Source of the DNA: a virus
Direction: 5' to 3' (one strand)
Length of the DNA: 64,000 bases
IMG/VR virus record: IMGVR_UViG_3300030107_007800
Coordinates: 20,578-84,577 of that record
Both the position numbers and the translations under genes were made by a program. The first letter of the stretch is position 1, and the number at the start of each line of letters is the position of its first letter. The notes beneath the pieces were generated by a model. It saw only the letters and a list, made by a program, of their open reading frames with translations. It did not search any database and was not told where the DNA came from. Positions 1 to 64,000 of the stretch are shown here, in pieces.

Positions 1-651
1 AAATCAAAAGAGCAGTTTTTATATGGCTCTATACCGATATATATAAAGAATGATCTATTTTTTTTAGATAATAGTAGCGACATTGGTCAAGTCATAAATA
101 TCGTTGAAAAGAGTGTTCCATCGCATTTGGTGACTAGTATTGATGTTGTTTATGTTGGGGACTTCCAAGAATTTGAAAACAAAAGATTTAATGCCGCATA
201 TGAAGATGGTGCAATTTATGTTATAAATGTTCAAGACAATGCAAAAGACATGGCGGACGATATTGTTCACGAAATAGCCCACTCTCTAGAAGAAAAATAT
301 ACAGATCACATATATGGTGACGGACAATTACAAAATGAGTTTTTAGGGAAAAGAGAGAGGCTGTATCAAATTTTAAAAGCCAATAATGAGAATTCTCAAG
401 AACACAAGAATCTGTTTTACGACTTAGATTATGACGCTAAATTTGATGACTATCTTGTCAATCAAGTTGGATATAAAAAATTAAGAAACTATATCAACGG
501 TCTGTTTTATTCCCCATATGCAGCAACATCAGTTAGGGAATACTTTGCAAGAGGGTTTGAAGCCTACTTTCTATTTAAAGATCAAAAATATCTTGCAAAT
601 ATTAGCCCCATACTGTATAATAAGATTGAAACCTTAGCGGATATGGAGTAA
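1..651 (+). CDS. Putative zinc metallopeptidase (HExxH), 5' end outside the window
   Basis: The reading frame is open from base 1 with no stop, so this is the C-terminal 216 residues of a longer protein; an internal TTG at 127 is not needed as a start. A zinc-binding HEIAH is encoded at 268-282. About 90 residues later comes REYFARGFEAYF (Glu codon at 538-540), which fits the Glu third ligand of gluzincins. The E-Y-F-A-x-x-F-E-A-Y-F pattern recalls the C-terminal peptidase domain of anthrax lethal factor and related short metallopeptidases. That relationship is inferred from motif shape only. The stop is 2 bases before the nuclease gene, so the two are probably co-transcribed. Substrate and location are unknown; it could be a virion-associated or intracellular protease. 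Confidence 0.7.
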   Translation, partial: KSKEQFLYGSIPIYIKNDLFFLDNSSDIGQVINIVEKSVPSHLVTSIDVVYVGDFQEFENKRFNAAYEDGAIYVINVQDNAKDMADDIVHEIAHSLEEKYTDHIYGDGQLQNEFLGKRERLYQILKANNENSQEHKNLFYDLDYDAKFDDYLVNQVGYKKLRNYINGLFYSPYAATSVREYFARGFEAYFLFKDQKYLANISPILYNKIETLADME

Positions 652-653
652 AA

Positions 654-1427
654 ATGGCTCACATTAGCTTTTCTGAGGCAAAAAACTGGAATTTTTGCCC
701 TTTTTATCATAAATTAATGAACATTGACAAAGTAAAGGGCTTCGAAGGCAATGCTTTTACTGCCTTTGGTAACGCTATTCACGACACTTGCGAGAAGATG
801 ATGACCGAGGATTTAGACGACAAAAGGTCGTTTTTTAGCCTAAAATTCAAGGAAATCCTCGAAAATCTACCCGAAAGCGCCAATAAAGATCCTAAATTGG
901 TTAATTCTATGAAAAATCAGGGTCCTTTGATACTAGATGAGGTTCTTCCCTCTATGAGAGAGCACTTTGGAGAGTATGAAGTCCTCGCCGCCGAGGAGGA
1001 CTTGATGGAAATGATTGAAGACTTCCCTTGCAAGGAGAAAAATAAGTTCAAAGGCTTTATTGATTTAGTTATTAAGACCCCTGACGGCAAAACACACATC
1101 ATCGATTGGAAAACTTGTTCTTGGGGATGGGATGCTCGTAAGAAATCGGATCCAATGATGACATATCAGCTTACTTTCTACAAGCATTACTGGGCAAAAA
1201 AGCACAACGTTGATCCAAAAATGATAGAAACTCACTTTGCACTACTTAAAAGAACTGCGAAAAGTGATAGAGTGGAAATCTTCCGCGTAACGAGTGGCAA
1301 AATAAAAACTCAAAATGCACTTAAATTTCTTGAAAAAGCGATTTATAATATTGAAAAGAAGAATTACATTAAAAACAGACTTGCTTGCAGTAAGTGTGAA
1401 TTTCACAAAACGGAACATTGTCCATGA
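654..1427 (+). CDS. PD-(D/E)XK nuclease, Cas4/AddB-like with probable Fe-S cluster
   Basis: This 257-residue protein shows the RecB-family nuclease pattern: G-N-A-I-H (His43), Asp137 in GFIDLVI, the D-W-K motif (Asp151, Lys153) and a downstream Q-x-x-x-Y (Gln172). Cys15 near the N terminus together with Cys245, Cys248 and Cys256 at the C terminus matches the four-cysteine iron-sulphur arrangement of Cas4 and AddB-type nucleases. It probably cuts DNA ends or single strands during phage replication or recombination. There is no cas1 or cas2 and no CRISPR array nearby, so a CRISPR role is not supported. The start ATG follows a GGAG ribosome site 2 bases after the preceding stop. The stop overlaps the next gene in an ATGA. 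Confidence 0.82.
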   Translation: MAHISFSEAKNWNFCPFYHKLMNIDKVKGFEGNAFTAFGNAIHDTCEKMMTEDLDDKRSFFSLKFKEILENLPESANKDPKLVNSMKNQGPLILDEVLPSMREHFGEYEVLAAEEDLMEMIEDFPCKEKNKFKGFIDLVIKTPDGKTHIIDWKTCSWGWDARKKSDPMMTYQLTFYKHYWAKKHNVDPKMIETHFALLKRTAKSDRVEIFRVTSGKIKTQNALKFLEKAIYNIEKKNYIKNRLACSKCEFHKTEHCP

Positions 1428-2692
1428 TAGATAGAAAAATAAAAGTATTAACGATCAGCGATCACCCGCTCTCTCCATCTGGAGTTGGAACACAAACCAA
1501 AAACGTTATTGAAGCACTTCTTCAAAGCGGAATGTTTGAGGTTTTTTCACTAGCAGGGGCGATCAAGCATAATGATTATCAAGCGCAAACAGTAGAGCCA
1601 TATGGGCAAAGCTGGATAATACAGCCTGTTGATGGTTATGGTGATCAAGATGCAATTAGATCTTTGGTGAGAACTGTAAAGCCAGATATTGTTTGGTTTA
1701 TGACAGATCCGCGTTTTTGGGAATGGCTATGGGCGATGGATAATGAAATTAGACCACTAGCTCCTATGGTTTATTATCATGTTTGGGACAATTATCCCTA
1801 TCCAAAATATAATAAGAAATTTTATGACTCTAATGACCATATAGCTTGTATTTCAAAGGTCACGCACGATATAGTTAAAAACGTATCACCAGAGGTTGAT
1901 AGTACTTACATACCTCACGCCGTGGACCCTGATATTTTCAAGCCACTGGATCCGGAAAATAGAGAAAAACTAAGAGAAGAATATTTTGGTTCAGATACGA
2001 AATTTGTAGTTATGTGGAATAATAGAAATGCTAAGAGAAAACAGACAGGATCTCTAATTCATTGGTATTCAAAATTTTTAGAAACTCTAGATGAAGAAAA
2101 AGCTAAGGAATGTAAACTAGTTTTACATACGGATCCAAAAGACCCATATGGTCAAGACGTAGATATGATTTTAAACCACTTTGGCTTAAACAAGGGACAA
2201 ATTTTAATATCCAAACAAAAAGTAGCATCAGAAAATCTAGCATCAATGTATGGAATGGCAGATGTTACTGTAAACATATCAGATGCAGAAGGTTTTGGCT
2301 TGGCAACGCTGGAGTCTTTGTCATGTGGCACTCCAATCATCGCCACTATGACAGGGGGACTTCAGGAGCAGGTGACCGATGGCGAGAATTGGTTTGGGGT
2401 TGGCATTGAGCCAAGTTCTAAGTCTCTTATAGGATCTCAACAAGTACCATACATATATGAGGATAGGATATCTGAAAAAGACTTTGTTGATGCAATTTCA
2501 AAAATTTATAATATGTCCGAAGAAGATCGAAAAGAATTGGGAAGCTTAGGAAGAGAGCATACAATAAAGAATTATAATTTTGCTAATTTTCGTAAATCTT
2601 GGATAGAATTATTGGCAAGAGTCTACGAAGAAAACGGATCTTGGGAACAAAGAAAAAATTATAAAGCTTGGAGCGTAACGGAGATTATATGA
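1424..2692 (+). CDS. Glycosyltransferase, GT4-like (GT-B fold)
   Basis: This 422-residue protein has the two-lobed GT-B layout. The N-terminal lobe carries the glycine-containing loop SPSGVGTQTKNV, and the C-terminal lobe carries the E-x7-E signature of GT4 retaining transferases in EGFGLATLE (Glu289 and Glu297), followed by SCGTPII. It should transfer a sugar from an activated donor to a growing glycan in the cytoplasm. I chose ATG 1424, which forms an ATGA overlap with the nuclease stop, rather than the in-frame TTG six bases upstream. The next gene is another GT4-like transferase that also starts in an ATGA overlap. Donor and acceptor cannot be told from sequence. Confidence 0.88.
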   Translation: MIDRKIKVLTISDHPLSPSGVGTQTKNVIEALLQSGMFEVFSLAGAIKHNDYQAQTVEPYGQSWIIQPVDGYGDQDAIRSLVRTVKPDIVWFMTDPRFWEWLWAMDNEIRPLAPMVYYHVWDNYPYPKYNKKFYDSNDHIACISKVTHDIVKNVSPEVDSTYIPHAVDPDIFKPLDPENREKLREEYFGSDTKFVVMWNNRNAKRKQTGSLIHWYSKFLETLDEEKAKECKLVLHTDPKDPYGQDVDMILNHFGLNKGQILISKQKVASENLASMYGMADVTVNISDAEGFGLATLESLSCGTPIIATMTGGLQEQVTDGENWFGVGIEPSSKSLIGSQQVPYIYEDRISEKDFVDAISKIYNMSEEDRKELGSLGREHTIKNYNFANFRKSWIELLARVYEENGSWEQRKNYKAWSVTEII

Positions 2693-4026
2693 GAAAGAAA
2701 GTAATTGTAAGAGGACCAGTTTTAAGTAGATCCGGATATGGAGAGCAAGCCAGATTTGCGGTCAGGTCTCTTAGGGCGCACGAGGATAAATACGATATAT
2801 ATCTGAATCCAACCAGATGGGGTTCTTTAAGTTGGACTTGGGAGGACACCGAAGAAAGAAGGTGGATGGACGAGATGATAGCAAAAACAATGTCGTATGA
2901 AGAGCAGTGCGCTCAGGCAGGCATAACATCTGGTGCACATAAATATGACATATCTTTGCAAGTAACAATACCAAATGAGTGGGATAATGTTACAGCGGCA
3001 TATAATGTGGGATACACAGCGGGGATAGAGGTGGATCGAGTTTCTGCTGTGTGGATCCAACAAGCACTAAAGATGGACAAAATTGTTGTTGTGTCTGATC
3101 ATTCAAAAGATATTTTTTACGATACAAAATATACAGAACGTGATACTGAAGGTAACTATGTTAGAGACCTTGCAATTAATGCAGAGGATCCGAGACATCC
3201 GGAGGTTGTGACTGTTAATTACCCTGTAAAAGAAACTGGTTTTGATAAATTTGAACACAAATTTGATACTAAATTTAATTTCTTAACAGTGGCACAATGG
3301 GGTCCAAGAAAAAATCTGGAATCAACAATAGGTTGGTTTGTAGAGCAATTCAAAGACGATGAAGATGTTGGTTTAATTGTGAAGACAGCCATTGGAAACA
3401 CATCCACAATAGACAAGTTGTATACAACTGAAAGACTACAGAATTTGATGAATTCTCCTCGTTTAAAAGACAGGAAGTGTAAGATTTATTTAATTCACGG
3501 CGATATGACTGAAGAAGAAATGAACGGCTTGTATCGACATAATAGTGTGAAAGCTTTTATAAATTTGGCTCACGGAGAAGGATTTGGTTTGCCAATGTTT
3601 GAAGCTGCATACCATAAATTGCCTGTAATTGCAATGGGTTGGAGCGGTCAGGTGGATTTTCTTTATGGTCCAGATAAATCTAGGAGCAAATCAAAGAAAT
3701 CCAAAAAAACCACCGTCCCTTATTTTGCAAAGGTTAGCCACAAACTTGGAGAAGTTAGGGAAGATTCTTTGTGGGAGGGAGTTATTGATAAGGGTTCTTT
3801 ATGGGCATATCCCGTGGAGAAAAGCTATAAATCTGTTCTTAAAGATATGAAAGATAATTACAAGGATCACAAAAAGGTTGCTGTTGATTTGGACAAATAT
3901 ATACGCTCAAAATTTACAAAGGAAAGACAATATAAACTCTTTGCAGACGCAGTTTACGGTGACCAGCCTGAAGAATTTGACGTTGAAGATTGGCTTGGAT
4001 CTTTAGGCGAGGAGGTATTTGAGTAG
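2689..4026 (+). CDS. Glycosyltransferase, GT4-like
   Basis: This 445-residue GT-B type transferase has an N-terminal SRSGYGEQARF loop, which resembles the first gene of the block. Its C-terminal E-x7-E signature is in HGEGFGLPMFEAA (Glu297 and Glu305), followed by LPVIAMGWSG. ATG 2689 forms an ATGA with the previous stop and has a GGAG ribosome site just upstream; a TTG at 2668 would give a 7-residue extension and is less likely. A Lys/Ser-rich loop (about residues 330-345) interrupts the C-terminal lobe and may be a surface insertion. It probably acts directly after or before the neighbouring GT4. Donor and acceptor are unknown. Confidence 0.87.
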   Translation: MRKKVIVRGPVLSRSGYGEQARFAVRSLRAHEDKYDIYLNPTRWGSLSWTWEDTEERRWMDEMIAKTMSYEEQCAQAGITSGAHKYDISLQVTIPNEWDNVTAAYNVGYTAGIEVDRVSAVWIQQALKMDKIVVVSDHSKDIFYDTKYTERDTEGNYVRDLAINAEDPRHPEVVTVNYPVKETGFDKFEHKFDTKFNFLTVAQWGPRKNLESTIGWFVEQFKDDEDVGLIVKTAIGNTSTIDKLYTTERLQNLMNSPRLKDRKCKIYLIHGDMTEEEMNGLYRHNSVKAFINLAHGEGFGLPMFEAAYHKLPVIAMGWSGQVDFLYGPDKSRSKSKKSKKTTVPYFAKVSHKLGEVREDSLWEGVIDKGSLWAYPVEKSYKSVLKDMKDNYKDHKKVAVDLDKYIRSKFTKERQYKLFADAVYGDQPEEFDVEDWLGSLGEEVFE

Positions 4027-4484
4027 TGTATTATGATGTTGTTGTTTTGAGTGGTGGCTTCGATCCTATGCACGTCGGTCATTTACGTATGATACAGGAA
4101 TCAGCAAAGATGGCTCAAATTGTAATAGTTGGGGTTAATTCTGATGAGTGGCTAATGAGAAAAAAAGGGTATGTTTTCATGCCTTTGGAAGAAAGGCTAG
4201 AAATGGTTCAAGGCATCCGTGGAGTTGCAAAAGCTATGGAATTTGACGACAACGACAATAGTGCCTGCGATCTTTTGCATAGAGTTCGATCTTTATGGCC
4301 TGAATTCAAAGTAGCGTTTGCTAATGGAGGCGACAGAACATCTGATAATATCCCAGAGATACCGGTTGCAGAAAAGCTTGGCGTTCATTTAATTTGGGGC
4401 GTTGGCGGAGGAAAAATCCAAAGCTCAAGCGACTTAGTTAATTCACACCCTCGATTTGCTTCACTTAAAGAAAAGGAAGAATAA
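4026..4484 (+). CDS. Cytidylyltransferase-like nucleotidyltransferase (HxGH)
   Basis: This 152-residue protein belongs to the HxGH nucleotidyltransferase superfamily, with GGFDPMHVGH at residues 10-19 (His16, His19) and the family pattern G-V-N-S-D-E-W followed by P-L-E-E-R-L. Size and motifs fit glycerol-3-phosphate cytidylyltransferase or the heptose-1-phosphate nucleotidyltransferase domain of HldE/RfaE. It would join CTP or ATP to a phosphorylated sugar or polyol, making an activated donor. The start is GTG, overlapping the previous TAG by one base, with a strong GAGGAGG at 4009-4015. It is the only nucleotidyltransferase seen in the sugar block. The substrate is not determinable. Confidence 0.82.
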   Translation: MYYDVVVLSGGFDPMHVGHLRMIQESAKMAQIVIVGVNSDEWLMRKKGYVFMPLEERLEMVQGIRGVAKAMEFDDNDNSACDLLHRVRSLWPEFKVAFANGGDRTSDNIPEIPVAEKLGVHLIWGVGGGKIQSSSDLVNSHPRFASLKEKEE

Positions 4485-4489
4485 TCGTA

Positions 4490-5335
4490 ATGAAAATAGC
4501 TTTTTTAGCTGACTTCTTTGTTGAGGATGGGATTAATGGCGGCGGAGAGCTTAACAATGAAGAGCTTATTAAGTTATTAAAAAATAAGGGAAATGATGTA
4601 ACAAAATATCATACTCGTGGATTAACTATTGAGAAACTCCCAAATAAAGAAACAAAGTTAATTATCAGCAATTTTATTGGGTTGTCACAAGAAATAAAAG
4701 ATTATATAACGGAAAATTATTCTTATATAATTTATGAACACGACCACAAATATCTTAAAACAAGAGACCCCTCAACGTTTAAGAACTACAAAGCTCCAGA
4801 AGACCAAATAATAAATAAACAATTTTATAAGAGTTCCAATGCTGTCATATGCCAATCCAAGCTTCATATGAGAGTTGTTGAAAGAAATTTAAATTTAGAT
4901 AATATTATTAGTGTTTCTGGTAACTTGTGGTCCAAAGAGATGTTGGATTATTTGGAGAAAATATCAACATCTCAAGAAGAAAAATATGAAATTTGCTCCA
5001 TTATGTATTCCAGTATTCCCAATAAAAATGTAGAAGAATCTATACTCTATTGTAAGGTAAACGGCTTGAAGTCTGAAAAAATAATGCCGTGCTCTCATAG
5101 GGAATTCTTAACAAAATTAAATAAAAACAAAACTTTAGTGTTTTTTCCCAAGACACTAGAAACTCTATCTCGAATTGTTGTTGAGGCTAGGATGCTTAAT
5201 TGTAGAGTGATAACGAATAGAAAAATAGGAGCCACCAGCGAAGATTGGTTTAAATTAAAGGGTCAACCACTTATTGACAAAATGAGAGAAAAAAGACAGT
5301 CAATCCCAGACATTGTTTTGGAGCATTTAAAATGA
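4490..5335 (+). CDS. Probable glycosyltransferase (GT-B like)
   Basis: This 281-residue protein starts like a GT4 N-terminal lobe (MKIAFLADFF, then a glycine-rich loop NGGGELNNEELIKLL). Its C-terminal part has ETLSRIVVEARML followed by NCRVITN, a weakened form of the E-x7-E region. It is shorter than a typical two-lobe GT4 (350-400 residues), so one lobe is reduced. Gene position among transferases supports a sugar-transfer role, but the family match is partial. The stop overlaps the start of the next gene (ATGA at 5332). Confidence 0.66.
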   Translation: MKIAFLADFFVEDGINGGGELNNEELIKLLKNKGNDVTKYHTRGLTIEKLPNKETKLIISNFIGLSQEIKDYITENYSYIIYEHDHKYLKTRDPSTFKNYKAPEDQIINKQFYKSSNAVICQSKLHMRVVERNLNLDNIISVSGNLWSKEMLDYLEKISTSQEEKYEICSIMYSSIPNKNVEESILYCKVNGLKSEKIMPCSHREFLTKLNKNKTLVFFPKTLETLSRIVVEARMLNCRVITNRKIGATSEDWFKLKGQPLIDKMREKRQSIPDIVLEHLK

Positions 5336-6270
5336 AGATATTGTTGACCACAAATAAAACATTAGTTAATATTGTAACTGGAAAATCTTGGGTTGATGGG
5401 GGTTATTACAACACATATCTTCCTTTAAAAGATATGGGTCACGATGTATATTTTTGGGACACTTGTAACCCGGATGAACCTGATTACTTAAAAGTAGTCA
5501 ACGAATTTCAACCTGATTTAATTTTTTGTTGTGTAACTGGAGATCCAAGGATTACTCCATACGAAATTAATGCTATTGAGGTAATGTCCGATATAACAGA
5601 GAAGAGCGATATAAAAACATTTAATTGGTTCTGCGATGACACTTGGAGATTTGATAATTTTTCCAGCCAAGCTTGTTGGTTTTTTAATGCATGCTCGACT
5701 CCTGAGCCCGATTATGTAGAGCGATATAAACAAATAGGGTATGAAAACATAATTGTAGGAGGGTGGCATACTAATCAAAATTTTTATCCCAAACAAGAGG
5801 TTGAAAAAAAATACGATATTACATTTATAGGTCAAATAAACAACTTGGATAGAAAAAATTATATGAATCATTTAAAAAGCAATGGTTTAAAGGTCGAAGC
5901 TTTTCACGGCTTGTCACACGAAGAGATGATGACAGTCTTGTGCCAGTCAAAGATAGGAATTAATTTTAGTAAAAATTATAATGGTAGACCAATAAGGACG
6001 CAAATGAAATTAAGACCATTTGAAATAGCTGCTGCTACGGGTACTATGGTTTTGAGCGAATACCATCACGGATTGGAGTACTTTTTTGATATTAATAAAG
6101 AAATAATATGCTTTACTAATGCTGAAGAAATGTTGCAAAAAGCCACGGCGTTATTGAATAACGATGCCTTAAGGGAAAAAATAGCCTTGAATGGCAATAA
6201 AAGATTTATCAAAGAACATAGCTCTCATAAAAGAATGGAGCATATCTTGAAGGAAATAGAAAAAATATGA
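5332..6270 (+). CDS. CgeB-like glycosyltransferase
   Basis: This 312-residue protein resembles the CgeB/Glyco_trans_1_2 group. An N-terminal Rossmann-like lobe (MKILLTTNK, then DLIFCCVTGDP) is followed by a C-terminal lobe with RPFEIAAATGTMVLSE, in which the Glu of R-P-F-E is the conserved residue of this group. The C terminus carries the usual closing helix with K-R-M-E-H-I. It likely transfers a sugar in the cytoplasm. It overlaps the genes on both sides by 4 bases and is followed by a second, related transferase. Substrates are unknown. Confidence 0.76.
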   Translation: MKILLTTNKTLVNIVTGKSWVDGGYYNTYLPLKDMGHDVYFWDTCNPDEPDYLKVVNEFQPDLIFCCVTGDPRITPYEINAIEVMSDITEKSDIKTFNWFCDDTWRFDNFSSQACWFFNACSTPEPDYVERYKQIGYENIIVGGWHTNQNFYPKQEVEKKYDITFIGQINNLDRKNYMNHLKSNGLKVEAFHGLSHEEMMTVLCQSKIGINFSKNYNGRPIRTQMKLRPFEIAAATGTMVLSEYHHGLEYFFDINKEIICFTNAEEMLQKATALLNNDALREKIALNGNKRFIKEHSSHKRMEHILKEIEKI

Positions 6271-7250
6271 AAACAGTCTTTGTACAAGATCATAGTCACA
6301 TAACAGGTGCAGGTCTTTGGATTTATCAAGGATATAAGAGGGCTTGGGAAAGCTTGGGCTATAAAGTAGTGTATATTAAAGGTGACGCATCCGAAGTTCA
6401 AGGTATGAGCCAGCTAGCATCTAATGGTGAAGAATACCAAATTATGCTTACGGATGGATTTTGGGCGGCGGTTAATAGAGTTTGTGATCAATTTGGACAA
6501 AAAGACAAGTTTGATCATGCAATGAATAATGCAAAAAATATATTTTTATTCGCACAGCCAACTAAATTTCCACCTCCTTGGGGATCTCATCCAAACTTTA
6601 TTTCTTTATGCGATCCGGAACATATGGACGAGATAAATGGAAAAAATAATTACAAACTTTGGACATTTGCAGATGTACATAGCGGTAATGTTAAGGACAC
6701 ATTTTATCCAACTTGGAAAGATATAGCCACTATTCCTTTGGCTTTTGATAATTTTTCTTATAAAAATCTTAAAGATGAGAAGTATAAATTTGATGTATGT
6801 TTTGTTGGGGGGAGAGCCAATAATGGCTTTGATGAAAAATATCACATAATGATGAAGCATTTTTCCGCTTTTAAGGATTGTGGTTTGAAATGTGGGATAT
6901 TTGTTAATAGAGGCTTAAGTCACGAACAAGAGAATAAAATTCTTTATAATTCAAAAGTTGCTATAAACATACATGACGCCTACCAAAGAGAGCTTGGTTT
7001 GGATACAAACGAGAGAACGTTTAAAGCCTTGGGGCTAACAGGGGTGTTGGTTAGTGATGATATCGAGCAGGTAAAGAGATTATTTCCTAATGTAAAAACA
7101 AGCAATGATCCTGAACAAATGGTAAAATTTGTAAAAGAATATGTTAATATGCCTGAAGGCGAACTAGAAAAAATCAAAGAACAAAATAGAAAAATAATAT
7201 TAGAAAAGCACACCTATACCAATAGGGTAAAACAGATGATGGGGTTGTAA
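6267..7250 (+). CDS. CgeB-like glycosyltransferase
   Basis: This 327-residue protein has a CgeB-type C-terminal lobe. R-T-F-K-A-L-G-L-T-G-V-L-V-S-D aligns with the R-P-F-E-x-x-A-x-G of its upstream neighbour, and the C-terminal helix ends in H-T-Y-T-N-R-V. The N terminus (MKTVFVQDHSH) and the middle (KFDVCFVGGR) fit the two Rossmann lobes. The conserved Glu of the R-P-F-E motif is Lys here, so either the catalytic details differ or the protein is a diverged paralogue of the previous gene. It ends immediately before the DUF268 gene. Confidence 0.72.
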   Translation: MKTVFVQDHSHITGAGLWIYQGYKRAWESLGYKVVYIKGDASEVQGMSQLASNGEEYQIMLTDGFWAAVNRVCDQFGQKDKFDHAMNNAKNIFLFAQPTKFPPPWGSHPNFISLCDPEHMDEINGKNNYKLWTFADVHSGNVKDTFYPTWKDIATIPLAFDNFSYKNLKDEKYKFDVCFVGGRANNGFDEKYHIMMKHFSAFKDCGLKCGIFVNRGLSHEQENKILYNSKVAINIHDAYQRELGLDTNERTFKALGLTGVLVSDDIEQVKRLFPNVKTSNDPEQMVKFVKEYVNMPEGELEKIKEQNRKIILEKHTYTNRVKQMMGL

Positions 7251-7985
7251 ATGGTAATTGAGGCACCAAAAAATATACCAAAAGAAATGTTGCAAGGGTA
7301 TTCTATGGACGACACGGTTCCAATAAAGTACGCTTATAGGAATGATTGCGGTCAAGAATCTCAAGGAGAATATAACAATAACTATACGGCGGAAAAACTA
7401 GATCTTTTTATGAACATTATAAAGTCTGGCGGTGTCGGCGGATATAATATGACAGATATATGGATGTATCAGGCGTTAAAAAAATATCCAATAGATGGCA
7501 AGTCAGTTTGTATTGTTGGGTCAACTGCCCCTTGGTATGAGGCTATGTCTTTAGTGTATGGTGCAAAAGAATGTACTGTTTTTGAGTATTCTGATAGAGA
7601 AAATTTCGATGATAAAATAAAATATATAAAGCCCCAAGAAATTGGTAATTCTCAATATGACATATGCATTTCGGTGTCATCGATAGAACATGATGGATTG
7701 GGAAGATATGGAGATCCACTTGATCCAGACGGTGATCTTAGAGCTATGAAAGAGGCGAAACAATTCTTAAAAAAAGATGGTATAATGTTCTTGTCAATTC
7801 CAGCAGGGTATGATACAGTGTTCTTTAATGTTCATCGTGTTTATGGAGAGAAAAGACTTCCAATGCTGTTGAAAGGGTGGGATAAATTAGATGTTTTTGG
7901 AGAAAATCCGTTTACACTGAAAAACAATATCAACAATGAAACATCATCAGATTACCAGCCCGTCTTTGTTTTAAAAAATGTGTGA
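7251..7985 (+). CDS. DUF268 family, methyltransferase-like
   Basis: This 244-residue protein matches the DUF268 pattern well. It has an SAM-methyltransferase-like beginning (SVCIVGSTAPWYEAM, then GAKECTVFEYSDREN), followed by the family signature SSIEHDGLGRYGDP and later HRVYGEKRLPMLLKGW. Members are often found in surface-polysaccharide clusters and are presumed to act on sugars or lipid-linked glycans, but no reaction is established to my knowledge. ATG 7251 follows the previous stop without a gap. Its position between transferases supports a glycan-tailoring role. Confidence 0.78.
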   Translation: MVIEAPKNIPKEMLQGYSMDDTVPIKYAYRNDCGQESQGEYNNNYTAEKLDLFMNIIKSGGVGGYNMTDIWMYQALKKYPIDGKSVCIVGSTAPWYEAMSLVYGAKECTVFEYSDRENFDDKIKYIKPQEIGNSQYDICISVSSIEHDGLGRYGDPLDPDGDLRAMKEAKQFLKKDGIMFLSIPAGYDTVFFNVHRVYGEKRLPMLLKGWDKLDVFGENPFTLKNNINNETSSDYQPVFVLKNV

Positions 7986-7991
7986 AGTAAT

Positions 7992-8735
7992 ATGTCAAGC
8001 CCAAGTAATCCAAAAATATCGATAATTATACCCTGCTATAATTCTGAAAAGTGGATCACCCGCTCTGTAAATTCAGCGTTAAATCAAGATTATAAATTTA
8101 CGGAGGTTATAGTCGTTGACAATGAAAGCACTGATGATAGTTTACAGATAATAAAAAACATACAAAAACAAAACAAGAGATTAATTGTTAGCACGGCTCC
8201 TAATTTATATAAATATTCTTGGACAGAACCTGTAGAAGAAGCCTTATCATTATGTAGTGGGGAGTATTTTACTATTTTGGGTTCTGATGATTACATATCC
8301 AACGAATATGTAGAAAATATTTCTAACATAATAAAAAAAAGTAATGGCAAAATTGAGGTTTTTCAAAGTCCAATAAGGGGTGTTGACTCTCAAGAAAGCG
8401 CACTGAATGATATTGGGCACCATTATAAGAATTTAACAGAATTTAAGAACAAGTTATTTACAGGGTGCCCAGTTAACACACCAGCCGTTGTATATAAAAA
8501 ATGCTTACACGAAGAAGGTAATATTTTTTGGGATTCTGAACAATATCTTGGATCTGCTGATTATAATTTGTATTTCCACCTTGCAGATAAGAAAAAATTT
8601 GTATATCCTTTCCCTAAATGGATTGGTTATTATTATAGGTGGCACTCCGAACAGTCAACGTGGGGAATGCAAAAAGAAGTAACAAGATATGATGAAATAA
8701 TCAAAGATAAATGGAGAAAAAAGTGGAATCTTTGA
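7992..8735 (+). CDS. Glycosyltransferase family 2 (GT-A fold)
   Basis: The N terminus has the GT2 start ISIIIPCYNSEKWI. The nucleotide-binding segment VIVVDNESTDDS and the metal-binding acidic motif GSDDY follow about 50-60 residues further on. At 247 residues it is the length of a single GT-A catalytic domain with no membrane segment, so it is probably a soluble inverting transferase acting at the inner face of the membrane. The last 25 bases overlap the start of the thiamine-diphosphate enzyme gene, so translation of the two is probably coupled. Confidence 0.88.
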   Translation: MSSPSNPKISIIIPCYNSEKWITRSVNSALNQDYKFTEVIVVDNESTDDSLQIIKNIQKQNKRLIVSTAPNLYKYSWTEPVEEALSLCSGEYFTILGSDDYISNEYVENISNIIKKSNGKIEVFQSPIRGVDSQESALNDIGHHYKNLTEFKNKLFTGCPVNTPAVVYKKCLHEEGNIFWDSEQYLGSADYNLYFHLADKKKFVYPFPKWIGYYYRWHSEQSTWGMQKEVTRYDEIIKDKWRKKWNL

Positions 8736-10519
8736 CAGTATCGGATTACATATTTAAAAAATTGTCTCAAGTTGGCATCAAGCATACGTTTACTATAACG
8801 GGCGGCGGAGCGATGTTTTTAAATGACTCTGCACATAGAAATAGTAACATAGAGGTTATTTGTAATCACCACGAGCAAGCATCCGCAATGGCTGCGGTTG
8901 CATGTTCAAAGTATACAAATAATTATTCTTGCGTAATGGTAACTACTGGGTGCGGTTCAACAAATGCTATCACCGGCTTGTTAGAAGCTTGGCAAGACAA
9001 TTTACCAGTTGTTTTTTTGTCTGGGCAAGTCAATTCTCATCAAACTAGTAAAGATTTTAATCTTGGATTAAGGCAAGTTGGCGTTCAAGAGGCTGATATA
9101 ATATCGGTTGTCAAACCAATGACAAAATATGCAAAGATGATAAAGAACCCTGCCGACATAAGATATGAGCTTGAAAAGGCTTTGTATATTGCCAAAGATG
9201 GCAGACCCGGACCTGTGTGGCTTGATATACCGCTTGATATTCAAGGGGCGCACATTAGGGAAAGAGATCTTAAATCATACGAAGTCGTAAAAAATAATTG
9301 TCACAATAGCGATGATGAAATAGAGGAATTTTTAAATAATTTAAAATTGTTCAAAAGACCAGTTGTTCTGGCTGGAAATGGTGTGAGGCTGTCGGGGGCA
9401 ACCAAAGAGATAAATGATTTTGTAATAAATAAAAATATTCCAATGGTTAACACGTTTTTAAGCGCAGATCTTATGCACAGTGAGCATTATCTAAATGTGG
9501 GTAGAGTTGGAATTAAGGGCAATAGAGCGGCAAATTTTGCAATGCAAAATGCTGATCTTTTGATTGTAATAGGGTGCAGATTAAGTGTTGCAACAACTGG
9601 TTATAAATATCATTATTTTGCTAGAGGCGCTAAAGTTGTTGTTATAGATATTGATGAACAGGAACACAAAAAAGAAACTGTAAAAATTGATAAATTTATA
9701 AAATCTGATGCAAAAAAGTTTTTAAATAAGTGTAATAAATACGACTTCATAGCGCCAACGAAGTGGTCAGAGGAATGCTATAAGTGGAAAAATAATTGGG
9801 ATAAACTGCCACAGGGAGCGGATGATGATAGTGAGGGGATTAGTATGTATTATTTCATGAATCATCTGTCAAAAAATAATAAACAAAATTCTGTTGTTGT
9901 TTCGGATGCTGGATCAGCATATTACGTTACAAGTCAATCACTGAGAATATCTGGCGAACAAAGATATATAACTTCGGGAGCACAAGCGGATATGGGCTTT
10001 ACGATACCAGCCTGCATTGGGATATCTAGTGCTTCAAACAAAAGATTGGATGTTATAGGCATAACTGGGGATGGATCATTTCAAACAAACTTGCAAGAAC
10101 TACAGACAATAAAACACCATAATTACCCGATAAAAATATTTGTTTTAAATAATGAAGGTTATCTCTCCATTAGAACAACTCAAAGAAAATTTTTCAATGA
10201 TAGATTTGTTGGAACTGATAAAGAGTCGGGGATATCTTTCCCAAAAACCTCTGACATTGCCAGAGCATATGGAATAAAATATTTTTCTTTTAAAACAAAT
10301 AAAGAAGTGGAAAACAACATTAAAGATGTGTTAGAATTTGATGGACCATTGATATGTGAGGTAAGTTGTAGAAAATGGGATCAGGTTTTACCCACCATCA
10401 GTTCCAAGAAAACACCTGATGGCAAGATGGTGTCAAAACCTTTAGAAGATATGTTTCCTTTCTTAACTAGAGAGGAATTTAATGATAATATGATCGTCGA
10501 GCCATTACCGGAGGATTAA
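8711..10519 (+). CDS. Thiamine-diphosphate enzyme, acetolactate synthase (IlvB)-like
   Basis: This 602-residue protein has all three domains of the IlvB family: an N-terminal pyrimidine-binding domain with the activating Glu55 in HHEQASA, a middle domain, and a C-terminal diphosphate-binding domain with GDGS at 453-456 and the Asn pair 480-481. The segment around GVQEADIISVVKPMTKYA and the EGYLSIRTTQ stretch look more like TPP enzymes of surface-polysaccharide clusters than housekeeping acetolactate synthase; that is from memory of the family, not a search. YerE, which adds a two-carbon unit from pyruvate to a 4-keto dideoxysugar in yersiniose synthesis, is one precedent. An RfbH-like gene lies 1.8 kb downstream. 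A role in making acetolactate is the alternative. Confidence 0.82.
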   Translation: MEKKVESLTVSDYIFKKLSQVGIKHTFTITGGGAMFLNDSAHRNSNIEVICNHHEQASAMAAVACSKYTNNYSCVMVTTGCGSTNAITGLLEAWQDNLPVVFLSGQVNSHQTSKDFNLGLRQVGVQEADIISVVKPMTKYAKMIKNPADIRYELEKALYIAKDGRPGPVWLDIPLDIQGAHIRERDLKSYEVVKNNCHNSDDEIEEFLNNLKLFKRPVVLAGNGVRLSGATKEINDFVINKNIPMVNTFLSADLMHSEHYLNVGRVGIKGNRAANFAMQNADLLIVIGCRLSVATTGYKYHYFARGAKVVVIDIDEQEHKKETVKIDKFIKSDAKKFLNKCNKYDFIAPTKWSEECYKWKNNWDKLPQGADDDSEGISMYYFMNHLSKNNKQNSVVVSDAGSAYYVTSQSLRISGEQRYITSGAQADMGFTIPACIGISSASNKRLDVIGITGDGSFQTNLQELQTIKHHNYPIKIFVLNNEGYLSIRTTQRKFFNDRFVGTDKESGISFPKTSDIARAYGIKYFSFKTNKEVENNIKDVLEFDGPLICEVSCRKWDQVLPTISSKKTPDGKMVSKPLEDMFPFLTREEFNDNMIVEPLPED

Positions 10520-10520
10520 A

Positions 10521-11489
10521 ATGCCAGCAGATGATAAAAATAAAGTTACTATTTTAAAATTAAGAAGACAAAAAGAACAAAATCAAAAGACTGTTCTCAC
10601 AACAGCATATGATTATCCACAGGCAACCATTGCAGATGGTGCGGGGGTTGATTGCATATTAGTTGGAGATTCAGCAGGGATGACAACTTTCGGATATAAA
10701 ACAACAATTCCAGTGACTATGGATCAAATGATTACTTGCTGCGAGTCTGTATCTAGGGGTGCAAAAAATTCTTTTTTGATTGGGGATATGCCATATATGT
10801 CCTATCAGGTATCGAATGAAGAGGCTGTAATTAACGCTGGTAGATTCATTCGCGCTGGTATGGATTGTGTAAAGGTTGAGGGAGCTATGGTCGATAGGAT
10901 TAAGGCGATCTCAGATGCTGGCATTATGGTTATGAGCCACTTGGGATTAACGCCTCACACTAGGGCTATGTTGGGCGGCTATAGAGTTCAAGGAAAGACA
11001 GCGGAAGGTGCAGAGTACATTCTTAAACAAGCACTAGAGCTTCAGGAAGCTGGGTGTACATTTCTTCTTTTGGAGGGCATGCCAAGGGAATCTGCAAAAA
11101 TGATCAGAGATGAGTTATCAATCCCTGTTTATGGAATTGGGGCAGGGGATATGGTTGATGGTCAATTAGTTATTTTTCACGATCTGATGGGCTTGTTCTG
11201 GGAGTTTAAATCTAAGTTTGTAAAGAGGTATTGTGAGGCAGGATTAATGATGCAGGAGTCACTTAAACAATATGCTCATGAAGTCAGGACAGGCGCGTTC
11301 CCAGCAGAAGAAAACTTTTACGCTATTAAAGAAGAAGAGCTTGAAAAATTGTTATCCGGGGGCAATTGGAAAACTGAAAAGATAATTTATGAAACAGACC
11401 AAGGCTTTCCGACTAACCATTCAGCAACCCCTAATACGACACAGATTAATTGGCAAGCCTATATGAAACACGGCGATGCCTCTGATTAG
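10521..11489 (+). CDS. panB: PanB-like ketopantoate hydroxymethyltransferase
   Basis: This 322-residue protein aligns along its length with PanB, which adds a hydroxymethyl group from 5,10-methylenetetrahydrofolate to 2-oxoisovalerate. The Mg-binding Asp50 (VGDSAG) and Asp89 (GDMP), substrate-binding Lys118 and Glu120 (VKVEGA) and the catalytic Glu185 (LLLEGMP) are all present, as are HLGLTP and GGYRVQG. The C terminus is extended by some 50 residues beyond a typical 264-residue PanB. A GGAGG ribosome site precedes the ATG. No panC, panE, ilvC or ilvD is nearby, and it lies inside a sugar block, so the true acceptor may be a keto-sugar or keto-acid other than the pantothenate precursor. Confidence 0.86.
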   Translation: MPADDKNKVTILKLRRQKEQNQKTVLTTAYDYPQATIADGAGVDCILVGDSAGMTTFGYKTTIPVTMDQMITCCESVSRGAKNSFLIGDMPYMSYQVSNEEAVINAGRFIRAGMDCVKVEGAMVDRIKAISDAGIMVMSHLGLTPHTRAMLGGYRVQGKTAEGAEYILKQALELQEAGCTFLLLEGMPRESAKMIRDELSIPVYGIGAGDMVDGQLVIFHDLMGLFWEFKSKFVKRYCEAGLMMQESLKQYAHEVRTGAFPAEENFYAIKEEELEKLLSGGNWKTEKIIYETDQGFPTNHSATPNTTQINWQAYMKHGDASD

Positions 11490-11497
11490 CGGTGTCG

Positions 11498-12340
11498 ATG
11501 AACATATTAATCACAGGTGGTAATGGGTTTATTGCCAAAAACATTTACCAAACAATCAAAGACGATCATAATGTCCATCTGACAAACAGGAAAACGTTAG
11601 ACATCCTAGACAAAGAACAGGTAAGTGTTTATTTCGATAACCACCAGATAGATGTTGTGATCCACACAGCAGTATCTGGGGGCAGCAGGATCAAGGAAGA
11701 TGGTCCGGGCGCACTAATAAACAATTTAGTAATGTTTGATAATCTTGTTAAAAACAATCACAAGTTTGGTTCGTTAATTCATTTTGGCTCTGGTGCTGAA
11801 TTTGATAGGAGAACCGATATTAAATCAGCAAAAGAAGATGATGAATCTAGTCCTGTTGATTATTATGGACTATCAAAAAAAATTATTAAAAGACAAATAG
11901 ATAAAATAGATAACTTTTATAACTTGAGAATATTTGGTTGCTTTGGCGTTGGTGAGGCAGACACAAGATTTGTAAAATCAGCAATCAAAAATGTGAGAAA
12001 TGGAAATCCAATAGTAATACATCAGAACAGATATATGGATTTTGTCTATGTCGGCGATCTCTGCAAAGTAGTGCGATATTACATTAAAAATATTGCAAAA
12101 AAAAACTTACCAAAAGATGTCAATTTGTGCTATAATAACAGCAAATCGTTACTAGATGTGGCAAATAAAATTAATGAATTTATGGGAAAGCCAAGTAATA
12201 ACGTAAACATTGAGAAGTCCGAGTTTTACACAGAATATACTGGAAACGGCGATAGATTAGAGTCGCTAGGAATAGATTTAGTTGGTCTAGATGAGGGGTT
12301 GAAAAGAACAATAGAATGGCAAAAGACATTAATCAATTAA
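11498..12340 (+). CDS. NAD(P)-dependent sugar epimerase/dehydratase/reductase (extended SDR)
   Basis: This protein of about 280 residues has the extended short-chain dehydrogenase layout: MNILITGGNGFIAKN at the N terminus for the dinucleotide, HTAVSGG, a Ser-containing segment HFGSGAEFD, and Y-Y-G-L-S-K-K as the catalytic Y-x-x-x-K. Such proteins reduce or epimerise NDP-keto-sugars; a 4-ketoreductase finishing a deoxysugar is plausible here. I prefer ATG 11498; a GTG two codons upstream (11492) is the alternative. It overlaps the RfbH-like gene by 25 bases, so the two products probably act in one pathway. Confidence 0.78.
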   Translation: MNILITGGNGFIAKNIYQTIKDDHNVHLTNRKTLDILDKEQVSVYFDNHQIDVVIHTAVSGGSRIKEDGPGALINNLVMFDNLVKNNHKFGSLIHFGSGAEFDRRTDIKSAKEDDESSPVDYYGLSKKIIKRQIDKIDNFYNLRIFGCFGVGEADTRFVKSAIKNVRNGNPIVIHQNRYMDFVYVGDLCKVVRYYIKNIAKKNLPKDVNLCYNNSKSLLDVANKINEFMGKPSNNVNIEKSEFYTEYTGNGDRLESLGIDLVGLDEGLKRTIEWQKTLIN

Positions 12341-13647
12341 TTAAAGATTGTTTAGAATATATTAGCGAGAATAGACCCCAAAATGATTGGGTTTCATACT
12401 CAGGTCCTATTCTGGATGACGATGAATATGCAGCTGCTTTGAGGGTAATTCTTCAAGACTGGTCTAAAAATTGGCTTATTTTTGGCAAGAAGGCTAGGGA
12501 GTTTGAACTTGAGTTTCCAAAATATTTGGGTACTAAATTTGGATCTTACACAAACTCTGGTAGTTCTGCGAACCTTCTTGCGATATCTTCGTTGACATCA
12601 AAGTCGGGATTTAATTTACCAAAAGGATCAAAAGTATTAACGCCAGTTGTATGCTTTCCCACTACTTTAAATCCAATCATTCAGAGTGGATTAAAGCCAG
12701 TGTTTGTTGACGTCACACTGCCGGATTTAAACCTAGATTTAGATCAAACAGAGGAATTATTAAAAAAGGACCCTGATATTAGGGCGATTGTTTTTGCACA
12801 TGTCCTTGGCAATCCCCCCGATATGGAAAGGGTTATGATGTTGGTTGATCAATATGATCTGGTTTTTATTGAAGACGCTTGTGATGCCCTCGGATCTTTT
12901 TACGACGGTCAAAAACTGGGATCTTTTGGACACATTTCAACCTGCTCTTTCTTCCCAGCGCATCATATGACAACTGGAGAAGGCGGGTTTGTTGCAACAA
13001 ATCGTTCAAAATTGAGAAAGTCTATTGCAAGTCTGAGAGATTGGGGTAGAGCTTGCTATTGTAACACATCTAAGCCCGGATCTGTAATTGACGGAACTGC
13101 TTGTGGAAATAGGTTCAAAAACTGGTTAGTTGGAATGCCAGATACAACCTATGATCATCGCTATGTTTTTGATGAGATAGGATATAATTTAAAGCCCCTC
13201 GACATTCAAGCAGCAATAGGGCTTGAACAGCTTAAGAAACTTCCATATTTGGAGGCAAGTCGTAGAAAAAACTTTGATAAGTTACAAGAAATATTTAGCA
13301 AATATGAAGATTATTTTCACTTGCCACAAGCAACTGAAAAATCTGACCCTTGCTGGTTTGCTTATCTTTTAACTGTAAAAAAAGGTAGTCCATTTACAAG
13401 GCAACAATTTGTTGATTTCTTGGAAGAAAATAAAATTCAAACAAGATCTTATTTTTCTGGCAATATCTTGGCTCATCCGGGATACAATCACTTGGCTGAT
13501 GAATATGAAGATATTCAAAAAGAATTCCCAATTGCTACATATTCTACCATTAATTCGTTCTTTTTGGGCACATATGCTGGTATAAATGACGAAAAAATGG
13601 CTTATATTGGTGAAATTGTTGATAAATTCTTTGAGGAAAGAGTATGA
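12316..13647 (+). CDS. rfbH: RfbH-like NDP-4-keto-6-deoxyhexose 3-dehydrase
   Basis: This 443-residue member of the DegT/DnrJ/EryC1 PLP family carries FFPAHHMTTGEGG. His216 stands where aminotransferases have the PLP-binding lysine. That exchange is the hallmark of 3-dehydrases (E1/RfbH, ColD, SpnQ), which use PMP to remove the 3-hydroxyl. The length is that of E1/RfbH (about 437) rather than ColD (about 388). A C-Y-C (Cys247, Cys249) with Cys263 in ACGNRF lies where E1 holds its iron-sulphur cluster, arguing for E1 chemistry. E1 needs a flavin/Fe-S reductase (E3), and none is seen in the window. The product would be a 3,6-dideoxy-4-keto sugar. Next to it are an SDR and an RmlB-like dehydratase that could supply the 4-keto substrate. 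Confidence 0.85.
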   Translation: MAKDINQLIKDCLEYISENRPQNDWVSYSGPILDDDEYAAALRVILQDWSKNWLIFGKKAREFELEFPKYLGTKFGSYTNSGSSANLLAISSLTSKSGFNLPKGSKVLTPVVCFPTTLNPIIQSGLKPVFVDVTLPDLNLDLDQTEELLKKDPDIRAIVFAHVLGNPPDMERVMMLVDQYDLVFIEDACDALGSFYDGQKLGSFGHISTCSFFPAHHMTTGEGGFVATNRSKLRKSIASLRDWGRACYCNTSKPGSVIDGTACGNRFKNWLVGMPDTTYDHRYVFDEIGYNLKPLDIQAAIGLEQLKKLPYLEASRRKNFDKLQEIFSKYEDYFHLPQATEKSDPCWFAYLLTVKKGSPFTRQQFVDFLEENKIQTRSYFSGNILAHPGYNHLADEYEDIQKEFPIATYSTINSFFLGTYAGINDEKMAYIGEIVDKFFEERV

Positions 13648-14594
13648 AAATTGTATATGTTACGGGCTGTTTGGGGTTTATTGGATCCTACGTTACCAGA
13701 AAATGCCTTGAAAAAGGCTGGATGGTCTATGGAGTTGACAAGTGTACTTACGCAGCTAACACAGATTTAATCGAAGAGTTCACAAAACATTCAAATTTTA
13801 GGTTTGAAAGGGCGGATATTAAAGATTTAGACCACTTATATGACTGTGATTATGTAATAAACACAGCAGCAGAGTCACATGTTGCCAATAGCATTGTTAG
13901 TAGTGATAAATTCCTTGAAACCAACGTTTTGGGCACTAAAAACCTGCTAGAATTAATCAGAAGTAAGCAAAAAAACGTAGGAAAGAGACCGATTTTGTTA
14001 CATTTTAGCACCGATGAAGTCTATGGAGACATTGTAAGTGGCAATCATAGTGAAAATGATCTTCTGAAGCCTAGCAATCCGTATTCTGCATCAAAAGCAG
14101 CGGCGGATATGCTTGTTTTGGCGTGGGCTAGGACCTATGACCTTCAATATAACATAGTTAGACCAGCAAATAATTATGGTATAGGGCAATATCCCGAGAA
14201 ATTAATACCATTAACAATAAAAAACCTTAATCGTGGAAGAAAAACTTGTCTGCACAACAATGGTGAACCTTACAGGTGCTGGCTTCACGCAGATGATACA
14301 GCCGAAGCAGTAATAAGGATCATTGAAAGTGGAAAGTTAAATGAAATTTACAATATTTCTGGTCATGAAGAGCACAAAAATATCCATACAGTACAGAAAA
14401 TAATTGAATCCTACGGATACAACATTGGTGATATAAACAAGTATGTAGATTTCACATATTCTAGACAGGGGCAGGATGTAAGATATTCGGTTGATGACGA
14501 AAAGTTGCAATCTTTGGGGTGGTATCCTAAAAAGAAATTTGATGAAGAAATAGAAAGTATAGTAGAGTTTTATAAAAATAAATTTATTTGGTGA
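13644..14594 (+). CDS. rmlB: RmlB-like NDP-glucose 4,6-dehydratase
   Basis: This 316-residue extended SDR has GCLGFIGSYV near the N terminus, the dehydratase T-D-E (Thr123, Asp124, Glu125 in FSTDEVYGD), Tyr147 and Lys151 in PYSASKAA, and NNYGIGQYPEKLIP. These are the signatures of dTDP-glucose 4,6-dehydratase rather than CDP-glucose dehydratase. It would convert NDP-glucose to the 4-keto-6-deoxy intermediate that feeds 3-dehydration (gene just upstream) or amination (DegT gene at 23747). It starts in an ATGA with the rfbH-like stop. The donor nucleotide is inferred from family resemblance only. Confidence 0.85.
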   Translation: MKIVYVTGCLGFIGSYVTRKCLEKGWMVYGVDKCTYAANTDLIEEFTKHSNFRFERADIKDLDHLYDCDYVINTAAESHVANSIVSSDKFLETNVLGTKNLLELIRSKQKNVGKRPILLHFSTDEVYGDIVSGNHSENDLLKPSNPYSASKAAADMLVLAWARTYDLQYNIVRPANNYGIGQYPEKLIPLTIKNLNRGRKTCLHNNGEPYRCWLHADDTAEAVIRIIESGKLNEIYNISGHEEHKNIHTVQKIIESYGYNIGDINKYVDFTYSRQGQDVRYSVDDEKLQSLGWYPKKKFDEEIESIVEFYKNKFIW

Positions 14595-14598
14595 GAAT

Positions 14599-15336
14599 AT
14601 GAGAAATCTTGGAATTAGCATTGTAACGGGGACCTTAAACAGGAGACATTTATTGTGGGACTTGATTGAGAACACAATAGACTCAAACCCGAGATTGGAA
14701 CTTGTGTTAGTTGATGGTGGTTCAACCGATGGTACTGTAGAAGCCATAAAAGCGCTAAATCATCCACAAGTTAAATTGATCGAAGTCGGAGAAAGAAGTA
14801 GTTATCCCCACTATATGGGCTTGGGCATAAAAAGCGCTTCTTATGAATATGTCTGTCAGTGGAATGATGATGTGCTGTTGGTTAATGATTGGCGTCAAGT
14901 TATAAATAACCTAGATGATAGTGGAATGTATATTTTTAATTGGAAATATGGAACAAAGGAAGATTTAAAAAATCCAGACTGGCTAGCAGGTGATCAACAT
15001 TCACAGGGGTGGTTTCTGTCCAACTCCAAACAGGAGGATGGATCTGGGGATATATGCGTTAATTATGGCATATACCACAAAAAGGTTTATCGAGAGTTGG
15101 GTATGTATGATAGTCAATTTAAATATTATTATGCAGACGGAGATTTAGCGGAAAGAGTTTGGCACTCAAAGAAATTTAAAATTAAAACACTAAGGAACAT
15201 AAAGGTTTTAGCTCTTTCTGACACACCAAAGACAGCAATCCACTATCAGAATGATCCTGAGATATACCACAGTAATATAGCAGCGTATAAAAAAGGGATA
15301 TTTAACTTCCCTACAGTGGAGAAATTAAGTGAATAA
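14599..15336 (+). CDS. Glycosyltransferase family 2-like
   Basis: This 245-residue GT-A protein has the start LGISIVTGTLNRRHLL, the GT2 nucleotide-binding segment LVLVDGGSTDGT and an acidic W-N-D-D-V motif in place of DxD. The middle segment LGMYDSQFKYYYADGDLAERVW fits the acceptor-side helix of GT2 proteins. It ends 8 bases inside the next gene, which starts at GTG 15329. A soluble glycan transferase is likely; donor and acceptor are unknown. Confidence 0.85.
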   Translation: MRNLGISIVTGTLNRRHLLWDLIENTIDSNPRLELVLVDGGSTDGTVEAIKALNHPQVKLIEVGERSSYPHYMGLGIKSASYEYVCQWNDDVLLVNDWRQVINNLDDSGMYIFNWKYGTKEDLKNPDWLAGDQHSQGWFLSNSKQEDGSGDICVNYGIYHKKVYRELGMYDSQFKYYYADGDLAERVWHSKKFKIKTLRNIKVLALSDTPKTAIHYQNDPEIYHSNIAAYKKGIFNFPTVEKLSE

Positions 15337-16027
15337 AATACTGTCTTTTAGCCTTTATGGTGATGATCCAAAATATACTATAGGTATGAAAAGAAACATT
15401 GAGCTTTTGAATGAAGTATATGGAGATGATTGGAAAATAAGAATATATTTGGATGATACTGTGCCTAGAGAGATGGCAAAAGAGTATAGTCAAATGGGCG
15501 CACAAGTCTATGATGTAACTGGTTCTCCTATAATAGGGGGTATGTTCTGGAGATTTTTGCCATTTGACGACAAGGATGTGGACGTGTTTTGTGTTAGAGA
15601 TGCAGATTCAAGACTTATGAGAAGAGAAAAAGAAGCAGTTGATGAATGGTTACAGGAGGGAACTTCTTTGCACATAATGAGGGATCACCCTCACCACAAT
15701 TACATTGTTATGGGAGGGATGTTTGGTTTTAACAAAAAGCCGAATGGACCTTATTCTTTTATTGAGGATTACAAAAATTTCATATATTCTGGATATAAAT
15801 TTAATAAAATGGATGATATGAGATTTTTAAATAGATTATATAACAAGTTTCACACTAGCTCAACATCCCATGATAGTTACGGTCGTGGCTCCGTAGATAA
15901 TAATGGAAATACATATTTAACACCTTCAAAAAACTACCCTACAATTAGGAAGAATAAGGAAGAGGGATTTATTGGAGAGATATGGAACGAAGATGAAACT
16001 TACGAAATACACAGGAGTTTGTTATGA
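15329..16027 (+). CDS. Probable GT-A fold glycosyltransferase, unassigned family
   Basis: This 232-residue protein starts ILSFSLYGDDPKY. It has a central CVRDADSRLMRRE, where D-A-D could be the metal-binding DxD of a GT-A enzyme, and HIMRDHPHHN further on. I recognise the general shape from glycan clusters but cannot name the family. GTG 15329 overlaps the previous gene by 8 bases, and the stop forms an ATGA with the next GT2-like gene, so it is embedded in the transferase series. A conserved sugar-binding protein without transferase activity is the alternative. Confidence 0.6.
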   Translation: MNKILSFSLYGDDPKYTIGMKRNIELLNEVYGDDWKIRIYLDDTVPREMAKEYSQMGAQVYDVTGSPIIGGMFWRFLPFDDKDVDVFCVRDADSRLMRREKEAVDEWLQEGTSLHIMRDHPHHNYIVMGGMFGFNKKPNGPYSFIEDYKNFIYSGYKFNKMDDMRFLNRLYNKFHTSSTSHDSYGRGSVDNNGNTYLTPSKNYPTIRKNKEEGFIGEIWNEDETYEIHRSLL

Positions 16028-16809
16028 TGAAAATTAGCTTAGTAATACCTTGTACGCCATATCACTTTTGCAACTCTTTAACGGAAGTTTTAAAGTCATA
16101 CGAAAACGGAACCGTTGTTCCTGATGAAGTTGTTGTGTCTTTGAGTGAGGCACGAAAAGTTAAAAAAAATTCTTTAAACAAAGAAGCCTCGCAGTATTTG
16201 AATAGGTGTGCCTCTAATGGCGTTTTCAAAGAATTTAAAATTTTAAGTCACAGTACAAAACAAACTCACGGTCCAAATAGACAAGCGGGTTCAATGGCAG
16301 CCACAGGCGATATTATTATATATGGCGATGCAGACGACATTCCTCATCCCCAACGAGTGGAGGCTATTAAATATTGTTTTGAAAAAACTGATGCAATGCA
16401 GGTCAGCCATTGGTGGTGTCACGAAAAATGTCAATTTACTAGTTTTGATTTGCGAGACATCGATGAGCATATGATACCATATTCAGAAGTGAACGAAAAG
16501 ATGATCGACCCATTTGATCACCCAAATTATCCTAGAGTTGGCTACGGCGATGTATTTGGCAGAACGCATGGTGGCAATACGGCGGTTCGAAGAGACGCTA
16601 TCAAAGATATTCGTTGGAAAGATTGGCACGAACTTCGAGGTGCGCCAGCAGAAGATTGGCTGTTCTGTTATGAAGTAGCTCACAAATACAAAAAATCAAT
16701 TATTCTACCTATAGATTTAATTAAATATTCAGGAGGAGCCGCAGATTTATTGTGGGAAAATCTTCAATGGCGCGGGAATGGCTCTAATAAATCTATAGGA
16801 GCAAAATAA
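16024..16809 (+). CDS. Glycosyltransferase family 2-like
   Basis: This 261-residue protein begins KISLVIPCTPYHF and has the donor-binding acidic motif Y-G-D-A-D-D (IIIYGDADDIPHPQR) that marks GT2 GT-A domains. The H-G-G-N-T-A-V-R-R segment and AEDWLFCYEV match the acceptor region, where E-D-W plays the role of the E-D-x-D/W of inverting transferases. Two methionines are possible (16024 or 16027); the first makes an ATGA overlap. No membrane helix is seen. Confidence 0.84.
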   Translation: MMKISLVIPCTPYHFCNSLTEVLKSYENGTVVPDEVVVSLSEARKVKKNSLNKEASQYLNRCASNGVFKEFKILSHSTKQTHGPNRQAGSMAATGDIIIYGDADDIPHPQRVEAIKYCFEKTDAMQVSHWWCHEKCQFTSFDLRDIDEHMIPYSEVNEKMIDPFDHPNYPRVGYGDVFGRTHGGNTAVRRDAIKDIRWKDWHELRGAPAEDWLFCYEVAHKYKKSIILPIDLIKYSGGAADLLWENLQWRGNGSNKSIGAK

Positions 16810-16810
16810 A

Positions 16811-17608
16811 ATGAAAATAAAAAGAGCAGTAGTTTGCTTAAATTCATCACCATTGTATTCCGGCATGTGGGATATTCTTGCAGAAGTTTACGAAAAAACA
16901 ACAGACATTATTCCAACATTGATATTTTGTGGCACAAAAGATGAATTAGAAAAAGAGGTAAAAACAGATTTTGGAGAAGTGTATATTTTTCCTCAATATA
17001 AAGAATTTGTTGAAAGACCAGATCTAGACTGGACAGTTACGTGGACTCTGTTTTGGGCTATAGCAAATAAATTTCCAGACGATGTGTGTTGCTTTACTGG
17101 CATCGATGAATTGCCCATATCTGCTGTTTTGTGGGAGAAGATATCTAAAATACCTGACAACAAATATATTGTCGGACTAGGCTCAAAACCATATGGAGAT
17201 TTTGAGCACATAGCCTCTGGGCATAATATTGGAAAAGGATCTACTTTTAAAAAAATTCTTGACATACATAGCGACTTAAAGGTAGAATTAAATAGAGTTT
17301 GGGAATTGAGATATGATTTGTCAAGGTGCAATTTTGGATGGAATCTGGAAGACAATGGCTGGTGGGGGATGGACGAAGCATACATATCTAGCAAGTTGTA
17401 CGACCATCCAGACGTTGTTTTTATCGATAACGATTGGGTTTCTGAAAATCTTCAGAGCAAGAAAATAGACAGAATGTTCAATTGTAGTTATGATATACAC
17501 AGGCTAAATACAAAAGATTATTGGACTGCACACCTGATTAGACCGATCACTGATCCAAATAAAAAAGAAATAGTCTTAAGATTATTAAAAGATATGGGAA
17601 TTAGATGA
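16811..17608 (+). CDS. Hypothetical protein, possible GT17/GT-A-like transferase
   Basis: This 265-residue protein is not assigned to a family with confidence. It contains CFTGIDELP, which remotely resembles the D-x-D-E-I-P motif of GT17 N-acetylglucosaminyltransferases, and Trp-rich segments (DWTVTWTLFWA and NGWWGMDEAY). The C-terminal half has acidic and aromatic residues typical of sugar-binding clefts. Gene order (GT2 before, ATP-grasp after, ATGA overlap at 17605) suggests a glycan role. Treat the transferase call as a hypothesis. Confidence 0.5.
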   Translation: MKIKRAVVCLNSSPLYSGMWDILAEVYEKTTDIIPTLIFCGTKDELEKEVKTDFGEVYIFPQYKEFVERPDLDWTVTWTLFWAIANKFPDDVCCFTGIDELPISAVLWEKISKIPDNKYIVGLGSKPYGDFEHIASGHNIGKGSTFKKILDIHSDLKVELNRVWELRYDLSRCNFGWNLEDNGWWGMDEAYISSKLYDHPDVVFIDNDWVSENLQSKKIDRMFNCSYDIHRLNTKDYWTAHLIRPITDPNKKEIVLRLLKDMGIR

Positions 17609-18681
17609 TGAATATTTTAGTTACCGCTGCCGGTAGTCCCGGATTCATAAATGTCAATAAGGCTATAAAATCATCTCGTGAATTGTTGGGCAAAGTTGTG
17701 GTCCATGGTTGCGACATAAATAAAGACTCCATAGGTCTTAAAATGATCAGTAATACTTTTGTTGCCCCTCGTGGAGATTCTGAAGAATATGTTTCGTGCA
17801 TTTATAATTATTGCAAAAAAAACAATATTGACTTATTGATACCTTGTGCTGATGAAGAGCTTTTACCGCTTTCAAGATCAAAAAGTATCTTCGACAGTAT
17901 TGGCTGTAATGTATTGGTTTCGGACCCCCCTTCTTTGCAGAAATGCTTAGATAAAGGCAGTTTATATAAGTTTTGCTCCGACAATGATTTGCAGCAGTAC
18001 ATTGTTAAACATCGCGTTTGTAATGATATAGATTCTTTATTGGATTCGTATAAACACTTAAATTCTTTGGGACATAAAGTGTGTGTTAAGCCTTCTAAAA
18101 CGCACGGCAGCCGAGGGTTTAGGTTGATAGAAGATGGCATTTCAAAAAAAGATTTTTTTGATAAAAAACCATCTCCACACGCTATAACACTGGATTCGTT
18201 GTGTGACATTTTAACTAGCGATGGCTCTGACACCTTTCCAGAATTACTAGTAATGGAGTATTTACCGGGGCAAGAATATAGCGTTGATTGTTATAAAAGA
18301 ACGCAAGATTTTCTATGCGTCACCAGAACTAGAGACGCAATAAAAGAAGGCATATGTGTTTCGGGTCAAACAATTGAAAACAAAGAATTGATAAGAGCGG
18401 CAAAAAAAATATATGAAAAAATAGGCTTGCTATACAATGCTAATATCCAATTTAGGTATGACCAGAAGGGAGATGCAAAGTTACTGGAAATAAATCCAAG
18501 ATTTTCGGGCACAATGGAGCACTGTAGAGCATCAGGAATTAATTTTGTAGAGGTAGCAGTGCATAATATTATGCAACTGAAGGAATACGACTATACAGTA
18601 AGATGGGGTGTAAAAATGAATCGTGTCTGGAGTGAGATATTTCAAAGCGGAAATGGCTTTTTTACTCTGGGGGGACTATAA
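17605..18681 (+). CDS. ATP-grasp ligase (carbamoyl-phosphate synthase/PylC-like)
   Basis: This 358-residue protein has an N-terminal Rossmann-like preATP-grasp domain (NILVTAAGSPGF), an ATP-grasp core with VKPSKTHGSRGFRL as the lysine/glycine-rich ATP loop, VMEYLPGQEYSVD, and the metal-binding LEINPRFSGT at the C-terminal end. ATP-grasp enzymes join a carboxylate to an amine or thiol through an acyl-phosphate. In a glycan cluster it might attach an amino acid to a sugar or make a sugar-precursor amide. The gene starts in an ATGA overlap with the previous one and runs directly into the deacetylase-like gene. The substrate is unknown. Confidence 0.82.
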   Translation: MMNILVTAAGSPGFINVNKAIKSSRELLGKVVVHGCDINKDSIGLKMISNTFVAPRGDSEEYVSCIYNYCKKNNIDLLIPCADEELLPLSRSKSIFDSIGCNVLVSDPPSLQKCLDKGSLYKFCSDNDLQQYIVKHRVCNDIDSLLDSYKHLNSLGHKVCVKPSKTHGSRGFRLIEDGISKKDFFDKKPSPHAITLDSLCDILTSDGSDTFPELLVMEYLPGQEYSVDCYKRTQDFLCVTRTRDAIKEGICVSGQTIENKELIRAAKKIYEKIGLLYNANIQFRYDQKGDAKLLEINPRFSGTMEHCRASGINFVEVAVHNIMQLKEYDYTVRWGVKMNRVWSEIFQSGNGFFTLGGL

Positions 18682-19314
18682 ATGACCTCTAATTTTACAA
18701 TAAGTCATTATGAAAAAACGATAAAATCATATATTGATTATGGTTATCTTTTTTGTGAAATGGGAAAGGAAAATAAAAATAGTGACTCACACAAGATTAT
18801 AATGTTTCACGATGTGGATCACGATATATCTTTGTGTAAAAATTTTTTAAACGTTGAAAAGTCTTTAAACATTGGAGCAACATATTTTTTGAGATTGCAT
18901 GCAAGATCTTACAATATGTTGTCTAGACAGTCAAAAGCGATTGCAGAGCATATTTTAGATTCCGGTGGAGACATTGGCTTACATTATGAACCTAGTTTTT
19001 GTCCGCTGGATAAACTTGACTACGCGCAACACATCCAAGAAGAAATGGAAATTCTGTCTACAGCTATAGGCAGGGAGGTGCACCTTTTCAACTTACATGA
19101 GCCAGCCAGAACAGGTGTCGATCTCTCCTCTCTTAACGCAAAACAAAATAGGTGCTACAACTCCAGCTTTTTCAAGGATTATAAGTATTTGTCGGACAGC
19201 AGTTGCAGGTGGAGAGAGGGATGTTTTTCTGAACACTTGGGGAAATGGTCAAAAATTCTTGTTTTAACTCACCCAATTTGGTGGTATAATAATTGCCCTG
19301 CGGAGAACTATTAA
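18682..19314 (+). CDS. Polysaccharide deacetylase-like (NodB-fold) protein
   Basis: This 210-residue protein has FHDVDHD at 42-48, the usual place for the aspartates of the NodB motif 1. GLHYEP with His101 then occupies the position of the metal-binding H-x-x-x-H motif 2, but that motif is reduced to one His plus Glu103. HEPAR later could supply another ligand. Such proteins remove N- or O-acetyl groups from sugars. No signal peptide is seen, so it would act in the cytoplasm on a nucleotide sugar or lipid-linked precursor. ATG 18682 directly follows the ATP-grasp stop. Confidence 0.62.
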   Translation: MTSNFTISHYEKTIKSYIDYGYLFCEMGKENKNSDSHKIIMFHDVDHDISLCKNFLNVEKSLNIGATYFLRLHARSYNMLSRQSKAIAEHILDSGGDIGLHYEPSFCPLDKLDYAQHIQEEMEILSTAIGREVHLFNLHEPARTGVDLSSLNAKQNRCYNSSFFKDYKYLSDSSCRWREGCFSEHLGKWSKILVLTHPIWWYNNCPAENY

Positions 19315-19322
19315 TAAATAAA

Positions 19323-19667
19323 ATGAATTTTAACGAAACGAAAAAGAATACACCTCACGGAAAAATTGCATTGGTAGATATAGATGATACAATTTGTTTT
19401 TATCAAGATAATAGAAAATATGATTTAGCAGAACCAAACTACAAAAATATATCTAAAATTAATAAATTATATGATCAAGGGTGGAAAATAATTTATTGGA
19501 CTTCACGCGGCAGTATTTCTGGAATTGATTACTCGGAGTATACAACTTCGCAATTAGATAAGTGGGGTTGTAAGTATCATGAGCTTATTACTGGGACAAG
19601 CAAAAAGCCAAAACCAGCATTTGACCTAGTGATTGATGATAAGGCAAAAAGAATAGAGGAGTTATAA
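19323..19667 (+). CDS. HAD-superfamily phosphatase-like protein
   Basis: This 114-residue protein contains ALVDIDDTICFY with the HAD nucleophile Asp19 and Asp21, motif II in IYWTSRG, and a C-terminal K-K-P-K and V-I-D-D-K that fit motifs III and IV. It is the size of the small capsule-type HAD proteins without a cap domain. It would remove a phosphate from a sugar or polyol phosphate. I start at ATG 19323, giving MNFNETKK; an upstream start at 19293 would overlap the previous gene by 22 bases and lacks support. Confidence 0.78.
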   Translation: MNFNETKKNTPHGKIALVDIDDTICFYQDNRKYDLAEPNYKNISKINKLYDQGWKIIYWTSRGSISGIDYSEYTTSQLDKWGCKYHELITGTSKKPKPAFDLVIDDKAKRIEEL

Positions 19668-19670
19668 GCT

Positions 19671-20678
19671 ATGACTAAAGTCGCCATAATAGGCTGTGGA
19701 GCGATCCTTCGCAGACATATTGAAGCAATAGAAAAAAATAAAAATTTTACCCTATCTTGTTTGTGCGACACTGATTCAAACATCATAAAAGATGTTCAAA
19801 AAAAATATCAAGTTAAAGGATATACAGACTATAAAGAAATGATCGCTAACGAGGATATAGATTTAGTCGCCATAGCAACACCAAATTCGCTGCACGTTGA
19901 ACAAGCAATTTATTGCTTAAAAAACAACAAAGACGTGTTAATAGAAAAACCAGTTTCTTTAGATCCCCAAGGTGTACTGGAGATTGAAAAAGTTGCAAAG
20001 CAAAACAAAAGAAATGCTTATTGCGTCCTTCAGGTACGACTAAATCCCTCTGTGCAAGTTTTTAGAAATGCAATTGACAAAGGTTTACTTGGCACCATAC
20101 GTGGAGTTAGCCTAATTCAAAGGTGGCAACGCCCTGTAGAATACTTTACTGGCTGGAGAGCGATACCTAGCATCGGAGGGGGAACTTTATATGAATGTGG
20201 TATCCACTATATTGATATTATGGGATATATTTTAGGCACCCCAAAGGTAGTAAAATCATCTGTATATAAAACAAAGCACAGACACTGTGAAATAGAAGAT
20301 ACGATTTACTCTTTGTTAGATTATGGAGATTTTGGTGGCACTCTAGAGGTTACTATTTCTGCTGAACCATTTAATTTAGAGTGTTCTTTGTCTGTTCTCG
20401 GGTCTAATGGGTATGTTAAGTTGGGCGGAAAAGCTATGAATGTAATCGAGACATACAATTTTTTAAGCAATGGGTGTAGAATTGAATTTGAAAATATGTT
20501 ACAATCTTCGAAGATAGACAATAAACCAAATTCATATGGATCATACGCCGGGTCGTGTCCTAACCATACTGAATTATATGAAAATTTGTCTAAATTTACG
20601 ATAGAAAAATCTTATCCATCTTTAAAGTTAATTGATGATATATATAAAAAATCAAATTTAGATGTAAGGTATTACTAA
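19671..20678 (+). CDS. Gfo/Idh/MocA-family oxidoreductase
   Basis: This 335-residue protein has an N-terminal NAD(P)-binding Rossmann domain (VAIIGCGAILRRH), the family's E-K-P motif (LIEKPVSLDP) and a C-terminal substrate-binding domain with G-G-G-T-L-Y-E-C-G-I-H-Y-I-D containing the conserved histidine. Members oxidise or reduce sugar rings, for example at C3 of UDP-HexNAcA (WlbA) or a 3-keto group of a deoxysugar. A second member lies at 22903, so two separate redox steps are probable. It overlaps the formyltransferase gene by one base. Confidence 0.87.
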   Translation: MTKVAIIGCGAILRRHIEAIEKNKNFTLSCLCDTDSNIIKDVQKKYQVKGYTDYKEMIANEDIDLVAIATPNSLHVEQAIYCLKNNKDVLIEKPVSLDPQGVLEIEKVAKQNKRNAYCVLQVRLNPSVQVFRNAIDKGLLGTIRGVSLIQRWQRPVEYFTGWRAIPSIGGGTLYECGIHYIDIMGYILGTPKVVKSSVYKTKHRHCEIEDTIYSLLDYGDFGGTLEVTISAEPFNLECSLSVLGSNGYVKLGGKAMNVIETYNFLSNGCRIEFENMLQSSKIDNKPNSYGSYAGSCPNHTELYENLSKFTIEKSYPSLKLIDDIYKKSNLDVRYY

Positions 20679-21379
20679 TGAAAATCGGGATTTTTGCATA
20701 TAATTTTTCTCACTGGAAAACACAACAAGGGATTACTAATTTGGCAATTTCAGGGGTAAAGCCTGAAGTTATATTTGCAGCGGATCGCGTAAATCTCAAT
20801 TTTTATAAATCTAAAATTAGAACCAGCCCAAAAGATTTACATCTTGTTCACCCTAAAGATATAGCTAGCCACTATAAAATAGATTATAAAATTGTCACTC
20901 ATAATTCTGAAGAAGTTTATAACATTACGAAAGAAAGGGGTTTGGATTTGGGGATAATTCTGGGAGCAAGAATACTAAAGCCAATAGCTTTTAGGGGCTT
21001 TAAAAAGGGCGTCTTAAACATGCATCCCGGAATATTGCCTGAAAATAGAGGTCTCGACACAATTAAGTGGGCTATTATTAAGAATATGCCTCAAGGCGTT
21101 ACGACTCATTTAATTAATGAAAAAATAGATAGGGGCTTGTTGGTTGAAAAAGAATTAATTAAAGTTTATAAAGACGACACACTTTTAGACCTTCAAATTA
21201 GAATACAAAATTTGGAACAAAAATTAATGTTAAGTTCTATAAAAATTTTGAATGAAAAGAGTAGCACAAATGGTCTTAAAAATATTCTTGAGGGATCATA
21301 TAATAAATCAATGTCTCCTGATATTGAAAGGGAGTTGTTTCATAAATTTGGCAAATATAAGGAAAAGTTTGGTATATGA
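20678..21379 (+). CDS. Formyltransferase-fold protein (folate-dependent)
   Basis: This 233-residue protein has the GAR/Met-tRNA formyltransferase core: Asn114 and His116 in LNMHPGILPENRG, and Asp151 in EKIDRGLL. These are the Asn-His-Asp catalytic triad, with a spacing one residue shorter between His and Asp than in ArnA. The N-terminal about 75 residues (SHWKTQQGI) are not typical and may be a substrate-specific part. It would transfer a formyl group from 10-formyltetrahydrofolate to an amino-sugar. It differs clearly from the second formyltransferase in the block at 22269, so they likely act on different substrates or positions. Confidence 0.77.
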   Translation: MKIGIFAYNFSHWKTQQGITNLAISGVKPEVIFAADRVNLNFYKSKIRTSPKDLHLVHPKDIASHYKIDYKIVTHNSEEVYNITKERGLDLGIILGARILKPIAFRGFKKGVLNMHPGILPENRGLDTIKWAIIKNMPQGVTTHLINEKIDRGLLVEKELIKVYKDDTLLDLQIRIQNLEQKLMLSSIKILNEKSSTNGLKNILEGSYNKSMSPDIERELFHKFGKYKEKFGI

Positions 21380-22272
21380 AACTGATACAAATTAACGAAT
21401 ATTTAAAACTCCACGATGGTGAGAAGATCATCTACTGCAAACACTCTCCAGAGTACCCCGGCAACTATGAATATGTTTGCAAAGAAGTTATTCCATATAA
21501 AAAACACGATGTTGTGTTGATTGTTGCCGGAAGTGATTGTTGTATGTACAATCAGCATCTTGATATATTACCAAAAAACGTTAAAAAGGCATTCTTTTCA
21601 AATTGCCATATTGATAAAGATTTGTGGGGTGATATTATTGTGCCAATTCCTTTGGGCATTGAAATATCGGAGACAATAAACAAGGGAGCATACTCATATT
21701 GTCAAGGTTTTCCAGAAGGAGCCGAGAAAAAATCCACCCTATCAACCTTTCCAACCGGGGAACCATCTAAGTTTATTTACGCCAATTTTAGATTATGGAC
21801 TAACTTTTTTCACAGAAATCAGGTCAAACAAATGGCTTTAATTCAGCCACATATAACTTGGTGTGCCCCCCACGGTAGCAGTGAAGAGACTTCAGACAAT
21901 CCACGCCCTGTGGACTCTGAACGATTTGCTGCTGGTATTCCGTATAGCAAATACGTCGAAGAAATCCTAGATCATGAAGCTGTTTTGTGCCCCCAAGGCA
22001 ATGACAGTGGTGACAATCTTAGGATATATGAATCTCTTTATCTTTCCAGAGTTCCATTAACTTTTAATGCAAAAATGCACGAAAACTTACATCATATGTT
22101 CCCAACCGTGCTCATAGAAAATTTATCTGAATTGTTTTGTGAAAATAAAAATGATTTGCAAAAGAGAATTAATGATGCTAAGAAAAAGATGAAACATAGC
22201 CATGGCAACGGAAAATATCTTGATTTTAATTATTGGCAAGATATGATATTGAGAGAGGCAAATAAAATATGA
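21376..22272 (+). CDS. Probable glycosyltransferase, exostosin-like C-terminal lobe
   Basis: This 298-residue protein has a C-terminal stretch CPQGNDSGDNLRIYESLYLSR in which G-x-D-x-x-R-x-Y-E-x-L fits the donor-binding region of exostosin/GT47-like and related capsule transferases, where R and E contact the nucleotide-sugar. The N-terminal lobe includes VLIVAGSDC. It overlaps the neighbours by 4 bases on each side and sits between two formyltransferases. The family name is tentative. Confidence 0.62.
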   Translation: MKLIQINEYLKLHDGEKIIYCKHSPEYPGNYEYVCKEVIPYKKHDVVLIVAGSDCCMYNQHLDILPKNVKKAFFSNCHIDKDLWGDIIVPIPLGIEISETINKGAYSYCQGFPEGAEKKSTLSTFPTGEPSKFIYANFRLWTNFFHRNQVKQMALIQPHITWCAPHGSSEETSDNPRPVDSERFAAGIPYSKYVEEILDHEAVLCPQGNDSGDNLRIYESLYLSRVPLTFNAKMHENLHHMFPTVLIENLSELFCENKNDLQKRINDAKKKMKHSHGNGKYLDFNYWQDMILREANKI

Positions 22273-22901
22273 AAAAAGTAGTTGTTTTAGGCAAGGGATC
22301 CCTGTGCGTAAAGATATGTGAATGGTTTTTGAAATCAAAGGAATATGAATTGTCCTGTGTAGTTCCGGTATTGCCAGAGCCATCTTGGACAGATTCTTTG
22401 AGTGAGTGGGCAAAATTAAAAAATATAAAAATTATAACATCAGGCAATTACAGAGATTTGGACTTTGCTCCAGACCTAGCTATGTCTGTGTTTTATGATA
22501 AGATATTTAAAAAAGACTTTATAGACTCTTGTGGAAAAATTATAAATTTACACAACTCGCCTTTGCCAAGATATAGGGGCGTCTCTCCAATTAACTGGGC
22601 TTTGAAAAATAACGAAAAAGAACACGGTGTTACAATACACGAGATAACGCCCGGAATAGATGATGGTCCGATTATTGGACAAATAAAATATAGCATATAT
22701 CCCGATATTGATGAGGTAAAAGATGTGTATCTAAGGGCTTTAAATTATGGGTATGTTTTATTCGAGCAAACCGCGCCACTGTTTGGCAAAATAGTCCCCA
22801 GACTACAAGATGATAGCGAATCTCTTTATTATGATTCAACAAAAAATGTTTTTTTGGGCGACAGAAGGTACTTTACTAAATCAGAAAATGGAGCTAGATA
22901 A
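22269..22901 (+). CDS. Sugar N-formyltransferase (ArnA/WlaRD-like)
   Basis: This 210-residue formyltransferase carries the full triad: Asn93, His95 (NLHNSPLPRYRG) and Asp131 (GIDDGPI). The spacing 93-95-131 equals the 102-104-140 spacing of ArnA. It would formylate the amino group of an NDP-amino-deoxyhexose using 10-formyltetrahydrofolate. At 210 residues it contains the catalytic domain but lacks most of the C-terminal domain of Met-tRNA formyltransferase. A PLP-dependent aminotransferase gene (23747) able to make its substrate lies 0.8 kb downstream, so an N-formyl sugar is likely. Confidence 0.82.
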   Translation: MKKVVVLGKGSLCVKICEWFLKSKEYELSCVVPVLPEPSWTDSLSEWAKLKNIKIITSGNYRDLDFAPDLAMSVFYDKIFKKDFIDSCGKIINLHNSPLPRYRGVSPINWALKNNEKEHGVTIHEITPGIDDGPIIGQIKYSIYPDIDEVKDVYLRALNYGYVLFEQTAPLFGKIVPRLQDDSESLYYDSTKNVFLGDRRYFTKSENGAR

Positions 22902-22902
22902 T

Positions 22903-23763
22903 ATGAAAATAGGTATAGTTGGTCTTGGGTATTGGGGAAAAATATTACTAAAAAATTTAGTTGATCTTGGATACAAGGACATAACAATATGTGAAAAGCA
23001 AAAAATTGATTGGAGCCAAATAGGGGGAACTAAATATAGAATAGTGCAGTCTTACAAAGATTTAAAATGTGATTTTGTGTTTATCGTAACTCCTCCAAAA
23101 ACTCATTATGAAATATGTAAACATTTTTTATCAAAAGGGGTGAATGTTTTTTGTGAAAAGCCATTGACGCTCTGTGAGAAATCATCATCCGAGTTATATT
23201 TAGAGGCAGAAAAATCTGGGGCAAAGCTGTTTGTTGATTGGATATTTATTTATAATCCTTGTGTTGAGGCGTTAAAAGAAATTATTAAAAAAAGAGGAAA
23301 GCCAAAAAACATAATAGCCAATCGACTGAATTATGGTCCTGAGAGGACTGATGTATCTGCTCGATGGGATTTATCTAGCCATGATATATCTATAGCGTCT
23401 TATCTGCTGGAGGAATATCCTGCCGATATTAAGTGGGTTGATTTTAAAAGAAATATTAATTCTTTACAAAATGACAGTGTTGTTGGTATAATATCCTTTG
23501 AAAAAACAAACCTACAGGTAAATGCGAGTTGGGAATTTGGCAAAAAAGATAGGATGTATACCTTAGAATTTGATGATGGTTTTGTTTATTGGGATGATAA
23601 TGAAAAGACCGTGATTGATGGCTTTGACAATGTTCAGGTACCCGAACACTCACCATTACACACCAGTATAAGCCAGTTTATCAGCGGCAAGTTTAATAAG
23701 CGACAGCAAAAAAAGATAACTTTAGACACAATAAGGATTTTAGAGAATGAAAGTAAAATTTAA
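22903..23763 (+). CDS. Gfo/Idh/MocA-family oxidoreductase
   Basis: I chose ATG 22903, giving MKIGIVGLGYWGK, the Rossmann start of this family; earlier in-frame starts would extend into the preceding gene. The 286-residue product has the E-K-P motif in FCEKPLTLCEKS and a C-terminal domain with RWDLSSHDISI carrying the catalytic-region histidine. It probably oxidises or reduces an NDP-sugar. It ends 17 bases inside the aminotransferase gene, a coupling that suggests the keto-sugar it makes may be aminated next. Confidence 0.84.
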   Translation: MKIGIVGLGYWGKILLKNLVDLGYKDITICEKQKIDWSQIGGTKYRIVQSYKDLKCDFVFIVTPPKTHYEICKHFLSKGVNVFCEKPLTLCEKSSSELYLEAEKSGAKLFVDWIFIYNPCVEALKEIIKKRGKPKNIIANRLNYGPERTDVSARWDLSSHDISIASYLLEEYPADIKWVDFKRNINSLQNDSVVGIISFEKTNLQVNASWEFGKKDRMYTLEFDDGFVYWDDNEKTVIDGFDNVQVPEHSPLHTSISQFISGKFNKRQQKKITLDTIRILENESKI

Positions 23764-24883
23764 TGATTTAAACGCACAATGGCAAGTTATTAAAGAAGAG
23801 AGCACAAAAGGTATCGATAGGCTTTTTGAGCGTTCGAATTTTATTTTAGGAGAGGAAGTAAGCCAGTTTGAAGATAGCTTTGCTAAATACGTGGGGTGCA
23901 AATACGCTGTTGGTGTATCGAATGGAACAGACGCCCTAAAATTGTCAGCCCAAGCATTAAATCTTAACAAGCAAGGTATAACTGATGGATCAAAAAGCTG
24001 TTTTGTGATACCAGCGCTAACTTTTGTTGCCACACTGGGGGGCATAGAGCAGGCTTACCCAAACGCTTGGTGCGAACTCATTGATTGTGATGAAAACTTT
24101 CAAATGGACGTAGGCATTCTGGAAACCTTCGTAGCTAACAATAGGGCACTCTATGATGATATGGTTATTGTCCCTGTGCATTTGTATGGTTACTCCTGTG
24201 ATATGACTGCTATATGCAAAATCGCTAAAGATTGGGGGTGCAAAATATTAGAAGACTCCTCTCAGGCTCACGGCACAAAACACGCTGGACAAGTTGTTGG
24301 ATCTTTTGGAGATATTTCAGCTTTTTCTTTGTACCCCGGAAAGAACCTTGGTGCGGCAGGAGATGCGGGAATTATAACCACTAATGACGAAGAGCTATAC
24401 AAAAGGCTTTTAAAGTTAAGGAATTTAGGATCTGTAGAGAAGCACGTCCATGATATCAGGGGCGGTAATCATAGGTTAGACACTATTCAGGCAATTATAC
24501 TTAATGAAAAAATTAAACACATTGAAGAGTGGAACCAAAACAGAAGAGATGTGGTGGGCAAATATGAAAAATTAATTAACAATCCTTTGATAAAACTGCC
24601 ATCAACGCCGGATAATTGCCTGCCAACGCATCACGTATATCCGGTTATAGTAGAAGATAGAGAGCATTTTATTTCATTTTTGCAATCAAAAAATATTGAT
24701 TGGGGAATACACTACAAAATATGCATAGAAGAGATGGAGCCGTATATTCACATAGTTGACGAGCCAAATGAGAAGGCTATAAAAAATGCACAACATATGG
24801 TTAGTTTGCCCATCCATCCTTTTATGACTGAAAGTGAGGTGCAATATCTATGCGATTCGCTAAATGAATATGATGGGAAATAA
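23747..24883 (+). CDS. DegT/DnrJ/EryC1 PLP-dependent sugar aminotransferase
   Basis: This 378-residue protein carries the PLP-binding lysine Lys199 in SLYPGKNLGAAGDAG. The P-G-K-N-L-G-A form is seen in 3-aminotransferases such as FdtB, QdtB and WbpE. DALKLSAQAL near the N terminus and LEDSSQAHGT (Asp for the pyridine nitrogen) complete the PLP site. It converts an NDP-3-keto or 4-keto-6-deoxysugar to an amino-deoxysugar with glutamate as donor. The RmlB-like dehydratase supplies keto-sugar and the formyltransferase would follow. No FdtA-type 3,4-ketoisomerase is visible; one of the Gfo/Idh/MocA enzymes may provide the 3-keto form instead. Confidence 0.88.
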   Translation: MKVKFNDLNAQWQVIKEESTKGIDRLFERSNFILGEEVSQFEDSFAKYVGCKYAVGVSNGTDALKLSAQALNLNKQGITDGSKSCFVIPALTFVATLGGIEQAYPNAWCELIDCDENFQMDVGILETFVANNRALYDDMVIVPVHLYGYSCDMTAICKIAKDWGCKILEDSSQAHGTKHAGQVVGSFGDISAFSLYPGKNLGAAGDAGIITTNDEELYKRLLKLRNLGSVEKHVHDIRGGNHRLDTIQAIILNEKIKHIEEWNQNRRDVVGKYEKLINNPLIKLPSTPDNCLPTHHVYPVIVEDREHFISFLQSKNIDWGIHYKICIEEMEPYIHIVDEPNEKAIKNAQHMVSLPIHPFMTESEVQYLCDSLNEYDGK

Positions 24884-24888
24884 TATTG

Positions 24889-25806
24889 ATGAATGAAGAA
24901 GTGTTTATAATTACGGGCGGAACCGGTATGGTGGGCTCTGCTTTTAAAAATATATTACCACACGCAGAGTATATAACAAGGGAAAAGTTTCATAACTTAA
25001 ACTACAGCATAGCAGAAAAATCTGTAATACATCTTGCGGCTAGAGTGGGTGGCGTGAAGGCGAATATGGATTATATGTCCGATTTTTTTCAAGAAAATTC
25101 TACTATAAATAAAACGATATTAGACTATGCACACAAAGGCGGGGCGAAAAAAGTTGTTTCACTTTTATCAACTTGTGTTTATCCGGACTTCCCATATGTA
25201 AATTATCCACTGACAGAAGAACAACTACATTTGGGACCGCCACACGATTCAAATTATGGGTATGCATATGCAAAAAGAATGGTCGATGTTATGTCTAGGG
25301 CATATCGCCAGCAATATGGTTGCAATTTTATAACAGCTATACCCAACAATCTTTATGGAGAAAATGATAATTTTGATTTAGAAAACAGTCATGTAATACC
25401 AGCTTTGATAAGAAAAGTTTGGGAGGCAAAAATAAATAATCAAAAATACATTCAATGTTGGGGAGATGGAAAGCCGCTAAGGGAATTCACGTATTCAGAA
25501 GATGTGGCAAAAATATTGATTTTTCTCCTAAACCATTACGAAGATCCAGACCCCATAAACATCGGCAACACTGAAGAATATTCAATAAAGCAAGTGGTTG
25601 AGATTATATGTGATTTATTAGAATACAAAGGAGACGTTGTGTGGCAATTGGATAAACCATCGGGTCAATTTAGAAAGCCAAGCAGCAACCAAAAACTTCT
25701 TGATTTGGGTTGGAAAAAGAAAGATTACACATCTTTAGAAGAAGGCTTAAAAAAAACTTGTGAATGGTTTAAAATAAATTATCCTAACGTTAGAGGTGTT
25801 AAGTGA
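24889..25806 (+). CDS. fcl: GDP-L-fucose synthase-like epimerase/reductase
   Basis: This 305-residue extended SDR has [38 protein letters not shown] (Tyr125, Lys129), [20 protein letters not shown] and [12 protein letters not shown]. These are the defining signature blocks of GDP-fucose synthase, which epimerises and reduces GDP-4-keto-6-deoxymannose. I start at ATG 24889; a TTG one codon upstream is possible. It lies directly before gmd, which makes its substrate, with a 4-base overlap. The Gmd/Fcl pair would give GDP-L-fucose, provided GDP-mannose comes from the host. ColC-type epimerases are close relatives and cannot be excluded. Confidence 0.88.
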
Positions 25807-26786
25807 AAACAGCAATAATAACCGGTATTACAGGACAGGACGGGTCGTATCTGGCAGAATTATTATTGGAAAAAGGCTACAATGTCATTGGTCTAAAAAG
25901 AAGAACGTCAATTATATGTACGGATAGGGTCGATCAAATTATAGAAAATAAAAACTTTAAAATGAAGTACTATGATTTGAATGATTCCGGCAGCATATGG
26001 TCACTTATTAATAAATACAAGCCAGACGAAATATATAATTTAGCAGCACAATCACATGTTCGCGTTTCGTTTGATATTCCCGAACATACAGTTGATGGTA
26101 TTGCACTTGGTACTCTTCGCTTGCTAAATGCTGCTAAGGAATTAGTACCGGAATGCAAAGTATATCAAGCGTCTTCATCAGAGATGTATGGGGATAATCC
26201 GAATTATCCCTTTAACGAAGAGTCTAGGCTAATGCCAGCAAGCCCCTATGCTTGCGCTAAAGTTTTCGCCCATAACCTTGTAAGAAATTACAGAATGTCA
26301 TATGGTCAATATGCGTGTAGCGGTATTCTATTTAATCACGAATCACCCCGCAGGGGCGAAACTTTTGTTACTAGAAAGATTACTATGGCAGCCGCTAGGA
26401 TTAAGTTGGGTTTGCAAGATAAATTATTTTTAGGCAACTTGGACGCAAAAAGAGATTGGGGCTTTGCCGGAGACTATGTTAGGTTAATGTGGCTAATGCT
26501 ACAACAAGAAGAGGCTGACGATTATGTAATTGCTACTGGAGAGACTCACTCTGTAAAAGAATTCTTGGATGCTGTTTTTGATCAAGCGGGTCTGGGAGAC
26601 GCTAGTAAATATGTAGAAATTGATCCAAGGTTCTTCAGACCGCAGGAGGTGCCATATCTCCTTGGGGATGCATCAAAAGCAAAAGAAAAGTTGGGATGGG
26701 AACCAGAGGTAACCTTTGAGGGCTTGGCTAAGATGATGTTTGAATCGGACTTAGAATATTTTAAAAAACAAATAGGAGAAAAATAA
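25803..26786 (+). CDS. gmd: GDP-mannose 4,6-dehydratase
   Basis: This 327-residue protein starts with [19 protein letters not shown] and has the dehydratase Ser/Glu in [10 protein letters not shown], Tyr149 and Lys153 in [28 protein letters not shown] and [13 protein letters not shown], all hallmark Gmd segments. It converts GDP-mannose to GDP-4-keto-6-deoxymannose, used by the upstream Fcl-like enzyme and possibly by the RfbH-like 3-dehydrase if the latter accepts GDP-sugars. The start is GTG overlapping the previous stop (GTGA). It is the last gene of the sugar block. Confidence 0.92.
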
Positions 26787-26787
26787 A

Positions 26788-26991
26788 ATGAATTTATCAG
26801 ATCAGGCTGTTGGAGCCGTTATGATGGCTCTGCAAAAGAGTCTTTTAGAACAAAGCGACATAGTACCAGTCCTTAAAGGGTTTGACTTTGTTGCTGCTTC
26901 CGAGGAAGAAGGGGAAGAAGCCGAGCTTTTTGTAAAAAATCCTCCCTTGGTTAAGATGGGAGTTGAAGAAGTTGGGGATACAGAGGAATAG
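26788..26991 (+). CDS. Small acidic hypothetical phage protein
   Basis: This 67-residue protein is preceded by an AGGAG ribosome site. It has a helical N-terminal half (AVGAVMMALQKSLLEQ) and a strongly acidic C terminus (EEEGEEAE, then EEVGDTEE). No known domain is recognised. It marks the change from the sugar block to small phage genes and is followed after one base by the zinc-ribbon gene. Its acidic tail could interact with a basic partner, but that is a guess. Confidence 0.6.
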   Translation: MNLSDQAVGAVMMALQKSLLEQSDIVPVLKGFDFVAASEEEGEEAELFVKNPPLVKMGVEEVGDTEE

Positions 26992-26992
26992 T

Positions 26993-27232
26993 ATGCCAAC
27001 CTATTGTTATCATTGCGAAGAATGCGATGAGCATTTTGAAGCATTTCATTCGATGAAAAGCATTGAAACAGTGTGTGCATTGTGCGGAAAAGAAGATTGT
27101 TTAACGAGGGTGCCTTCAATGCCCACTTACGTTAAGTCAAGAAATGCGGGTTCTGTTGTTAAGCAGCATATCGAAGAGGCAAGAATGCAACTTGAAAGTG
27201 ATAAAAAAGAGTCCAAGAGGGAAATAAAATGA
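26993..27232 (+). CDS. FmdB-like zinc-ribbon protein
   Basis: This 79-residue protein starts MPTYCYHCEECDEHFEAF, and a second C-x-x-C follows in CALCGKEDC. The P-T-Y-x-Y/H-C-x-x-C start, the H-S/F-M-K-S segment and the paired cysteines match the small FmdB regulatory family. I use ATG 26993; an earlier start at 26963 overlaps the previous gene. It probably binds zinc and a nucleic acid or protein partner. Its function in phages is not established. It lies close to the late sigma gene. Confidence 0.72.
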   Translation: MPTYCYHCEECDEHFEAFHSMKSIETVCALCGKEDCLTRVPSMPTYVKSRNAGSVVKQHIEEARMQLESDKKESKREIK

Positions 27233-27537
27233 GCTTGCTTATATTTTTTCTAATTTTTTCTGTTGCATTAAATATTCTTTTGTTATGGTACATAAGAAAA
27301 ATGCTAGCCAAATTGTTATCGGTATCGGGCAATATGGGTAGTTTGGTCGAGGATTTAGCTTCGTATCAAAACCATTTACAGCAATTATATGAAATGGAAA
27401 TGTATTATGGGGAGCCAAGTATTAAGAATTTAATTGTTCACTCTAGACAGATAATAGATCATGTAAAAGAGTTTAGCGATGTATATAATCTTGTAGAAGA
27501 TAGGCTCGACGAAGTTGAAGAAACAGAAGTAGAATAA
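27229..27537 (+). CDS. Small membrane-anchored hypothetical protein
   Basis: This 102-residue protein has one N-terminal hydrophobic segment (residues 3-22, LLIFFLIFSVALNILLLWYI) followed by R-K. That predicts a single membrane helix with a soluble helical or coiled-coil tail (SVSGNMGSLVEDLASYQNHL and later) that ends in an acidic stretch. No family is recognised. It overlaps the zinc-ribbon gene by 4 bases. It is probably a phage inner-membrane protein, possibly linked to lysis or host takeover, but nothing in the sequence proves either. Confidence 0.62.
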   Translation: MSLLIFFLIFSVALNILLLWYIRKMLAKLLSVSGNMGSLVEDLASYQNHLQQLYEMEMYYGEPSIKNLIVHSRQIIDHVKEFSDVYNLVEDRLDEVEETEVE

Positions 27538-27538
27538 T

Positions 27539-28219
27539 ATGAGCAAGAAAAAGAATTTATACTTTACTAAAGATCACGAGAATGCAATTGTGCAGTATTC
27601 GAGAACTGATGATATAAAAGTTAGAACAGAGCTTTATATTCAGTGGATCGAGCCAGCATTCAGCGAAATGGTCAATAAGATAATTTATACTTATAGATTC
27701 ACAAACCTGCCAAACATAGAAGTACTTAGAGACGAATGTAAAATATGGTTAACAACAATATTGGACAAATATGATCCAAATAAAGGGTCTAAAGCTTTTT
27801 CTTATTTTTCCGTCATAACTAAAAACTGGTTTATTCATAAAGTTAGGAAAACAAACCAAAGTAACAAAAGGGAAGTACAATTAGATCAAATATCTAAAAC
27901 TTCTGATATCTCCAATATAACTGTAGAAAACGAATACCACCAAAAAAGAGAAGAGATGGAATTTTGGAGAAGTTTGTGGGAAGAGATTAACTTGTGGGAA
28001 AAAAACATCAATATGAAGCCTAATGAGCAGAAGGTGTATGAGGCAATTAAAATATTGTTGGACTCCCCCGATACCATAGAGATATACAACAAAAAAGCAA
28101 TATATCTTTATATTAGAGAAATAACAGGTCTTAACACAAAGCAGGTTGTCAATAATCTAAATAAGATGAGAGTCAGGTACAGGGTTTTTAAAAAGAAGTG
28201 GAATAGAGGAGAAATATGA
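27539..28219 (+). CDS. 55: Late-transcription sigma factor, T4 gp55-like
   Basis: This 226-residue protein has a sigma region-2-like segment at about residues 73-105, with K-Y-D-P-N-K-G, then A-F-S-Y-F-S-V-I-T-K-N and K-V-R-K. This parallels the A-Y-I-T-Q-A-C-F-N-A-F-V-Q-R-I-K-K region of T4 gp55. The length is close to T4 gp55 (185) plus an extra C-terminal part that is helical and basic and could resemble a region-4-like DNA-binding element. It would direct host RNA polymerase to late promoters for the virion genes that follow. It sits between the sugar block and the tail genes. The match is by pattern only. Confidence 0.72.
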   Translation: MSKKKNLYFTKDHENAIVQYSRTDDIKVRTELYIQWIEPAFSEMVNKIIYTYRFTNLPNIEVLRDECKIWLTTILDKYDPNKGSKAFSYFSVITKNWFIHKVRKTNQSNKREVQLDQISKTSDISNITVENEYHQKREEMEFWRSLWEEINLWEKNINMKPNEQKVYEAIKILLDSPDTIEIYNKKAIYLYIREITGLNTKQVVNNLNKMRVRYRVFKKKWNRGEI

Positions 28220-28226
28220 TTTTAAA

Positions 28227-28233
28227 CTATTTA
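28227..28233 (+). promoter_or_regulatory. CTATTTA element upstream of the 28242 gene
   Basis: CTATTTA lies 8 bases before the ATG of a gene with no clear ribosome site. The same heptamer recurs in three other intergenic gaps. Its meaning is unknown; it may be a promoter -10 element. Confidence 0.25.
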
Positions 28234-28241
28234 CAAATGTT

Positions 28242-28532
28242 ATGAAAGACTTAGAATCATATATCGAAGAAGCAATAAAAAACATCAGGAGTGATCGCGC
28301 TATCACCACGACTCTGTTAATGGAGTTGCTGGAGTATATGAAAAAGGATGAGGACAGGAAAGAGTCTGTCGGAACCATCGCCGCGAAATACGTAGAAACA
28401 CTTCAACGCTCTAATGAGCAATTGGTAAAAGTAAGCAACCTCATACAAAAAAATAGCTCAGGGTCCGAAGAGCTTTCAAGTCAAGATAAAGAAGATTTAT
28501 TTGATTTGATTAATCGCAAGGAGGCTGGGTAA
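28242..28532 (+). CDS. Hypothetical phage protein, helical
   Basis: This 96-residue protein is predicted helical throughout (MKDLESYIEEAIKN, then TTTLLMELLEYMKK), with Lys/Glu-rich, Gln-containing segments and no recognised domain. The gap before it (28220-28241) has no convincing ribosome site. It overlaps the tail-lysozyme gene by one base. It may belong with the virion module or be a small regulator. Confidence 0.55.
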   Translation: MKDLESYIEEAIKNIRSDRAITTTLLMELLEYMKKDEDRKESVGTIAAKYVETLQRSNEQLVKVSNLIQKNSSGSEELSSQDKEDLFDLINRKEAG

Positions 28533-31189
28533 TGAGGAATTCCAGAGGCTCCGGTGGGGAAAATAATGCCGACAATACGGTGAATGAAGGCTCTGTGCCC
28601 AACACAGCAGAGGGAAGCGAATACATATATTTAAACGCAAAGTTTGGTGATTTAAATCCAATATTTGATTCCGGTATTAAAGATGCTCCCCCATCAGACA
28701 ATAGGACTCCCAATGGATTCCAGCAGATTAATAAACTTGTTAATGCACATATCGAAGCTGATCTTTTGGAAAAAACAGGTCCTTATTTGGGAATAGTTTT
28801 AAGAATTGAATCTAATGAAACTCAGCCAGTCCCAACAGAAAAAAACTGGGTTGAAAGGGCGCAGACTGTCGCATCCAGTGGGGAAGCGGAAATTATTCCC
28901 CTGTTGACCTTAAGGGTAAGAATTCCAGAGCTACATGCTCATCTTCCAGTTCCCAAAAAGCTCCCCGACGAAGGAGTTTTCCAAACTGCTTGGGATATCC
29001 TTAATCGTGGATTGGGAGCTATGACAGATCACTCCATAATAAAAATGTATCCTGTATTCTCTTGTAGGGATACCGATGTTAGCACCTTTACTCCACAAAA
29101 GGGATCCTTGGTGTGGGTTGATTTTGTTGACAGAAAAACCCAAACAGGTGGAATATATTTAAAGCCACTTGATTATACTAAGGCGTCTATAAACACAGTC
29201 CGTATGGGCACCGGAGCTGGCGCTTCATTTACAAACGTTGGGTTAATGCCCCCCGGAGGTGCCCCCGGCGCGGGAAATTTTAATGGAAATCCTCCATTTA
29301 ATTACAGTGGACCGGGAACTTTACCTGATGGAACACCACCTACAGTAGCGGCAGTGAGGGAAAAGCTTTCAAGCTTTAGAGCACAAACCGGTCATAAGAT
29401 GTCGGAACATCCCGATAGATTAACAAGTGCGTATTATATTTTTGATAGATTCACACAAGCATTTGGGTGGACCGCTGCTTGGACTGCGGCAGCGTTGGTA
29501 CAATCGGGTGGGGAAAGTGGTATAAACACAAAAGCTACAGAAAATAAAGATGAGCCATATCCTAATTATGGTCCGGGGTTTGGGCTTTTTGCAATTACGA
29601 ATACTGGTGGTATGGGCGAGCCTAAAAATATGGCTTATATAAAGGGTGCTTGCGCTAAATTACCAAGCGAAATAAAAGATATGATAGGGTGGACCGAAGG
29701 TGCAACAATATTGCCAGACATTGATGCCAATGGGCAGATCATTGCTAGGGATGTATCATACTTGGCAGGTCTTCACGGAGGAGACACAGCCTTAGCCAAT
29801 GCCGATCCACCGCCCCCTACTAGAGTTGGCGCTAAAGTAAAAGGGTATTATGACTGTCACGATCCTAGAGTTACTGCTGATAGGTGGGCATTGGTTGTTT
29901 TGAAATATTATAAGGACAGGGCGTACAATCAAAATCTAACCGCAGCACAGTGTCTAGAGAAGCTTCACTGGTCTTTCCTTGCTGCTGGATACAAGAGTGT
30001 TTATATAAAAAGAGCAAACGAAGGAAGTGAAAAGGCTTTAGAAATTTTAACTAGATTTTCTCAGGGTCATGCAAAAAGGCAAAGAAACGGTCACAAGTGG
30101 CTTGGGGACGAACTGTGGGGACCGCTTGGTCCCTTTGCGGACGACGGAGATGGTGTGGATCCAATCATACTGGAGCCCGGACAAGATTGGAATCAGGGAA
30201 ACACGGTGTATCATCCAAGATATGGACAAGTTCCAGTTGTACGTAGAGGAAACAACCCTGCGCTGACAAAACAGGGAGCTAACTTTTATAGCTCTAAGGG
30301 CGGCTTTCTTTTGCCACCAAGAACAACTTTGGGAGGCATAACAAAAAGAATTATAAACATAGAAGGGGATGTGGTCGATACAAACTCTAGAATACTCAAT
30401 AGGGGTATATACAAAGTGGCTACCAATGTTGAAATGGTCCCCGATGTTAAAATTAAACCGGATAATTGGAGTTTTCAAGGTGATCCAAAAATGTTAAGAA
30501 CCAATAGGGTTAGACCCTATTCATACGGAATGATGCATAGGCGCTCTGAAAATTTAGTCAATGTTCCAACTGTATATCGCAAGAAAATTCAGAATCAAAA
30601 ATTGCATATTTTAGCAGCTAAAAGATTCGAAGCTATGAACTATTATTGGCTCAGGTATATAAATAATTTAACAGAAAACGAACTAAGAGATAACGATATC
30701 CGTGGTATATTTAGGATATCAAAAGGGTGGTCAAGGCACAAATACAAAGACGATTACGAGTATTATACTGATAAGATGGTCGATAAATATGGATCCTTAA
30801 AAGAGGGAAAAAAATACAACCCATTTCACTCTGCATACGAAACGGGTCTTGTATTTACTATGGGAAATAATGGCTTTTCCGCCCCAGAATCCGCAGAGTC
30901 CGATGAAGAATATCCGCCCTTTGAATATTATAAAAACCTTCTATCTTGGCAATGGTTGGTGAATCATGCTTATTTATTTGGCATATATCCGAATGAGTTC
31001 TATCCTTGGAGGTGGGAAGTGCAGGTACCTAGAGTCAATTGGTTTTCGGGTAATGATTTTGCAAATTCTAAAACTGGCGCAATAGTTCAGGGAGTGAGAT
31101 TTAAGTATTGTATGTATATTGTAGAAGAGAGCATCGAGACAGGCAGAAGAACATCTGACGAAGAATTCAACGAATACATATTTACTTAA
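28532..31189 (+). CDS. Baseplate hub / tail lysozyme protein
   Basis: This 885-residue protein has several parts. Residues about 60-200 look like an oligosaccharide/oligonucleotide-binding (OB) beta-barrel, as in T4 gp5 (GPYLGIVLRIE, GSLVWVDFVDR). A Gly/Pro-rich linker follows at about 225-275. The lysozyme-like region at about 280-530 contains SGGESGINTKATEN with Glu328 as the likely catalytic acid and GPGFGLFAIT, resembling phage tail lysozymes. The rest, to 885, is unassigned. It probably sits at the tail tip and cuts peptidoglycan during DNA injection. It starts one base inside the previous stop codon, in an order typical of T4-like baseplate regions. Confidence 0.72.
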   Translation: MRNSRGSGGENNADNTVNEGSVPNTAEGSEYIYLNAKFGDLNPIFDSGIKDAPPSDNRTPNGFQQINKLVNAHIEADLLEKTGPYLGIVLRIESNETQPVPTEKNWVERAQTVASSGEAEIIPLLTLRVRIPELHAHLPVPKKLPDEGVFQTAWDILNRGLGAMTDHSIIKMYPVFSCRDTDVSTFTPQKGSLVWVDFVDRKTQTGGIYLKPLDYTKASINTVRMGTGAGASFTNVGLMPPGGAPGAGNFNGNPPFNYSGPGTLPDGTPPTVAAVREKLSSFRAQTGHKMSEHPDRLTSAYYIFDRFTQAFGWTAAWTAAALVQSGGESGINTKATENKDEPYPNYGPGFGLFAITNTGGMGEPKNMAYIKGACAKLPSEIKDMIGWTEGATILPDIDANGQIIARDVSYLAGLHGGDTALANADPPPPTRVGAKVKGYYDCHDPRVTADRWALVVLKYYKDRAYNQNLTAAQCLEKLHWSFLAAGYKSVYIKRANEGSEKALEILTRFSQGHAKRQRNGHKWLGDELWGPLGPFADDGDGVDPIILEPGQDWNQGNTVYHPRYGQVPVVRRGNNPALTKQGANFYSSKGGFLLPPRTTLGGITKRIINIEGDVVDTNSRILNRGIYKVATNVEMVPDVKIKPDNWSFQGDPKMLRTNRVRPYSYGMMHRRSENLVNVPTVYRKKIQNQKLHILAAKRFEAMNYYWLRYINNLTENELRDNDIRGIFRISKGWSRHKYKDDYEYYTDKMVDKYGSLKEGKKYNPFHSAYETGLVFTMGNNGFSAPESAESDEEYPPFEYYKNLLSWQWLVNHAYLFGIYPNEFYPWRWEVQVPRVNWFSGNDFANSKTGAIVQGVRFKYCMYIVEESIETGRRTSDEEFNEYIFT

Positions 31190-31209
31190 GCGGGGGTATA
31201 GGATTTAAA

Positions 31210-32157
31210 ATGTCAAATTGTATTAAAAAACCTAATGATTTATCAAATTTGGATCCAAAAGTCAAGCAGAGTATGGATGCGGCGACCAAGGAAGAAAAGT
31301 TATCTTTGGAGGGAATTGGATGTGATAAAAAGCTAGAGCCCATACCAAACTTTCGTAAAGCTCCTTGTGAAGATGTTGTCGCTAATGGTCAAAACAATGT
31401 TCAAATTGTTGCGGGAAGAGATAGACCATCAACACTTTTATCTGGATATGGAGGCAGAGGTGACACACAGGCTGGGTCTATTGATATAGTTGTTGGGAGA
31501 ATGTCTGCTAATCCTGCGGTGGTCACTAAAGAAAACAAGAAGATCTTTGTAGATCCAGATTTTGAAAAAGATGCTGCAAGAATTCACATAAGTCAAAAAA
31601 CAGATGTTGATAAGAATTTTAATATTGCTGATGGAGTCGTTGGTAATTCAATCACCAGATCTGGTATAGGAATTAAAGCAGATAGTGTTAGAATAGTCGG
31701 TAGAGAGGGAGTAAAGATTGTTACTCAAACTGATAATAAAAATTCTTTAGGCGGCGATATATTATCAACAAAAGGTATAGATTTGATAGCAGGAAACGAT
31801 GACTCGGATTTGCAGCCATTAGTAAAGGGCAATAATCTTTTAGAAATTTTGAGGATTATAGTAGAGGACATCCGGAGGATAAATGGAATGGTCAATTCTT
31901 TAGCCACAAAGCAGGTTGCTTTAGATGCGGCTTTGGTTGCACACACACATCTAGTGATGCCTCTACCACCTGCTGCTCTTATTGCAATTCCATCAGTAGA
32001 ATTGGGTATAGCTGCAACTGCGGATGCGGCACAAATTGCTGCTCTTGATTTTCCCTCTCACGCCTCGCATACTGCAAATAGTATTACTAGCGAAATTGAT
32101 TATTTAAAGCCGGGAGGATCAAAGTATATAATTAGTAAATTCAACAATACCAATTAA
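31210..32157 (+). CDS. Putative baseplate spike or hub-associated protein
   Basis: This 315-residue protein has an N-terminal region with Cys4, a beta-rich middle with short repeats of the D-x-V-R-I-V-G and G-I-D-L-I-A-G kind, and a helical stretch (LLEILRIIVEDIRRINGM) before A-H-T-H (His245, His247). That H-x-H form occurs at the tips of phage central spikes, where it binds a metal. Its place between the tail lysozyme and the wedge genes supports a central-spike or hub role. The C-terminal part is Ala-rich and predicted helical, so the match to a classic gpV/gp5 spike is incomplete. Confidence 0.6.
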   Translation: MSNCIKKPNDLSNLDPKVKQSMDAATKEEKLSLEGIGCDKKLEPIPNFRKAPCEDVVANGQNNVQIVAGRDRPSTLLSGYGGRGDTQAGSIDIVVGRMSANPAVVTKENKKIFVDPDFEKDAARIHISQKTDVDKNFNIADGVVGNSITRSGIGIKADSVRIVGREGVKIVTQTDNKNSLGGDILSTKGIDLIAGNDDSDLQPLVKGNNLLEILRIIVEDIRRINGMVNSLATKQVALDAALVAHTHLVMPLPPAALIAIPSVELGIAATADAAQIAALDFPSHASHTANSITSEIDYLKPGGSKYIISKFNNTN

Positions 32158-32190
32158 TACAAAAATACAAATTTAACTTGGAATACAAAT

Positions 32191-35100
32191 ATGGCAAGCA
32201 CTCATAAGCACAAATTAAAATTCACCAATAAATATAAGGATAAAATACCCCTCAGATTATATCCGTCTGTAAATTCTCCAATTGTTGGATATACAAGTGC
32301 AGAATTAAAACAGGAAAATTCCGGAGGCGCACTCCCTTTAATAGTGCCGAACGAAGTAGATCTTGTTAGAGAGTGGGTCCTTGGAACCGGAAAAGAAGAT
32401 GATTACAGCTTAATAAAAATGCCAGCACTTTCGGATCCTTTAGACGAAAATTCCATTGAAGCCAAAGGGGGAATTTTTTATGTTCCAATCGCAACAGTTG
32501 TTGCAAAGTCAGCCCATCAAAGCAAAGTTTTAGAAAAACTACCAATAACTTTAGAAAAATTATCTCCAATGGCTCAAGTTCTCAAGCCAGAATGGACGAA
32601 AATGGAATCACCGTATTATGATAGGGAATACGGTGATTATTGGATCAACGCAAGGATTCCGCACACATGCGTGGCAGAGGGGCTAACAGATGAGATGAAG
32701 TCTGAAGCCACAGAAAATGCGATTAAGCAAATTTATAGACACTTTAATATTGATTTGGATAGTGAAGACTATGGTATGAGTTATTTTAAAAATGGCTTAT
32801 TGGCAACAAAAATAGTCGATTGGTATATTTCTACAAGACCACACTCCAGATTGCAGGTTTTTGTAAAAATACCAGCCATATATATAGAATTTTTAAAAAC
32901 AGTGCAAAAATCCACTTCCTCTTATGATGATGATTATCCAATGACTGAGGAGGTATTAAATTGGTCTGAACTTGAAATAAGTATCCCAATAAATTCTTTT
33001 GACGCATCTATCGACAGGGCAGTTGAATGTTTAAAAAAATATTATAAACAATATATGACTGCTGATTTTGTAGTTAAAAAATTTAATTTTGAAAAAGAAA
33101 TTAAAGCACTCAAAGATACAAAATCAAAGGTAAAGTTTTTATTAAATGAAAATAATATAAATTATCCAAGCACAGACTCCCTGAGTAATAGCAAAAAAAA
33201 TCGTTCTGTTGGCGGTATCATAAAATTTAGATTTAATCCTGATTTTTCTATTAACAGCGTAGAATATTCATCTAAATCTCTTTCGAACTCTCTTCATACT
33301 TTAAAAACCACCTATCCATTTAACAGCCCCAGAACTAGTTTGTTGTTTCTAAGACATAGAGAATTGTGCAACCCTAGTCTGTCTTTAGTGGGTTTTTTAA
33401 AAACTTATATAATAAGTCCGGTCGTCAATATTGAGTGGAACGAGAAAAATTCGCCATCTAGCAGAGTAAAAAACAAGCAAGTATCACAATATGGTCAGTT
33501 TGATTTAAATATATCGCCATTAGATTTGCAAGCTTCTTTGAAAAATATTTCTTTAAATTTGAATTCCAGATTAAATGTAAATCCAGACCTAGATATTGGT
33601 TCTTTTGGCTTCAACAATTCGGCGTTTAATTTAGGTGATGGCACGAACCCAAAATTCGACTTTAAGCTTGAAGCTGTAAATTTTAGAGACTCACTTAGCA
33701 TATTCAGTGGAGATATGTTTTCATCCCCCGACCTTCTTGATTCTCTGAGTTGGAGATTGAGAAATGGCGGATTAGACGATTTGTACAATTATGTATTAAA
33801 ATTTATAAATTTTGAAAAACTCTTCGCTGCGATTGGCAACTATTACGCTTCGTCAACTGCCCTATCTCCGAGTTGGCAAAATCGAAAACTGGGCGATCTA
33901 TCAGCGCCAGATTTCGGAGGTCTTGGTGGTTCACTGGGATCAGCAGACCTCGCACCGTCTATGGGTTCTTTTGGCATTCCCCCCGGAGGAGAGTGGTTTG
34001 CTTCAAATCCACTGTTAAATGCACAAGGATTAGATTTGCAAGGCGAAGATTGGGAGGCAGCCTTTGGCGACCTGACGGGAGTTGATTTTGGAGGATTTGG
34101 AGATTTGTTGTATGGAGGTGGCGTGGGGATGGACTCTTCTTGGCCCAATGTTGGTGGTGTCGCCCTTAGCGCCCCAGATTCATCTTTTGATTTCAATTTC
34201 GAAATACCATCTTTCACACTCAGGATACCGACGTTCAACCTTTTAGACACATTGTTGGCATCGTTAATGGAGATTTTTGAGCGGGTTTTGACCCAGCTAA
34301 TACTTCAATTTATATTATACTTGCTCGAAACATTGTTGGAGAAGAACACAAGTTCAGCCGCCCAAGGCTGTGATTCACCATCAGATTTGCTCGATTCCCC
34401 ACGACTGTCGGAGCCTAATGTTTCAGCGGACATAGCAGTTTTAAAAAATTATGGAGGTGAGAATCTTAATAATCTTATGAAAGATTCGATAGGTGTTTTT
34501 GACGATGAGGTGTATAGAGAAAGATTGGCTGAAATATTTACAATTTGCGGAATTCCAGTACAAGGATTTACAAGCTTGATGCCAAATGACGCAGAATATG
34601 ACGAAAACAACGACCCTTCGCTCATTAACCCCCTTACAGCAGTTTCTTTTATGGATTCAATATCAGAAATGATCAGTCCATTCGAGCTGTTGAGCTTGTT
34701 TAGGGGAAATGCTGCGTATTCTCTTCTAAAAGAAATTCATGAAATGTCAGAATCTGATGAGCAATATCAGACCATAACATACACCTTGGACACGACCTCG
34801 AAAATAGAGAGCTTTTTTGTATGCTTGGGGGAGAACTTATCTGAAGACGTAATTGAGCAAGTGCGAAGTGACATAATTGAGACTTATGAAAATCCCGAAA
34901 TGTGCATCGATGTTGTACAAGAATTAAAAAGCCAAATGGAAGAAAAATGTCCCGGTCCAAAAACTATAGCTAGAAGCGTCTATAAGGAAGTGTATGATTC
35001 GGCTATTAAATATAAAAGAATAGTCAATCTTCTGCGGGAATCCAAGGGGGAAGATGACAAACATGTTCCTTCGTTGTTTAACGATGGACCAGTTAAGGGC

Positions 35101-37533
35101 ATTCTTTCTTCAGAAGATGTCAAGCCAAAATCACAAGATTTTGTAATATCAAAAGTTTCTCAAACTATAATGATGCCAGCTTTAATTTCTGCAAGGATGG
35201 ATATGGCTGAATATTTTACTGAAAAATACGGTACAAAGGGGGTCGAGTTAATGATGGGAATAAAAGAAAGCCCTGAAACTGCCACCAACTCCGCGCCGAA
35301 TTATTTTTCCTCGCATCAATTTGATGACGCGGCTGCATTGAGTTTTTCTACTAATTTATATGCGAATCAATATCTGTTTGCAAATTCTCCGGAGTTGTAT
35401 TTGTTTACGGATGGAAGAATGCAAATAATTAACACGTTTGTTAATGACAAGTACGTCCCCTCGCTAAAAGTATCAAATACTGCTATTCCAATCGGAAACA
35501 CAATACAGAATGCTATTGATTCAAGCCAAAAATTAAATGATATTATAGCTGAGTCTGAATTTTCTTTTTCAAAGCAACAGTCTGTGTTTTATGAATTAAT
35601 AAGAAAATATTATACAGATAAGTACCCATCCTCTTCGGGGAATCTTGACGGAACCGCTCTGGCATATTTTTTACATAGAAATTCATATGCAAATTTTGAA
35701 AACTCGACCTCATATGAAAACTTGTATCACAATATGTTTTCAGAAATGTTAGAATCTATTATGAACTTAGTGGCTACTCGCTGGACTGGAACAGACGGAA
35801 CCAAGTCGTTGAAGGAATATTCGAAAGCAATTTCAAATAATATGACTATAAATAAAATTCTACAATACGACCAAGCCAAGCAAATGATAATGGACCAATA
35901 TGATTTGGCTGACTATGATAACCCCAACGATACGGCTATTGGAAAAAAACAATATGCATTATTAGCGGGGGTTTTTCACATATACCATAGAGCTTATATA
36001 ATGGAGTATCTTGCAAGGGCTATGCCTTTTTATGAAGTATTTGGGTTTAGTTCTTTAGAGTCTGGAGGCAATTTTAAATTAGCTGCAAAATATATTAAAG
36101 AATTGATAAAGGTTGATTTGGGCACCGCAGAGGATTCAAGCTACATTCAAAGCCTCGACTTTCTGACCGACTCTCTCGGTTTAGAACCTACAACCGCTTA
36201 TATCCTCTCTCAGGAGACTTTAAGGTATGAAAGGTTTGCACAATTGTGCAAAGAAGTGGTTGAATTCCTAAGAGAAAAGGGTGAAATCACTCAAAGCGAA
36301 TATGCATCAATTGATAAATCAAATACTGACTGGAGTGTTGAATATTATATAGATAAAAATTTTATGAGTGTTTATGAGGTTTTTGCAAGTGATGTGTTCG
36401 GAGAAGATCAGTCAGCCGCATTTGCGGCAAACCTTGATGCCCTGTTCGGGTCCTTCGATTATTCACGCCCAGTACATGACATTGCGGGTGTATCGTGGAG
36501 TGCCGTAGAGGGCGGTTTGGAATATACACAATATACGGGCAAAAGCTACGTAACAAATGGGGACACGATTACAGGTGCTCTTTACAATCAATCCACCAAT
36601 TCAGGAAACCCACTAGACGATGAATCTTTCTCTTTGTTAGCTAACTCATCTATGTTTACTAGGGGTAAATTTTTTATACAAAATTACTTTTACTTAGAAG
36701 AGGGTGGCACCAATTCTAATTCTAATTTTAAAAACAGAAGTCCTCACGAAAAAAGGGTAGTTAGCGAAAAAACTTTTCACAAATTAATTGCATCATTGAT
36801 CTATGGTCAAGACCAAAATCAAGCCTATGGAGACATCCCAGACATAGGCAACGATTTCAGCATATCCTCTGTTTTTTCGAGCGTCAAAGTGGGGTCTAGA
36901 TTATGCTATGGGGTGGCGGTGGACTATAAAGGATCAGAAAATTCTCCGGGGTTTTCAGCCACCAACCGAGTAGGAAAATGCGCCCAAAAAATTTTTGATG
37001 CTTACACAAGCACAACAAGTAATCTCACAAGCACTGAGATGTCATCGGGCAAAACTATTGCCAAATATGACAATTCTTTAATTTGTCCCGATGGAGCTAG
37101 TCCCATTTATGACGCCACAAATGGTGCTTTGAATTTAAGGCTGACTGACCAAGCCCCCGACGTGGAAGACCCGTTTTCCTATTCAATAGTAATTCCATTC
37201 TGTTCCGTAGAAACAGAAATGCCCCCGTCTACATTGATGTCTTATTTGTTGACTGAAGAGGGGCAAACACTCTATGAAGACGGATTTGACTACAAATCAG
37301 AGTGGAACAAATTAAACTCAGACATATTTAAAACTGAGGAGTACAAAGCTTTAAGAGAGTTTTGTTTCCCAGTGGAGGATATGTTGATGTATGCTTCAAT
37401 ATTTGGTGTACAAGTGGTGTCTTACAATAATCCAACTTTACAATCAGCATTGGCTAGCACAAAGATTAATTTAATATCCTCTATAAAGTCTATAGAAAAC
37501 GCCAAAAAATGGGATTATCTAAAGGATAAATAA
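32191..37533 (+). CDS. Large tail/baseplate structural protein (1780 residues)
   Basis: This long protein has no recognised domain. The N terminus is Lys-rich (MASTHKHKLKFTNKYKDK). Residues about 570-680 are Gly-rich with repeated D-x-G-G-F-G and L-G-G-S-L-G stretches. A strongly hydrophobic, helical segment follows at about 680-715 (LLDTLLASLMEIFERVLTQL and after), long enough to cross a membrane. The second half is mixed alpha/beta. Size, context (between spike and wedge genes) and lack of enzyme motifs argue for a virion protein. The hydrophobic helix might serve in oligomerisation or in membrane contact at injection. Confidence 0.62.
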   Translation: MASTHKHKLKFTNKYKDKIPLRLYPSVNSPIVGYTSAELKQENSGGALPLIVPNEVDLVREWVLGTGKEDDYSLIKMPALSDPLDENSIEAKGGIFYVPIATVVAKSAHQSKVLEKLPITLEKLSPMAQVLKPEWTKMESPYYDREYGDYWINARIPHTCVAEGLTDEMKSEATENAIKQIYRHFNIDLDSEDYGMSYFKNGLLATKIVDWYISTRPHSRLQVFVKIPAIYIEFLKTVQKSTSSYDDDYPMTEEVLNWSELEISIPINSFDASIDRAVECLKKYYKQYMTADFVVKKFNFEKEIKALKDTKSKVKFLLNENNINYPSTDSLSNSKKNRSVGGIIKFRFNPDFSINSVEYSSKSLSNSLHTLKTTYPFNSPRTSLLFLRHRELCNPSLSLVGFLKTYIISPVVNIEWNEKNSPSSRVKNKQVSQYGQFDLNISPLDLQASLKNISLNLNSRLNVNPDLDIGSFGFNNSAFNLGDGTNPKFDFKLEAVNFRDSLSIFSGDMFSSPDLLDSLSWRLRNGGLDDLYNYVLKFINFEKLFAAIGNYYASSTALSPSWQNRKLGDLSAPDFGGLGGSLGSADLAPSMGSFGIPPGGEWFASNPLLNAQGLDLQGEDWEAAFGDLTGVDFGGFGDLLYGGGVGMDSSWPNVGGVALSAPDSSFDFNFEIPSFTLRIPTFNLLDTLLASLMEIFERVLTQLILQFILYLLETLLEKNTSSAAQGCDSPSDLLDSPRLSEPNVSADIAVLKNYGGENLNNLMKDSIGVFDDEVYRERLAEIFTICGIPVQGFTSLMPNDAEYDENNDPSLINPLTAVSFMDSISEMISPFELLSLFRGNAAYSLLKEIHEMSESDEQYQTITYTLDTTSKIESFFVCLGENLSEDVIEQVRSDIIETYENPEMCIDVVQELKSQMEEKCPGPKTIARSVYKEVYDSAIKYKRIVNLLRESKGEDDKHVPSLFNDGPVKGILSSEDVKPKSQDFVISKVSQTIMMPALISARMDMAEYFTEKYGTKGVELMMGIKESPETATNSAPNYFSSHQFDDAAALSFSTNLYANQYLFANSPELYLFTDGRMQIINTFVNDKYVPSLKVSNTAIPIGNTIQNAIDSSQKLNDIIAESEFSFSKQQSVFYELIRKYYTDKYPSSSGNLDGTALAYFLHRNSYANFENSTSYENLYHNMFSEMLESIMNLVATRWTGTDGTKSLKEYSKAISNNMTINKILQYDQAKQMIMDQYDLADYDNPNDTAIGKKQYALLAGVFHIYHRAYIMEYLARAMPFYEVFGFSSLESGGNFKLAAKYIKELIKVDLGTAEDSSYIQSLDFLTDSLGLEPTTAYILSQETLRYERFAQLCKEVVEFLREKGEITQSEYASIDKSNTDWSVEYYIDKNFMSVYEVFASDVFGEDQSAAFAANLDALFGSFDYSRPVHDIAGVSWSAVEGGLEYTQYTGKSYVTNGDTITGALYNQSTNSGNPLDDESFSLLANSSMFTRGKFFIQNYFYLEEGGTNSNSNFKNRSPHEKRVVSEKTFHKLIASLIYGQDQNQAYGDIPDIGNDFSISSVFSSVKVGSRLCYGVAVDYKGSENSPGFSATNRVGKCAQKIFDAYTSTTSNLTSTEMSSGKTIAKYDNSLICPDGASPIYDATNGALNLRLTDQAPDVEDPFSYSIVIPFCSVETEMPPSTLMSYLLTEEGQTLYEDGFDYKSEWNKLNSDIFKTEEYKALREFCFPVEDMLMYASIFGVQVVSYNNPTLQSALASTKINLISSIKSIENAKKWDYLKDK

Positions 37534-37545
37534 GGAGTAAAATAA

Positions 37546-37947
37546 ATGTCAAGAGTATCTACGCTCGCACCTAGATTGCCGTTATCATTTTCGCCAAACG
37601 GCGGCTATAATATGCTTGTTACTATCAAGCAGGCAACAAAGCAAAATTTTAAATGCCTTTTATTAACCGCCCCCGGTGAAAGAATGATGGATCCGCAATT
37701 CGGTGTTGGTTTGAAAAAGTATTTATTTGAAAACTACACCCCGCAGCTAAGAACCAAAATATCTTTTGATATACAACAGCAAGTATCAACTTATATGCCG
37801 TTTTTGACACTTAGGAATATAAGAATAGAATCAGGAGAAGATTTCAGTCCCCCTGATTTCAACAGGGTTTATATTTCTGTTGAATATGCAATAAATTCAG
37901 TTTCCGTTGTTGATATTCTTAATATAAATGTAACGAATAATCAATAA
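37546..37947 (+). CDS. 25: Baseplate wedge subunit, T4 gp25-like
   Basis: This 133-residue protein has the gp25/W family core: TAPGERMMDPQFGVGLKKYL followed by L-F-E-N-Y, with the conserved G-E-R and F-G-x-G-L segments. It is a component of the tail baseplate wedge near the sheath start. A strong AAGGAG (37532-37537) precedes the ATG. T4 gp25 is of similar length (132 residues). The gp6-like gene lies 30 bases downstream, as expected for a T4-like baseplate cluster. Confidence 0.92.
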   Translation: MSRVSTLAPRLPLSFSPNGGYNMLVTIKQATKQNFKCLLLTAPGERMMDPQFGVGLKKYLFENYTPQLRTKISFDIQQQVSTYMPFLTLRNIRIESGEDFSPPDFNRVYISVEYAINSVSVVDILNINVTNNQ

Positions 37948-37951
37948 TAAA

Positions 37952-37958
37952 CTATTTA
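37952..37958 (+). promoter_or_regulatory. CTATTTA element upstream of gp6-like gene
   Basis: CTATTTA lies in the 30-base gap before the gp6-like gene, 5' of its ribosome site. It is one of four intergenic copies. Confidence 0.25.
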
Positions 37959-37963
37959 ATTTT

Positions 37964-37969
37964 GAGGAG
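37964..37969 (+). promoter_or_regulatory. Ribosome-binding site deciding the gp6-like TTG start
   Basis: GAGGAG at 37964-37969 stands 8 bases before TTG 37978. No ATG lies at a suitable distance, so this site decides for the unusual TTG start. Confidence 0.72.
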
Positions 37970-37977
37970 ATAAGCAA

Positions 37978-39786
37978 TTGCCGTTCGAAAAAAAAGACAT
38001 AGTACCAGTTAATTACACCAGTAGGGATTTTGAATCGATTAAAAAAGATTTAATAACCCATGTTAAAAGATATTACCCCAATGTCTATCAGGATTTCAAT
38101 GAGGCATCATTTGGCTCAATTATGTTAGATACTGTCTCTTATGTTGGTGATGTATTATCTTTTTATATGGATTACAATGTAAATGAGTCTTTTTTAGAGT
38201 CCGCTATAGAGACGAATAATGTAATAAAGCTGGCTAGACAAATGGGGTACAGATATAAAGGGTATCCGGTCGCTAGCGGCATCTTAACCCTTTATATCGT
38301 TGTTCCTGCCTCATCTAATGGAATACAGCCAGACTTAGATTATGCTCCGATATTGAAGGCTGGAACTATATTTGGAACAAAAGTTGGAAACATTACCTAT
38401 ACTTTAAACGAAGATGTTGACTTTTCTTTACCTAGTAATGAAGTGGTGGTTGCAACAGTAGATTCTGCAACGGGTGTTCCGACCGGATATGCTATTAAAG
38501 CAAAAGGTCAGATAATTTCTGGAGAGGTAAAAAGAAAACAAATGAAAATCGGACCCTACCAGAGATTCAGAAAAGTATTAATACCAGATACGAATATATC
38601 TGAAATAATTTCGGTCAGAGACTTGAATGGTAACGAATATTTTGAAGTGGATTATTTAACACAAGATACAATATATGTACCAGTTGTCAACAAGGACAGC
38701 GACAGCGACAGTGTACCATCAATATTGAAGCCTAAGAAAATTCCTAGAAGATTTGTTTTTGAGCAATTGTCAAATCAGTTTTATCTACAATTTGGATATG
38801 GATCGGAGAAGAACTTAACAAATGAGATCATAAGTGACCCTAGCAAAGTAATTATGCAAGTAAATGGGAAGGATTATATTGTAGATGAAAGCTTTGACCC
38901 AACAAATTTGGTGGAAACAGACAAGATGGGTATAGCACCAGCGAACACAAGTTTGACTGTAGAATATAGGACCAACAGTACGAACAGAACTAACGCCGGA
39001 AGCAGGCAGATAAATAATGTAACGGATCCAAAATTTAGCTTTGCAAATGTTGGCAGCTTATCGCAAAATAAAGTTCGATCTGTCATAACCTCATTAGAGT
39101 TTGAGAATGAGAAACCAATTATCGGCAGTGTTTCTACGCCAACATTGGAAGAAATAAAATACAGAGCCTACGGAGCGTTCTCATCTCAAAATCGCGCAGT
39201 AACTGCAACCGATTACAAATCTTTAATATACAATATGCCTCCTAAATTTGGCGCAGTAAAGAGATGCAATATTGTTCAAGATGATGATTCTTTTAAAAGA
39301 AATTTAAATTTATATGTAATTTCTGAAAACAGTAGCGGGCATTTTGCAAGATCTACAGAAAATTTAAAAAGAAACTTAAAAAATCACTTATCAAGTTATA
39401 AAATGATAAATGATACAATAGACATATTAGATGCAAAAATTGTAAATATTAGCATAAAAATAGACATAATAGCAGAAGAAGAGAAGAATAAATTTGAAGT
39501 TTTGCAAACAGCAATTGATAAAATAAAATTTGAAATTCTTAATCATAAATACGATATTGGAGAACCTGTGAGGGTTAGTGACATATTCAAAACATTGAAG
39601 AATTGTGACGGGGTATTAGATGTCGTGTCAGTTGATATCAACAGAAAGAGGGGTTCGCTATATTCTACTTTCTCTTATGATGTTAAAGGAAATACTTCTC
39701 CTGATGGCAGACTGATACTTGGTAGGGAAGATGTAGTATTTGAGGTAAAATACCCAAATTCGGATATTGTGGGGACAGTTAGATAA
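37978..39786 (+). CDS. 6: Baseplate wedge subunit, T4 gp6-like
   Basis: This 602-residue protein has the gp6-type N terminus NYTSRDFESIKKDLI, then SFGSIMLDTVSYVGDVLSFY and KLARQMGYRYKGYP, which characterise the baseplate J/gp6 wedge family. It builds the inner ring of the baseplate. The middle has the conserved TPTLEEIKYRAYGAFSSQNR, and the end is a mixed alpha/beta domain with C-terminal ILGREDVV. The start is TTG 37978 with a good GAGGAG upstream. The next gene overlaps by one base. Confidence 0.9.
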   Translation: MPFEKKDIVPVNYTSRDFESIKKDLITHVKRYYPNVYQDFNEASFGSIMLDTVSYVGDVLSFYMDYNVNESFLESAIETNNVIKLARQMGYRYKGYPVASGILTLYIVVPASSNGIQPDLDYAPILKAGTIFGTKVGNITYTLNEDVDFSLPSNEVVVATVDSATGVPTGYAIKAKGQIISGEVKRKQMKIGPYQRFRKVLIPDTNISEIISVRDLNGNEYFEVDYLTQDTIYVPVVNKDSDSDSVPSILKPKKIPRRFVFEQLSNQFYLQFGYGSEKNLTNEIISDPSKVIMQVNGKDYIVDESFDPTNLVETDKMGIAPANTSLTVEYRTNSTNRTNAGSRQINNVTDPKFSFANVGSLSQNKVRSVITSLEFENEKPIIGSVSTPTLEEIKYRAYGAFSSQNRAVTATDYKSLIYNMPPKFGAVKRCNIVQDDDSFKRNLNLYVISENSSGHFARSTENLKRNLKNHLSSYKMINDTIDILDAKIVNISIKIDIIAEEEKNKFEVLQTAIDKIKFEILNHKYDIGEPVRVSDIFKTLKNCDGVLDVVSVDINRKRGSLYSTFSYDVKGNTSPDGRLILGREDVVFEVKYPNSDIVGTVR

Positions 39787-41336
39787 TGGGACTATACAGA
39801 TATACGGCTAGCGCGGACAACACAATTGCAGATGCATTTCGTTCTAATTTAATAGGCAGATCGACCGGCTCTAATATGGGTGCAGCAGACGTCCTTGAGG
39901 CATTTTATATTGTTGGGCAAACATCCGCTTCATCTGGCTTATCAACCGAAAAATCAAGAATTTTAATCAATTTTCCTTTTGATTCAATTGAAAGCGACCG
40001 AAGCGCTAGTGTTATACCTGAAAACGGAAAAGTGTCGTGGTTTTTGAGACTATATAATGCACGACACGCATCTACAGTCCCAAAGAAGTTTTATTTGACC
40101 ATTGAGCCAATATCGGGTTCTTGGCAAGAGGGAACCGGTTTGGATATGGAAGAATATTCAGACCAAACATACAATTTGTTAACTGGATCAAATTGGCTAT
40201 CATCATCCAATACCACAAAGTGGAATTCTCCCGGAGGAGATTACGCAGCTGATGACCCGAGATATTTAGCAAGCCAACTCTTTGAAGACGGGACAGAAGA
40301 TCTGAATGTTGATGTCACATATGCGGTAGAGAAGTTTTTACATGGCTCTGGTTCTGGTTTAGCTAGAAATGGTTTTGGCATAAGGCTATCGGGGGGCTAT
40401 GAAGCAGGCTCTCAGACATATTATACAAAAAAATTCTTTGCAAGATCAACTGAATACTTCTTCAAGAGACCAGTACTTGAAGCAAGATGGGATTCCACTG
40501 AAAAAGACAATGCAGGCAATTTTTATATGAGCAGTGCATTAGCGCCAGCAGAGGACAATCTTAATAAATTATATTTATACAATTATATTAGAGGTCAACT
40601 AAAAGATATACCAACTTTGGGTCACGGTGATTTAATACATGTCAGCCTGCATTCTGGATCTGATCAAAATGTAACGCCTTCTGGGGATCCTTTAGCATTG
40701 GCAATTGGTGGAGGAGTTACCGTTGACGGGTTTCAGACAAGCTCGTTAGGTGGCAAAATATCTACAGGAATATATACGGCTAGCGTTGTATTTCCAGCAG
40801 TTAGTTCTTCAATAACAACGGTATTTCCAGTTTGGAATTCTGGCAGTGCAGTTGAATATGGTAGAACAGAATATCATACTGGTTCAGCGATAGATATTCT
40901 TTCATTTAATGCATCAAATTTCAATCCCAATCCGAAATATACATCTCGAATTACAAATTTAAAATCTTCATATTCTAGAAGTGAGAAGGCAAGATTTAGA
41001 TTATTTGTGAGATCAAGAGATTGGAATCCAACAGTTTACACTGTGGCTAGCACAGAAATAGAAAACACCATAATTGAGGATGCTTACTATAGAATAGACA
41101 GAATCGTTGACGGCACAGAGGTCGTATCATACGGAACTGGATCTTTAATCCAACCAGAAGCAATCGAAACAGCATCATCGTTTACTAGATTATCATATGA
41201 TTCGTCCGGCAATTATTTTGATTTGCATATGAAGATGCTAGAGAGCGGATATGCATATACAATAAAGTTTGTTTTCTATTCGAACGGGTCGTATGTTGAA
41301 CAGCCAGAGGTTTTTAAATTTAGGGTAGAAGATTAA
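39786..41336 (+). CDS. Virion protein with DNRLRE-like domain
   Basis: This 516-residue protein has an N-terminal beta-rich region (RYTASADNTIADAF) and SRILINFPFDSIE, which resembles the DNRLRE fold found in some extracellular and tail proteins. A beta-rich middle follows with much Ser, Thr and Gly, as in adhesins. The last part (FDLHMKMLESGYAYTIKFVF) is an Ig-like strand pattern. Gene position between gp6-like and the giant protein supports a peripheral baseplate role. There is a 1-base overlap on both sides. Confidence 0.64.
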   Translation: MGLYRYTASADNTIADAFRSNLIGRSTGSNMGAADVLEAFYIVGQTSASSGLSTEKSRILINFPFDSIESDRSASVIPENGKVSWFLRLYNARHASTVPKKFYLTIEPISGSWQEGTGLDMEEYSDQTYNLLTGSNWLSSSNTTKWNSPGGDYAADDPRYLASQLFEDGTEDLNVDVTYAVEKFLHGSGSGLARNGFGIRLSGGYEAGSQTYYTKKFFARSTEYFFKRPVLEARWDSTEKDNAGNFYMSSALAPAEDNLNKLYLYNYIRGQLKDIPTLGHGDLIHVSLHSGSDQNVTPSGDPLALAIGGGVTVDGFQTSSLGGKISTGIYTASVVFPAVSSSITTVFPVWNSGSAVEYGRTEYHTGSAIDILSFNASNFNPNPKYTSRITNLKSSYSRSEKARFRLFVRSRDWNPTVYTVASTEIENTIIEDAYYRIDRIVDGTEVVSYGTGSLIQPEAIETASSFTRLSYDSSGNYFDLHMKMLESGYAYTIKFVFYSNGSYVEQPEVFKFRVED

Positions 41337-44300
41337 TGAGCAAATATGGTGATAAAAATAGCAAATTAAGTTCCCTTTTTGGAAAACAAAATCCCCAAGG
41401 AACTTCAATGTCCAAATTTGTGGCTTCGGCGAGCTTGGATTCCCTTGGTGATAGAATAGAGTCCGCGCAATATATTCAATACGAAGTAGAAAATAAAAAT
41501 AGAGTAGTTCCAACCGTTAATTTTTCAAGACCTGCTGAGTTTGCAAAATATGGGTCTGCCGAACAATATTATAAAACATCCGTTGAGAGAATATACAAGA
41601 CTTATCCATATGACGGATCTAAAAAAGAAAAACTTCAATGGTCTTTGTCATCTTCTTATTTAGACAATTATATTCTTGAGAATGAATATCCACGAACAAA
41701 CGGGTTTATAAATCTCGCTGGTATCAATGTCTCCTCCAAAAATGCATTTGGCAACAATGCGGGATCTGGGACCGAAACGTATATATTATCCAGCCACCCC
41801 AACTACATTAGCGTGAAGGGGGGTCCAAATCAAGCCTCCCTTCCGATATATGATCAGGAACTCGACAAGGGTGTAGATTTTAAAAAGCCCGAACATAAGG
41901 CTAATTTTTTTGACTCCTCAAATACAAGAGAAAAAAACATCACGATAGATGGCGCATCCGGAAATACAATAGAGTTTTGGATAAAAGATGCCCACAACCC
42001 GATTGTGGGGGGTTACAATAATGTTGTTTTCGACGCTTGGAATGGAGATAATTCAACCTTACACCCCACCGGCACCAACGGTGTTCAGCCCGGAAGCGCA
42101 AGTTACGGACGTATGCTTCTTGAAAGACGAGTCATATACGGGCATCCGGGATCATTTATTGATAATCACCTATTTCACCTTACATATCATTCTGGGACGA
42201 CAGGCGCTGAGAGAGTCCCTCTCTTGCCAGTGGCTACAGTTGGCTACCCAGCTGCTGGGTCTTGGAATCATGTTGCTGTTACTGTTAAAAATAGTGGTAA
42301 TTCATCTGCTGACAAAGGCTTAATTGTAAAGACATTTCTTAATGGCGATCTTATAGATAACTTAATTACCGGTAGTTCTGTTGCCGAAGTCAATACAACA
42401 GGCAGCATTAATGCAAATATTGGCGCATACCGGACTTTTCCGACAGAATATGTTAAAGCGACGTCGTTGTCATTAGGTACACCACAAACTACTTTTGAAG
42501 GCTTCGGTACTATTAGCGCGTCTTTTGACGAATTTAGATTTTGGAAAACAGCAAGAACTGAAAACGAAATAGGCAGAAATTGGTTTACGCAAGTTGGGGC
42601 GGGAACAAACACAGATACTGCTAATACAGATCTTGGATTTTACTTTAAATTTAATGAGGGAATCACCGGAGATCCGAACGCAGATCAGACTATATTGGAT
42701 TATTCAGGCAGGGTATCAAACGGCACGTATCTTAATTATGCCACTTCCTCTGCTGTTTTCAGCCATTTCCCACGCAGAAACACGGGATCAGCTATAGTTT
42801 TGGCAGAAGCCGCCGAAAGAGAATTTAAAGATCCGATTTTATATCCCCACAGCCCAGAAGTCTCTTCTTACAAGACAAGCGCTATGAAAAAAGGACAAGA
42901 ATGGGACTATAGAAACCCTTCTATGCTGTATAGGACGCTTCCATCTTGGATTCAAGAAGAAGATTCTGTAAAAAATCGAAATACAACTTTGGGTCTTGTG
43001 CAGGTGATGGCAAGTTACTTCGACACCTTACATCTTCAGATTGATGAAATGAAAAGGGTCAAAACGAACAGATACATCAGTAGTAGTGTAGATACTCACA
43101 CCAAGCCGTTTCCCTATGCTTCTAAGCTATTAAAAAACGTAGGCTTTGTAGCACCAGAAATATTTGCTGACACTGATGTGGTATCAGCCTTATCACACAG
43201 GGATGATAATAGAGAATATGAAAAGAAACTTTATGACGTTAAAAACTATATTTATCAAAATGTTTATAACAATCTAAGTTTTATTAACAAATCAAAGGGT
43301 ACGCAAAAGGCAATAAGAAACTTAATTAGGTGCTTTGGTGTCGATGATGAAGTGTATAAAATCAATTTTTATGCTGATAACGCAGAATACACCCTAACTA
43401 ATAATTTCGTCGATAAAACAGTAAGAAAAACATATGCGGATTTTAATGACGTTACGCGATTTGGGGCAACTGTTTTTTCCTATAAAAACCCTAGCGAATC
43501 AAATAATTATGGATACATAACGGGGAGTAAAGATACAGGCGCTGGATTTGACAGAACTTTGGCGATGACTGTTGAGGCAGAGGTTGTTTTGCCAAAAAAA
43601 CCGGATCCCGGAGCGCCCAATGCTCATAACAAATATTATGAGCACCTCACATCATCTCTGTTTGGTATGCATTCAGGGAAAATATCAAATACCACTGAAG
43701 AATTGCAATCTGGAGACACAACTTGGGATCCCAATGATTATGCTAATTTTCAAGTTTATGCTGTAGCTGACACATACCAGATTCATGAAAGAGACTCCAA
43801 AAGCGTTCAATTTATTTTAAAAAGTCATAATTCCGTACTGCCGGAACTAACCAGCAGTCTTTATCTGGGACAGTATGAAGATGTTAGGTGGAATTTTGCA
43901 GTTAGGGTTAAGCCAAATGGGTATCCTAATGTTGGCGTTGCAATATCTGGATCAACTGATGCTACACGTATGACATATGATGTGGAATTCGAAGGAATCG
44001 CCGCAATATCCGACTTGGTTGTCAATAGTTTTAAGGCAACGGGGTCAATATCAAACACTGCTGGTTTGAGATTTATGACTCAAGTAAAGAGGCTTTATGC
44101 TGGCGCACACAGAACAAATTTCAGTGGCACTTTGTTAGAGGCTTCAGACGCGCTTGTGACATCTTGCAGATATTGGGCAACCGATATAACTAGTGAAGAA
44201 TTTAAAGGTCACGCCATAGATCCGACATCATATGGAGTAGAAAACCCGTATAGGAATGCATATTTATTTGCAACTAGAGATAACCCCCAGCCTGCAAATT

Positions 44301-47300
44301 TGGAAACCCCAAGAGCGAAGACATTATTGTTAAATTGGGAGTTCGATACGGTCACAGGATCTGACGCTAGTGGTCAATTTGTAGTAAAAGACTCGTCATA
44401 CACTCAGATTCAAGATGAAAAAAGCCAAATATGGGACACAACTCCGGATCTGGCAAGTCTTTTGGAAACAAATCATGATGCACTAGGTTTTGGTTTTCCT
44501 GAAAATAGTGACGATTCTGTTCTAAGAGATTATGTTCCTGCTTACAAGCAGCAATTGCCAGAAAATATAAATGATTCAAATATGATTACCGTGGCGCAAA
44601 CGGATGATATTGCATTTACAAAAAACACACTACCAATTAAATTTGCTTTCGCTTTAGAAAAGAGTATGTACCAGACAATTTCTGAAGAAATGATAAAGTT
44701 TTTCTTGACCTCGAAGGAGGCTAGTGCGCTAGAGAATTTATATGGAGATCCAGTCAATAGATATAGGCTTGATTATAAAGCTTTAGAAAAAATTAGAAAT
44801 TTGTTTTTTAACAGAATAGGCAACACGCCGGATTTAGAAAAATATCTTAATTTTTATAAGTGGTTAGACAATTCAATTTCTGTAATGGTTAAGGAACTGG
44901 TCCCTGTTTCCGCAAAAATGCCGGGAGTTACCAACGTTGTAGAAAGTCATATGATGGAGAGGGGCGGAAAATATCACAATAAATTTCCTACCTTAGAGAT
45001 GAAGCCTCCGGTCCTTGAGGATCCCATTCGCGGAATAAACGAAATGCTTTATAATTGGAAGCGAGGGCATGCCCCGACACCGCCACACGCTACAGGCGTC
45101 CAAGCAACAACAACAATTACAGCAACAGCAACCCCAACAGCCGGTAAGCAGATTGTTTTACGACAACTTTTAGCGGACGGAACACCACATGCATATACCT
45201 TTACTGTTCACAATACAGCAACAGGCGGAAACGTCTTTGCTAAAACAGGTGCTGATCACGGTCTGACGAATTTAAAAACACTCCTCGATGGCTCGGGAAT
45301 ATTTACGACTAGCGCTGTTCAAAACTTGGGTGGAGGATCTTATAGATTAACGATAACGCAAAATTTAACAGGCGTGAACGGGAATTTTATTGTTACCAGT
45401 AACATTGATAACTATACTATTGAGGGAGCTTCATCTGCCGCAGCAGATGGTGTGTTTTCCGGCGGCTTAAATAAAAACCAAGCAGACAATTGTTTTTGGT
45501 GGAATAAAAGAGCAATAAGAACGACTGATAGCTTGTGGTCTGGTGACAGCGATCTTGATGTTGCTCGCAAATTAATACACACTGCGTCAGTACAAGTTTT
45601 AAACAGAACTCTTGATACCACAGTGAGACTGAAGCTGGACAGGATGGGTGTAACCAATACCTTAAACAAAAAGCAAATTGTTTTTGGAGAAACACCTCCC
45701 GGAACCGGAGAAAACATAAAGTTCAGCACAACGACATTCAGTGCTCCAACCACTTGCTCTGATACAATTATTGATAATCCTCGATTTAAATTTAAACCTC
45801 AATTTAAAGTAGAGGGGGACAGCGTTGGGTCTAAGCTTCAAGGCAAAATGGTCTCTCCTGTTGTGTTTCGTAGGTCTGAGGTGGGAAATCAAAACACAGA
45901 CCCTAACGGCTTCCTTAAAACAAGCCAACATTTGCAAGATTATTATTCAGAAACAAAAGATATACCAATGCAAGGTCCGTTTACGGAACAGCACGTAGGT
46001 GGATATCAATACAGACACACTGGAATAAACATTGGACTTGCTTCTATAAGGCGAGAGGGCTGGTTCACGACGGTAACAAAAGTTGGCTCGGAGACCGTTT
46101 ATGTCATTTACAATCCAAGTGCTATATCTAGCGCATATCCTAGAGCTGATTATTCGCGAGATCATATCGCGAAAAGTCCTCTAAATATTAAAAATATCAA
46201 GAATGTAACTAGTTCAACAAATCCCCATGGCGTTCAAGACGACTTGGGGAGTTCGATAGCATTAGGAAACTATTCTCACGATTATGAGATGATACAGATC
46301 CCCGGTAGATCTATAAATAATAAATATTTTATTGAAAATTTAGGCGTTTCAACTGCATCGACAGATTCAACATTTGTTTCTGGATTAGTTGATAGAACTA
46401 TTCCCAACAAAAGCACCAACAAGTATGTTTTCGCTAATAGATTTTCAGCACCGGGAGGTCCAGACACTCTAGGCGCGGGTTATTTAAATTATGAATCAGA
46501 AACATTCTCTGTATACAATGCCCTACCTTACAGGAATTTAGCAGTAAGATCTCCTCTTAATAGCATTTTTCTGAGAAGACACGCGGGATTTGGAGGCTAT
46601 GATTACCAGAGCGGAATTAATTCCACTAACCCCGTTGCGGCATTTCACAAAACTCCGAGAAATGGTGCAAAAAGGCTAAAAGTGACTGGTGTTTCTGATA
46701 TAGGAGCACACGACGGTTTAGGACTAGTGCTTTCAACCGCTTCTGTTTTTGATAATGCTTTTGTGCAGCATATGATCCCCAGAAGCGATATGCAATACAG
46801 TTGGATAACCGCATCTGCGATTATGGGACCATATGGTTATGAGCAACCGGACCCTTCTCTGGCTTCTTTAGCGTCAACAGACATAACCTTTATTCAGGCA
46901 AGTCAACACGCAGCCGTATCCAGTTCATTTGGCGGCGCATATGGCGGCGCAATATTGTCTATTTTTGGTATATCAGAACAAAATCCATTCTCACAAGACG
47001 GCAGAATAGTGACAGATTTTGTTGGTATGAACAACAATGTGTTGTCACAAATAACGGCGTCAGAAAACACTCTTGGCGCTATTTTAAACTCACCCAGAGA
47101 GGCTCCAGCCACTGGTTTTGTGCGACCAATCAACAACGCAAACAATCAAGCAGGAGCGATAGGTGATGCTGCATTTTTAAATGCTATAAATCTTAATAGA
47201 AATGGTGCAGGCGGGTTTTCTTCTTGGAAACAAGTTAGGCAGTCTTACAATCCTTTGGTAAGGGATATGAAAAAGACCAATAGAATATCTTTTGTTCGAA

Positions 47301-50300
47301 CATCTAAGGGAAAACATATCAATTATGACACAAATGGTCTTTTTGTTGATGAAGATCTGATGTTTTCGTACACAGAACCAGCAGTTTCATCAAAATTCAA
47401 ACCGTTGCAGCATAAAATTAATTTATGGAATTACCAAAATAATCACGGCGTCGGTGGTGATCAAATTATAGTAAACAGTAGTTACGGAAATAATCTAGCA
47501 TATTACACTATGACAAACATGCAGGGTGTGCCCGGTGTCTTTGATAGTATGACTGAAACAATCGGATTTTCTCCAGAACCAGTCTCGCAAGTTTACGACG
47601 ACCTCAAGAGATTATACGTAGGCAACGCTCTTGATGCCTATTTGTATGGTGCAAACGCAATTTCCTTAGTGCCTCAACTTATTTACAGAGAAGTTGTTTA
47701 CCCTCAAGAATCTAACACTTTCTTAGCTAGAACGAGAATGAGGCAAAATTATGAAGAGGCAAGTGGATCAGGAGAATTTAATAAGCCACTTGGAAAAGCA
47801 AGAACTTTCTGGAGAGATGATAGAGATGACAGACTTAGGTCTATTAATGAGGCTATAAATTCTATGTCAATTAGGATTGATAGCGGTTCGTTTAGAGAAA
47901 CATCCTATGAAGGACTTCTTGATTTAAGCTGTTGGCCACTGGACGCTGCTTATCCTATGACGCAATTTGCCCCAACGGGGTCAAGCTCTACTTTGGTATC
48001 TCCAATTACTAGCGTCATAACAACTGATACGCCAAGGGGGATGGGCTCTTTTGATATTCCATCGGATCACAAAGTTCGAACACTAAATGGTGAATTATCC
48101 TATGGAAACTATATGTATAATCTATATCGGGTCCCACTACAAGGGCACGGCGTAGAAGCAGGTAGTACGTTGGGAACCTTTTCACCTACAACGGCATCAC
48201 AAGCATTCGAGTACCCAAGTATTGTTTTGTCTGGCAATGACCAGAGTACAGCTAACGGAATGTATTCTATATCCCATTTGAATTTAATACCGGAATATAC
48301 AGCGCACTTAACATCGAGCAGAAACCCTTGGTTTGATTCTTATGATGAATATTCAAACGACATCAGAAGAATCGGAAAAGACTACAGCATCCTCCCAGAG
48401 TTTAGAATTTCCGATAATATGGATTATTATCTTGCAACTGGCGGCAATACAATAAAGGGTAAAATAGTTAATTATAAGTTTCTAGACTTGCCGGGAGCAA
48501 GTTTAGACGTAACTTCTAGTGCTAAAGTGGCAAATGTCCCAGCCACAGTTAACGACAAGTTCTTTAGATTGTACTCAAATTCAGATTTTATGAAACATTT
48601 TGAGGTTATCAGAGACGACCATCTCGATACACCCGTAGCTGATTCGAAAGTAGCCTTGATACCATCTAGGATTAGATTAAAGTGTAAAGCTATTAAAAAA
48701 TTGCTACCATACCAAGGCTTTTATCCAGCCTTGAGGACCGTTCAATTGGGTCAACTATTCTCGTCTTCGTTTGGTGATAGCTTAACAGGTGCATATGATG
48801 ATTTTTCGGACTCAATAGACGTACAGAATCAGAAACTAGCAGCACTAATGCAGCCTTTCTATGCGCCGGGAATTATGTATAACACAATAAAATCAGGCAT
48901 TGCTGTTGATTGGCCGGTGATGACAGCTTCGGTTGAGCTTCAAACCCCCGGAAATGGCACATCGGATACTTCAATTACCGGTACGGAGCCAGTATACGGC
49001 TTTCGTGGCGCAGGAGTTTTTAATTTTACTCCTCAATTTAGAATGCCGTTTGAAGCCATCTTGAAACCACACAAGCATATTCCTCAATTTGAAGAAAATC
49101 CAAATAATGAAAAATCTAAGGCAAACACACCGGCTTATATGTACCATGCTTGGCCACATTTCGTCTCCGCATCTAGCGCGGACGGAGCTAGTAAGGGACC
49201 CGGAGAAAGAGGAAATACCGTTGGTCCAACTGGGTCTGGTGCCCCCACAGGTCAAGACAATTGGTATGGCAAACTCAACGGTTCTTATAGAAGACCGTCG
49301 CCAAACTGCGCTTGGTTGGGCGATTATGATAAAAAATACTCTCTAGCTGTAAGCAATTTTATGTCAGAAGTTGTTGACTTTTTCTTGGAAGAACAACAAT
49401 TAACGTCGTTTGTCTCCAAGCCAGAATCCGAGTTTAAAGAAATGATGTCAGGTTCAACGTATTATATGGACGTTGTATTGAGAAAAACTCCTCATTTCAA
49501 AATGTATGAAGGACCTGATAGGCTTTTTGCTGTTTCCTCTCACACCACGGGGTCAGACTTTGTATACACAGGGTCAGTTGGAGCAAGAGGCATTCACTAT
49601 GGTCCATCATTTATGTCCGCCAGACCTTCTTTAACTATGCGAACACAGCAACACAAGATATTGGATCAAATAGGGGATCCGGGTCCTGCGCCATACACTC
49701 CGCCATATTTTTATGGAAAATCAATCGCTAGAATATCGTTTAAGCCACACATAGTTATAGACCCTATGCCTCCCGGATCTTCTGAAAAGTTTACTTTAGA
49801 CCAGATTCTCGCAAACGCGCAGGTAATCTCTGACACATTAAATACGGGAGATAACTCATTAGGAAAATTTGAATTTAAACTCTTGCAAGATCCACTAGGA
49901 ATCCTGTCAAATAAGATCCCAATGAACTTTGCATCCGGCACCGCAGCGTTTGAAAATCAGATGCAAATAGATTCGAGTGTTAATTTATATCAACGTGTGC
50001 GAGGGAAAAAAGTCAACTATAATATTTCAATAGGTGACGACGGACAACCAATTTATACTCCAAGTACTATTGAGGGCGCAGGGGACGATACATCTTTGGA
50101 CAGGTGGTGTATAGAGACAAAATTTGAATGCCCAGTCTTAAACTTTAAAAACCACTCAGTACAGACTTCGTTTCCAGACGGTAATAAGCCATATTACAAC
50201 GGAGACGGAAATGAGAGAAAGTTGACAACAGGAATGTGGAAAACTTACGGAACAATACCAAAAGATCACGCCACCGGCTTTAAAGAGGGTATTTTTCTAG

Positions 50301-51460
50301 AATTAAAGGACACTTTCCCGCAAAAGGTACACGCGACAGTCGATTCAGTTCAGTTGGGCTCCGAACCTCAACAGGCGGGAAGAGGTCCGCTGAACCCAAG
50401 AACTGGAATTCCAGACTACCAAGGCTCAAGCCGAGCAAGGGTAGGCGTTGGTGAGACAATTCCAGATTGGAACAATGAGATAGATGTGGACTATAGCACG
50501 ACTGGATCATTGATTGATGTGTGCGGGTTTGATGTTGAATCCAAAAGAATTGGTCGCCTTGCTGAATCTAAAAAAATAAGCGAGGCTGTGGTCGCAATAC
50601 CCGTCAACACAGATGGGTCTTTCGTGAAAATACCGAAAGAGGCTTATCTGACTCAGCTAAAAAATATGACTCAAAAGAATATCGCAATTGATGTAGGAGA
50701 TTTTGGAGCACCACTACAAATTAAGACCACATCTATATCAGATATGATTAGGAAGATGAAAAAATACGTTATTCCACCCCATTTAGATTTTGTTCATAAT
50801 CAGGACATACTGGATGACAAGGATATGGGTCCATTTGTTATGTACATTTTTGAGTTTCATCACACTTTGTCACAAAAAGACCTTTCTCATATCTGGCAAA
50901 ATATGATGCCTGACATTTCTGTTACAGCAGAAAAAGACGAGGCTTTTATAGAGCATCCTGTTTTGACTGGTCCAAATTTTGAGTTCTTTGGCACATCCAC
51001 TGGTGTCCTTACTGGTCCGGACGCAATGAATACTTCTGAAATAAAGGTATTCCCCGATCATCTTAGGTGGATGGTTTTTAAAGTGAAGCAGAGGGCGAAA
51101 AATAATTATGATGCAGTAACAATTGCGGGAGAAAAGGAAGTAGGATTTGGATTGGGAGATTTGCAGTCCAAAAGCACAACAGCATATGGGGGAAATCAAT
51201 TGGCATTTAGTTACAATTGGCCTTATGATTTTTTCTCACTAGTTGAATTGGGCAAGGTTGAAGTAGCTCATGCTTTCGAGCCAAGAAATTCACCAATTAA
51301 ATCACCTACGGAAGAACCATCGGAGGATAAAAGGACCAAGGAAGAACAAATAACAGGAGGTCACCATACCTCTGAAGACACCAGCACCCACGACTCCGAA
51401 GATCCGACTTTAAATTACACTGCGGACGGTGGGGGTATTAAACTCTATACTGGAGATTAA
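41336..51460 (+). CDS. Giant tail protein (3374 residues) with lectin-like modules
   Basis: One uninterrupted frame of 10.1 kb encodes this protein. Residues about 195-470 form a LamG/concanavalin-like module (NTIEFWIKDAHN, then FDEFRFWKTARTENEI). Residues about 535-680 hold LPSWIQEED and KGTQKAIRNLIRCFGV, reminiscent of phage tail protein I/P2 gpI-type baseplate domains. A second lectin-like module lies at about 740-960 (CRYWATDITSEEF). A Thr/Ala-rich linker at about 1255 introduces a beta-rich insert up to about 1380. The rest is mostly unassigned, and the C terminus is Glu/Asp/Ser/Thr-rich. It occupies the place of gp7-like wedge genes and may combine a baseplate anchor with receptor or glycan binding. 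ATG overlaps the previous stop by one base. Confidence 0.75.
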   Translation: MSKYGDKNSKLSSLFGKQNPQGTSMSKFVASASLDSLGDRIESAQYIQYEVENKNRVVPTVNFSRPAEFAKYGSAEQYYKTSVERIYKTYPYDGSKKEKLQWSLSSSYLDNYILENEYPRTNGFINLAGINVSSKNAFGNNAGSGTETYILSSHPNYISVKGGPNQASLPIYDQELDKGVDFKKPEHKANFFDSSNTREKNITIDGASGNTIEFWIKDAHNPIVGGYNNVVFDAWNGDNSTLHPTGTNGVQPGSASYGRMLLERRVIYGHPGSFIDNHLFHLTYHSGTTGAERVPLLPVATVGYPAAGSWNHVAVTVKNSGNSSADKGLIVKTFLNGDLIDNLITGSSVAEVNTTGSINANIGAYRTFPTEYVKATSLSLGTPQTTFEGFGTISASFDEFRFWKTARTENEIGRNWFTQVGAGTNTDTANTDLGFYFKFNEGITGDPNADQTILDYSGRVSNGTYLNYATSSAVFSHFPRRNTGSAIVLAEAAEREFKDPILYPHSPEVSSYKTSAMKKGQEWDYRNPSMLYRTLPSWIQEEDSVKNRNTTLGLVQVMASYFDTLHLQIDEMKRVKTNRYISSSVDTHTKPFPYASKLLKNVGFVAPEIFADTDVVSALSHRDDNREYEKKLYDVKNYIYQNVYNNLSFINKSKGTQKAIRNLIRCFGVDDEVYKINFYADNAEYTLTNNFVDKTVRKTYADFNDVTRFGATVFSYKNPSESNNYGYITGSKDTGAGFDRTLAMTVEAEVVLPKKPDPGAPNAHNKYYEHLTSSLFGMHSGKISNTTEELQSGDTTWDPNDYANFQVYAVADTYQIHERDSKSVQFILKSHNSVLPELTSSLYLGQYEDVRWNFAVRVKPNGYPNVGVAISGSTDATRMTYDVEFEGIAAISDLVVNSFKATGSISNTAGLRFMTQVKRLYAGAHRTNFSGTLLEASDALVTSCRYWATDITSEEFKGHAIDPTSYGVENPYRNAYLFATRDNPQPANLETPRAKTLLLNWEFDTVTGSDASGQFVVKDSSYTQIQDEKSQIWDTTPDLASLLETNHDALGFGFPENSDDSVLRDYVPAYKQQLPENINDSNMITVAQTDDIAFTKNTLPIKFAFALEKSMYQTISEEMIKFFLTSKEASALENLYGDPVNRYRLDYKALEKIRNLFFNRIGNTPDLEKYLNFYKWLDNSISVMVKELVPVSAKMPGVTNVVESHMMERGGKYHNKFPTLEMKPPVLEDPIRGINEMLYNWKRGHAPTPPHATGVQATTTITATATPTAGKQIVLRQLLADGTPHAYTFTVHNTATGGNVFAKTGADHGLTNLKTLLDGSGIFTTSAVQNLGGGSYRLTITQNLTGVNGNFIVTSNIDNYTIEGASSAAADGVFSGGLNKNQADNCFWWNKRAIRTTDSLWSGDSDLDVARKLIHTASVQVLNRTLDTTVRLKLDRMGVTNTLNKKQIVFGETPPGTGENIKFSTTTFSAPTTCSDTIIDNPRFKFKPQFKVEGDSVGSKLQGKMVSPVVFRRSEVGNQNTDPNGFLKTSQHLQDYYSETKDIPMQGPFTEQHVGGYQYRHTGINIGLASIRREGWFTTVTKVGSETVYVIYNPSAISSAYPRADYSRDHIAKSPLNIKNIKNVTSSTNPHGVQDDLGSSIALGNYSHDYEMIQIPGRSINNKYFIENLGVSTASTDSTFVSGLVDRTIPNKSTNKYVFANRFSAPGGPDTLGAGYLNYESETFSVYNALPYRNLAVRSPLNSIFLRRHAGFGGYDYQSGINSTNPVAAFHKTPRNGAKRLKVTGVSDIGAHDGLGLVLSTASVFDNAFVQHMIPRSDMQYSWITASAIMGPYGYEQPDPSLASLASTDITFIQASQHAAVSSSFGGAYGGAILSIFGISEQNPFSQDGRIVTDFVGMNNNVLSQITASENTLGAILNSPREAPATGFVRPINNANNQAGAIGDAAFLNAINLNRNGAGGFSSWKQVRQSYNPLVRDMKKTNRISFVRTSKGKHINYDTNGLFVDEDLMFSYTEPAVSSKFKPLQHKINLWNYQNNHGVGGDQIIVNSSYGNNLAYYTMTNMQGVPGVFDSMTETIGFSPEPVSQVYDDLKRLYVGNALDAYLYGANAISLVPQLIYREVVYPQESNTFLARTRMRQNYEEASGSGEFNKPLGKARTFWRDDRDDRLRSINEAINSMSIRIDSGSFRETSYEGLLDLSCWPLDAAYPMTQFAPTGSSSTLVSPITSVITTDTPRGMGSFDIPSDHKVRTLNGELSYGNYMYNLYRVPLQGHGVEAGSTLGTFSPTTASQAFEYPSIVLSGNDQSTANGMYSISHLNLIPEYTAHLTSSRNPWFDSYDEYSNDIRRIGKDYSILPEFRISDNMDYYLATGGNTIKGKIVNYKFLDLPGASLDVTSSAKVANVPATVNDKFFRLYSNSDFMKHFEVIRDDHLDTPVADSKVALIPSRIRLKCKAIKKLLPYQGFYPALRTVQLGQLFSSSFGDSLTGAYDDFSDSIDVQNQKLAALMQPFYAPGIMYNTIKSGIAVDWPVMTASVELQTPGNGTSDTSITGTEPVYGFRGAGVFNFTPQFRMPFEAILKPHKHIPQFEENPNNEKSKANTPAYMYHAWPHFVSASSADGASKGPGERGNTVGPTGSGAPTGQDNWYGKLNGSYRRPSPNCAWLGDYDKKYSLAVSNFMSEVVDFFLEEQQLTSFVSKPESEFKEMMSGSTYYMDVVLRKTPHFKMYEGPDRLFAVSSHTTGSDFVYTGSVGARGIHYGPSFMSARPSLTMRTQQHKILDQIGDPGPAPYTPPYFYGKSIARISFKPHIVIDPMPPGSSEKFTLDQILANAQVISDTLNTGDNSLGKFEFKLLQDPLGILSNKIPMNFASGTAAFENQMQIDSSVNLYQRVRGKKVNYNISIGDDGQPIYTPSTIEGAGDDTSLDRWCIETKFECPVLNFKNHSVQTSFPDGNKPYYNGDGNERKLTTGMWKTYGTIPKDHATGFKEGIFLELKDTFPQKVHATVDSVQLGSEPQQAGRGPLNPRTGIPDYQGSSRARVGVGETIPDWNNEIDVDYSTTGSLIDVCGFDVESKRIGRLAESKKISEAVVAIPVNTDGSFVKIPKEAYLTQLKNMTQKNIAIDVGDFGAPLQIKTTSISDMIRKMKKYVIPPHLDFVHNQDILDDKDMGPFVMYIFEFHHTLSQKDLSHIWQNMMPDISVTAEKDEAFIEHPVLTGPNFEFFGTSTGVLTGPDAMNTSEIKVFPDHLRWMVFKVKQRAKNNYDAVTIAGEKEVGFGLGDLQSKSTTAYGGNQLAFSYNWPYDFFSLVELGKVEVAHAFEPRNSPIKSPTEEPSEDKRTKEEQITGGHHTSEDTSTHDSEDPTLNYTADGGGIKLYTGD

Positions 51461-51485
51461 CGTCTAGTGGGTAGTGTTTTATAGT
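51457..51485 (+). promoter_or_regulatory. Possible sigma70-type promoter in the 51461-51521 gap
   Basis: TTAACG (51457-51462) and TATAGT (51480-51485) are separated by 17 bases. In AT-rich DNA such pairs occur by chance, so this is weak. The rest of the 61-base gap holds an AAGGA and the CTATTTATA element. Confidence 0.3.
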
Positions 51486-51508
51486 GTGTGCGAATAAATT
51501 ACAAGGAT

Positions 51509-51517
51509 CTATTTATA
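51509..51517 (+). promoter_or_regulatory. CTATTTATA element before the 51522 gene
   Basis: CTATTTATA stands 4 bases before the ATG. Read on the - strand it contains TATAAATA, the T4 late-promoter core, but no - strand gene follows. Confidence 0.28.
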
Positions 51518-51521
51518 GAAT

Positions 51522-52499
51522 ATGAAGTTTTTTGATAAAAAAGAAGAAGTGCTGGATATTGAATTGACTCAATATGGCAAACACCTGTTGTCAAGGGGTG
51601 TACTACGCCCAGTTTTTTATGCTTTTTTTGATGATGATATTATATATGATAGTCAATATATTGGCGGCGGCTCAAGTGTTCAAGTGGAACACTCAACAAA
51701 AGAAGGCGACAGAATAAGAAATGTCCCGCGCCCCCATACACAATATAGTTTTGGAGGAGTTGAGAGCAACTTTGATAAAATACATAATGCAGTTTACTAT
51801 AGTGATCCGGCTCTCGACTTAGCATTCACTATAGAACTTACTGAAACAGAAAAATTAGAATATCTGGCAAAACCCCCTTCTGCTATAGACAACTATAATA
51901 GAATGGCTTTGCCTTTAGGGACAAGTCAATATAATTCTGATAATCTACCGGCTTGGGACTTAAAAATGATGAGCGGGGAGATCACAGGTTCTGTTTTGGA
52001 TTATACTGGATCTTCCGGCATAATAAAGATGCCTCAACTTGATATTGAGGTTTTTTATGAAACTGAGATTAAACAACTGGATGACGGAAACGCTATAAGT
52101 GGAGACAGCTCAGAGAATATAAATATTTTCCCTGATGGGACCTATGTTGAGATAACAAAGGATTATATTGCAATTGATTTGTCCGAACACAATTCTCTTT
52201 TTGAAAATGAAAATTTCGAATTAGAGGCATACGAAATGGTGCTGGAACAATCTGTCGATACTAATCATTTGATGGAGTGGACGTATAGACCCCTGTATTT
52301 TATAGATGGTGAAAAAATTACTAATGATGTTTTTTATAAAAATAATTTAAGGCAAAAAACAGATGTCACGCAAGACAATGTGGAGTATTATTTTGATTTA
52401 AGAGTCGATGATGAAATAACAGATACTGCTGGTATGAGAAATAATATAATCACAGATATTTATAAAAAGAAGCCAAAGAACGATAAGGAGCCCTGTTAA
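51522..52499 (+). CDS. Virion protein with YAF-DD N-terminal module
   Basis: This 325-residue protein begins MKFFDKKEEVLDIELTQYGK and then R-G-V-x-x-P-V-F-Y-A-F-F-D-D-D-I-I-Y. The same pattern L-T-x-x-G-x-x-x-L-x-R-G, then Y-A-F-x-D-D-x-I-x-Y, begins the protein at 60518, so the two share an N-terminal module. The rest is Asp/Glu- and Asn-rich and beta-strand like. Its position between two large tail proteins supports a structural role, perhaps attaching a fibre. It overlaps the next gene by one base. Confidence 0.6.
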   Translation: MKFFDKKEEVLDIELTQYGKHLLSRGVLRPVFYAFFDDDIIYDSQYIGGGSSVQVEHSTKEGDRIRNVPRPHTQYSFGGVESNFDKIHNAVYYSDPALDLAFTIELTETEKLEYLAKPPSAIDNYNRMALPLGTSQYNSDNLPAWDLKMMSGEITGSVLDYTGSSGIIKMPQLDIEVFYETEIKQLDDGNAISGDSSENINIFPDGTYVEITKDYIAIDLSEHNSLFENENFELEAYEMVLEQSVDTNHLMEWTYRPLYFIDGEKITNDVFYKNNLRQKTDVTQDNVEYYFDLRVDDEITDTAGMRNNIITDIYKKKPKNDKEPC

Positions 52500-55400
52500 T
52501 GGCTACTGCTGGATATAAATTACCAAAAGTTAATTTTTTAAGTATTTCTCTCGCTGGCGGGAATGATTTACTGCGAAAAAATGACGAACCTCACACGAGA
52601 CAAGCTTCAGAGATGGCAGATGCTCTCTTCGGAACCGGTGCCACCACTTCATCACTCGAAGAAGACTACACTACACCTTCAATAATGAATGTGAATATAG
52701 TTTTGTCTATAGACATATCTTTTGATGTTTCAAAATCAAATCTATATTCTATGTTTTTTAAAGATGATTTTACGAAATATTTAAAAATACGAGTTGTTCA
52801 AAGCACAGGCACATTCACAGAAGCCATAGCAAATAATGTGAATTCGTATTTGCGACCGGGAGGAATCATCGACTCAGAATCCCCTGTCGTGATGGGAGGC
52901 GTTGGTAGCAGCCCCAGTGTTGTTGTACAGAATTTAGATCTTCCAGAATATGATGGGAAGAGCCCGGAATTAACACAAGATCTCGCATTTTCCACATCAA
53001 TGAGGTATGATAGTGAAGGAAATAAGGTATACACCTTCACATATCCTGTCACTTTTCAGGTCCCTGAAAGCGAAGGGGGGACAGATGTCGAACAATTGTC
53101 ATATTTTGTTCATTCATACATTAATATAGAGCAATATAAAATAGAAAGCGGATATTTTGAAGATTTTCAAATACCAGAAGCAATTGTGGATAACTTGGTT
53201 ATGGGGGAAGTTAATCAAGTTCAAGTAATAAGGAATGGTTCAATCAACAATTATTCGCAAGTATTTTATAAATCCCCGCTAGATGATAACGGTCTACCCA
53301 GATTACCAGAGCCAGATGACGATTTAGAAATATGGACTGGACCAATCCACTACCATGGACCTCAAAATCCGGGTCCTAAAGGATATATAGGATATATGGC
53401 AGGGTCACCCGGCGCAGATATGGGTCCTTTTTTGGGTTACACAACGGTATTCAATGGCACAATAAAAGATTTTAGAACCCTGAAGCAACTAGAAAAGTTG
53501 CAATTTAATTATTCTTTGTTTTCAAATACTTGGTTCAACGAAAAGACAACTAGAAATATGTATAACAATCAACAAGCGTTGAAGCAATATATGTCTAGAG
53601 AAAATCCATATTTTAGCGACACAGATGGTCACACAACATTAAAAGACCTCCAGCTAGCTAACTTAAAATTAATGTCTGAGACAAAGGGGAGAGCGCCAAT
53701 ATTCTCAGATTTGTACACAGCTATGGATGGCTCTGGAAACACAAGGTTTTTGTTCGCCTTCAACGTAAAAGAAGCTTTAAAGAGCAATTCAGCTTTCCCG
53801 GCACTGCTAGACCATATATTTGAAGGATACGGCGATGCAGAAGGGCTCGTAGAGGATTTTATAAACAACAAGGTGATAACAAGTTTTAAAATACTAAGAC
53901 ACAGGGTTCACGAAGAAAATCCAGCCATGGCAACGGTGGATAAAAAAGAAATAATAGAAAATGAAGAACCAAAACTGGTTTGTGAATCCTCCGATGACAA
54001 TTCGGGTAAACTAAAGATCGATAAGCAAGAAAATGACGCGGGGGAAACTCTTGGGACAATTGCAGAAATTGATTTGCACTTGGCAGAGGTTGAGCAAAAT
54101 GCAAACATAATATTTGGGTTGAGGCATTATACAGGCACCGATCTTCAAACGCCAATAGATGGCGATTATATGTATTCTATTGAAATAAAAATGAACGACC
54201 CCCTTATACCTTGGATGGAGGGCAAAATTAAAATTCTAGAAACGTTATTGTATGGCGCTGAAGACAACGAGGAAGACGGAGGCTTCTCGGGCTATGCGGA
54301 TATGGTATCAAGCGACCCGAAATATTATAACTCGTATACAGACCGATTTACGCAAGAAGGGATAGAAAAGATAGAACACCCAGACAGTCCGTATAAAACA
54401 GTAAATGATTATTCATATGCTTCATCCAAAATAGTAAGCTTTTTTACAGTGCTCGATAATTTTTTATTTTTTAGAGATGAACTACCAGCTTTATACCACT
54501 TTCTATATGCAATATCCAGCCCAGCATTTGGAAATCCATCGGGAGTAAATCAAGTTCTGAAAGTAATGGAGAATATATATTCAAAAGTTTTAAATGTTTT
54601 TTCTTCTGCGTCAGGGTACAAGAAAGCGGTAGACTCTCAACATGTCGGTGCTGATCAGCAATTGGCAGCAGGAAGGGAGCCGAAAAGAGATTTTGTTATT
54701 TCTCACTTATTCCCACAAGTTATAAAGGGCGAAATAAATCACTCAACTGGATATGATTATATATCCATAGAAGATACTATTAAGGAGGACACGCTCCCCT
54801 CAAAGGGTCTAAAAAGATTAAGCAGAACTCAACTTGAAACTAGAGCTAATATGGAGGAAACAAAATTCTTTACAAATGTCCTCTCGGATTATGACATTGT
54901 AATACCAGAGTTTCCGTTGGCATTTGACCCAAACAACTGGATGCAGGAGTATGGTGGGGCGGTGGACCCAGAGGATTACAATGTATTGTTTAATGAAGCA
55001 AAACAAAAAGAGGGCATTTTGTTAAACGCAGGGGATACAGTTTTGAATAATAAATACGCATTTTTCAGTCCGTCCCTCGTTAATTTTGCAGGAGAGGAGC
55101 CCATCAACTTGTTAAATGGGGGAAGCTTGAATTCGGATATGAGAGATACGAACAATGCAATGCTAAATGCTATTCGCTATAATTTAACAAAACAAAATGA
55201 CTATGATTACCCCGATCCGGGATCTGAGGTTGCAACTGGGCGTATTAAAACACTTCCACTGGGTCTTAATCTTCTCGCCGGAAACACAACACCAGAAGTA
55301 GTCGTCACCGATGATGTATCAGATTTAAAATACGATTTGTTAAACATTCTGAATCAGAGGCAAACAACAGTGCGTATACCAAAAGCCCCCGCTGGACCTG

Positions 55401-56875
55401 CTGGACCCACCAAGGGCAAATCAAAAGGAGTGGCAAACGTTTTTGGGGGACCAGATGGGGCAGTTAGTAGTGAACTTATTGAAGCATCAACCATAGCAAT
55501 AGATCCAAATGCTATCGGAAGCCAATATGATTTGGGTCCCGCTGGTGGAGAAGGACCTAATATTTTTAATTCTAAAATAAATCCTAGTCAACTTTTGTTA
55601 ACAATAACACAACAAAACGCATTTGATTTTCTTGATGATAAAACATGGAAGTGGAAACATTACGTTATGGATTTTGGTTACAGCTCCTTCAAATCAGAAT
55701 ATCAAAAATTTATGGGCTCCGGAGGCAACGCAGACGGTACAGGCTATAGCAACAAGCCTTTGAAAGTAGCTCCAAATCAAGTAAAATGCTTAATGTCAAA
55801 TCTGGACTACACTAAGCCATTTTCTGTTGGCGTTTTTAACGAATTAATATTAAAAATATATGACACAAAGCCGGGAGTTTATTCAAATCTTACCGAGGGT
55901 GATACAAAACAATTCTATGTATCTACCAATATGTACGGGGAGGAAAAGGTGATAAGTGAGCCCAATAGAAAAGTTATATATGAAACGCCCGAGTTCTTAT
56001 CCTTCTTCTTAATGAATTTTAAAAATCTAGTAGAACTGCAAGCACTTGTGGCATATGAAGACACTTATGAAACAAGCATATCTCCCATCGCCGGATTTGA
56101 TGTAGATAAGGAACTTGGCTATAATGTCAATGCGCCTATATGGAAGAAAATGGATTATGAAATGTATGAAAAGTTGCTGAAAGATGTTCAAACAATTCCC
56201 GGAGGAGGGCAAAGAAATATTTTAGTTAGGCTTGTTCCGTATGAGAAAGATCTTTATGGCGTCAAAAGATATCCAATTATGGAATTGCCAATATATAATA
56301 TGCACTTTATAATAGATCTTTCTGAATACAATGTGGGTGCGGTGTACTTCCCGGATCCAGTTGTAATAGAAGAATTAGACCCCGATGAAGCAGGAGCCAC
56401 CGAATATGAGGGCTTTATTCCTGTTGGTGTTGGCACAACCTTATTCGGAGAAAGTGTCACGACAGGTATGATGCCCGAAATGATATTAGAAACGGATGAA
56501 GGATGGGTCGGCGGTTTTGCCGGGGGTGTCGATGTGGGTACCGGCGCAGGCGTTGTTGGAGGCGAACCGGGCACCAGCCCAGTCGTGCAAGCGGGACAGG
56601 GAGGTCTTGTTGGAATTGCTGGCGCAGGCGCAGGTCAAGAGGGACCTAAGCTGGGACCCCTCGGCGACCCAGACGCGGACGGCGGCGGCGTTCCGTTGAT
56701 GCAGAAGGGCATTTTCTCATTCTTAAAAACTTCCTCACAACTCGCAGGAAGACTCGGGGTCACATCGGAGACTATAAGCACGGCGGCAGCCCCTGCCGCA
56801 CCGGTTGAACAACAGGGAATGAAAGAGGCAGATCAAGCAGCAATGAAAGCGACAACTGAACAATCGCAATATTAG
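52499..56875 (+). CDS. Large virion protein (1458 residues) with Gly/Pro-rich tail
   Basis: No known domain is recognised. The N terminus (about 50-230) is beta-rich (MNVNIVLSIDISFDVSKS). A collagen-like A-P-A-G-P-A-G-P-T-K-G-K stretch occurs at about residue 963, and residues about 1330-1410 are rich in Gly, Ala and Pro and are probably flexible. The C-terminal tail is Ala/Gln/Glu-rich. It lies between two other large tail proteins, with an ATG overlapping the previous stop by one base. A fibre or baseplate-periphery component is most likely. An enzyme is not suggested by any motif. Confidence 0.58.
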   Translation: MATAGYKLPKVNFLSISLAGGNDLLRKNDEPHTRQASEMADALFGTGATTSSLEEDYTTPSIMNVNIVLSIDISFDVSKSNLYSMFFKDDFTKYLKIRVVQSTGTFTEAIANNVNSYLRPGGIIDSESPVVMGGVGSSPSVVVQNLDLPEYDGKSPELTQDLAFSTSMRYDSEGNKVYTFTYPVTFQVPESEGGTDVEQLSYFVHSYINIEQYKIESGYFEDFQIPEAIVDNLVMGEVNQVQVIRNGSINNYSQVFYKSPLDDNGLPRLPEPDDDLEIWTGPIHYHGPQNPGPKGYIGYMAGSPGADMGPFLGYTTVFNGTIKDFRTLKQLEKLQFNYSLFSNTWFNEKTTRNMYNNQQALKQYMSRENPYFSDTDGHTTLKDLQLANLKLMSETKGRAPIFSDLYTAMDGSGNTRFLFAFNVKEALKSNSAFPALLDHIFEGYGDAEGLVEDFINNKVITSFKILRHRVHEENPAMATVDKKEIIENEEPKLVCESSDDNSGKLKIDKQENDAGETLGTIAEIDLHLAEVEQNANIIFGLRHYTGTDLQTPIDGDYMYSIEIKMNDPLIPWMEGKIKILETLLYGAEDNEEDGGFSGYADMVSSDPKYYNSYTDRFTQEGIEKIEHPDSPYKTVNDYSYASSKIVSFFTVLDNFLFFRDELPALYHFLYAISSPAFGNPSGVNQVLKVMENIYSKVLNVFSSASGYKKAVDSQHVGADQQLAAGREPKRDFVISHLFPQVIKGEINHSTGYDYISIEDTIKEDTLPSKGLKRLSRTQLETRANMEETKFFTNVLSDYDIVIPEFPLAFDPNNWMQEYGGAVDPEDYNVLFNEAKQKEGILLNAGDTVLNNKYAFFSPSLVNFAGEEPINLLNGGSLNSDMRDTNNAMLNAIRYNLTKQNDYDYPDPGSEVATGRIKTLPLGLNLLAGNTTPEVVVTDDVSDLKYDLLNILNQRQTTVRIPKAPAGPAGPTKGKSKGVANVFGGPDGAVSSELIEASTIAIDPNAIGSQYDLGPAGGEGPNIFNSKINPSQLLLTITQQNAFDFLDDKTWKWKHYVMDFGYSSFKSEYQKFMGSGGNADGTGYSNKPLKVAPNQVKCLMSNLDYTKPFSVGVFNELILKIYDTKPGVYSNLTEGDTKQFYVSTNMYGEEKVISEPNRKVIYETPEFLSFFLMNFKNLVELQALVAYEDTYETSISPIAGFDVDKELGYNVNAPIWKKMDYEMYEKLLKDVQTIPGGGQRNILVRLVPYEKDLYGVKRYPIMELPIYNMHFIIDLSEYNVGAVYFPDPVVIEELDPDEAGATEYEGFIPVGVGTTLFGESVTTGMMPEMILETDEGWVGGFAGGVDVGTGAGVVGGEPGTSPVVQAGQGGLVGIAGAGAGQEGPKLGPLGDPDADGGGVPLMQKGIFSFLKTSSQLAGRLGVTSETISTAAAPAAPVEQQGMKEADQAAMKATTEQSQY

Positions 56876-56886
56876 GGATAATTGAA

Positions 56887-59800
56887 ATGGTAGATGAAAG
56901 AATAAGAAATGAATATTCAAACAGATATGCGCTGGTGGTACCAAATGCCGGATATTATTCTTCCACCACATCCGGCAACACGGCAAATAACAAAATAAAC
57001 CTTTCTATGACTCCCTCCGACTTTCGTTTGGTTGCCGACCCCTTCCGACAGGCAGTAGGGAAAGTGTGGACACTCAGACCGGCAATCGAAGCGGGAGAAG
57101 AAGTAGCTGGCACTAATAATGTTAGATTTCTTGGAAAAACGGATAAATTTAGCATTCCCACTCCATATCAAGCCTCATTCGGCTCCTTGGAGGATATGAA
57201 ATATAAAGATGTATCCGATTTGTGGAATAACGATGTTTTTACAAAGGGTATGTACCCAGATTCATTAAATTTGAAAAGATCTGTAACCAGAATTCAAATG
57301 TTTTTTGGAGCACCAGATTACTCTGTTTATGGCGTGGCTGACCAAGCTGCCTCTTCTCTTATGGCAAAGACAACTTTCTTGGCTATGATAACTGATATGG
57401 AAAGAAAAAATCAAGATTCTGCCTACACAATAACCTTTAAAGGCGAAGATGGGCTTTTCGAAGGAGATCAAGTTGATTATCCAATAGTTTTCAATCTCAA
57501 TACCGGTTTTGGTGGCGCTCCATATAACTATGCTTCGATGCTTTCTTTCAATCAACCAGCAAGTCCAAAGTATTCGGATATTAGTTTGATGGATGTTATG
57601 ATAGAGCCACTGTCTTCCAATGCTAACAAGATAGCCAACCACCAATCAGCTCGCGAAAATGCGACTTCTATTATGGGAGCCGCAATATTTAAGGCAGGTC
57701 AACAATCGAGGTTGAGAAATTATTATAATTTCTTTTCGGACACATATGCATTTCCAAGCGAAGATAATACTAAAAAAGTGGATAAAAATGATACTTATTT
57801 GGATTATGCGTTTGCTATGCCCCTTCCCATGTCTCCGAGAGCATTGTCTCTTACTAACGAGGTGGTAAATAAAACGGATATTGTTGTGGACATAAATCCG
57901 CAATATAATTATTATTCTAAATTTTATGAAAAATCTAATAAAGACAGGAATCAATTGTGGGCATCGTCTGACGGGCAATCTTATAGGATTGACCCTCAAG
58001 ATTTGCCACTAATTTATCAAGTGCCACTTGATGAAGATAACACCCCGTCTTTAGACACGGATAGTGAAAAATCAAAGTTTAGATTCGAAAATTTCGGACA
58101 TAGAATAATGAATTGCGGCTATGAGAGAAACTGGTTTCATTTTGCTAGGGATCAAAATATAATTCTAGACCAAAACAGCCCTCAGTTTTTGGATAAATAC
58201 AATAACGTAAAAAGGCAATTTCCTTGGTATGTTGATTTGCGATTCAATTGCGATACAAATAGAGAATTCACAACCCTTTTTACTGAAACTGGAATGATGT
58301 ATAGGCTAATGTCTTCTATTATTGGAAATCTTTTTAGAGGCACCAATAATCATGTGAACTTTCCGGGAGGAGGAGCTAGCCCGAAGCCCTCAAAGGACGA
58401 CCCAATTCTTACTAAAGAATATTATGATAAACATGACAATAATTATGACGACACCCCGGAAAACAAAAGAGCGTCGATATGCAAAGGGGGTGTATATTCC
58501 ATAGAAAGCCATCGGAGCTTCTACCAGTTGATCCCCCCTGCATCTTCGGAGGACAAAGAAGCGATTGGCGACGATTTGGTTAGAATGGATTCTTCTGGAA
58601 CCAACTACCGAAGAGAGTATGATTTAAATAATTGGCTGGATCACTTTATTGAGTATATTGCTAAAGGCGAAGAAGCAATGAGTGCGGACTATATCGATCC
58701 CACTGTAAAAAGTCCATATTCCTCTTATGAAAAAATTCGTTTTTTTGATGGGGAAGACGAAACCATCAACGGGTATTACAATGATGCCAATACGCCAATA
58801 GAAGCTTTAAAGGTTTTAAACTTTATAGACAGATATCAAAGTGCCGTTAAGCTGCATCAAAGAAGTTATGCAGATATATTAGACGGTACAAAAGCCTACA
58901 CAGAAACTTTATTTTATAGAATACAAAAAGTTTATGTTGGAACTGATCGATTCCCCGGCACACCAGACGTCATTACTCAAAACATATGGCTTCCCAAACC
59001 TGTAGGCTTTGAAGAAGACCAGCAGATTATGAAATATATAGACACCCAGATACCATACGATCAAAACTGGGAATATACAATTTACGCTTATCAACTTGTT
59101 GTGGGATCTAGATATGGCTTTCAGTATACGTCATTTATTGGCAAAGATTCCTTGGCTGATGTATTGGCTGACCAATTTGGTATGACTAGTCCCAATAAGG
59201 TAAAGGCAGTCAAACTAGATCAAAGTTTTCGGCAAACCGCCAACGAAGAAGGTTACAACTACAGCGGTGGAGTTTCAGGCGGAACCGAAAGACTAGAGTC
59301 GTCAAACGAGGATGGGGTTGTTGACGCCCCTCAGAATTCACGATCTTATTTATGGAAGAGAGAGAATGGTGATCCCGGAAGACTAATACAAATGGACGCG
59401 ATCTGCGAACCAGAGGTTCGTTTGGTGGAAGTTCCAATTTATAAAAAAATTGTACGAATATCCGATGCACCATCAATTGCACCAGAAATAGACATAGTTC
59501 CTTTAAACAAGGAAAAGCATAAGATAAAAATCAACTTTTTACCTAGCACGGTGGACAGAGAAATGGAGCCGATATCTATTCTGGAACAGGACAAGTTCTT
59601 TTTTCATTATGTAAGGTTTGCTCAGAATAGAGATTTGCTTAAGTCTAACAAACTGTCGGAAATACTAGGTGATGATCATGATCTGCATCCTCAACCAAAT
59701 GCTCGCTATGTTGAACCAAAGTTGGCTTTTAAAAGCGATGACTATCCTGTACAATATGAGATATTTAGAAAATCTACGGCTCCTGAAAATTACCGAAGTT

Positions 59801-60408
59801 TCGGACAGAGCACAAAAACTATTTTGGATGCCAAAGAGGTTAGTTGTTATATTGATAAACTGGGTCACAATATAAAGTATTGGTACACTTTCCGTTCGAT
59901 TGACGTCCACGGAAATCCTTCAAACCCATCACCAGTTTATCAAGTAGAGATGGTGGAAAATTCTGGAGTGGTTTATCCTGTAATATCGATATATGAATTT
60001 CTGCCTGCAAAAAAAGGCATTAAAAGCAAATCATTTAAAAGATATTTAAAAATTGAGGCTGCACATCTTCAAGAGTTGTTGAACCTAAAAGAGTCAAATC
60101 TTGAGGACAAAGACACTGCCAAAGACTGTAGCCCAAAGTTAGGTATTCAAAGTCAAAGTGTTTTTAATAACAAGTTTAAGTTTAGAATAAGGTCGAAACA
60201 TACAGGGAAGGTTTTGGATTTGAACGTTCGGTTTAAAACTAGGCATATAGAGCCAGTAGAAGAAATAATAACATGTGGTCAAGAGGGCTCAACGGCACCG
60301 TCGACACACTCAGAGGCTGCTGCCGGTGAATCCCAGTCTAGTATCGAAAGTATGAAATCTGCTATGGAAAATGACACGCAGACTAAACATATTGTAACGT
60401 TCCCGTAA
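56887..60408 (+). CDS. Large virion protein (1173 residues) with FN3-like segment
   Basis: This long protein has an Asn/Ser-rich N terminus (NEYSNRYALVVPNAGYYSST) and no recognised enzyme motif. Residues about 953-1020 (YPVQYEIFRKSTAPENYRSF, then YTFRSIDVHGNPSNPS) have the strand pattern of a fibronectin type III/Ig-like domain, a fold often used in phage tails. The last 60 residues are polar and low-complexity. A short gap (11 bases) separates it from the previous gene. It probably forms part of a tail fibre or baseplate arm. A 109-base gap follows. Confidence 0.58.
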   Translation: MVDERIRNEYSNRYALVVPNAGYYSSTTSGNTANNKINLSMTPSDFRLVADPFRQAVGKVWTLRPAIEAGEEVAGTNNVRFLGKTDKFSIPTPYQASFGSLEDMKYKDVSDLWNNDVFTKGMYPDSLNLKRSVTRIQMFFGAPDYSVYGVADQAASSLMAKTTFLAMITDMERKNQDSAYTITFKGEDGLFEGDQVDYPIVFNLNTGFGGAPYNYASMLSFNQPASPKYSDISLMDVMIEPLSSNANKIANHQSARENATSIMGAAIFKAGQQSRLRNYYNFFSDTYAFPSEDNTKKVDKNDTYLDYAFAMPLPMSPRALSLTNEVVNKTDIVVDINPQYNYYSKFYEKSNKDRNQLWASSDGQSYRIDPQDLPLIYQVPLDEDNTPSLDTDSEKSKFRFENFGHRIMNCGYERNWFHFARDQNIILDQNSPQFLDKYNNVKRQFPWYVDLRFNCDTNREFTTLFTETGMMYRLMSSIIGNLFRGTNNHVNFPGGGASPKPSKDDPILTKEYYDKHDNNYDDTPENKRASICKGGVYSIESHRSFYQLIPPASSEDKEAIGDDLVRMDSSGTNYRREYDLNNWLDHFIEYIAKGEEAMSADYIDPTVKSPYSSYEKIRFFDGEDETINGYYNDANTPIEALKVLNFIDRYQSAVKLHQRSYADILDGTKAYTETLFYRIQKVYVGTDRFPGTPDVITQNIWLPKPVGFEEDQQIMKYIDTQIPYDQNWEYTIYAYQLVVGSRYGFQYTSFIGKDSLADVLADQFGMTSPNKVKAVKLDQSFRQTANEEGYNYSGGVSGGTERLESSNEDGVVDAPQNSRSYLWKRENGDPGRLIQMDAICEPEVRLVEVPIYKKIVRISDAPSIAPEIDIVPLNKEKHKIKINFLPSTVDREMEPISILEQDKFFFHYVRFAQNRDLLKSNKLSEILGDDHDLHPQPNARYVEPKLAFKSDDYPVQYEIFRKSTAPENYRSFGQSTKTILDAKEVSCYIDKLGHNIKYWYTFRSIDVHGNPSNPSPVYQVEMVENSGVVYPVISIYEFLPAKKGIKSKSFKRYLKIEAAHLQELLNLKESNLEDKDTAKDCSPKLGIQSQSVFNNKFKFRIRSKHTGKVLDLNVRFKTRHIEPVEEIITCGQEGSTAPSTHSEAAAGESQSSIESMKSAMENDTQTKHIVTFP

Positions 60409-60431
60409 TGCAAATATGTCTTAACATTTTA

Positions 60432-60452
60432 TTTAATTTAAGCTAAATTAAA
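60432..60452. repeat. AT-only inverted repeat (9-bp arms, 3-base loop)
   Basis: TTTAATTTA, AGC, TAAATTAAA form a perfect hairpin in the 60409-60517 gap. No T-run follows on the + strand, so it is not a typical intrinsic terminator. The gap also holds a TTAACA (60421-60426) 17 bases before TAAATT (60444-60449). Confidence 0.5.
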
Positions 60453-60460
60453 AAATATGA

Positions 60461-60469
60461 CTATTTATA
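60461..60469 (+). promoter_or_regulatory. CTATTTATA element upstream of the 60518 gene
   Basis: CTATTTATA is identical over 9 bases to the copy at 51509. It lies about 48 bases before the 60518 ATG, a distance suited to a promoter with a leader. Confidence 0.3.
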
Positions 60470-60517
60470 CAAAAGGCTAATTATAAAGGCAGTATAGACA
60501 TTTTAGGAGAAAAGTAA

Positions 60518-61462
60518 ATGGCTTTCTTAGACAACAGTGGAGATATTATTTTAGACGCAGTTCTTACCGATGCAGGAAGAGCTAGATTGGCAAGGGGAGA
60601 CGGATCTTTCAAAATTGTAAAATACGCTTTTGCCGATGACGAAATCGATTATTCAAAGTACAATAAAGACCACCCTAGCGGTTCTGCATATTTTGATATT
60701 GATGTTTTGACAACTCCTGTCATAGAAGCTTTGACCAACAACACTTCAACTATGAAAAACAAGCTTATGTCCATACCAAAGACAAATCTGCTTTATTTGC
60801 CCGTCATTAAACTCAACGAAGAAGCCGGTGTAGGCGAAGAACGAACCAACTCTGGGGGACCCATTCCTTCCACTTATGTAGTTTGTGTCGATACGAATAC
60901 AGATAATGCTGTGAATAGTGGAGACCCAACCACAGATGGCACTAAGGTGAAGGGAATCTTCAACTCTGGAGATGGAACAACTGAATCAAGATTCATAGCG
61001 GTCGATCAAGGCTTAAATACAACTGCTATATCAAAAGAGTTTACCATTGACCCAACCTTAAAAGAGACACAATATATTGTTGAAATTGATAACAGATTAG
61101 GGTATATAGTGTCTCCAGATAGCCAAGGAAACCAACAAGCATATTCCTTCTTGGATGATGATAACATAGCTAGTTACAGTTTCTCGGTGGGGGATGGGGA
61201 TATGGTGGATACAATGTCCGCCGGTTCCGACAGTCCAATTCAGGGTCCTAGAGGTACAAGGCTTAAATTTAGAGTAGCGCCCTCTATTGAGTTGAATTCG
61301 AGCACTTATTTGTTTACATTGCTTGGAACTAGCGGCAATAGCTATTTATACGGCGGCACCTCTAATAACTATAGGAGAATTGACAGCAATATAACGATTA
61401 CTGGCGCAACAACTGGATATAGAATTAATATACCGATATCGTTTATAAAATACCAATCATAA
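60518..61462 (+). CDS. Virion protein sharing the YAF-DD module
   Basis: This 314-residue protein has the N-terminal module L-T-D-A-G-R-A-R-L-A-R-G followed by K-Y-A-F-A-D-D-E-I-D-Y, shared with the protein at 51522. A beta-rich region follows (TKVKGIFNSGDGTTES and PRGTRLKFRVAP), and it ends in a short beta-strand segment. AGGAG at 60505-60509 serves the ATG. It is the first gene after the 109-base gap, so a promoter may lie just upstream. It is probably a fibre/baseplate-linked protein, followed by a paralogous pair of virion genes. Confidence 0.62.
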   Translation: MAFLDNSGDIILDAVLTDAGRARLARGDGSFKIVKYAFADDEIDYSKYNKDHPSGSAYFDIDVLTTPVIEALTNNTSTMKNKLMSIPKTNLLYLPVIKLNEEAGVGEERTNSGGPIPSTYVVCVDTNTDNAVNSGDPTTDGTKVKGIFNSGDGTTESRFIAVDQGLNTTAISKEFTIDPTLKETQYIVEIDNRLGYIVSPDSQGNQQAYSFLDDDNIASYSFSVGDGDMVDTMSAGSDSPIQGPRGTRLKFRVAPSIELNSSTYLFTLLGTSGNSYLYGGTSNNYRRIDSNITITGATTGYRINIPISFIKYQS

Positions 61463-61477
61463 AGTGAGTAAAAAATT

Positions 61478-62695
61478 ATGGCAACAAGTTTCAAAAATTT
61501 CTTAAATAACGATGTAACATCAACCAGAACGCTTCTGCACGAAGCGATACCTGTTACAGGCTCAATAGTTTCTGGTACGTACAACGACCCTGCGATTGTT
61601 TATTCTGGATCGCTCGCCGACAATAATGTCAAAAATTATTCCCATGGTATGTTCCAGTCCGTATATGATTACCCCTATTTGAGTTCGTCGGCAAATCACA
61701 TTTTTGACATCACTGTTGGGTATTCTAACGATTCAGGACTGTCATCTTCCGCAAACGTACAAAATTCCGACAAAATCAATATTTATAGCCAAATGGCGCA
61801 AATGTTGGTAGGTCATGATTCTGATGGCAACGTGAGAAACTTTGATCAAGATGGAGACCTTACAGGCGGCGTGAAATTGACCGCTTGTTACTTTTTGAAT
61901 TTTGCTAGACTTCTCCAGAAAGACGAGATTAAGAAGGGTAGTTTTAGCTTGGTCTTAGGATCTAGTAGTTCGTTTATGCTATCAGCCTCTGCGGATGCTG
62001 GTCATAACGGATCTGCACCATTCTATCCCCATTCGAACTCGCAACCTAATTCAACTTCCGCTGGCATAGTCATAACTGACTCTAACGCTCAGAATTCATA
62101 CAAGATAAACTCACCGGCAGGTGAATATGCGATATTATATGCGTCTGGGTCAAAAACAACCCCCACCACAAAAGCAGGGCTACTATATTATCAGGCAGGC
62201 GTGGCTGTCTTAACCGCCTCTGTCTTCCAAGCCACTGATACGCAATCTGGTAATGATGCGGGTGGGCAAGCTCTCGCATTAGTTGATAGTGCTCCTATTG
62301 AAATGACTCTAAATCCAGATACTTTGCATCCCGGAAGTGCATATAAGCAAAATGTTAATCAAATGTTGAAAAATGTATCAATATCCGGATCAGCCGATGC
62401 ATTTAGGCACAGACTCTTTGATTTGGATTTTAACAACACGACAGAATTAAATTCAACAATTTATTTCTGCCGAGCCGGACACAATGAATTTAACTATAGT
62501 TCAAATCCCAGCTATATTGATAGCGCAAGTAAAATAAGAGTTAAAAATAGTAGCTTGGACCAACCAGTCTCTTATATAACAACAGTGGGTCTTTATTCCG
62601 CAGATAATGAGCTTTTGGCTGTAGCAAAAGTGTCCGAACCGCTCAAGAAAACTCCCGATACGGAGCTGACATTGAGGGTTAGGCTAGACTACTAG
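61478..62695 (+). CDS. Virion protein, paralogue 1
   Basis: This 405-residue protein shares several blocks with the next gene: K-K-G-S-F-S-L-V-L-G in the middle, G-V-A-V-L-T-A-S, F-N-N-T-T-E-L-N-S-T-I and a C-terminal ITTVGLYSADNELLAVAKVS. Composition rich in Ser, Thr, Asn and Gly fits a beta-structured tail protein. A weak ribosome site (AGTGAG) precedes the ATG. No enzyme motif is seen. A fibre, adhesin or baseplate-arm role is likely. Confidence 0.66.
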   Translation: MATSFKNFLNNDVTSTRTLLHEAIPVTGSIVSGTYNDPAIVYSGSLADNNVKNYSHGMFQSVYDYPYLSSSANHIFDITVGYSNDSGLSSSANVQNSDKINIYSQMAQMLVGHDSDGNVRNFDQDGDLTGGVKLTACYFLNFARLLQKDEIKKGSFSLVLGSSSSFMLSASADAGHNGSAPFYPHSNSQPNSTSAGIVITDSNAQNSYKINSPAGEYAILYASGSKTTPTTKAGLLYYQAGVAVLTASVFQATDTQSGNDAGGQALALVDSAPIEMTLNPDTLHPGSAYKQNVNQMLKNVSISGSADAFRHRLFDLDFNNTTELNSTIYFCRAGHNEFNYSSNPSYIDSASKIRVKNSSLDQPVSYITTVGLYSADNELLAVAKVSEPLKKTPDTELTLRVRLDY

Positions 62696-62697
62696 GC

Positions 62698-62703
62698 AGG
62701 AGG
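62698..62703 (+). promoter_or_regulatory. Strong ribosome-binding site for a GTG start
   Basis: AGGAGG at 62698-62703 is 7 bases before GTG 62711. It decides for that start in the absence of an ATG nearby. Confidence 0.75.
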
Positions 62704-62710
62704 ACTACCT

Positions 62711-63886
62711 GTGCCTTATTATCAATTCTCCCCTGACGACATTATAAGAAATACCGTTGTAACTTTTCCTAAAACTAGTTTCTTTATTTACGGGGGTGTT
62801 ACCTATCATAATAACCAACCATACAATCAGGGCGAATTAACTAGCGATAATGTTAAGCACATACCTCCGGGTTTTGTTAGTTTGTATGAATATAACGTTG
62901 ATAGACCATCTGGGCAACTAATATATCCATTTATAACCAAACAAGGTTCTTTAACAACTTTCAAGACAATATCTACAAAAACTTTTAATGAAGATTTTCA
63001 ATACGGCGACATTATGACGGGTAGTTATCCGTTATCAGCTAGTATAACTAGGCAATACTATAGTATTGAGGATACGTCTAGACCAAGAATCGATGCGTTA
63101 AAAAATACTATGAATTTCTATAGAGCCAATAGCGAACACCACGCCTACTCATCTGACAGTGGCACAGGGTGGAACAAGGGGGTTCAAGCTCTCAATTTGA
63201 TCAGCATACCTTCAATATTTTTTGGGTCTCAAATAAAAAAAGGATCTTTAGAATTAAATTTTTATGTCTCTGGAACGCTTATTGGAACTTTGCAGGACCA
63301 TAGGAGAAATGGGGAATTGATTCAAACAGGTCCAGAGGGTAGCGTTGGATCTGGGTCTGTAGCAGGTGTCGCATTGTACAATGAGGGGTTTTTGCTGCTA
63401 ACTGGATCATGGGATTTGGACGATGATCACACTGAAAGATATCTTGGTCCGAGCACTACACCCCAAGCTCCCGCTTGGATCTATTTTGGAGTAGGGGCAC
63501 AAGACGCAATAACAATACCAAGCCAAGAATCAGCTTGGGCGCTTGATTTTAGAGGTACTACAAAGACACAAGTGGTAACAATGTTTGCCAATGCGCCCAA
63601 AGGAAGAATAAATCATTCAAATAATTCAACTTATTCTAAATATGGGGACGCGACAACAGCCTCAACGGGTTCCTTGTATTATAGTGAGCCAAGAGGTGTT
63701 AGAATAAAGAATATTGTTAGCGCATCTTATATAGATGAAGATCCTCAATTTGCAAAAGAAACATATATTTCCAAAGTTGGTATATATGATGAAAATAAAA
63801 ACTTAATTGGCATTGCTAAGGTCGCAACCCCAGTCAGAAAAACCGAACAAAGAGACCTTACTTTCAAACTAAAGCTTGACATCTAA
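62711..63886 (+). CDS. Virion protein, paralogue 2
   Basis: This 391-residue protein is similar in build to the preceding gene: K-K-G-S-L-E-L-N-F, G-V-A-L-Y-N-E-G-F-L-L-L-T-G-S and the C-terminal block ISKVGIYDENKNLIGIAKVA that parallels ITTVGLYSADNELLAVAKVS. The N-terminal third differs, so the two may attach at different sites but share a C-terminal domain. The start is GTG with a strong AGGAGG. It ends 24 bases before the RuvC-like ATG, and its last codons contain the TTGACA of the following promoter. Confidence 0.68.
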   Translation: MPYYQFSPDDIIRNTVVTFPKTSFFIYGGVTYHNNQPYNQGELTSDNVKHIPPGFVSLYEYNVDRPSGQLIYPFITKQGSLTTFKTISTKTFNEDFQYGDIMTGSYPLSASITRQYYSIEDTSRPRIDALKNTMNFYRANSEHHAYSSDSGTGWNKGVQALNLISIPSIFFGSQIKKGSLELNFYVSGTLIGTLQDHRRNGELIQTGPEGSVGSGSVAGVALYNEGFLLLTGSWDLDDDHTERYLGPSTTPQAPAWIYFGVGAQDAITIPSQESAWALDFRGTTKTQVVTMFANAPKGRINHSNNSTYSKYGDATTASTGSLYYSEPRGVRIKNIVSASYIDEDPQFAKETYISKVGIYDENKNLIGIAKVATPVRKTEQRDLTFKLKLDI

Positions 63887-63904
63887 CAGAAACCCTGCTA
63901 CATT
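63876..63904 (+). promoter_or_regulatory. Sigma70-like promoter before the RuvC-like gene
   Basis: A perfect TTGACA (63876-63881), a 17-base spacer and TACATT (63899-63904, 4 of 6 to TATAAT). The expected start of transcription falls at about 63911, on the ATG itself. Confidence 0.55.
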
Positions 63905-63910
63905 CCTCCT

Positions 63911-64000
63911 ATGATTTTAGGACTAGACATTTCAACAAGCATTGTTGGTTTCACCATTATAGATCAGGGCGAAATAGCAAAGACATTCGCAGTAGATCTA
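63911..64000 (+). CDS. RuvC-like Holliday-junction resolvase, 3' end outside the window
   Basis: Only 30 residues are visible. They begin MILGLDISTSIVGFTIID, the first strand of the RNase H-fold of RuvC-family resolvases, in which Asp6 would be the first catalytic acid. The gene would cut branched DNA during replication or before packaging. No ribosome-binding site precedes the ATG; the bases just upstream are CCTCCT. The candidate promoter implies a leaderless or nearly leaderless message. The remaining catalytic residues lie beyond the window. Confidence 0.66.
   Translation, partial: MILGLDISTSIVGFTIIDQGEIAKTFAVDL

What the first reader, a model, noticed from the sequence alone, without database searches (positions are those of the whole stretch)
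63876..63930. Sigma70-like promoter placing the start at the RuvC-like ATG, preceded by CCTCCT
TTGACA-17-TACATT leads to a predicted transcript start on the ATG. The bases directly before the ATG are CCTCCT, the complement of a ribosome-binding site rather than the site itself. A leaderless early message at the edge of the late module would mark a switch in transcription class.
Basis: partly seen in the sequence, partly recalled or inferred. Interest (0 to 1): 0.55.

Follow-up and report, generated by a model that had tools for sequence, protein, structure and literature searches.

The report
Leaderless promoter at phage resolvase gene
In a group of uncultured T4-related phages, the promoter of a DNA-junction-cutting enzyme gene sits so close to the gene that its message should begin exactly at the start codon, and the same layout recurs at other genes of these phages.

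Summary
The promoter is there as described (TTGACA-17-TACATT, CCTCCT, ATG). Alone it is unremarkable, but relatives show it is real. In 42 junctions a TTGACA/TATAAT pair scores at least 9 of 12 with its -10 box starting 12 bases before the RuvC ATG in 21; other positions give 0-2, apart from a start-codon artefact. A fresh set of 63 loci gave 19 at -12 and 5 at -11. Differently built junctions place it identically: TTGACA in the last codons of the upstream gene with a 24-base gap, or further upstream with a 5-base gap. One relative has a late gene and a terminator inserted, yet keeps the promoter. The message should therefore start at the AUG. Neighbouring late genes carry another motif, ACTATTTA/ACTAATTA, so promoter type does change here. 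Across nine contigs both promoter types are bimodal: abutting the start codon, or far enough back for a leader. Phage T4 lacks the abutting class. CCTCCT is not conserved. 'Early' timing is untested; no transcript data exist. Leaderless phage messages are known, so this is a new member of a known kind in a new lineage.

The parts
63876..63881 (+). -35 box TTGACA, made by the codons CTT GAC ATC near the end of the upstream gene
   Evidence: CTT GAC in 14 of 14 junctions with gaps of 22-25 bases against 1 of 52 others
63896..63904 (+). extended -10 box TGC TACATT, 6 bases before the ATG
   Evidence: register conserved; TGn in 32 of 45 promoter-bearing junctions against 4 of 59 others
63905..63910 (+). 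CCTCCT, all-pyrimidine stretch between -10 box and start; not conserved
63911..64000 (+). start of RuvC-like resolvase gene, cut by the end of the record; its A is the predicted transcript start
   Evidence: full-length relative L002 matches phrog_159
62711..63886 (+). 391-aa gene directly upstream in the structural module, its 3' end holds the -35 box
60461..60467 (+). candidate late promoter motif CTATTTA (ACTATTTAT) before the gene at 60518
60477..60483 (+). candidate late promoter motif CTAATTA before the gene at 60518
51509..51524 (+). CTATTTAT then 5 bases then ATG of the 325-aa gene: candidate leaderless start of the late class (abutting motif also in the relative G006, not in the other 7 contigs)
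28227..28244 (+). ACTATTTA then 8 bases then ATG of a 96-aa gene: candidate leaderless start of the late class (same layout in G006, G007, G008)

Best explanation
A sigma70-type promoter with an extended -10 box drives the RuvC-like gene and probably the primase gene overlapping its end. Its -10 box ends 6 bases before the ATG, so RNA polymerase should start on the A of the ATG and make a leaderless message, translated by ribosomes that recognise a 5'-terminal AUG. Late transcripts reading through from the structural genes carry no Shine-Dalgarno site for RuvC, so its synthesis would depend mainly on its own promoter. Shown: the sequence elements, their conserved register to the ATG, the lack of a Shine-Dalgarno site, the different motif before late genes. 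Inferred: the start point, leaderless translation, timing, and the polymerase form used.
For: Register test: 21 of 42 junctions pass at -12, 0-2 at other positions apart from the -1 artefact; fresh set 19 of 63 at -12 and 5 at -11. The promoter keeps step with the RuvC ATG, not with the upstream gene, in junctions of 5, 12, 17 and 22-24 bases. L008 and L137 have RuvC proteins at no measurable distance in the tree but differently built junctions, both with the promoter. L043 keeps it behind an inserted gene and terminator. TGn, not part of the score, in 32 of 45 against 4 of 59. The upstream in-frame stop leaves no other ATG, GTG or TTG start in the window, and Asp6 is invariant in 13 of 13 aligned proteins. 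Genome-wide peak of sigma70-type sites exactly 6 bases before starts: 14, none with a Shine-Dalgarno match, against 1.08 for permuted consensus; none in T4 at 3-10 bases.
Against: No transcript or translation data. 59 of 104 junctions do not carry the promoter by this score, and some relatives have a Shine-Dalgarno site or an overlapping stop/start. The window's own -10 box matches 4 of 6. Lack of a Shine-Dalgarno site is partly automatic, because the -10 box occupies its place. Part of the elements is also coding sequence. Many loci are related, so counts are not independent.
Confidence: 0.82

Rival explanations
1. RuvC is simply the last gene of the late transcript, translated by re-initiation after the upstream stop codon; the promoter match is chance plus conserved codons.
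For: TTGACA is made of conserved LDI codons; several relatives have overlapping stop and start or gaps of 0-2 bases and no promoter.
Against: The box moves with the RuvC start, not with the codons; L043 has a terminator between; register tests.
Confidence: 0.1
2. The promoter is real, but the message starts a few bases away and the true use is a short leader or an upstream-independent start; that is, it is near-leaderless rather than leaderless.
For: 13 of 45 promoter-bearing junctions have A before the start codon, and 5 of 63 new loci have the box at -11.
Against: In the window the six bases before the ATG are all pyrimidines, so the A of ATG is the first purine after the -10 box.
Confidence: 0.15
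3. CCTCCT is a functional anti-ribosome-binding element that pairs with AGGA after the ATG and shuts off translation from read-through transcripts.
For: A UCCU...AGGA pairing around the AUG is predicted.
Against: Fold energy is average (z 0.09); the element is absent from all but the window, L003 and L021 among 42 junctions.
Confidence: 0.02

Closest known systems
[quoted passage not shown] TA-led leaderless genes)
   Same: A TANNNT box about 12 bases before the start codon gives a message with no or a very short leader (passages of PMC12340547, and PMC3160421)
   Different: Here it is in phages whose genes mostly have Shine-Dalgarno sites, the -35 box is often perfect, and it lies inside the preceding gene
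Leaderless cI message of phage lambda
   Same: A leaderless phage message (lambda mentioned as such in passages of PMC9031893, and PMC3160421)
   Different: cI is a repressor gene; here it is a resolvase gene at the border of late and replication genes
Thermus phage P23-45 middle and late transcripts
   Same: Extended -10 promoters (passage of PMC7403470); leaderless messages recalled, the original paper was not held
   Different: Here most promoter-bearing RuvC junctions also have a -35 box, and the phages are T4-related
T4 early and late promoters
   Same: Two promoter classes, a sigma70 type and a late motif
   Different: T4 shows no sigma70-type site 3-10 bases before a start (0 of 31) and its TATAAATA sites lie 13 or more bases away (20 of 20); the late motif here differs

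Membership tests
sigma70-type promoter | TTGACA and TATAAT-like boxes 16-18 bases apart, conserved in relatives | tested here: met
leaderless gene (-10 box next to ORF) | -10 box about 12 bases before the start codon, no Shine-Dalgarno site | tested here: met
leaderless gene (-10 box next to ORF) | message whose 5' end is the start codon, translated as such | not testable with these tools
   needs 5' end mapping and translation tests
early phage promoter | active before phage protein synthesis | not testable with these tools
   no infection time course; host unknown
T4-type late transcription | TATAAATA promoters before late genes | tested here: not met
   TATAAATA shows no consistent coding-strand bias in six contigs, whereas ACTAWTTA does in most
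T4-type late transcription | gp55-like late sigma factor | tested here: inconclusive
   T4 gp55 rang in 0 of 11 records, without a positive control; PF04542 in 0 of 11; small sigma70 region-4 protein in 5 of 5 records over 184 kb
RuvC-like Holliday junction resolvase | family profile match and conserved acidic residues | tested here: met
   phrog_159 5.1e-13 for L002, no Pfam match; Asp6, Glu65, Asp156 and Asp159 invariant in 13 of 13; the window holds only 30 residues

The most novel reading that the evidence does not exclude
This lineage of T4-related phages runs two translation modes across both promoter classes: genes whose promoter abuts the start codon give leaderless messages, genes whose promoter lies about 15 or more bases back give Shine-Dalgarno messages, with almost nothing between. 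Leaderless starts could keep selected genes working when infection alters ribosomes, initiation factors or messages, and could uncouple them from late read-through.
Probability: 0.6. Interest if true: 0.65.

Novelty: new member of a known kind. Interest (0 to 1): 0.52.

Why it matters
The Far-T4 paper says T4 transcription genes were not detected and that transcription patterns may differ and need experiments (passage of PMC4360716). This work gives testable promoters for contigs distantly related to that group: a sigma70-type class, a candidate late motif ACTATTTA/ACTAATTA, and a sharp prediction of which messages are leaderless. It would also correct start-codon calls, and it offers a natural set for asking why a phage that mostly uses Shine-Dalgarno sites keeps some genes leaderless.

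Tried and rejected
Chance match: the single site is unremarkable, so conservation was tested instead. Coding constraint alone: rejected because the promoter keeps step with the RuvC ATG in differently built junctions. One search's own two-by-two table (13/22/1/30) is polluted by TATGAT hexamers made of T plus ATGAT at the start codon; I use only its rows with gaps of 22-25 bases against the rest. The peak at offset -1 is the same artefact. CCTCCT as an element: rejected. A phage sigma region 2 (PF04542) was not found in 11 records while 10 of 14 control genomes rang. Host: relatives in the genome collection were 6 contigs in unrelated bins, so the host stays unknown. Named phages: one record with a 26% RuvC match, seven with partial structural matches. 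A second possible leaderless pair (G000 16149 and its orthologue in G006) did not extend to G007 or L023/L139. The 325-aa gene's abutting late motif is in 2 of 9 contigs only. Paper searches: one search found none holding all five terms; some searches were also used; none listed a transcript map of phages of this group, and the two papers that hold CTATTTAT with 'late promoter' and 'phage' are poxvirus papers, not opened.

Rows dropped before counts: L001 and L004 (same records as the window and L002), L136 (start misplaced; still, dropped), L172 (too short), L011, L014 and the window from the tree (partial RuvC). L164 and L198 were kept although no start codon was found. Gene calls are mechanical ORFs, not curated; up to three starts per ORF were allowed for the sigma70 counts.

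Full report
What is there. At 63876-63913 the window reads TTGACA, 17 bases, TACATT, CCTCCT, ATG, with TG one base before the -10 box. TTGACA is inside the last codons of the ORF 62711-63886, whose stop lies 24 bases before the ATG and in frame with it; no ATG, GTG or TTG codon in that frame lies between. The window ends the record, so only 30 residues of the RuvC-like protein are present. The first full-length relative, L002, matches phrog_159 (RuvC-like resolvase), has no Pfam match at 0.01, and is followed by a primase gene.

Is it more than chance? One site of this strength is not: 45 sites in 10 kb against 28.2 in shuffles. Relatives decide it. One search gave 79 loci and one more; 42 junctions between the upstream gene and RuvC, the window included, could be read after removing two duplicates. 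Scoring TTGACA-(16-18)-TATAAT at every position before the ATG, 21 of 42 score 9 or more with the -10 box at -12, while all other positions give 0-2, except -1, where T plus ATGAT mimics a -10 box. Collapsed into 30 clusters, 10 pass at -12. The RuvC search returned 80 loci; 16 were already seen and one was too short. In the 63 new ones 19 pass at -12 and 5 at -11, others at most 2 apart from the same artefact; in 41 clusters 7 and 3.

Independent constructions. In the nine junctions with a 24-base gap (window, L003, L011, L014, L015, L021, L022, L130, L137) TTGACA is made by the codons CTT GAC AT. In 11 of 12 junctions with a 5-base gap those codons are CTT GAT ATA, and TTGACA (8) or TTTACA (3) sits further upstream in other codons, again 17 bases before a -10-like TATATA that ends 6 bases before the ATG. 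CTT GAC is found in 14 of 14 junctions with gaps of 22-25 bases and 1 of 52 others; in these upstream genes GAC is 296 of 840 Asp codons and CTT 192 of 1152 Leu codons (my sums). L008 and L137 have RuvC proteins at no measurable distance in a quick tree, yet one junction is of the short and one of the long kind. In L043 a 201-aa gene with its own AACTATTTAT and an intrinsic terminator stand between, and the promoter is kept as TTTACA-17-TATAAT-6-ATG. On the tree of 102 RuvC proteins the promoter label needs 17 changes (shuffled mean 32.5), so it is heritable but often gained or lost.

Leaderless reading. Of 104 junctions, 45 carry the promoter at -12 or -11 and 59 do not. None of the 45 has a Shine-Dalgarno match against 16 of 59, though the -10 box itself blocks that place. 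TGn, not part of the score, is in 32 of 45 against 4 of 59, some of it made by a GAT codon or a TGA stop; the base before the start codon is T in 30 of 45. Residue 6 (Asp) is invariant in 13 of 13 aligned proteins, so translation cannot start much further down (that this is the first catalytic Asp of RuvC enzymes is recalled). In the window the A of ATG is the first purine after the -10 box and lies at the usual start distance (established knowledge). CCTCCT is simply the stretch that leaves polymerase that choice.

Is the lineage generally like this? In nine contigs (1374 mechanical ORFs) sigma70-type sites of 10 or more of 12 peak at exactly 6 bases before a start codon: 14 sites, none with a Shine-Dalgarno match, against 1.08 for permuted consensus, with one site at 11-15 bases and most sites beyond that having Shine-Dalgarno matches. 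Two of the 14 are RuvC genes and two others are orthologues of one another. Sites near a start (4-9) have Shine-Dalgarno matches in 2 of 19, far ones (14-60) in 79 of 101. The same scan of T4 gives none at 3-10 bases among 31.

Late class. Before the structural gene at 60518 most close relatives carry ACTATTTAT and/or CTAATTAT. ACTAWTTA is strand-biased, 29:1, 19:2, 31:2, 29:3 and 35:5 in five contigs over 184 kb, weaker in the smaller ones (6:4, 12:3, 5:2, 7:0). Its distance to start codons is also bimodal: 22 at 4-8 bases (2 with Shine-Dalgarno matches), none at 9-14, 74 at 15 or more (64 with; my sums). Near against far Shine-Dalgarno counts were 2/16 and 35/44 in the first six contigs and 1/15 and 45/53 in three contigs fetched afterwards to test it; as with the sigma70 class, a motif that abuts the start leaves little room for such a site. 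In T4 the late motif TATAAATA lies 13 or more bases away in 20 of 20. The five contigs over 184 kb encode a small sigma70 region-4 protein; none of six shorter ones passes the cut-off. This supports a real change of promoter class between the structural genes and RuvC, but not its timing.

What it works like and what it is. It works like the leaderless arrangements of lambda cI and of bacterial genes with a -10 box next to the ORF (passages of PMC9031893, PMC12340547, PMC3160421). The AR9 paper says phage transcripts are often leaderless (passage of PMC5312081), so the kind is known. New here, as far as searches show, are the lineage, the repeated rebuilding of the promoter inside the preceding gene, and its sharing by two promoter classes. 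The contigs are distantly related to phages including Rhodothermus RM378, which the Far-T4 paper places in Far-T4 (passages); I did not test that placement for the window.

Limits. There is no expression evidence. The host is unknown. Gene starts are mechanical. Many loci are related, and a majority of RuvC junctions (59 of 104) lack the promoter by this score.

Noticed in passing
window 60461-60484; nine related contigs: ACTATTTA/ACTAATTA looks like the late promoter motif of this phage group, unlike T4's TATAAATA.
   Followed up: partly
G001-G005 (for example G002:C1:32524-32616): The five contigs over 184 kb encode a small protein with a sigma70 region 4, while no region 2 was found: a possible late transcription factor.
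   Followed up: partly
window 61478-62695 and 62711-63886: The 405-aa and 391-aa proteins share a related C-terminal part (about 28% over 115 residues), so they look like paralogues ending in similar KLDI/RLDY tails.
   Followed up: no
L012 and L044, between the 391-aa gene and RuvC: An inserted 243-aa ORF resembling an HNH-type endonuclease by eye; RuvC there has a GGAGG ribosome-binding site instead of the promoter.
   Followed up: no
RuvC gene 3' part in G002, G005, G006, G007, G008: A second conserved TTGACA-18-TA..(A/G)T pair 76-79 bases before the primase start; it may be only conserved codons.
   Followed up: no
L002, L010, L021 against their 391-aa genes: RuvC proteins 97-100% alike sit beside upstream genes only 47-67% alike to the window's, which suggests recombination at this junction.
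   Followed up: partly
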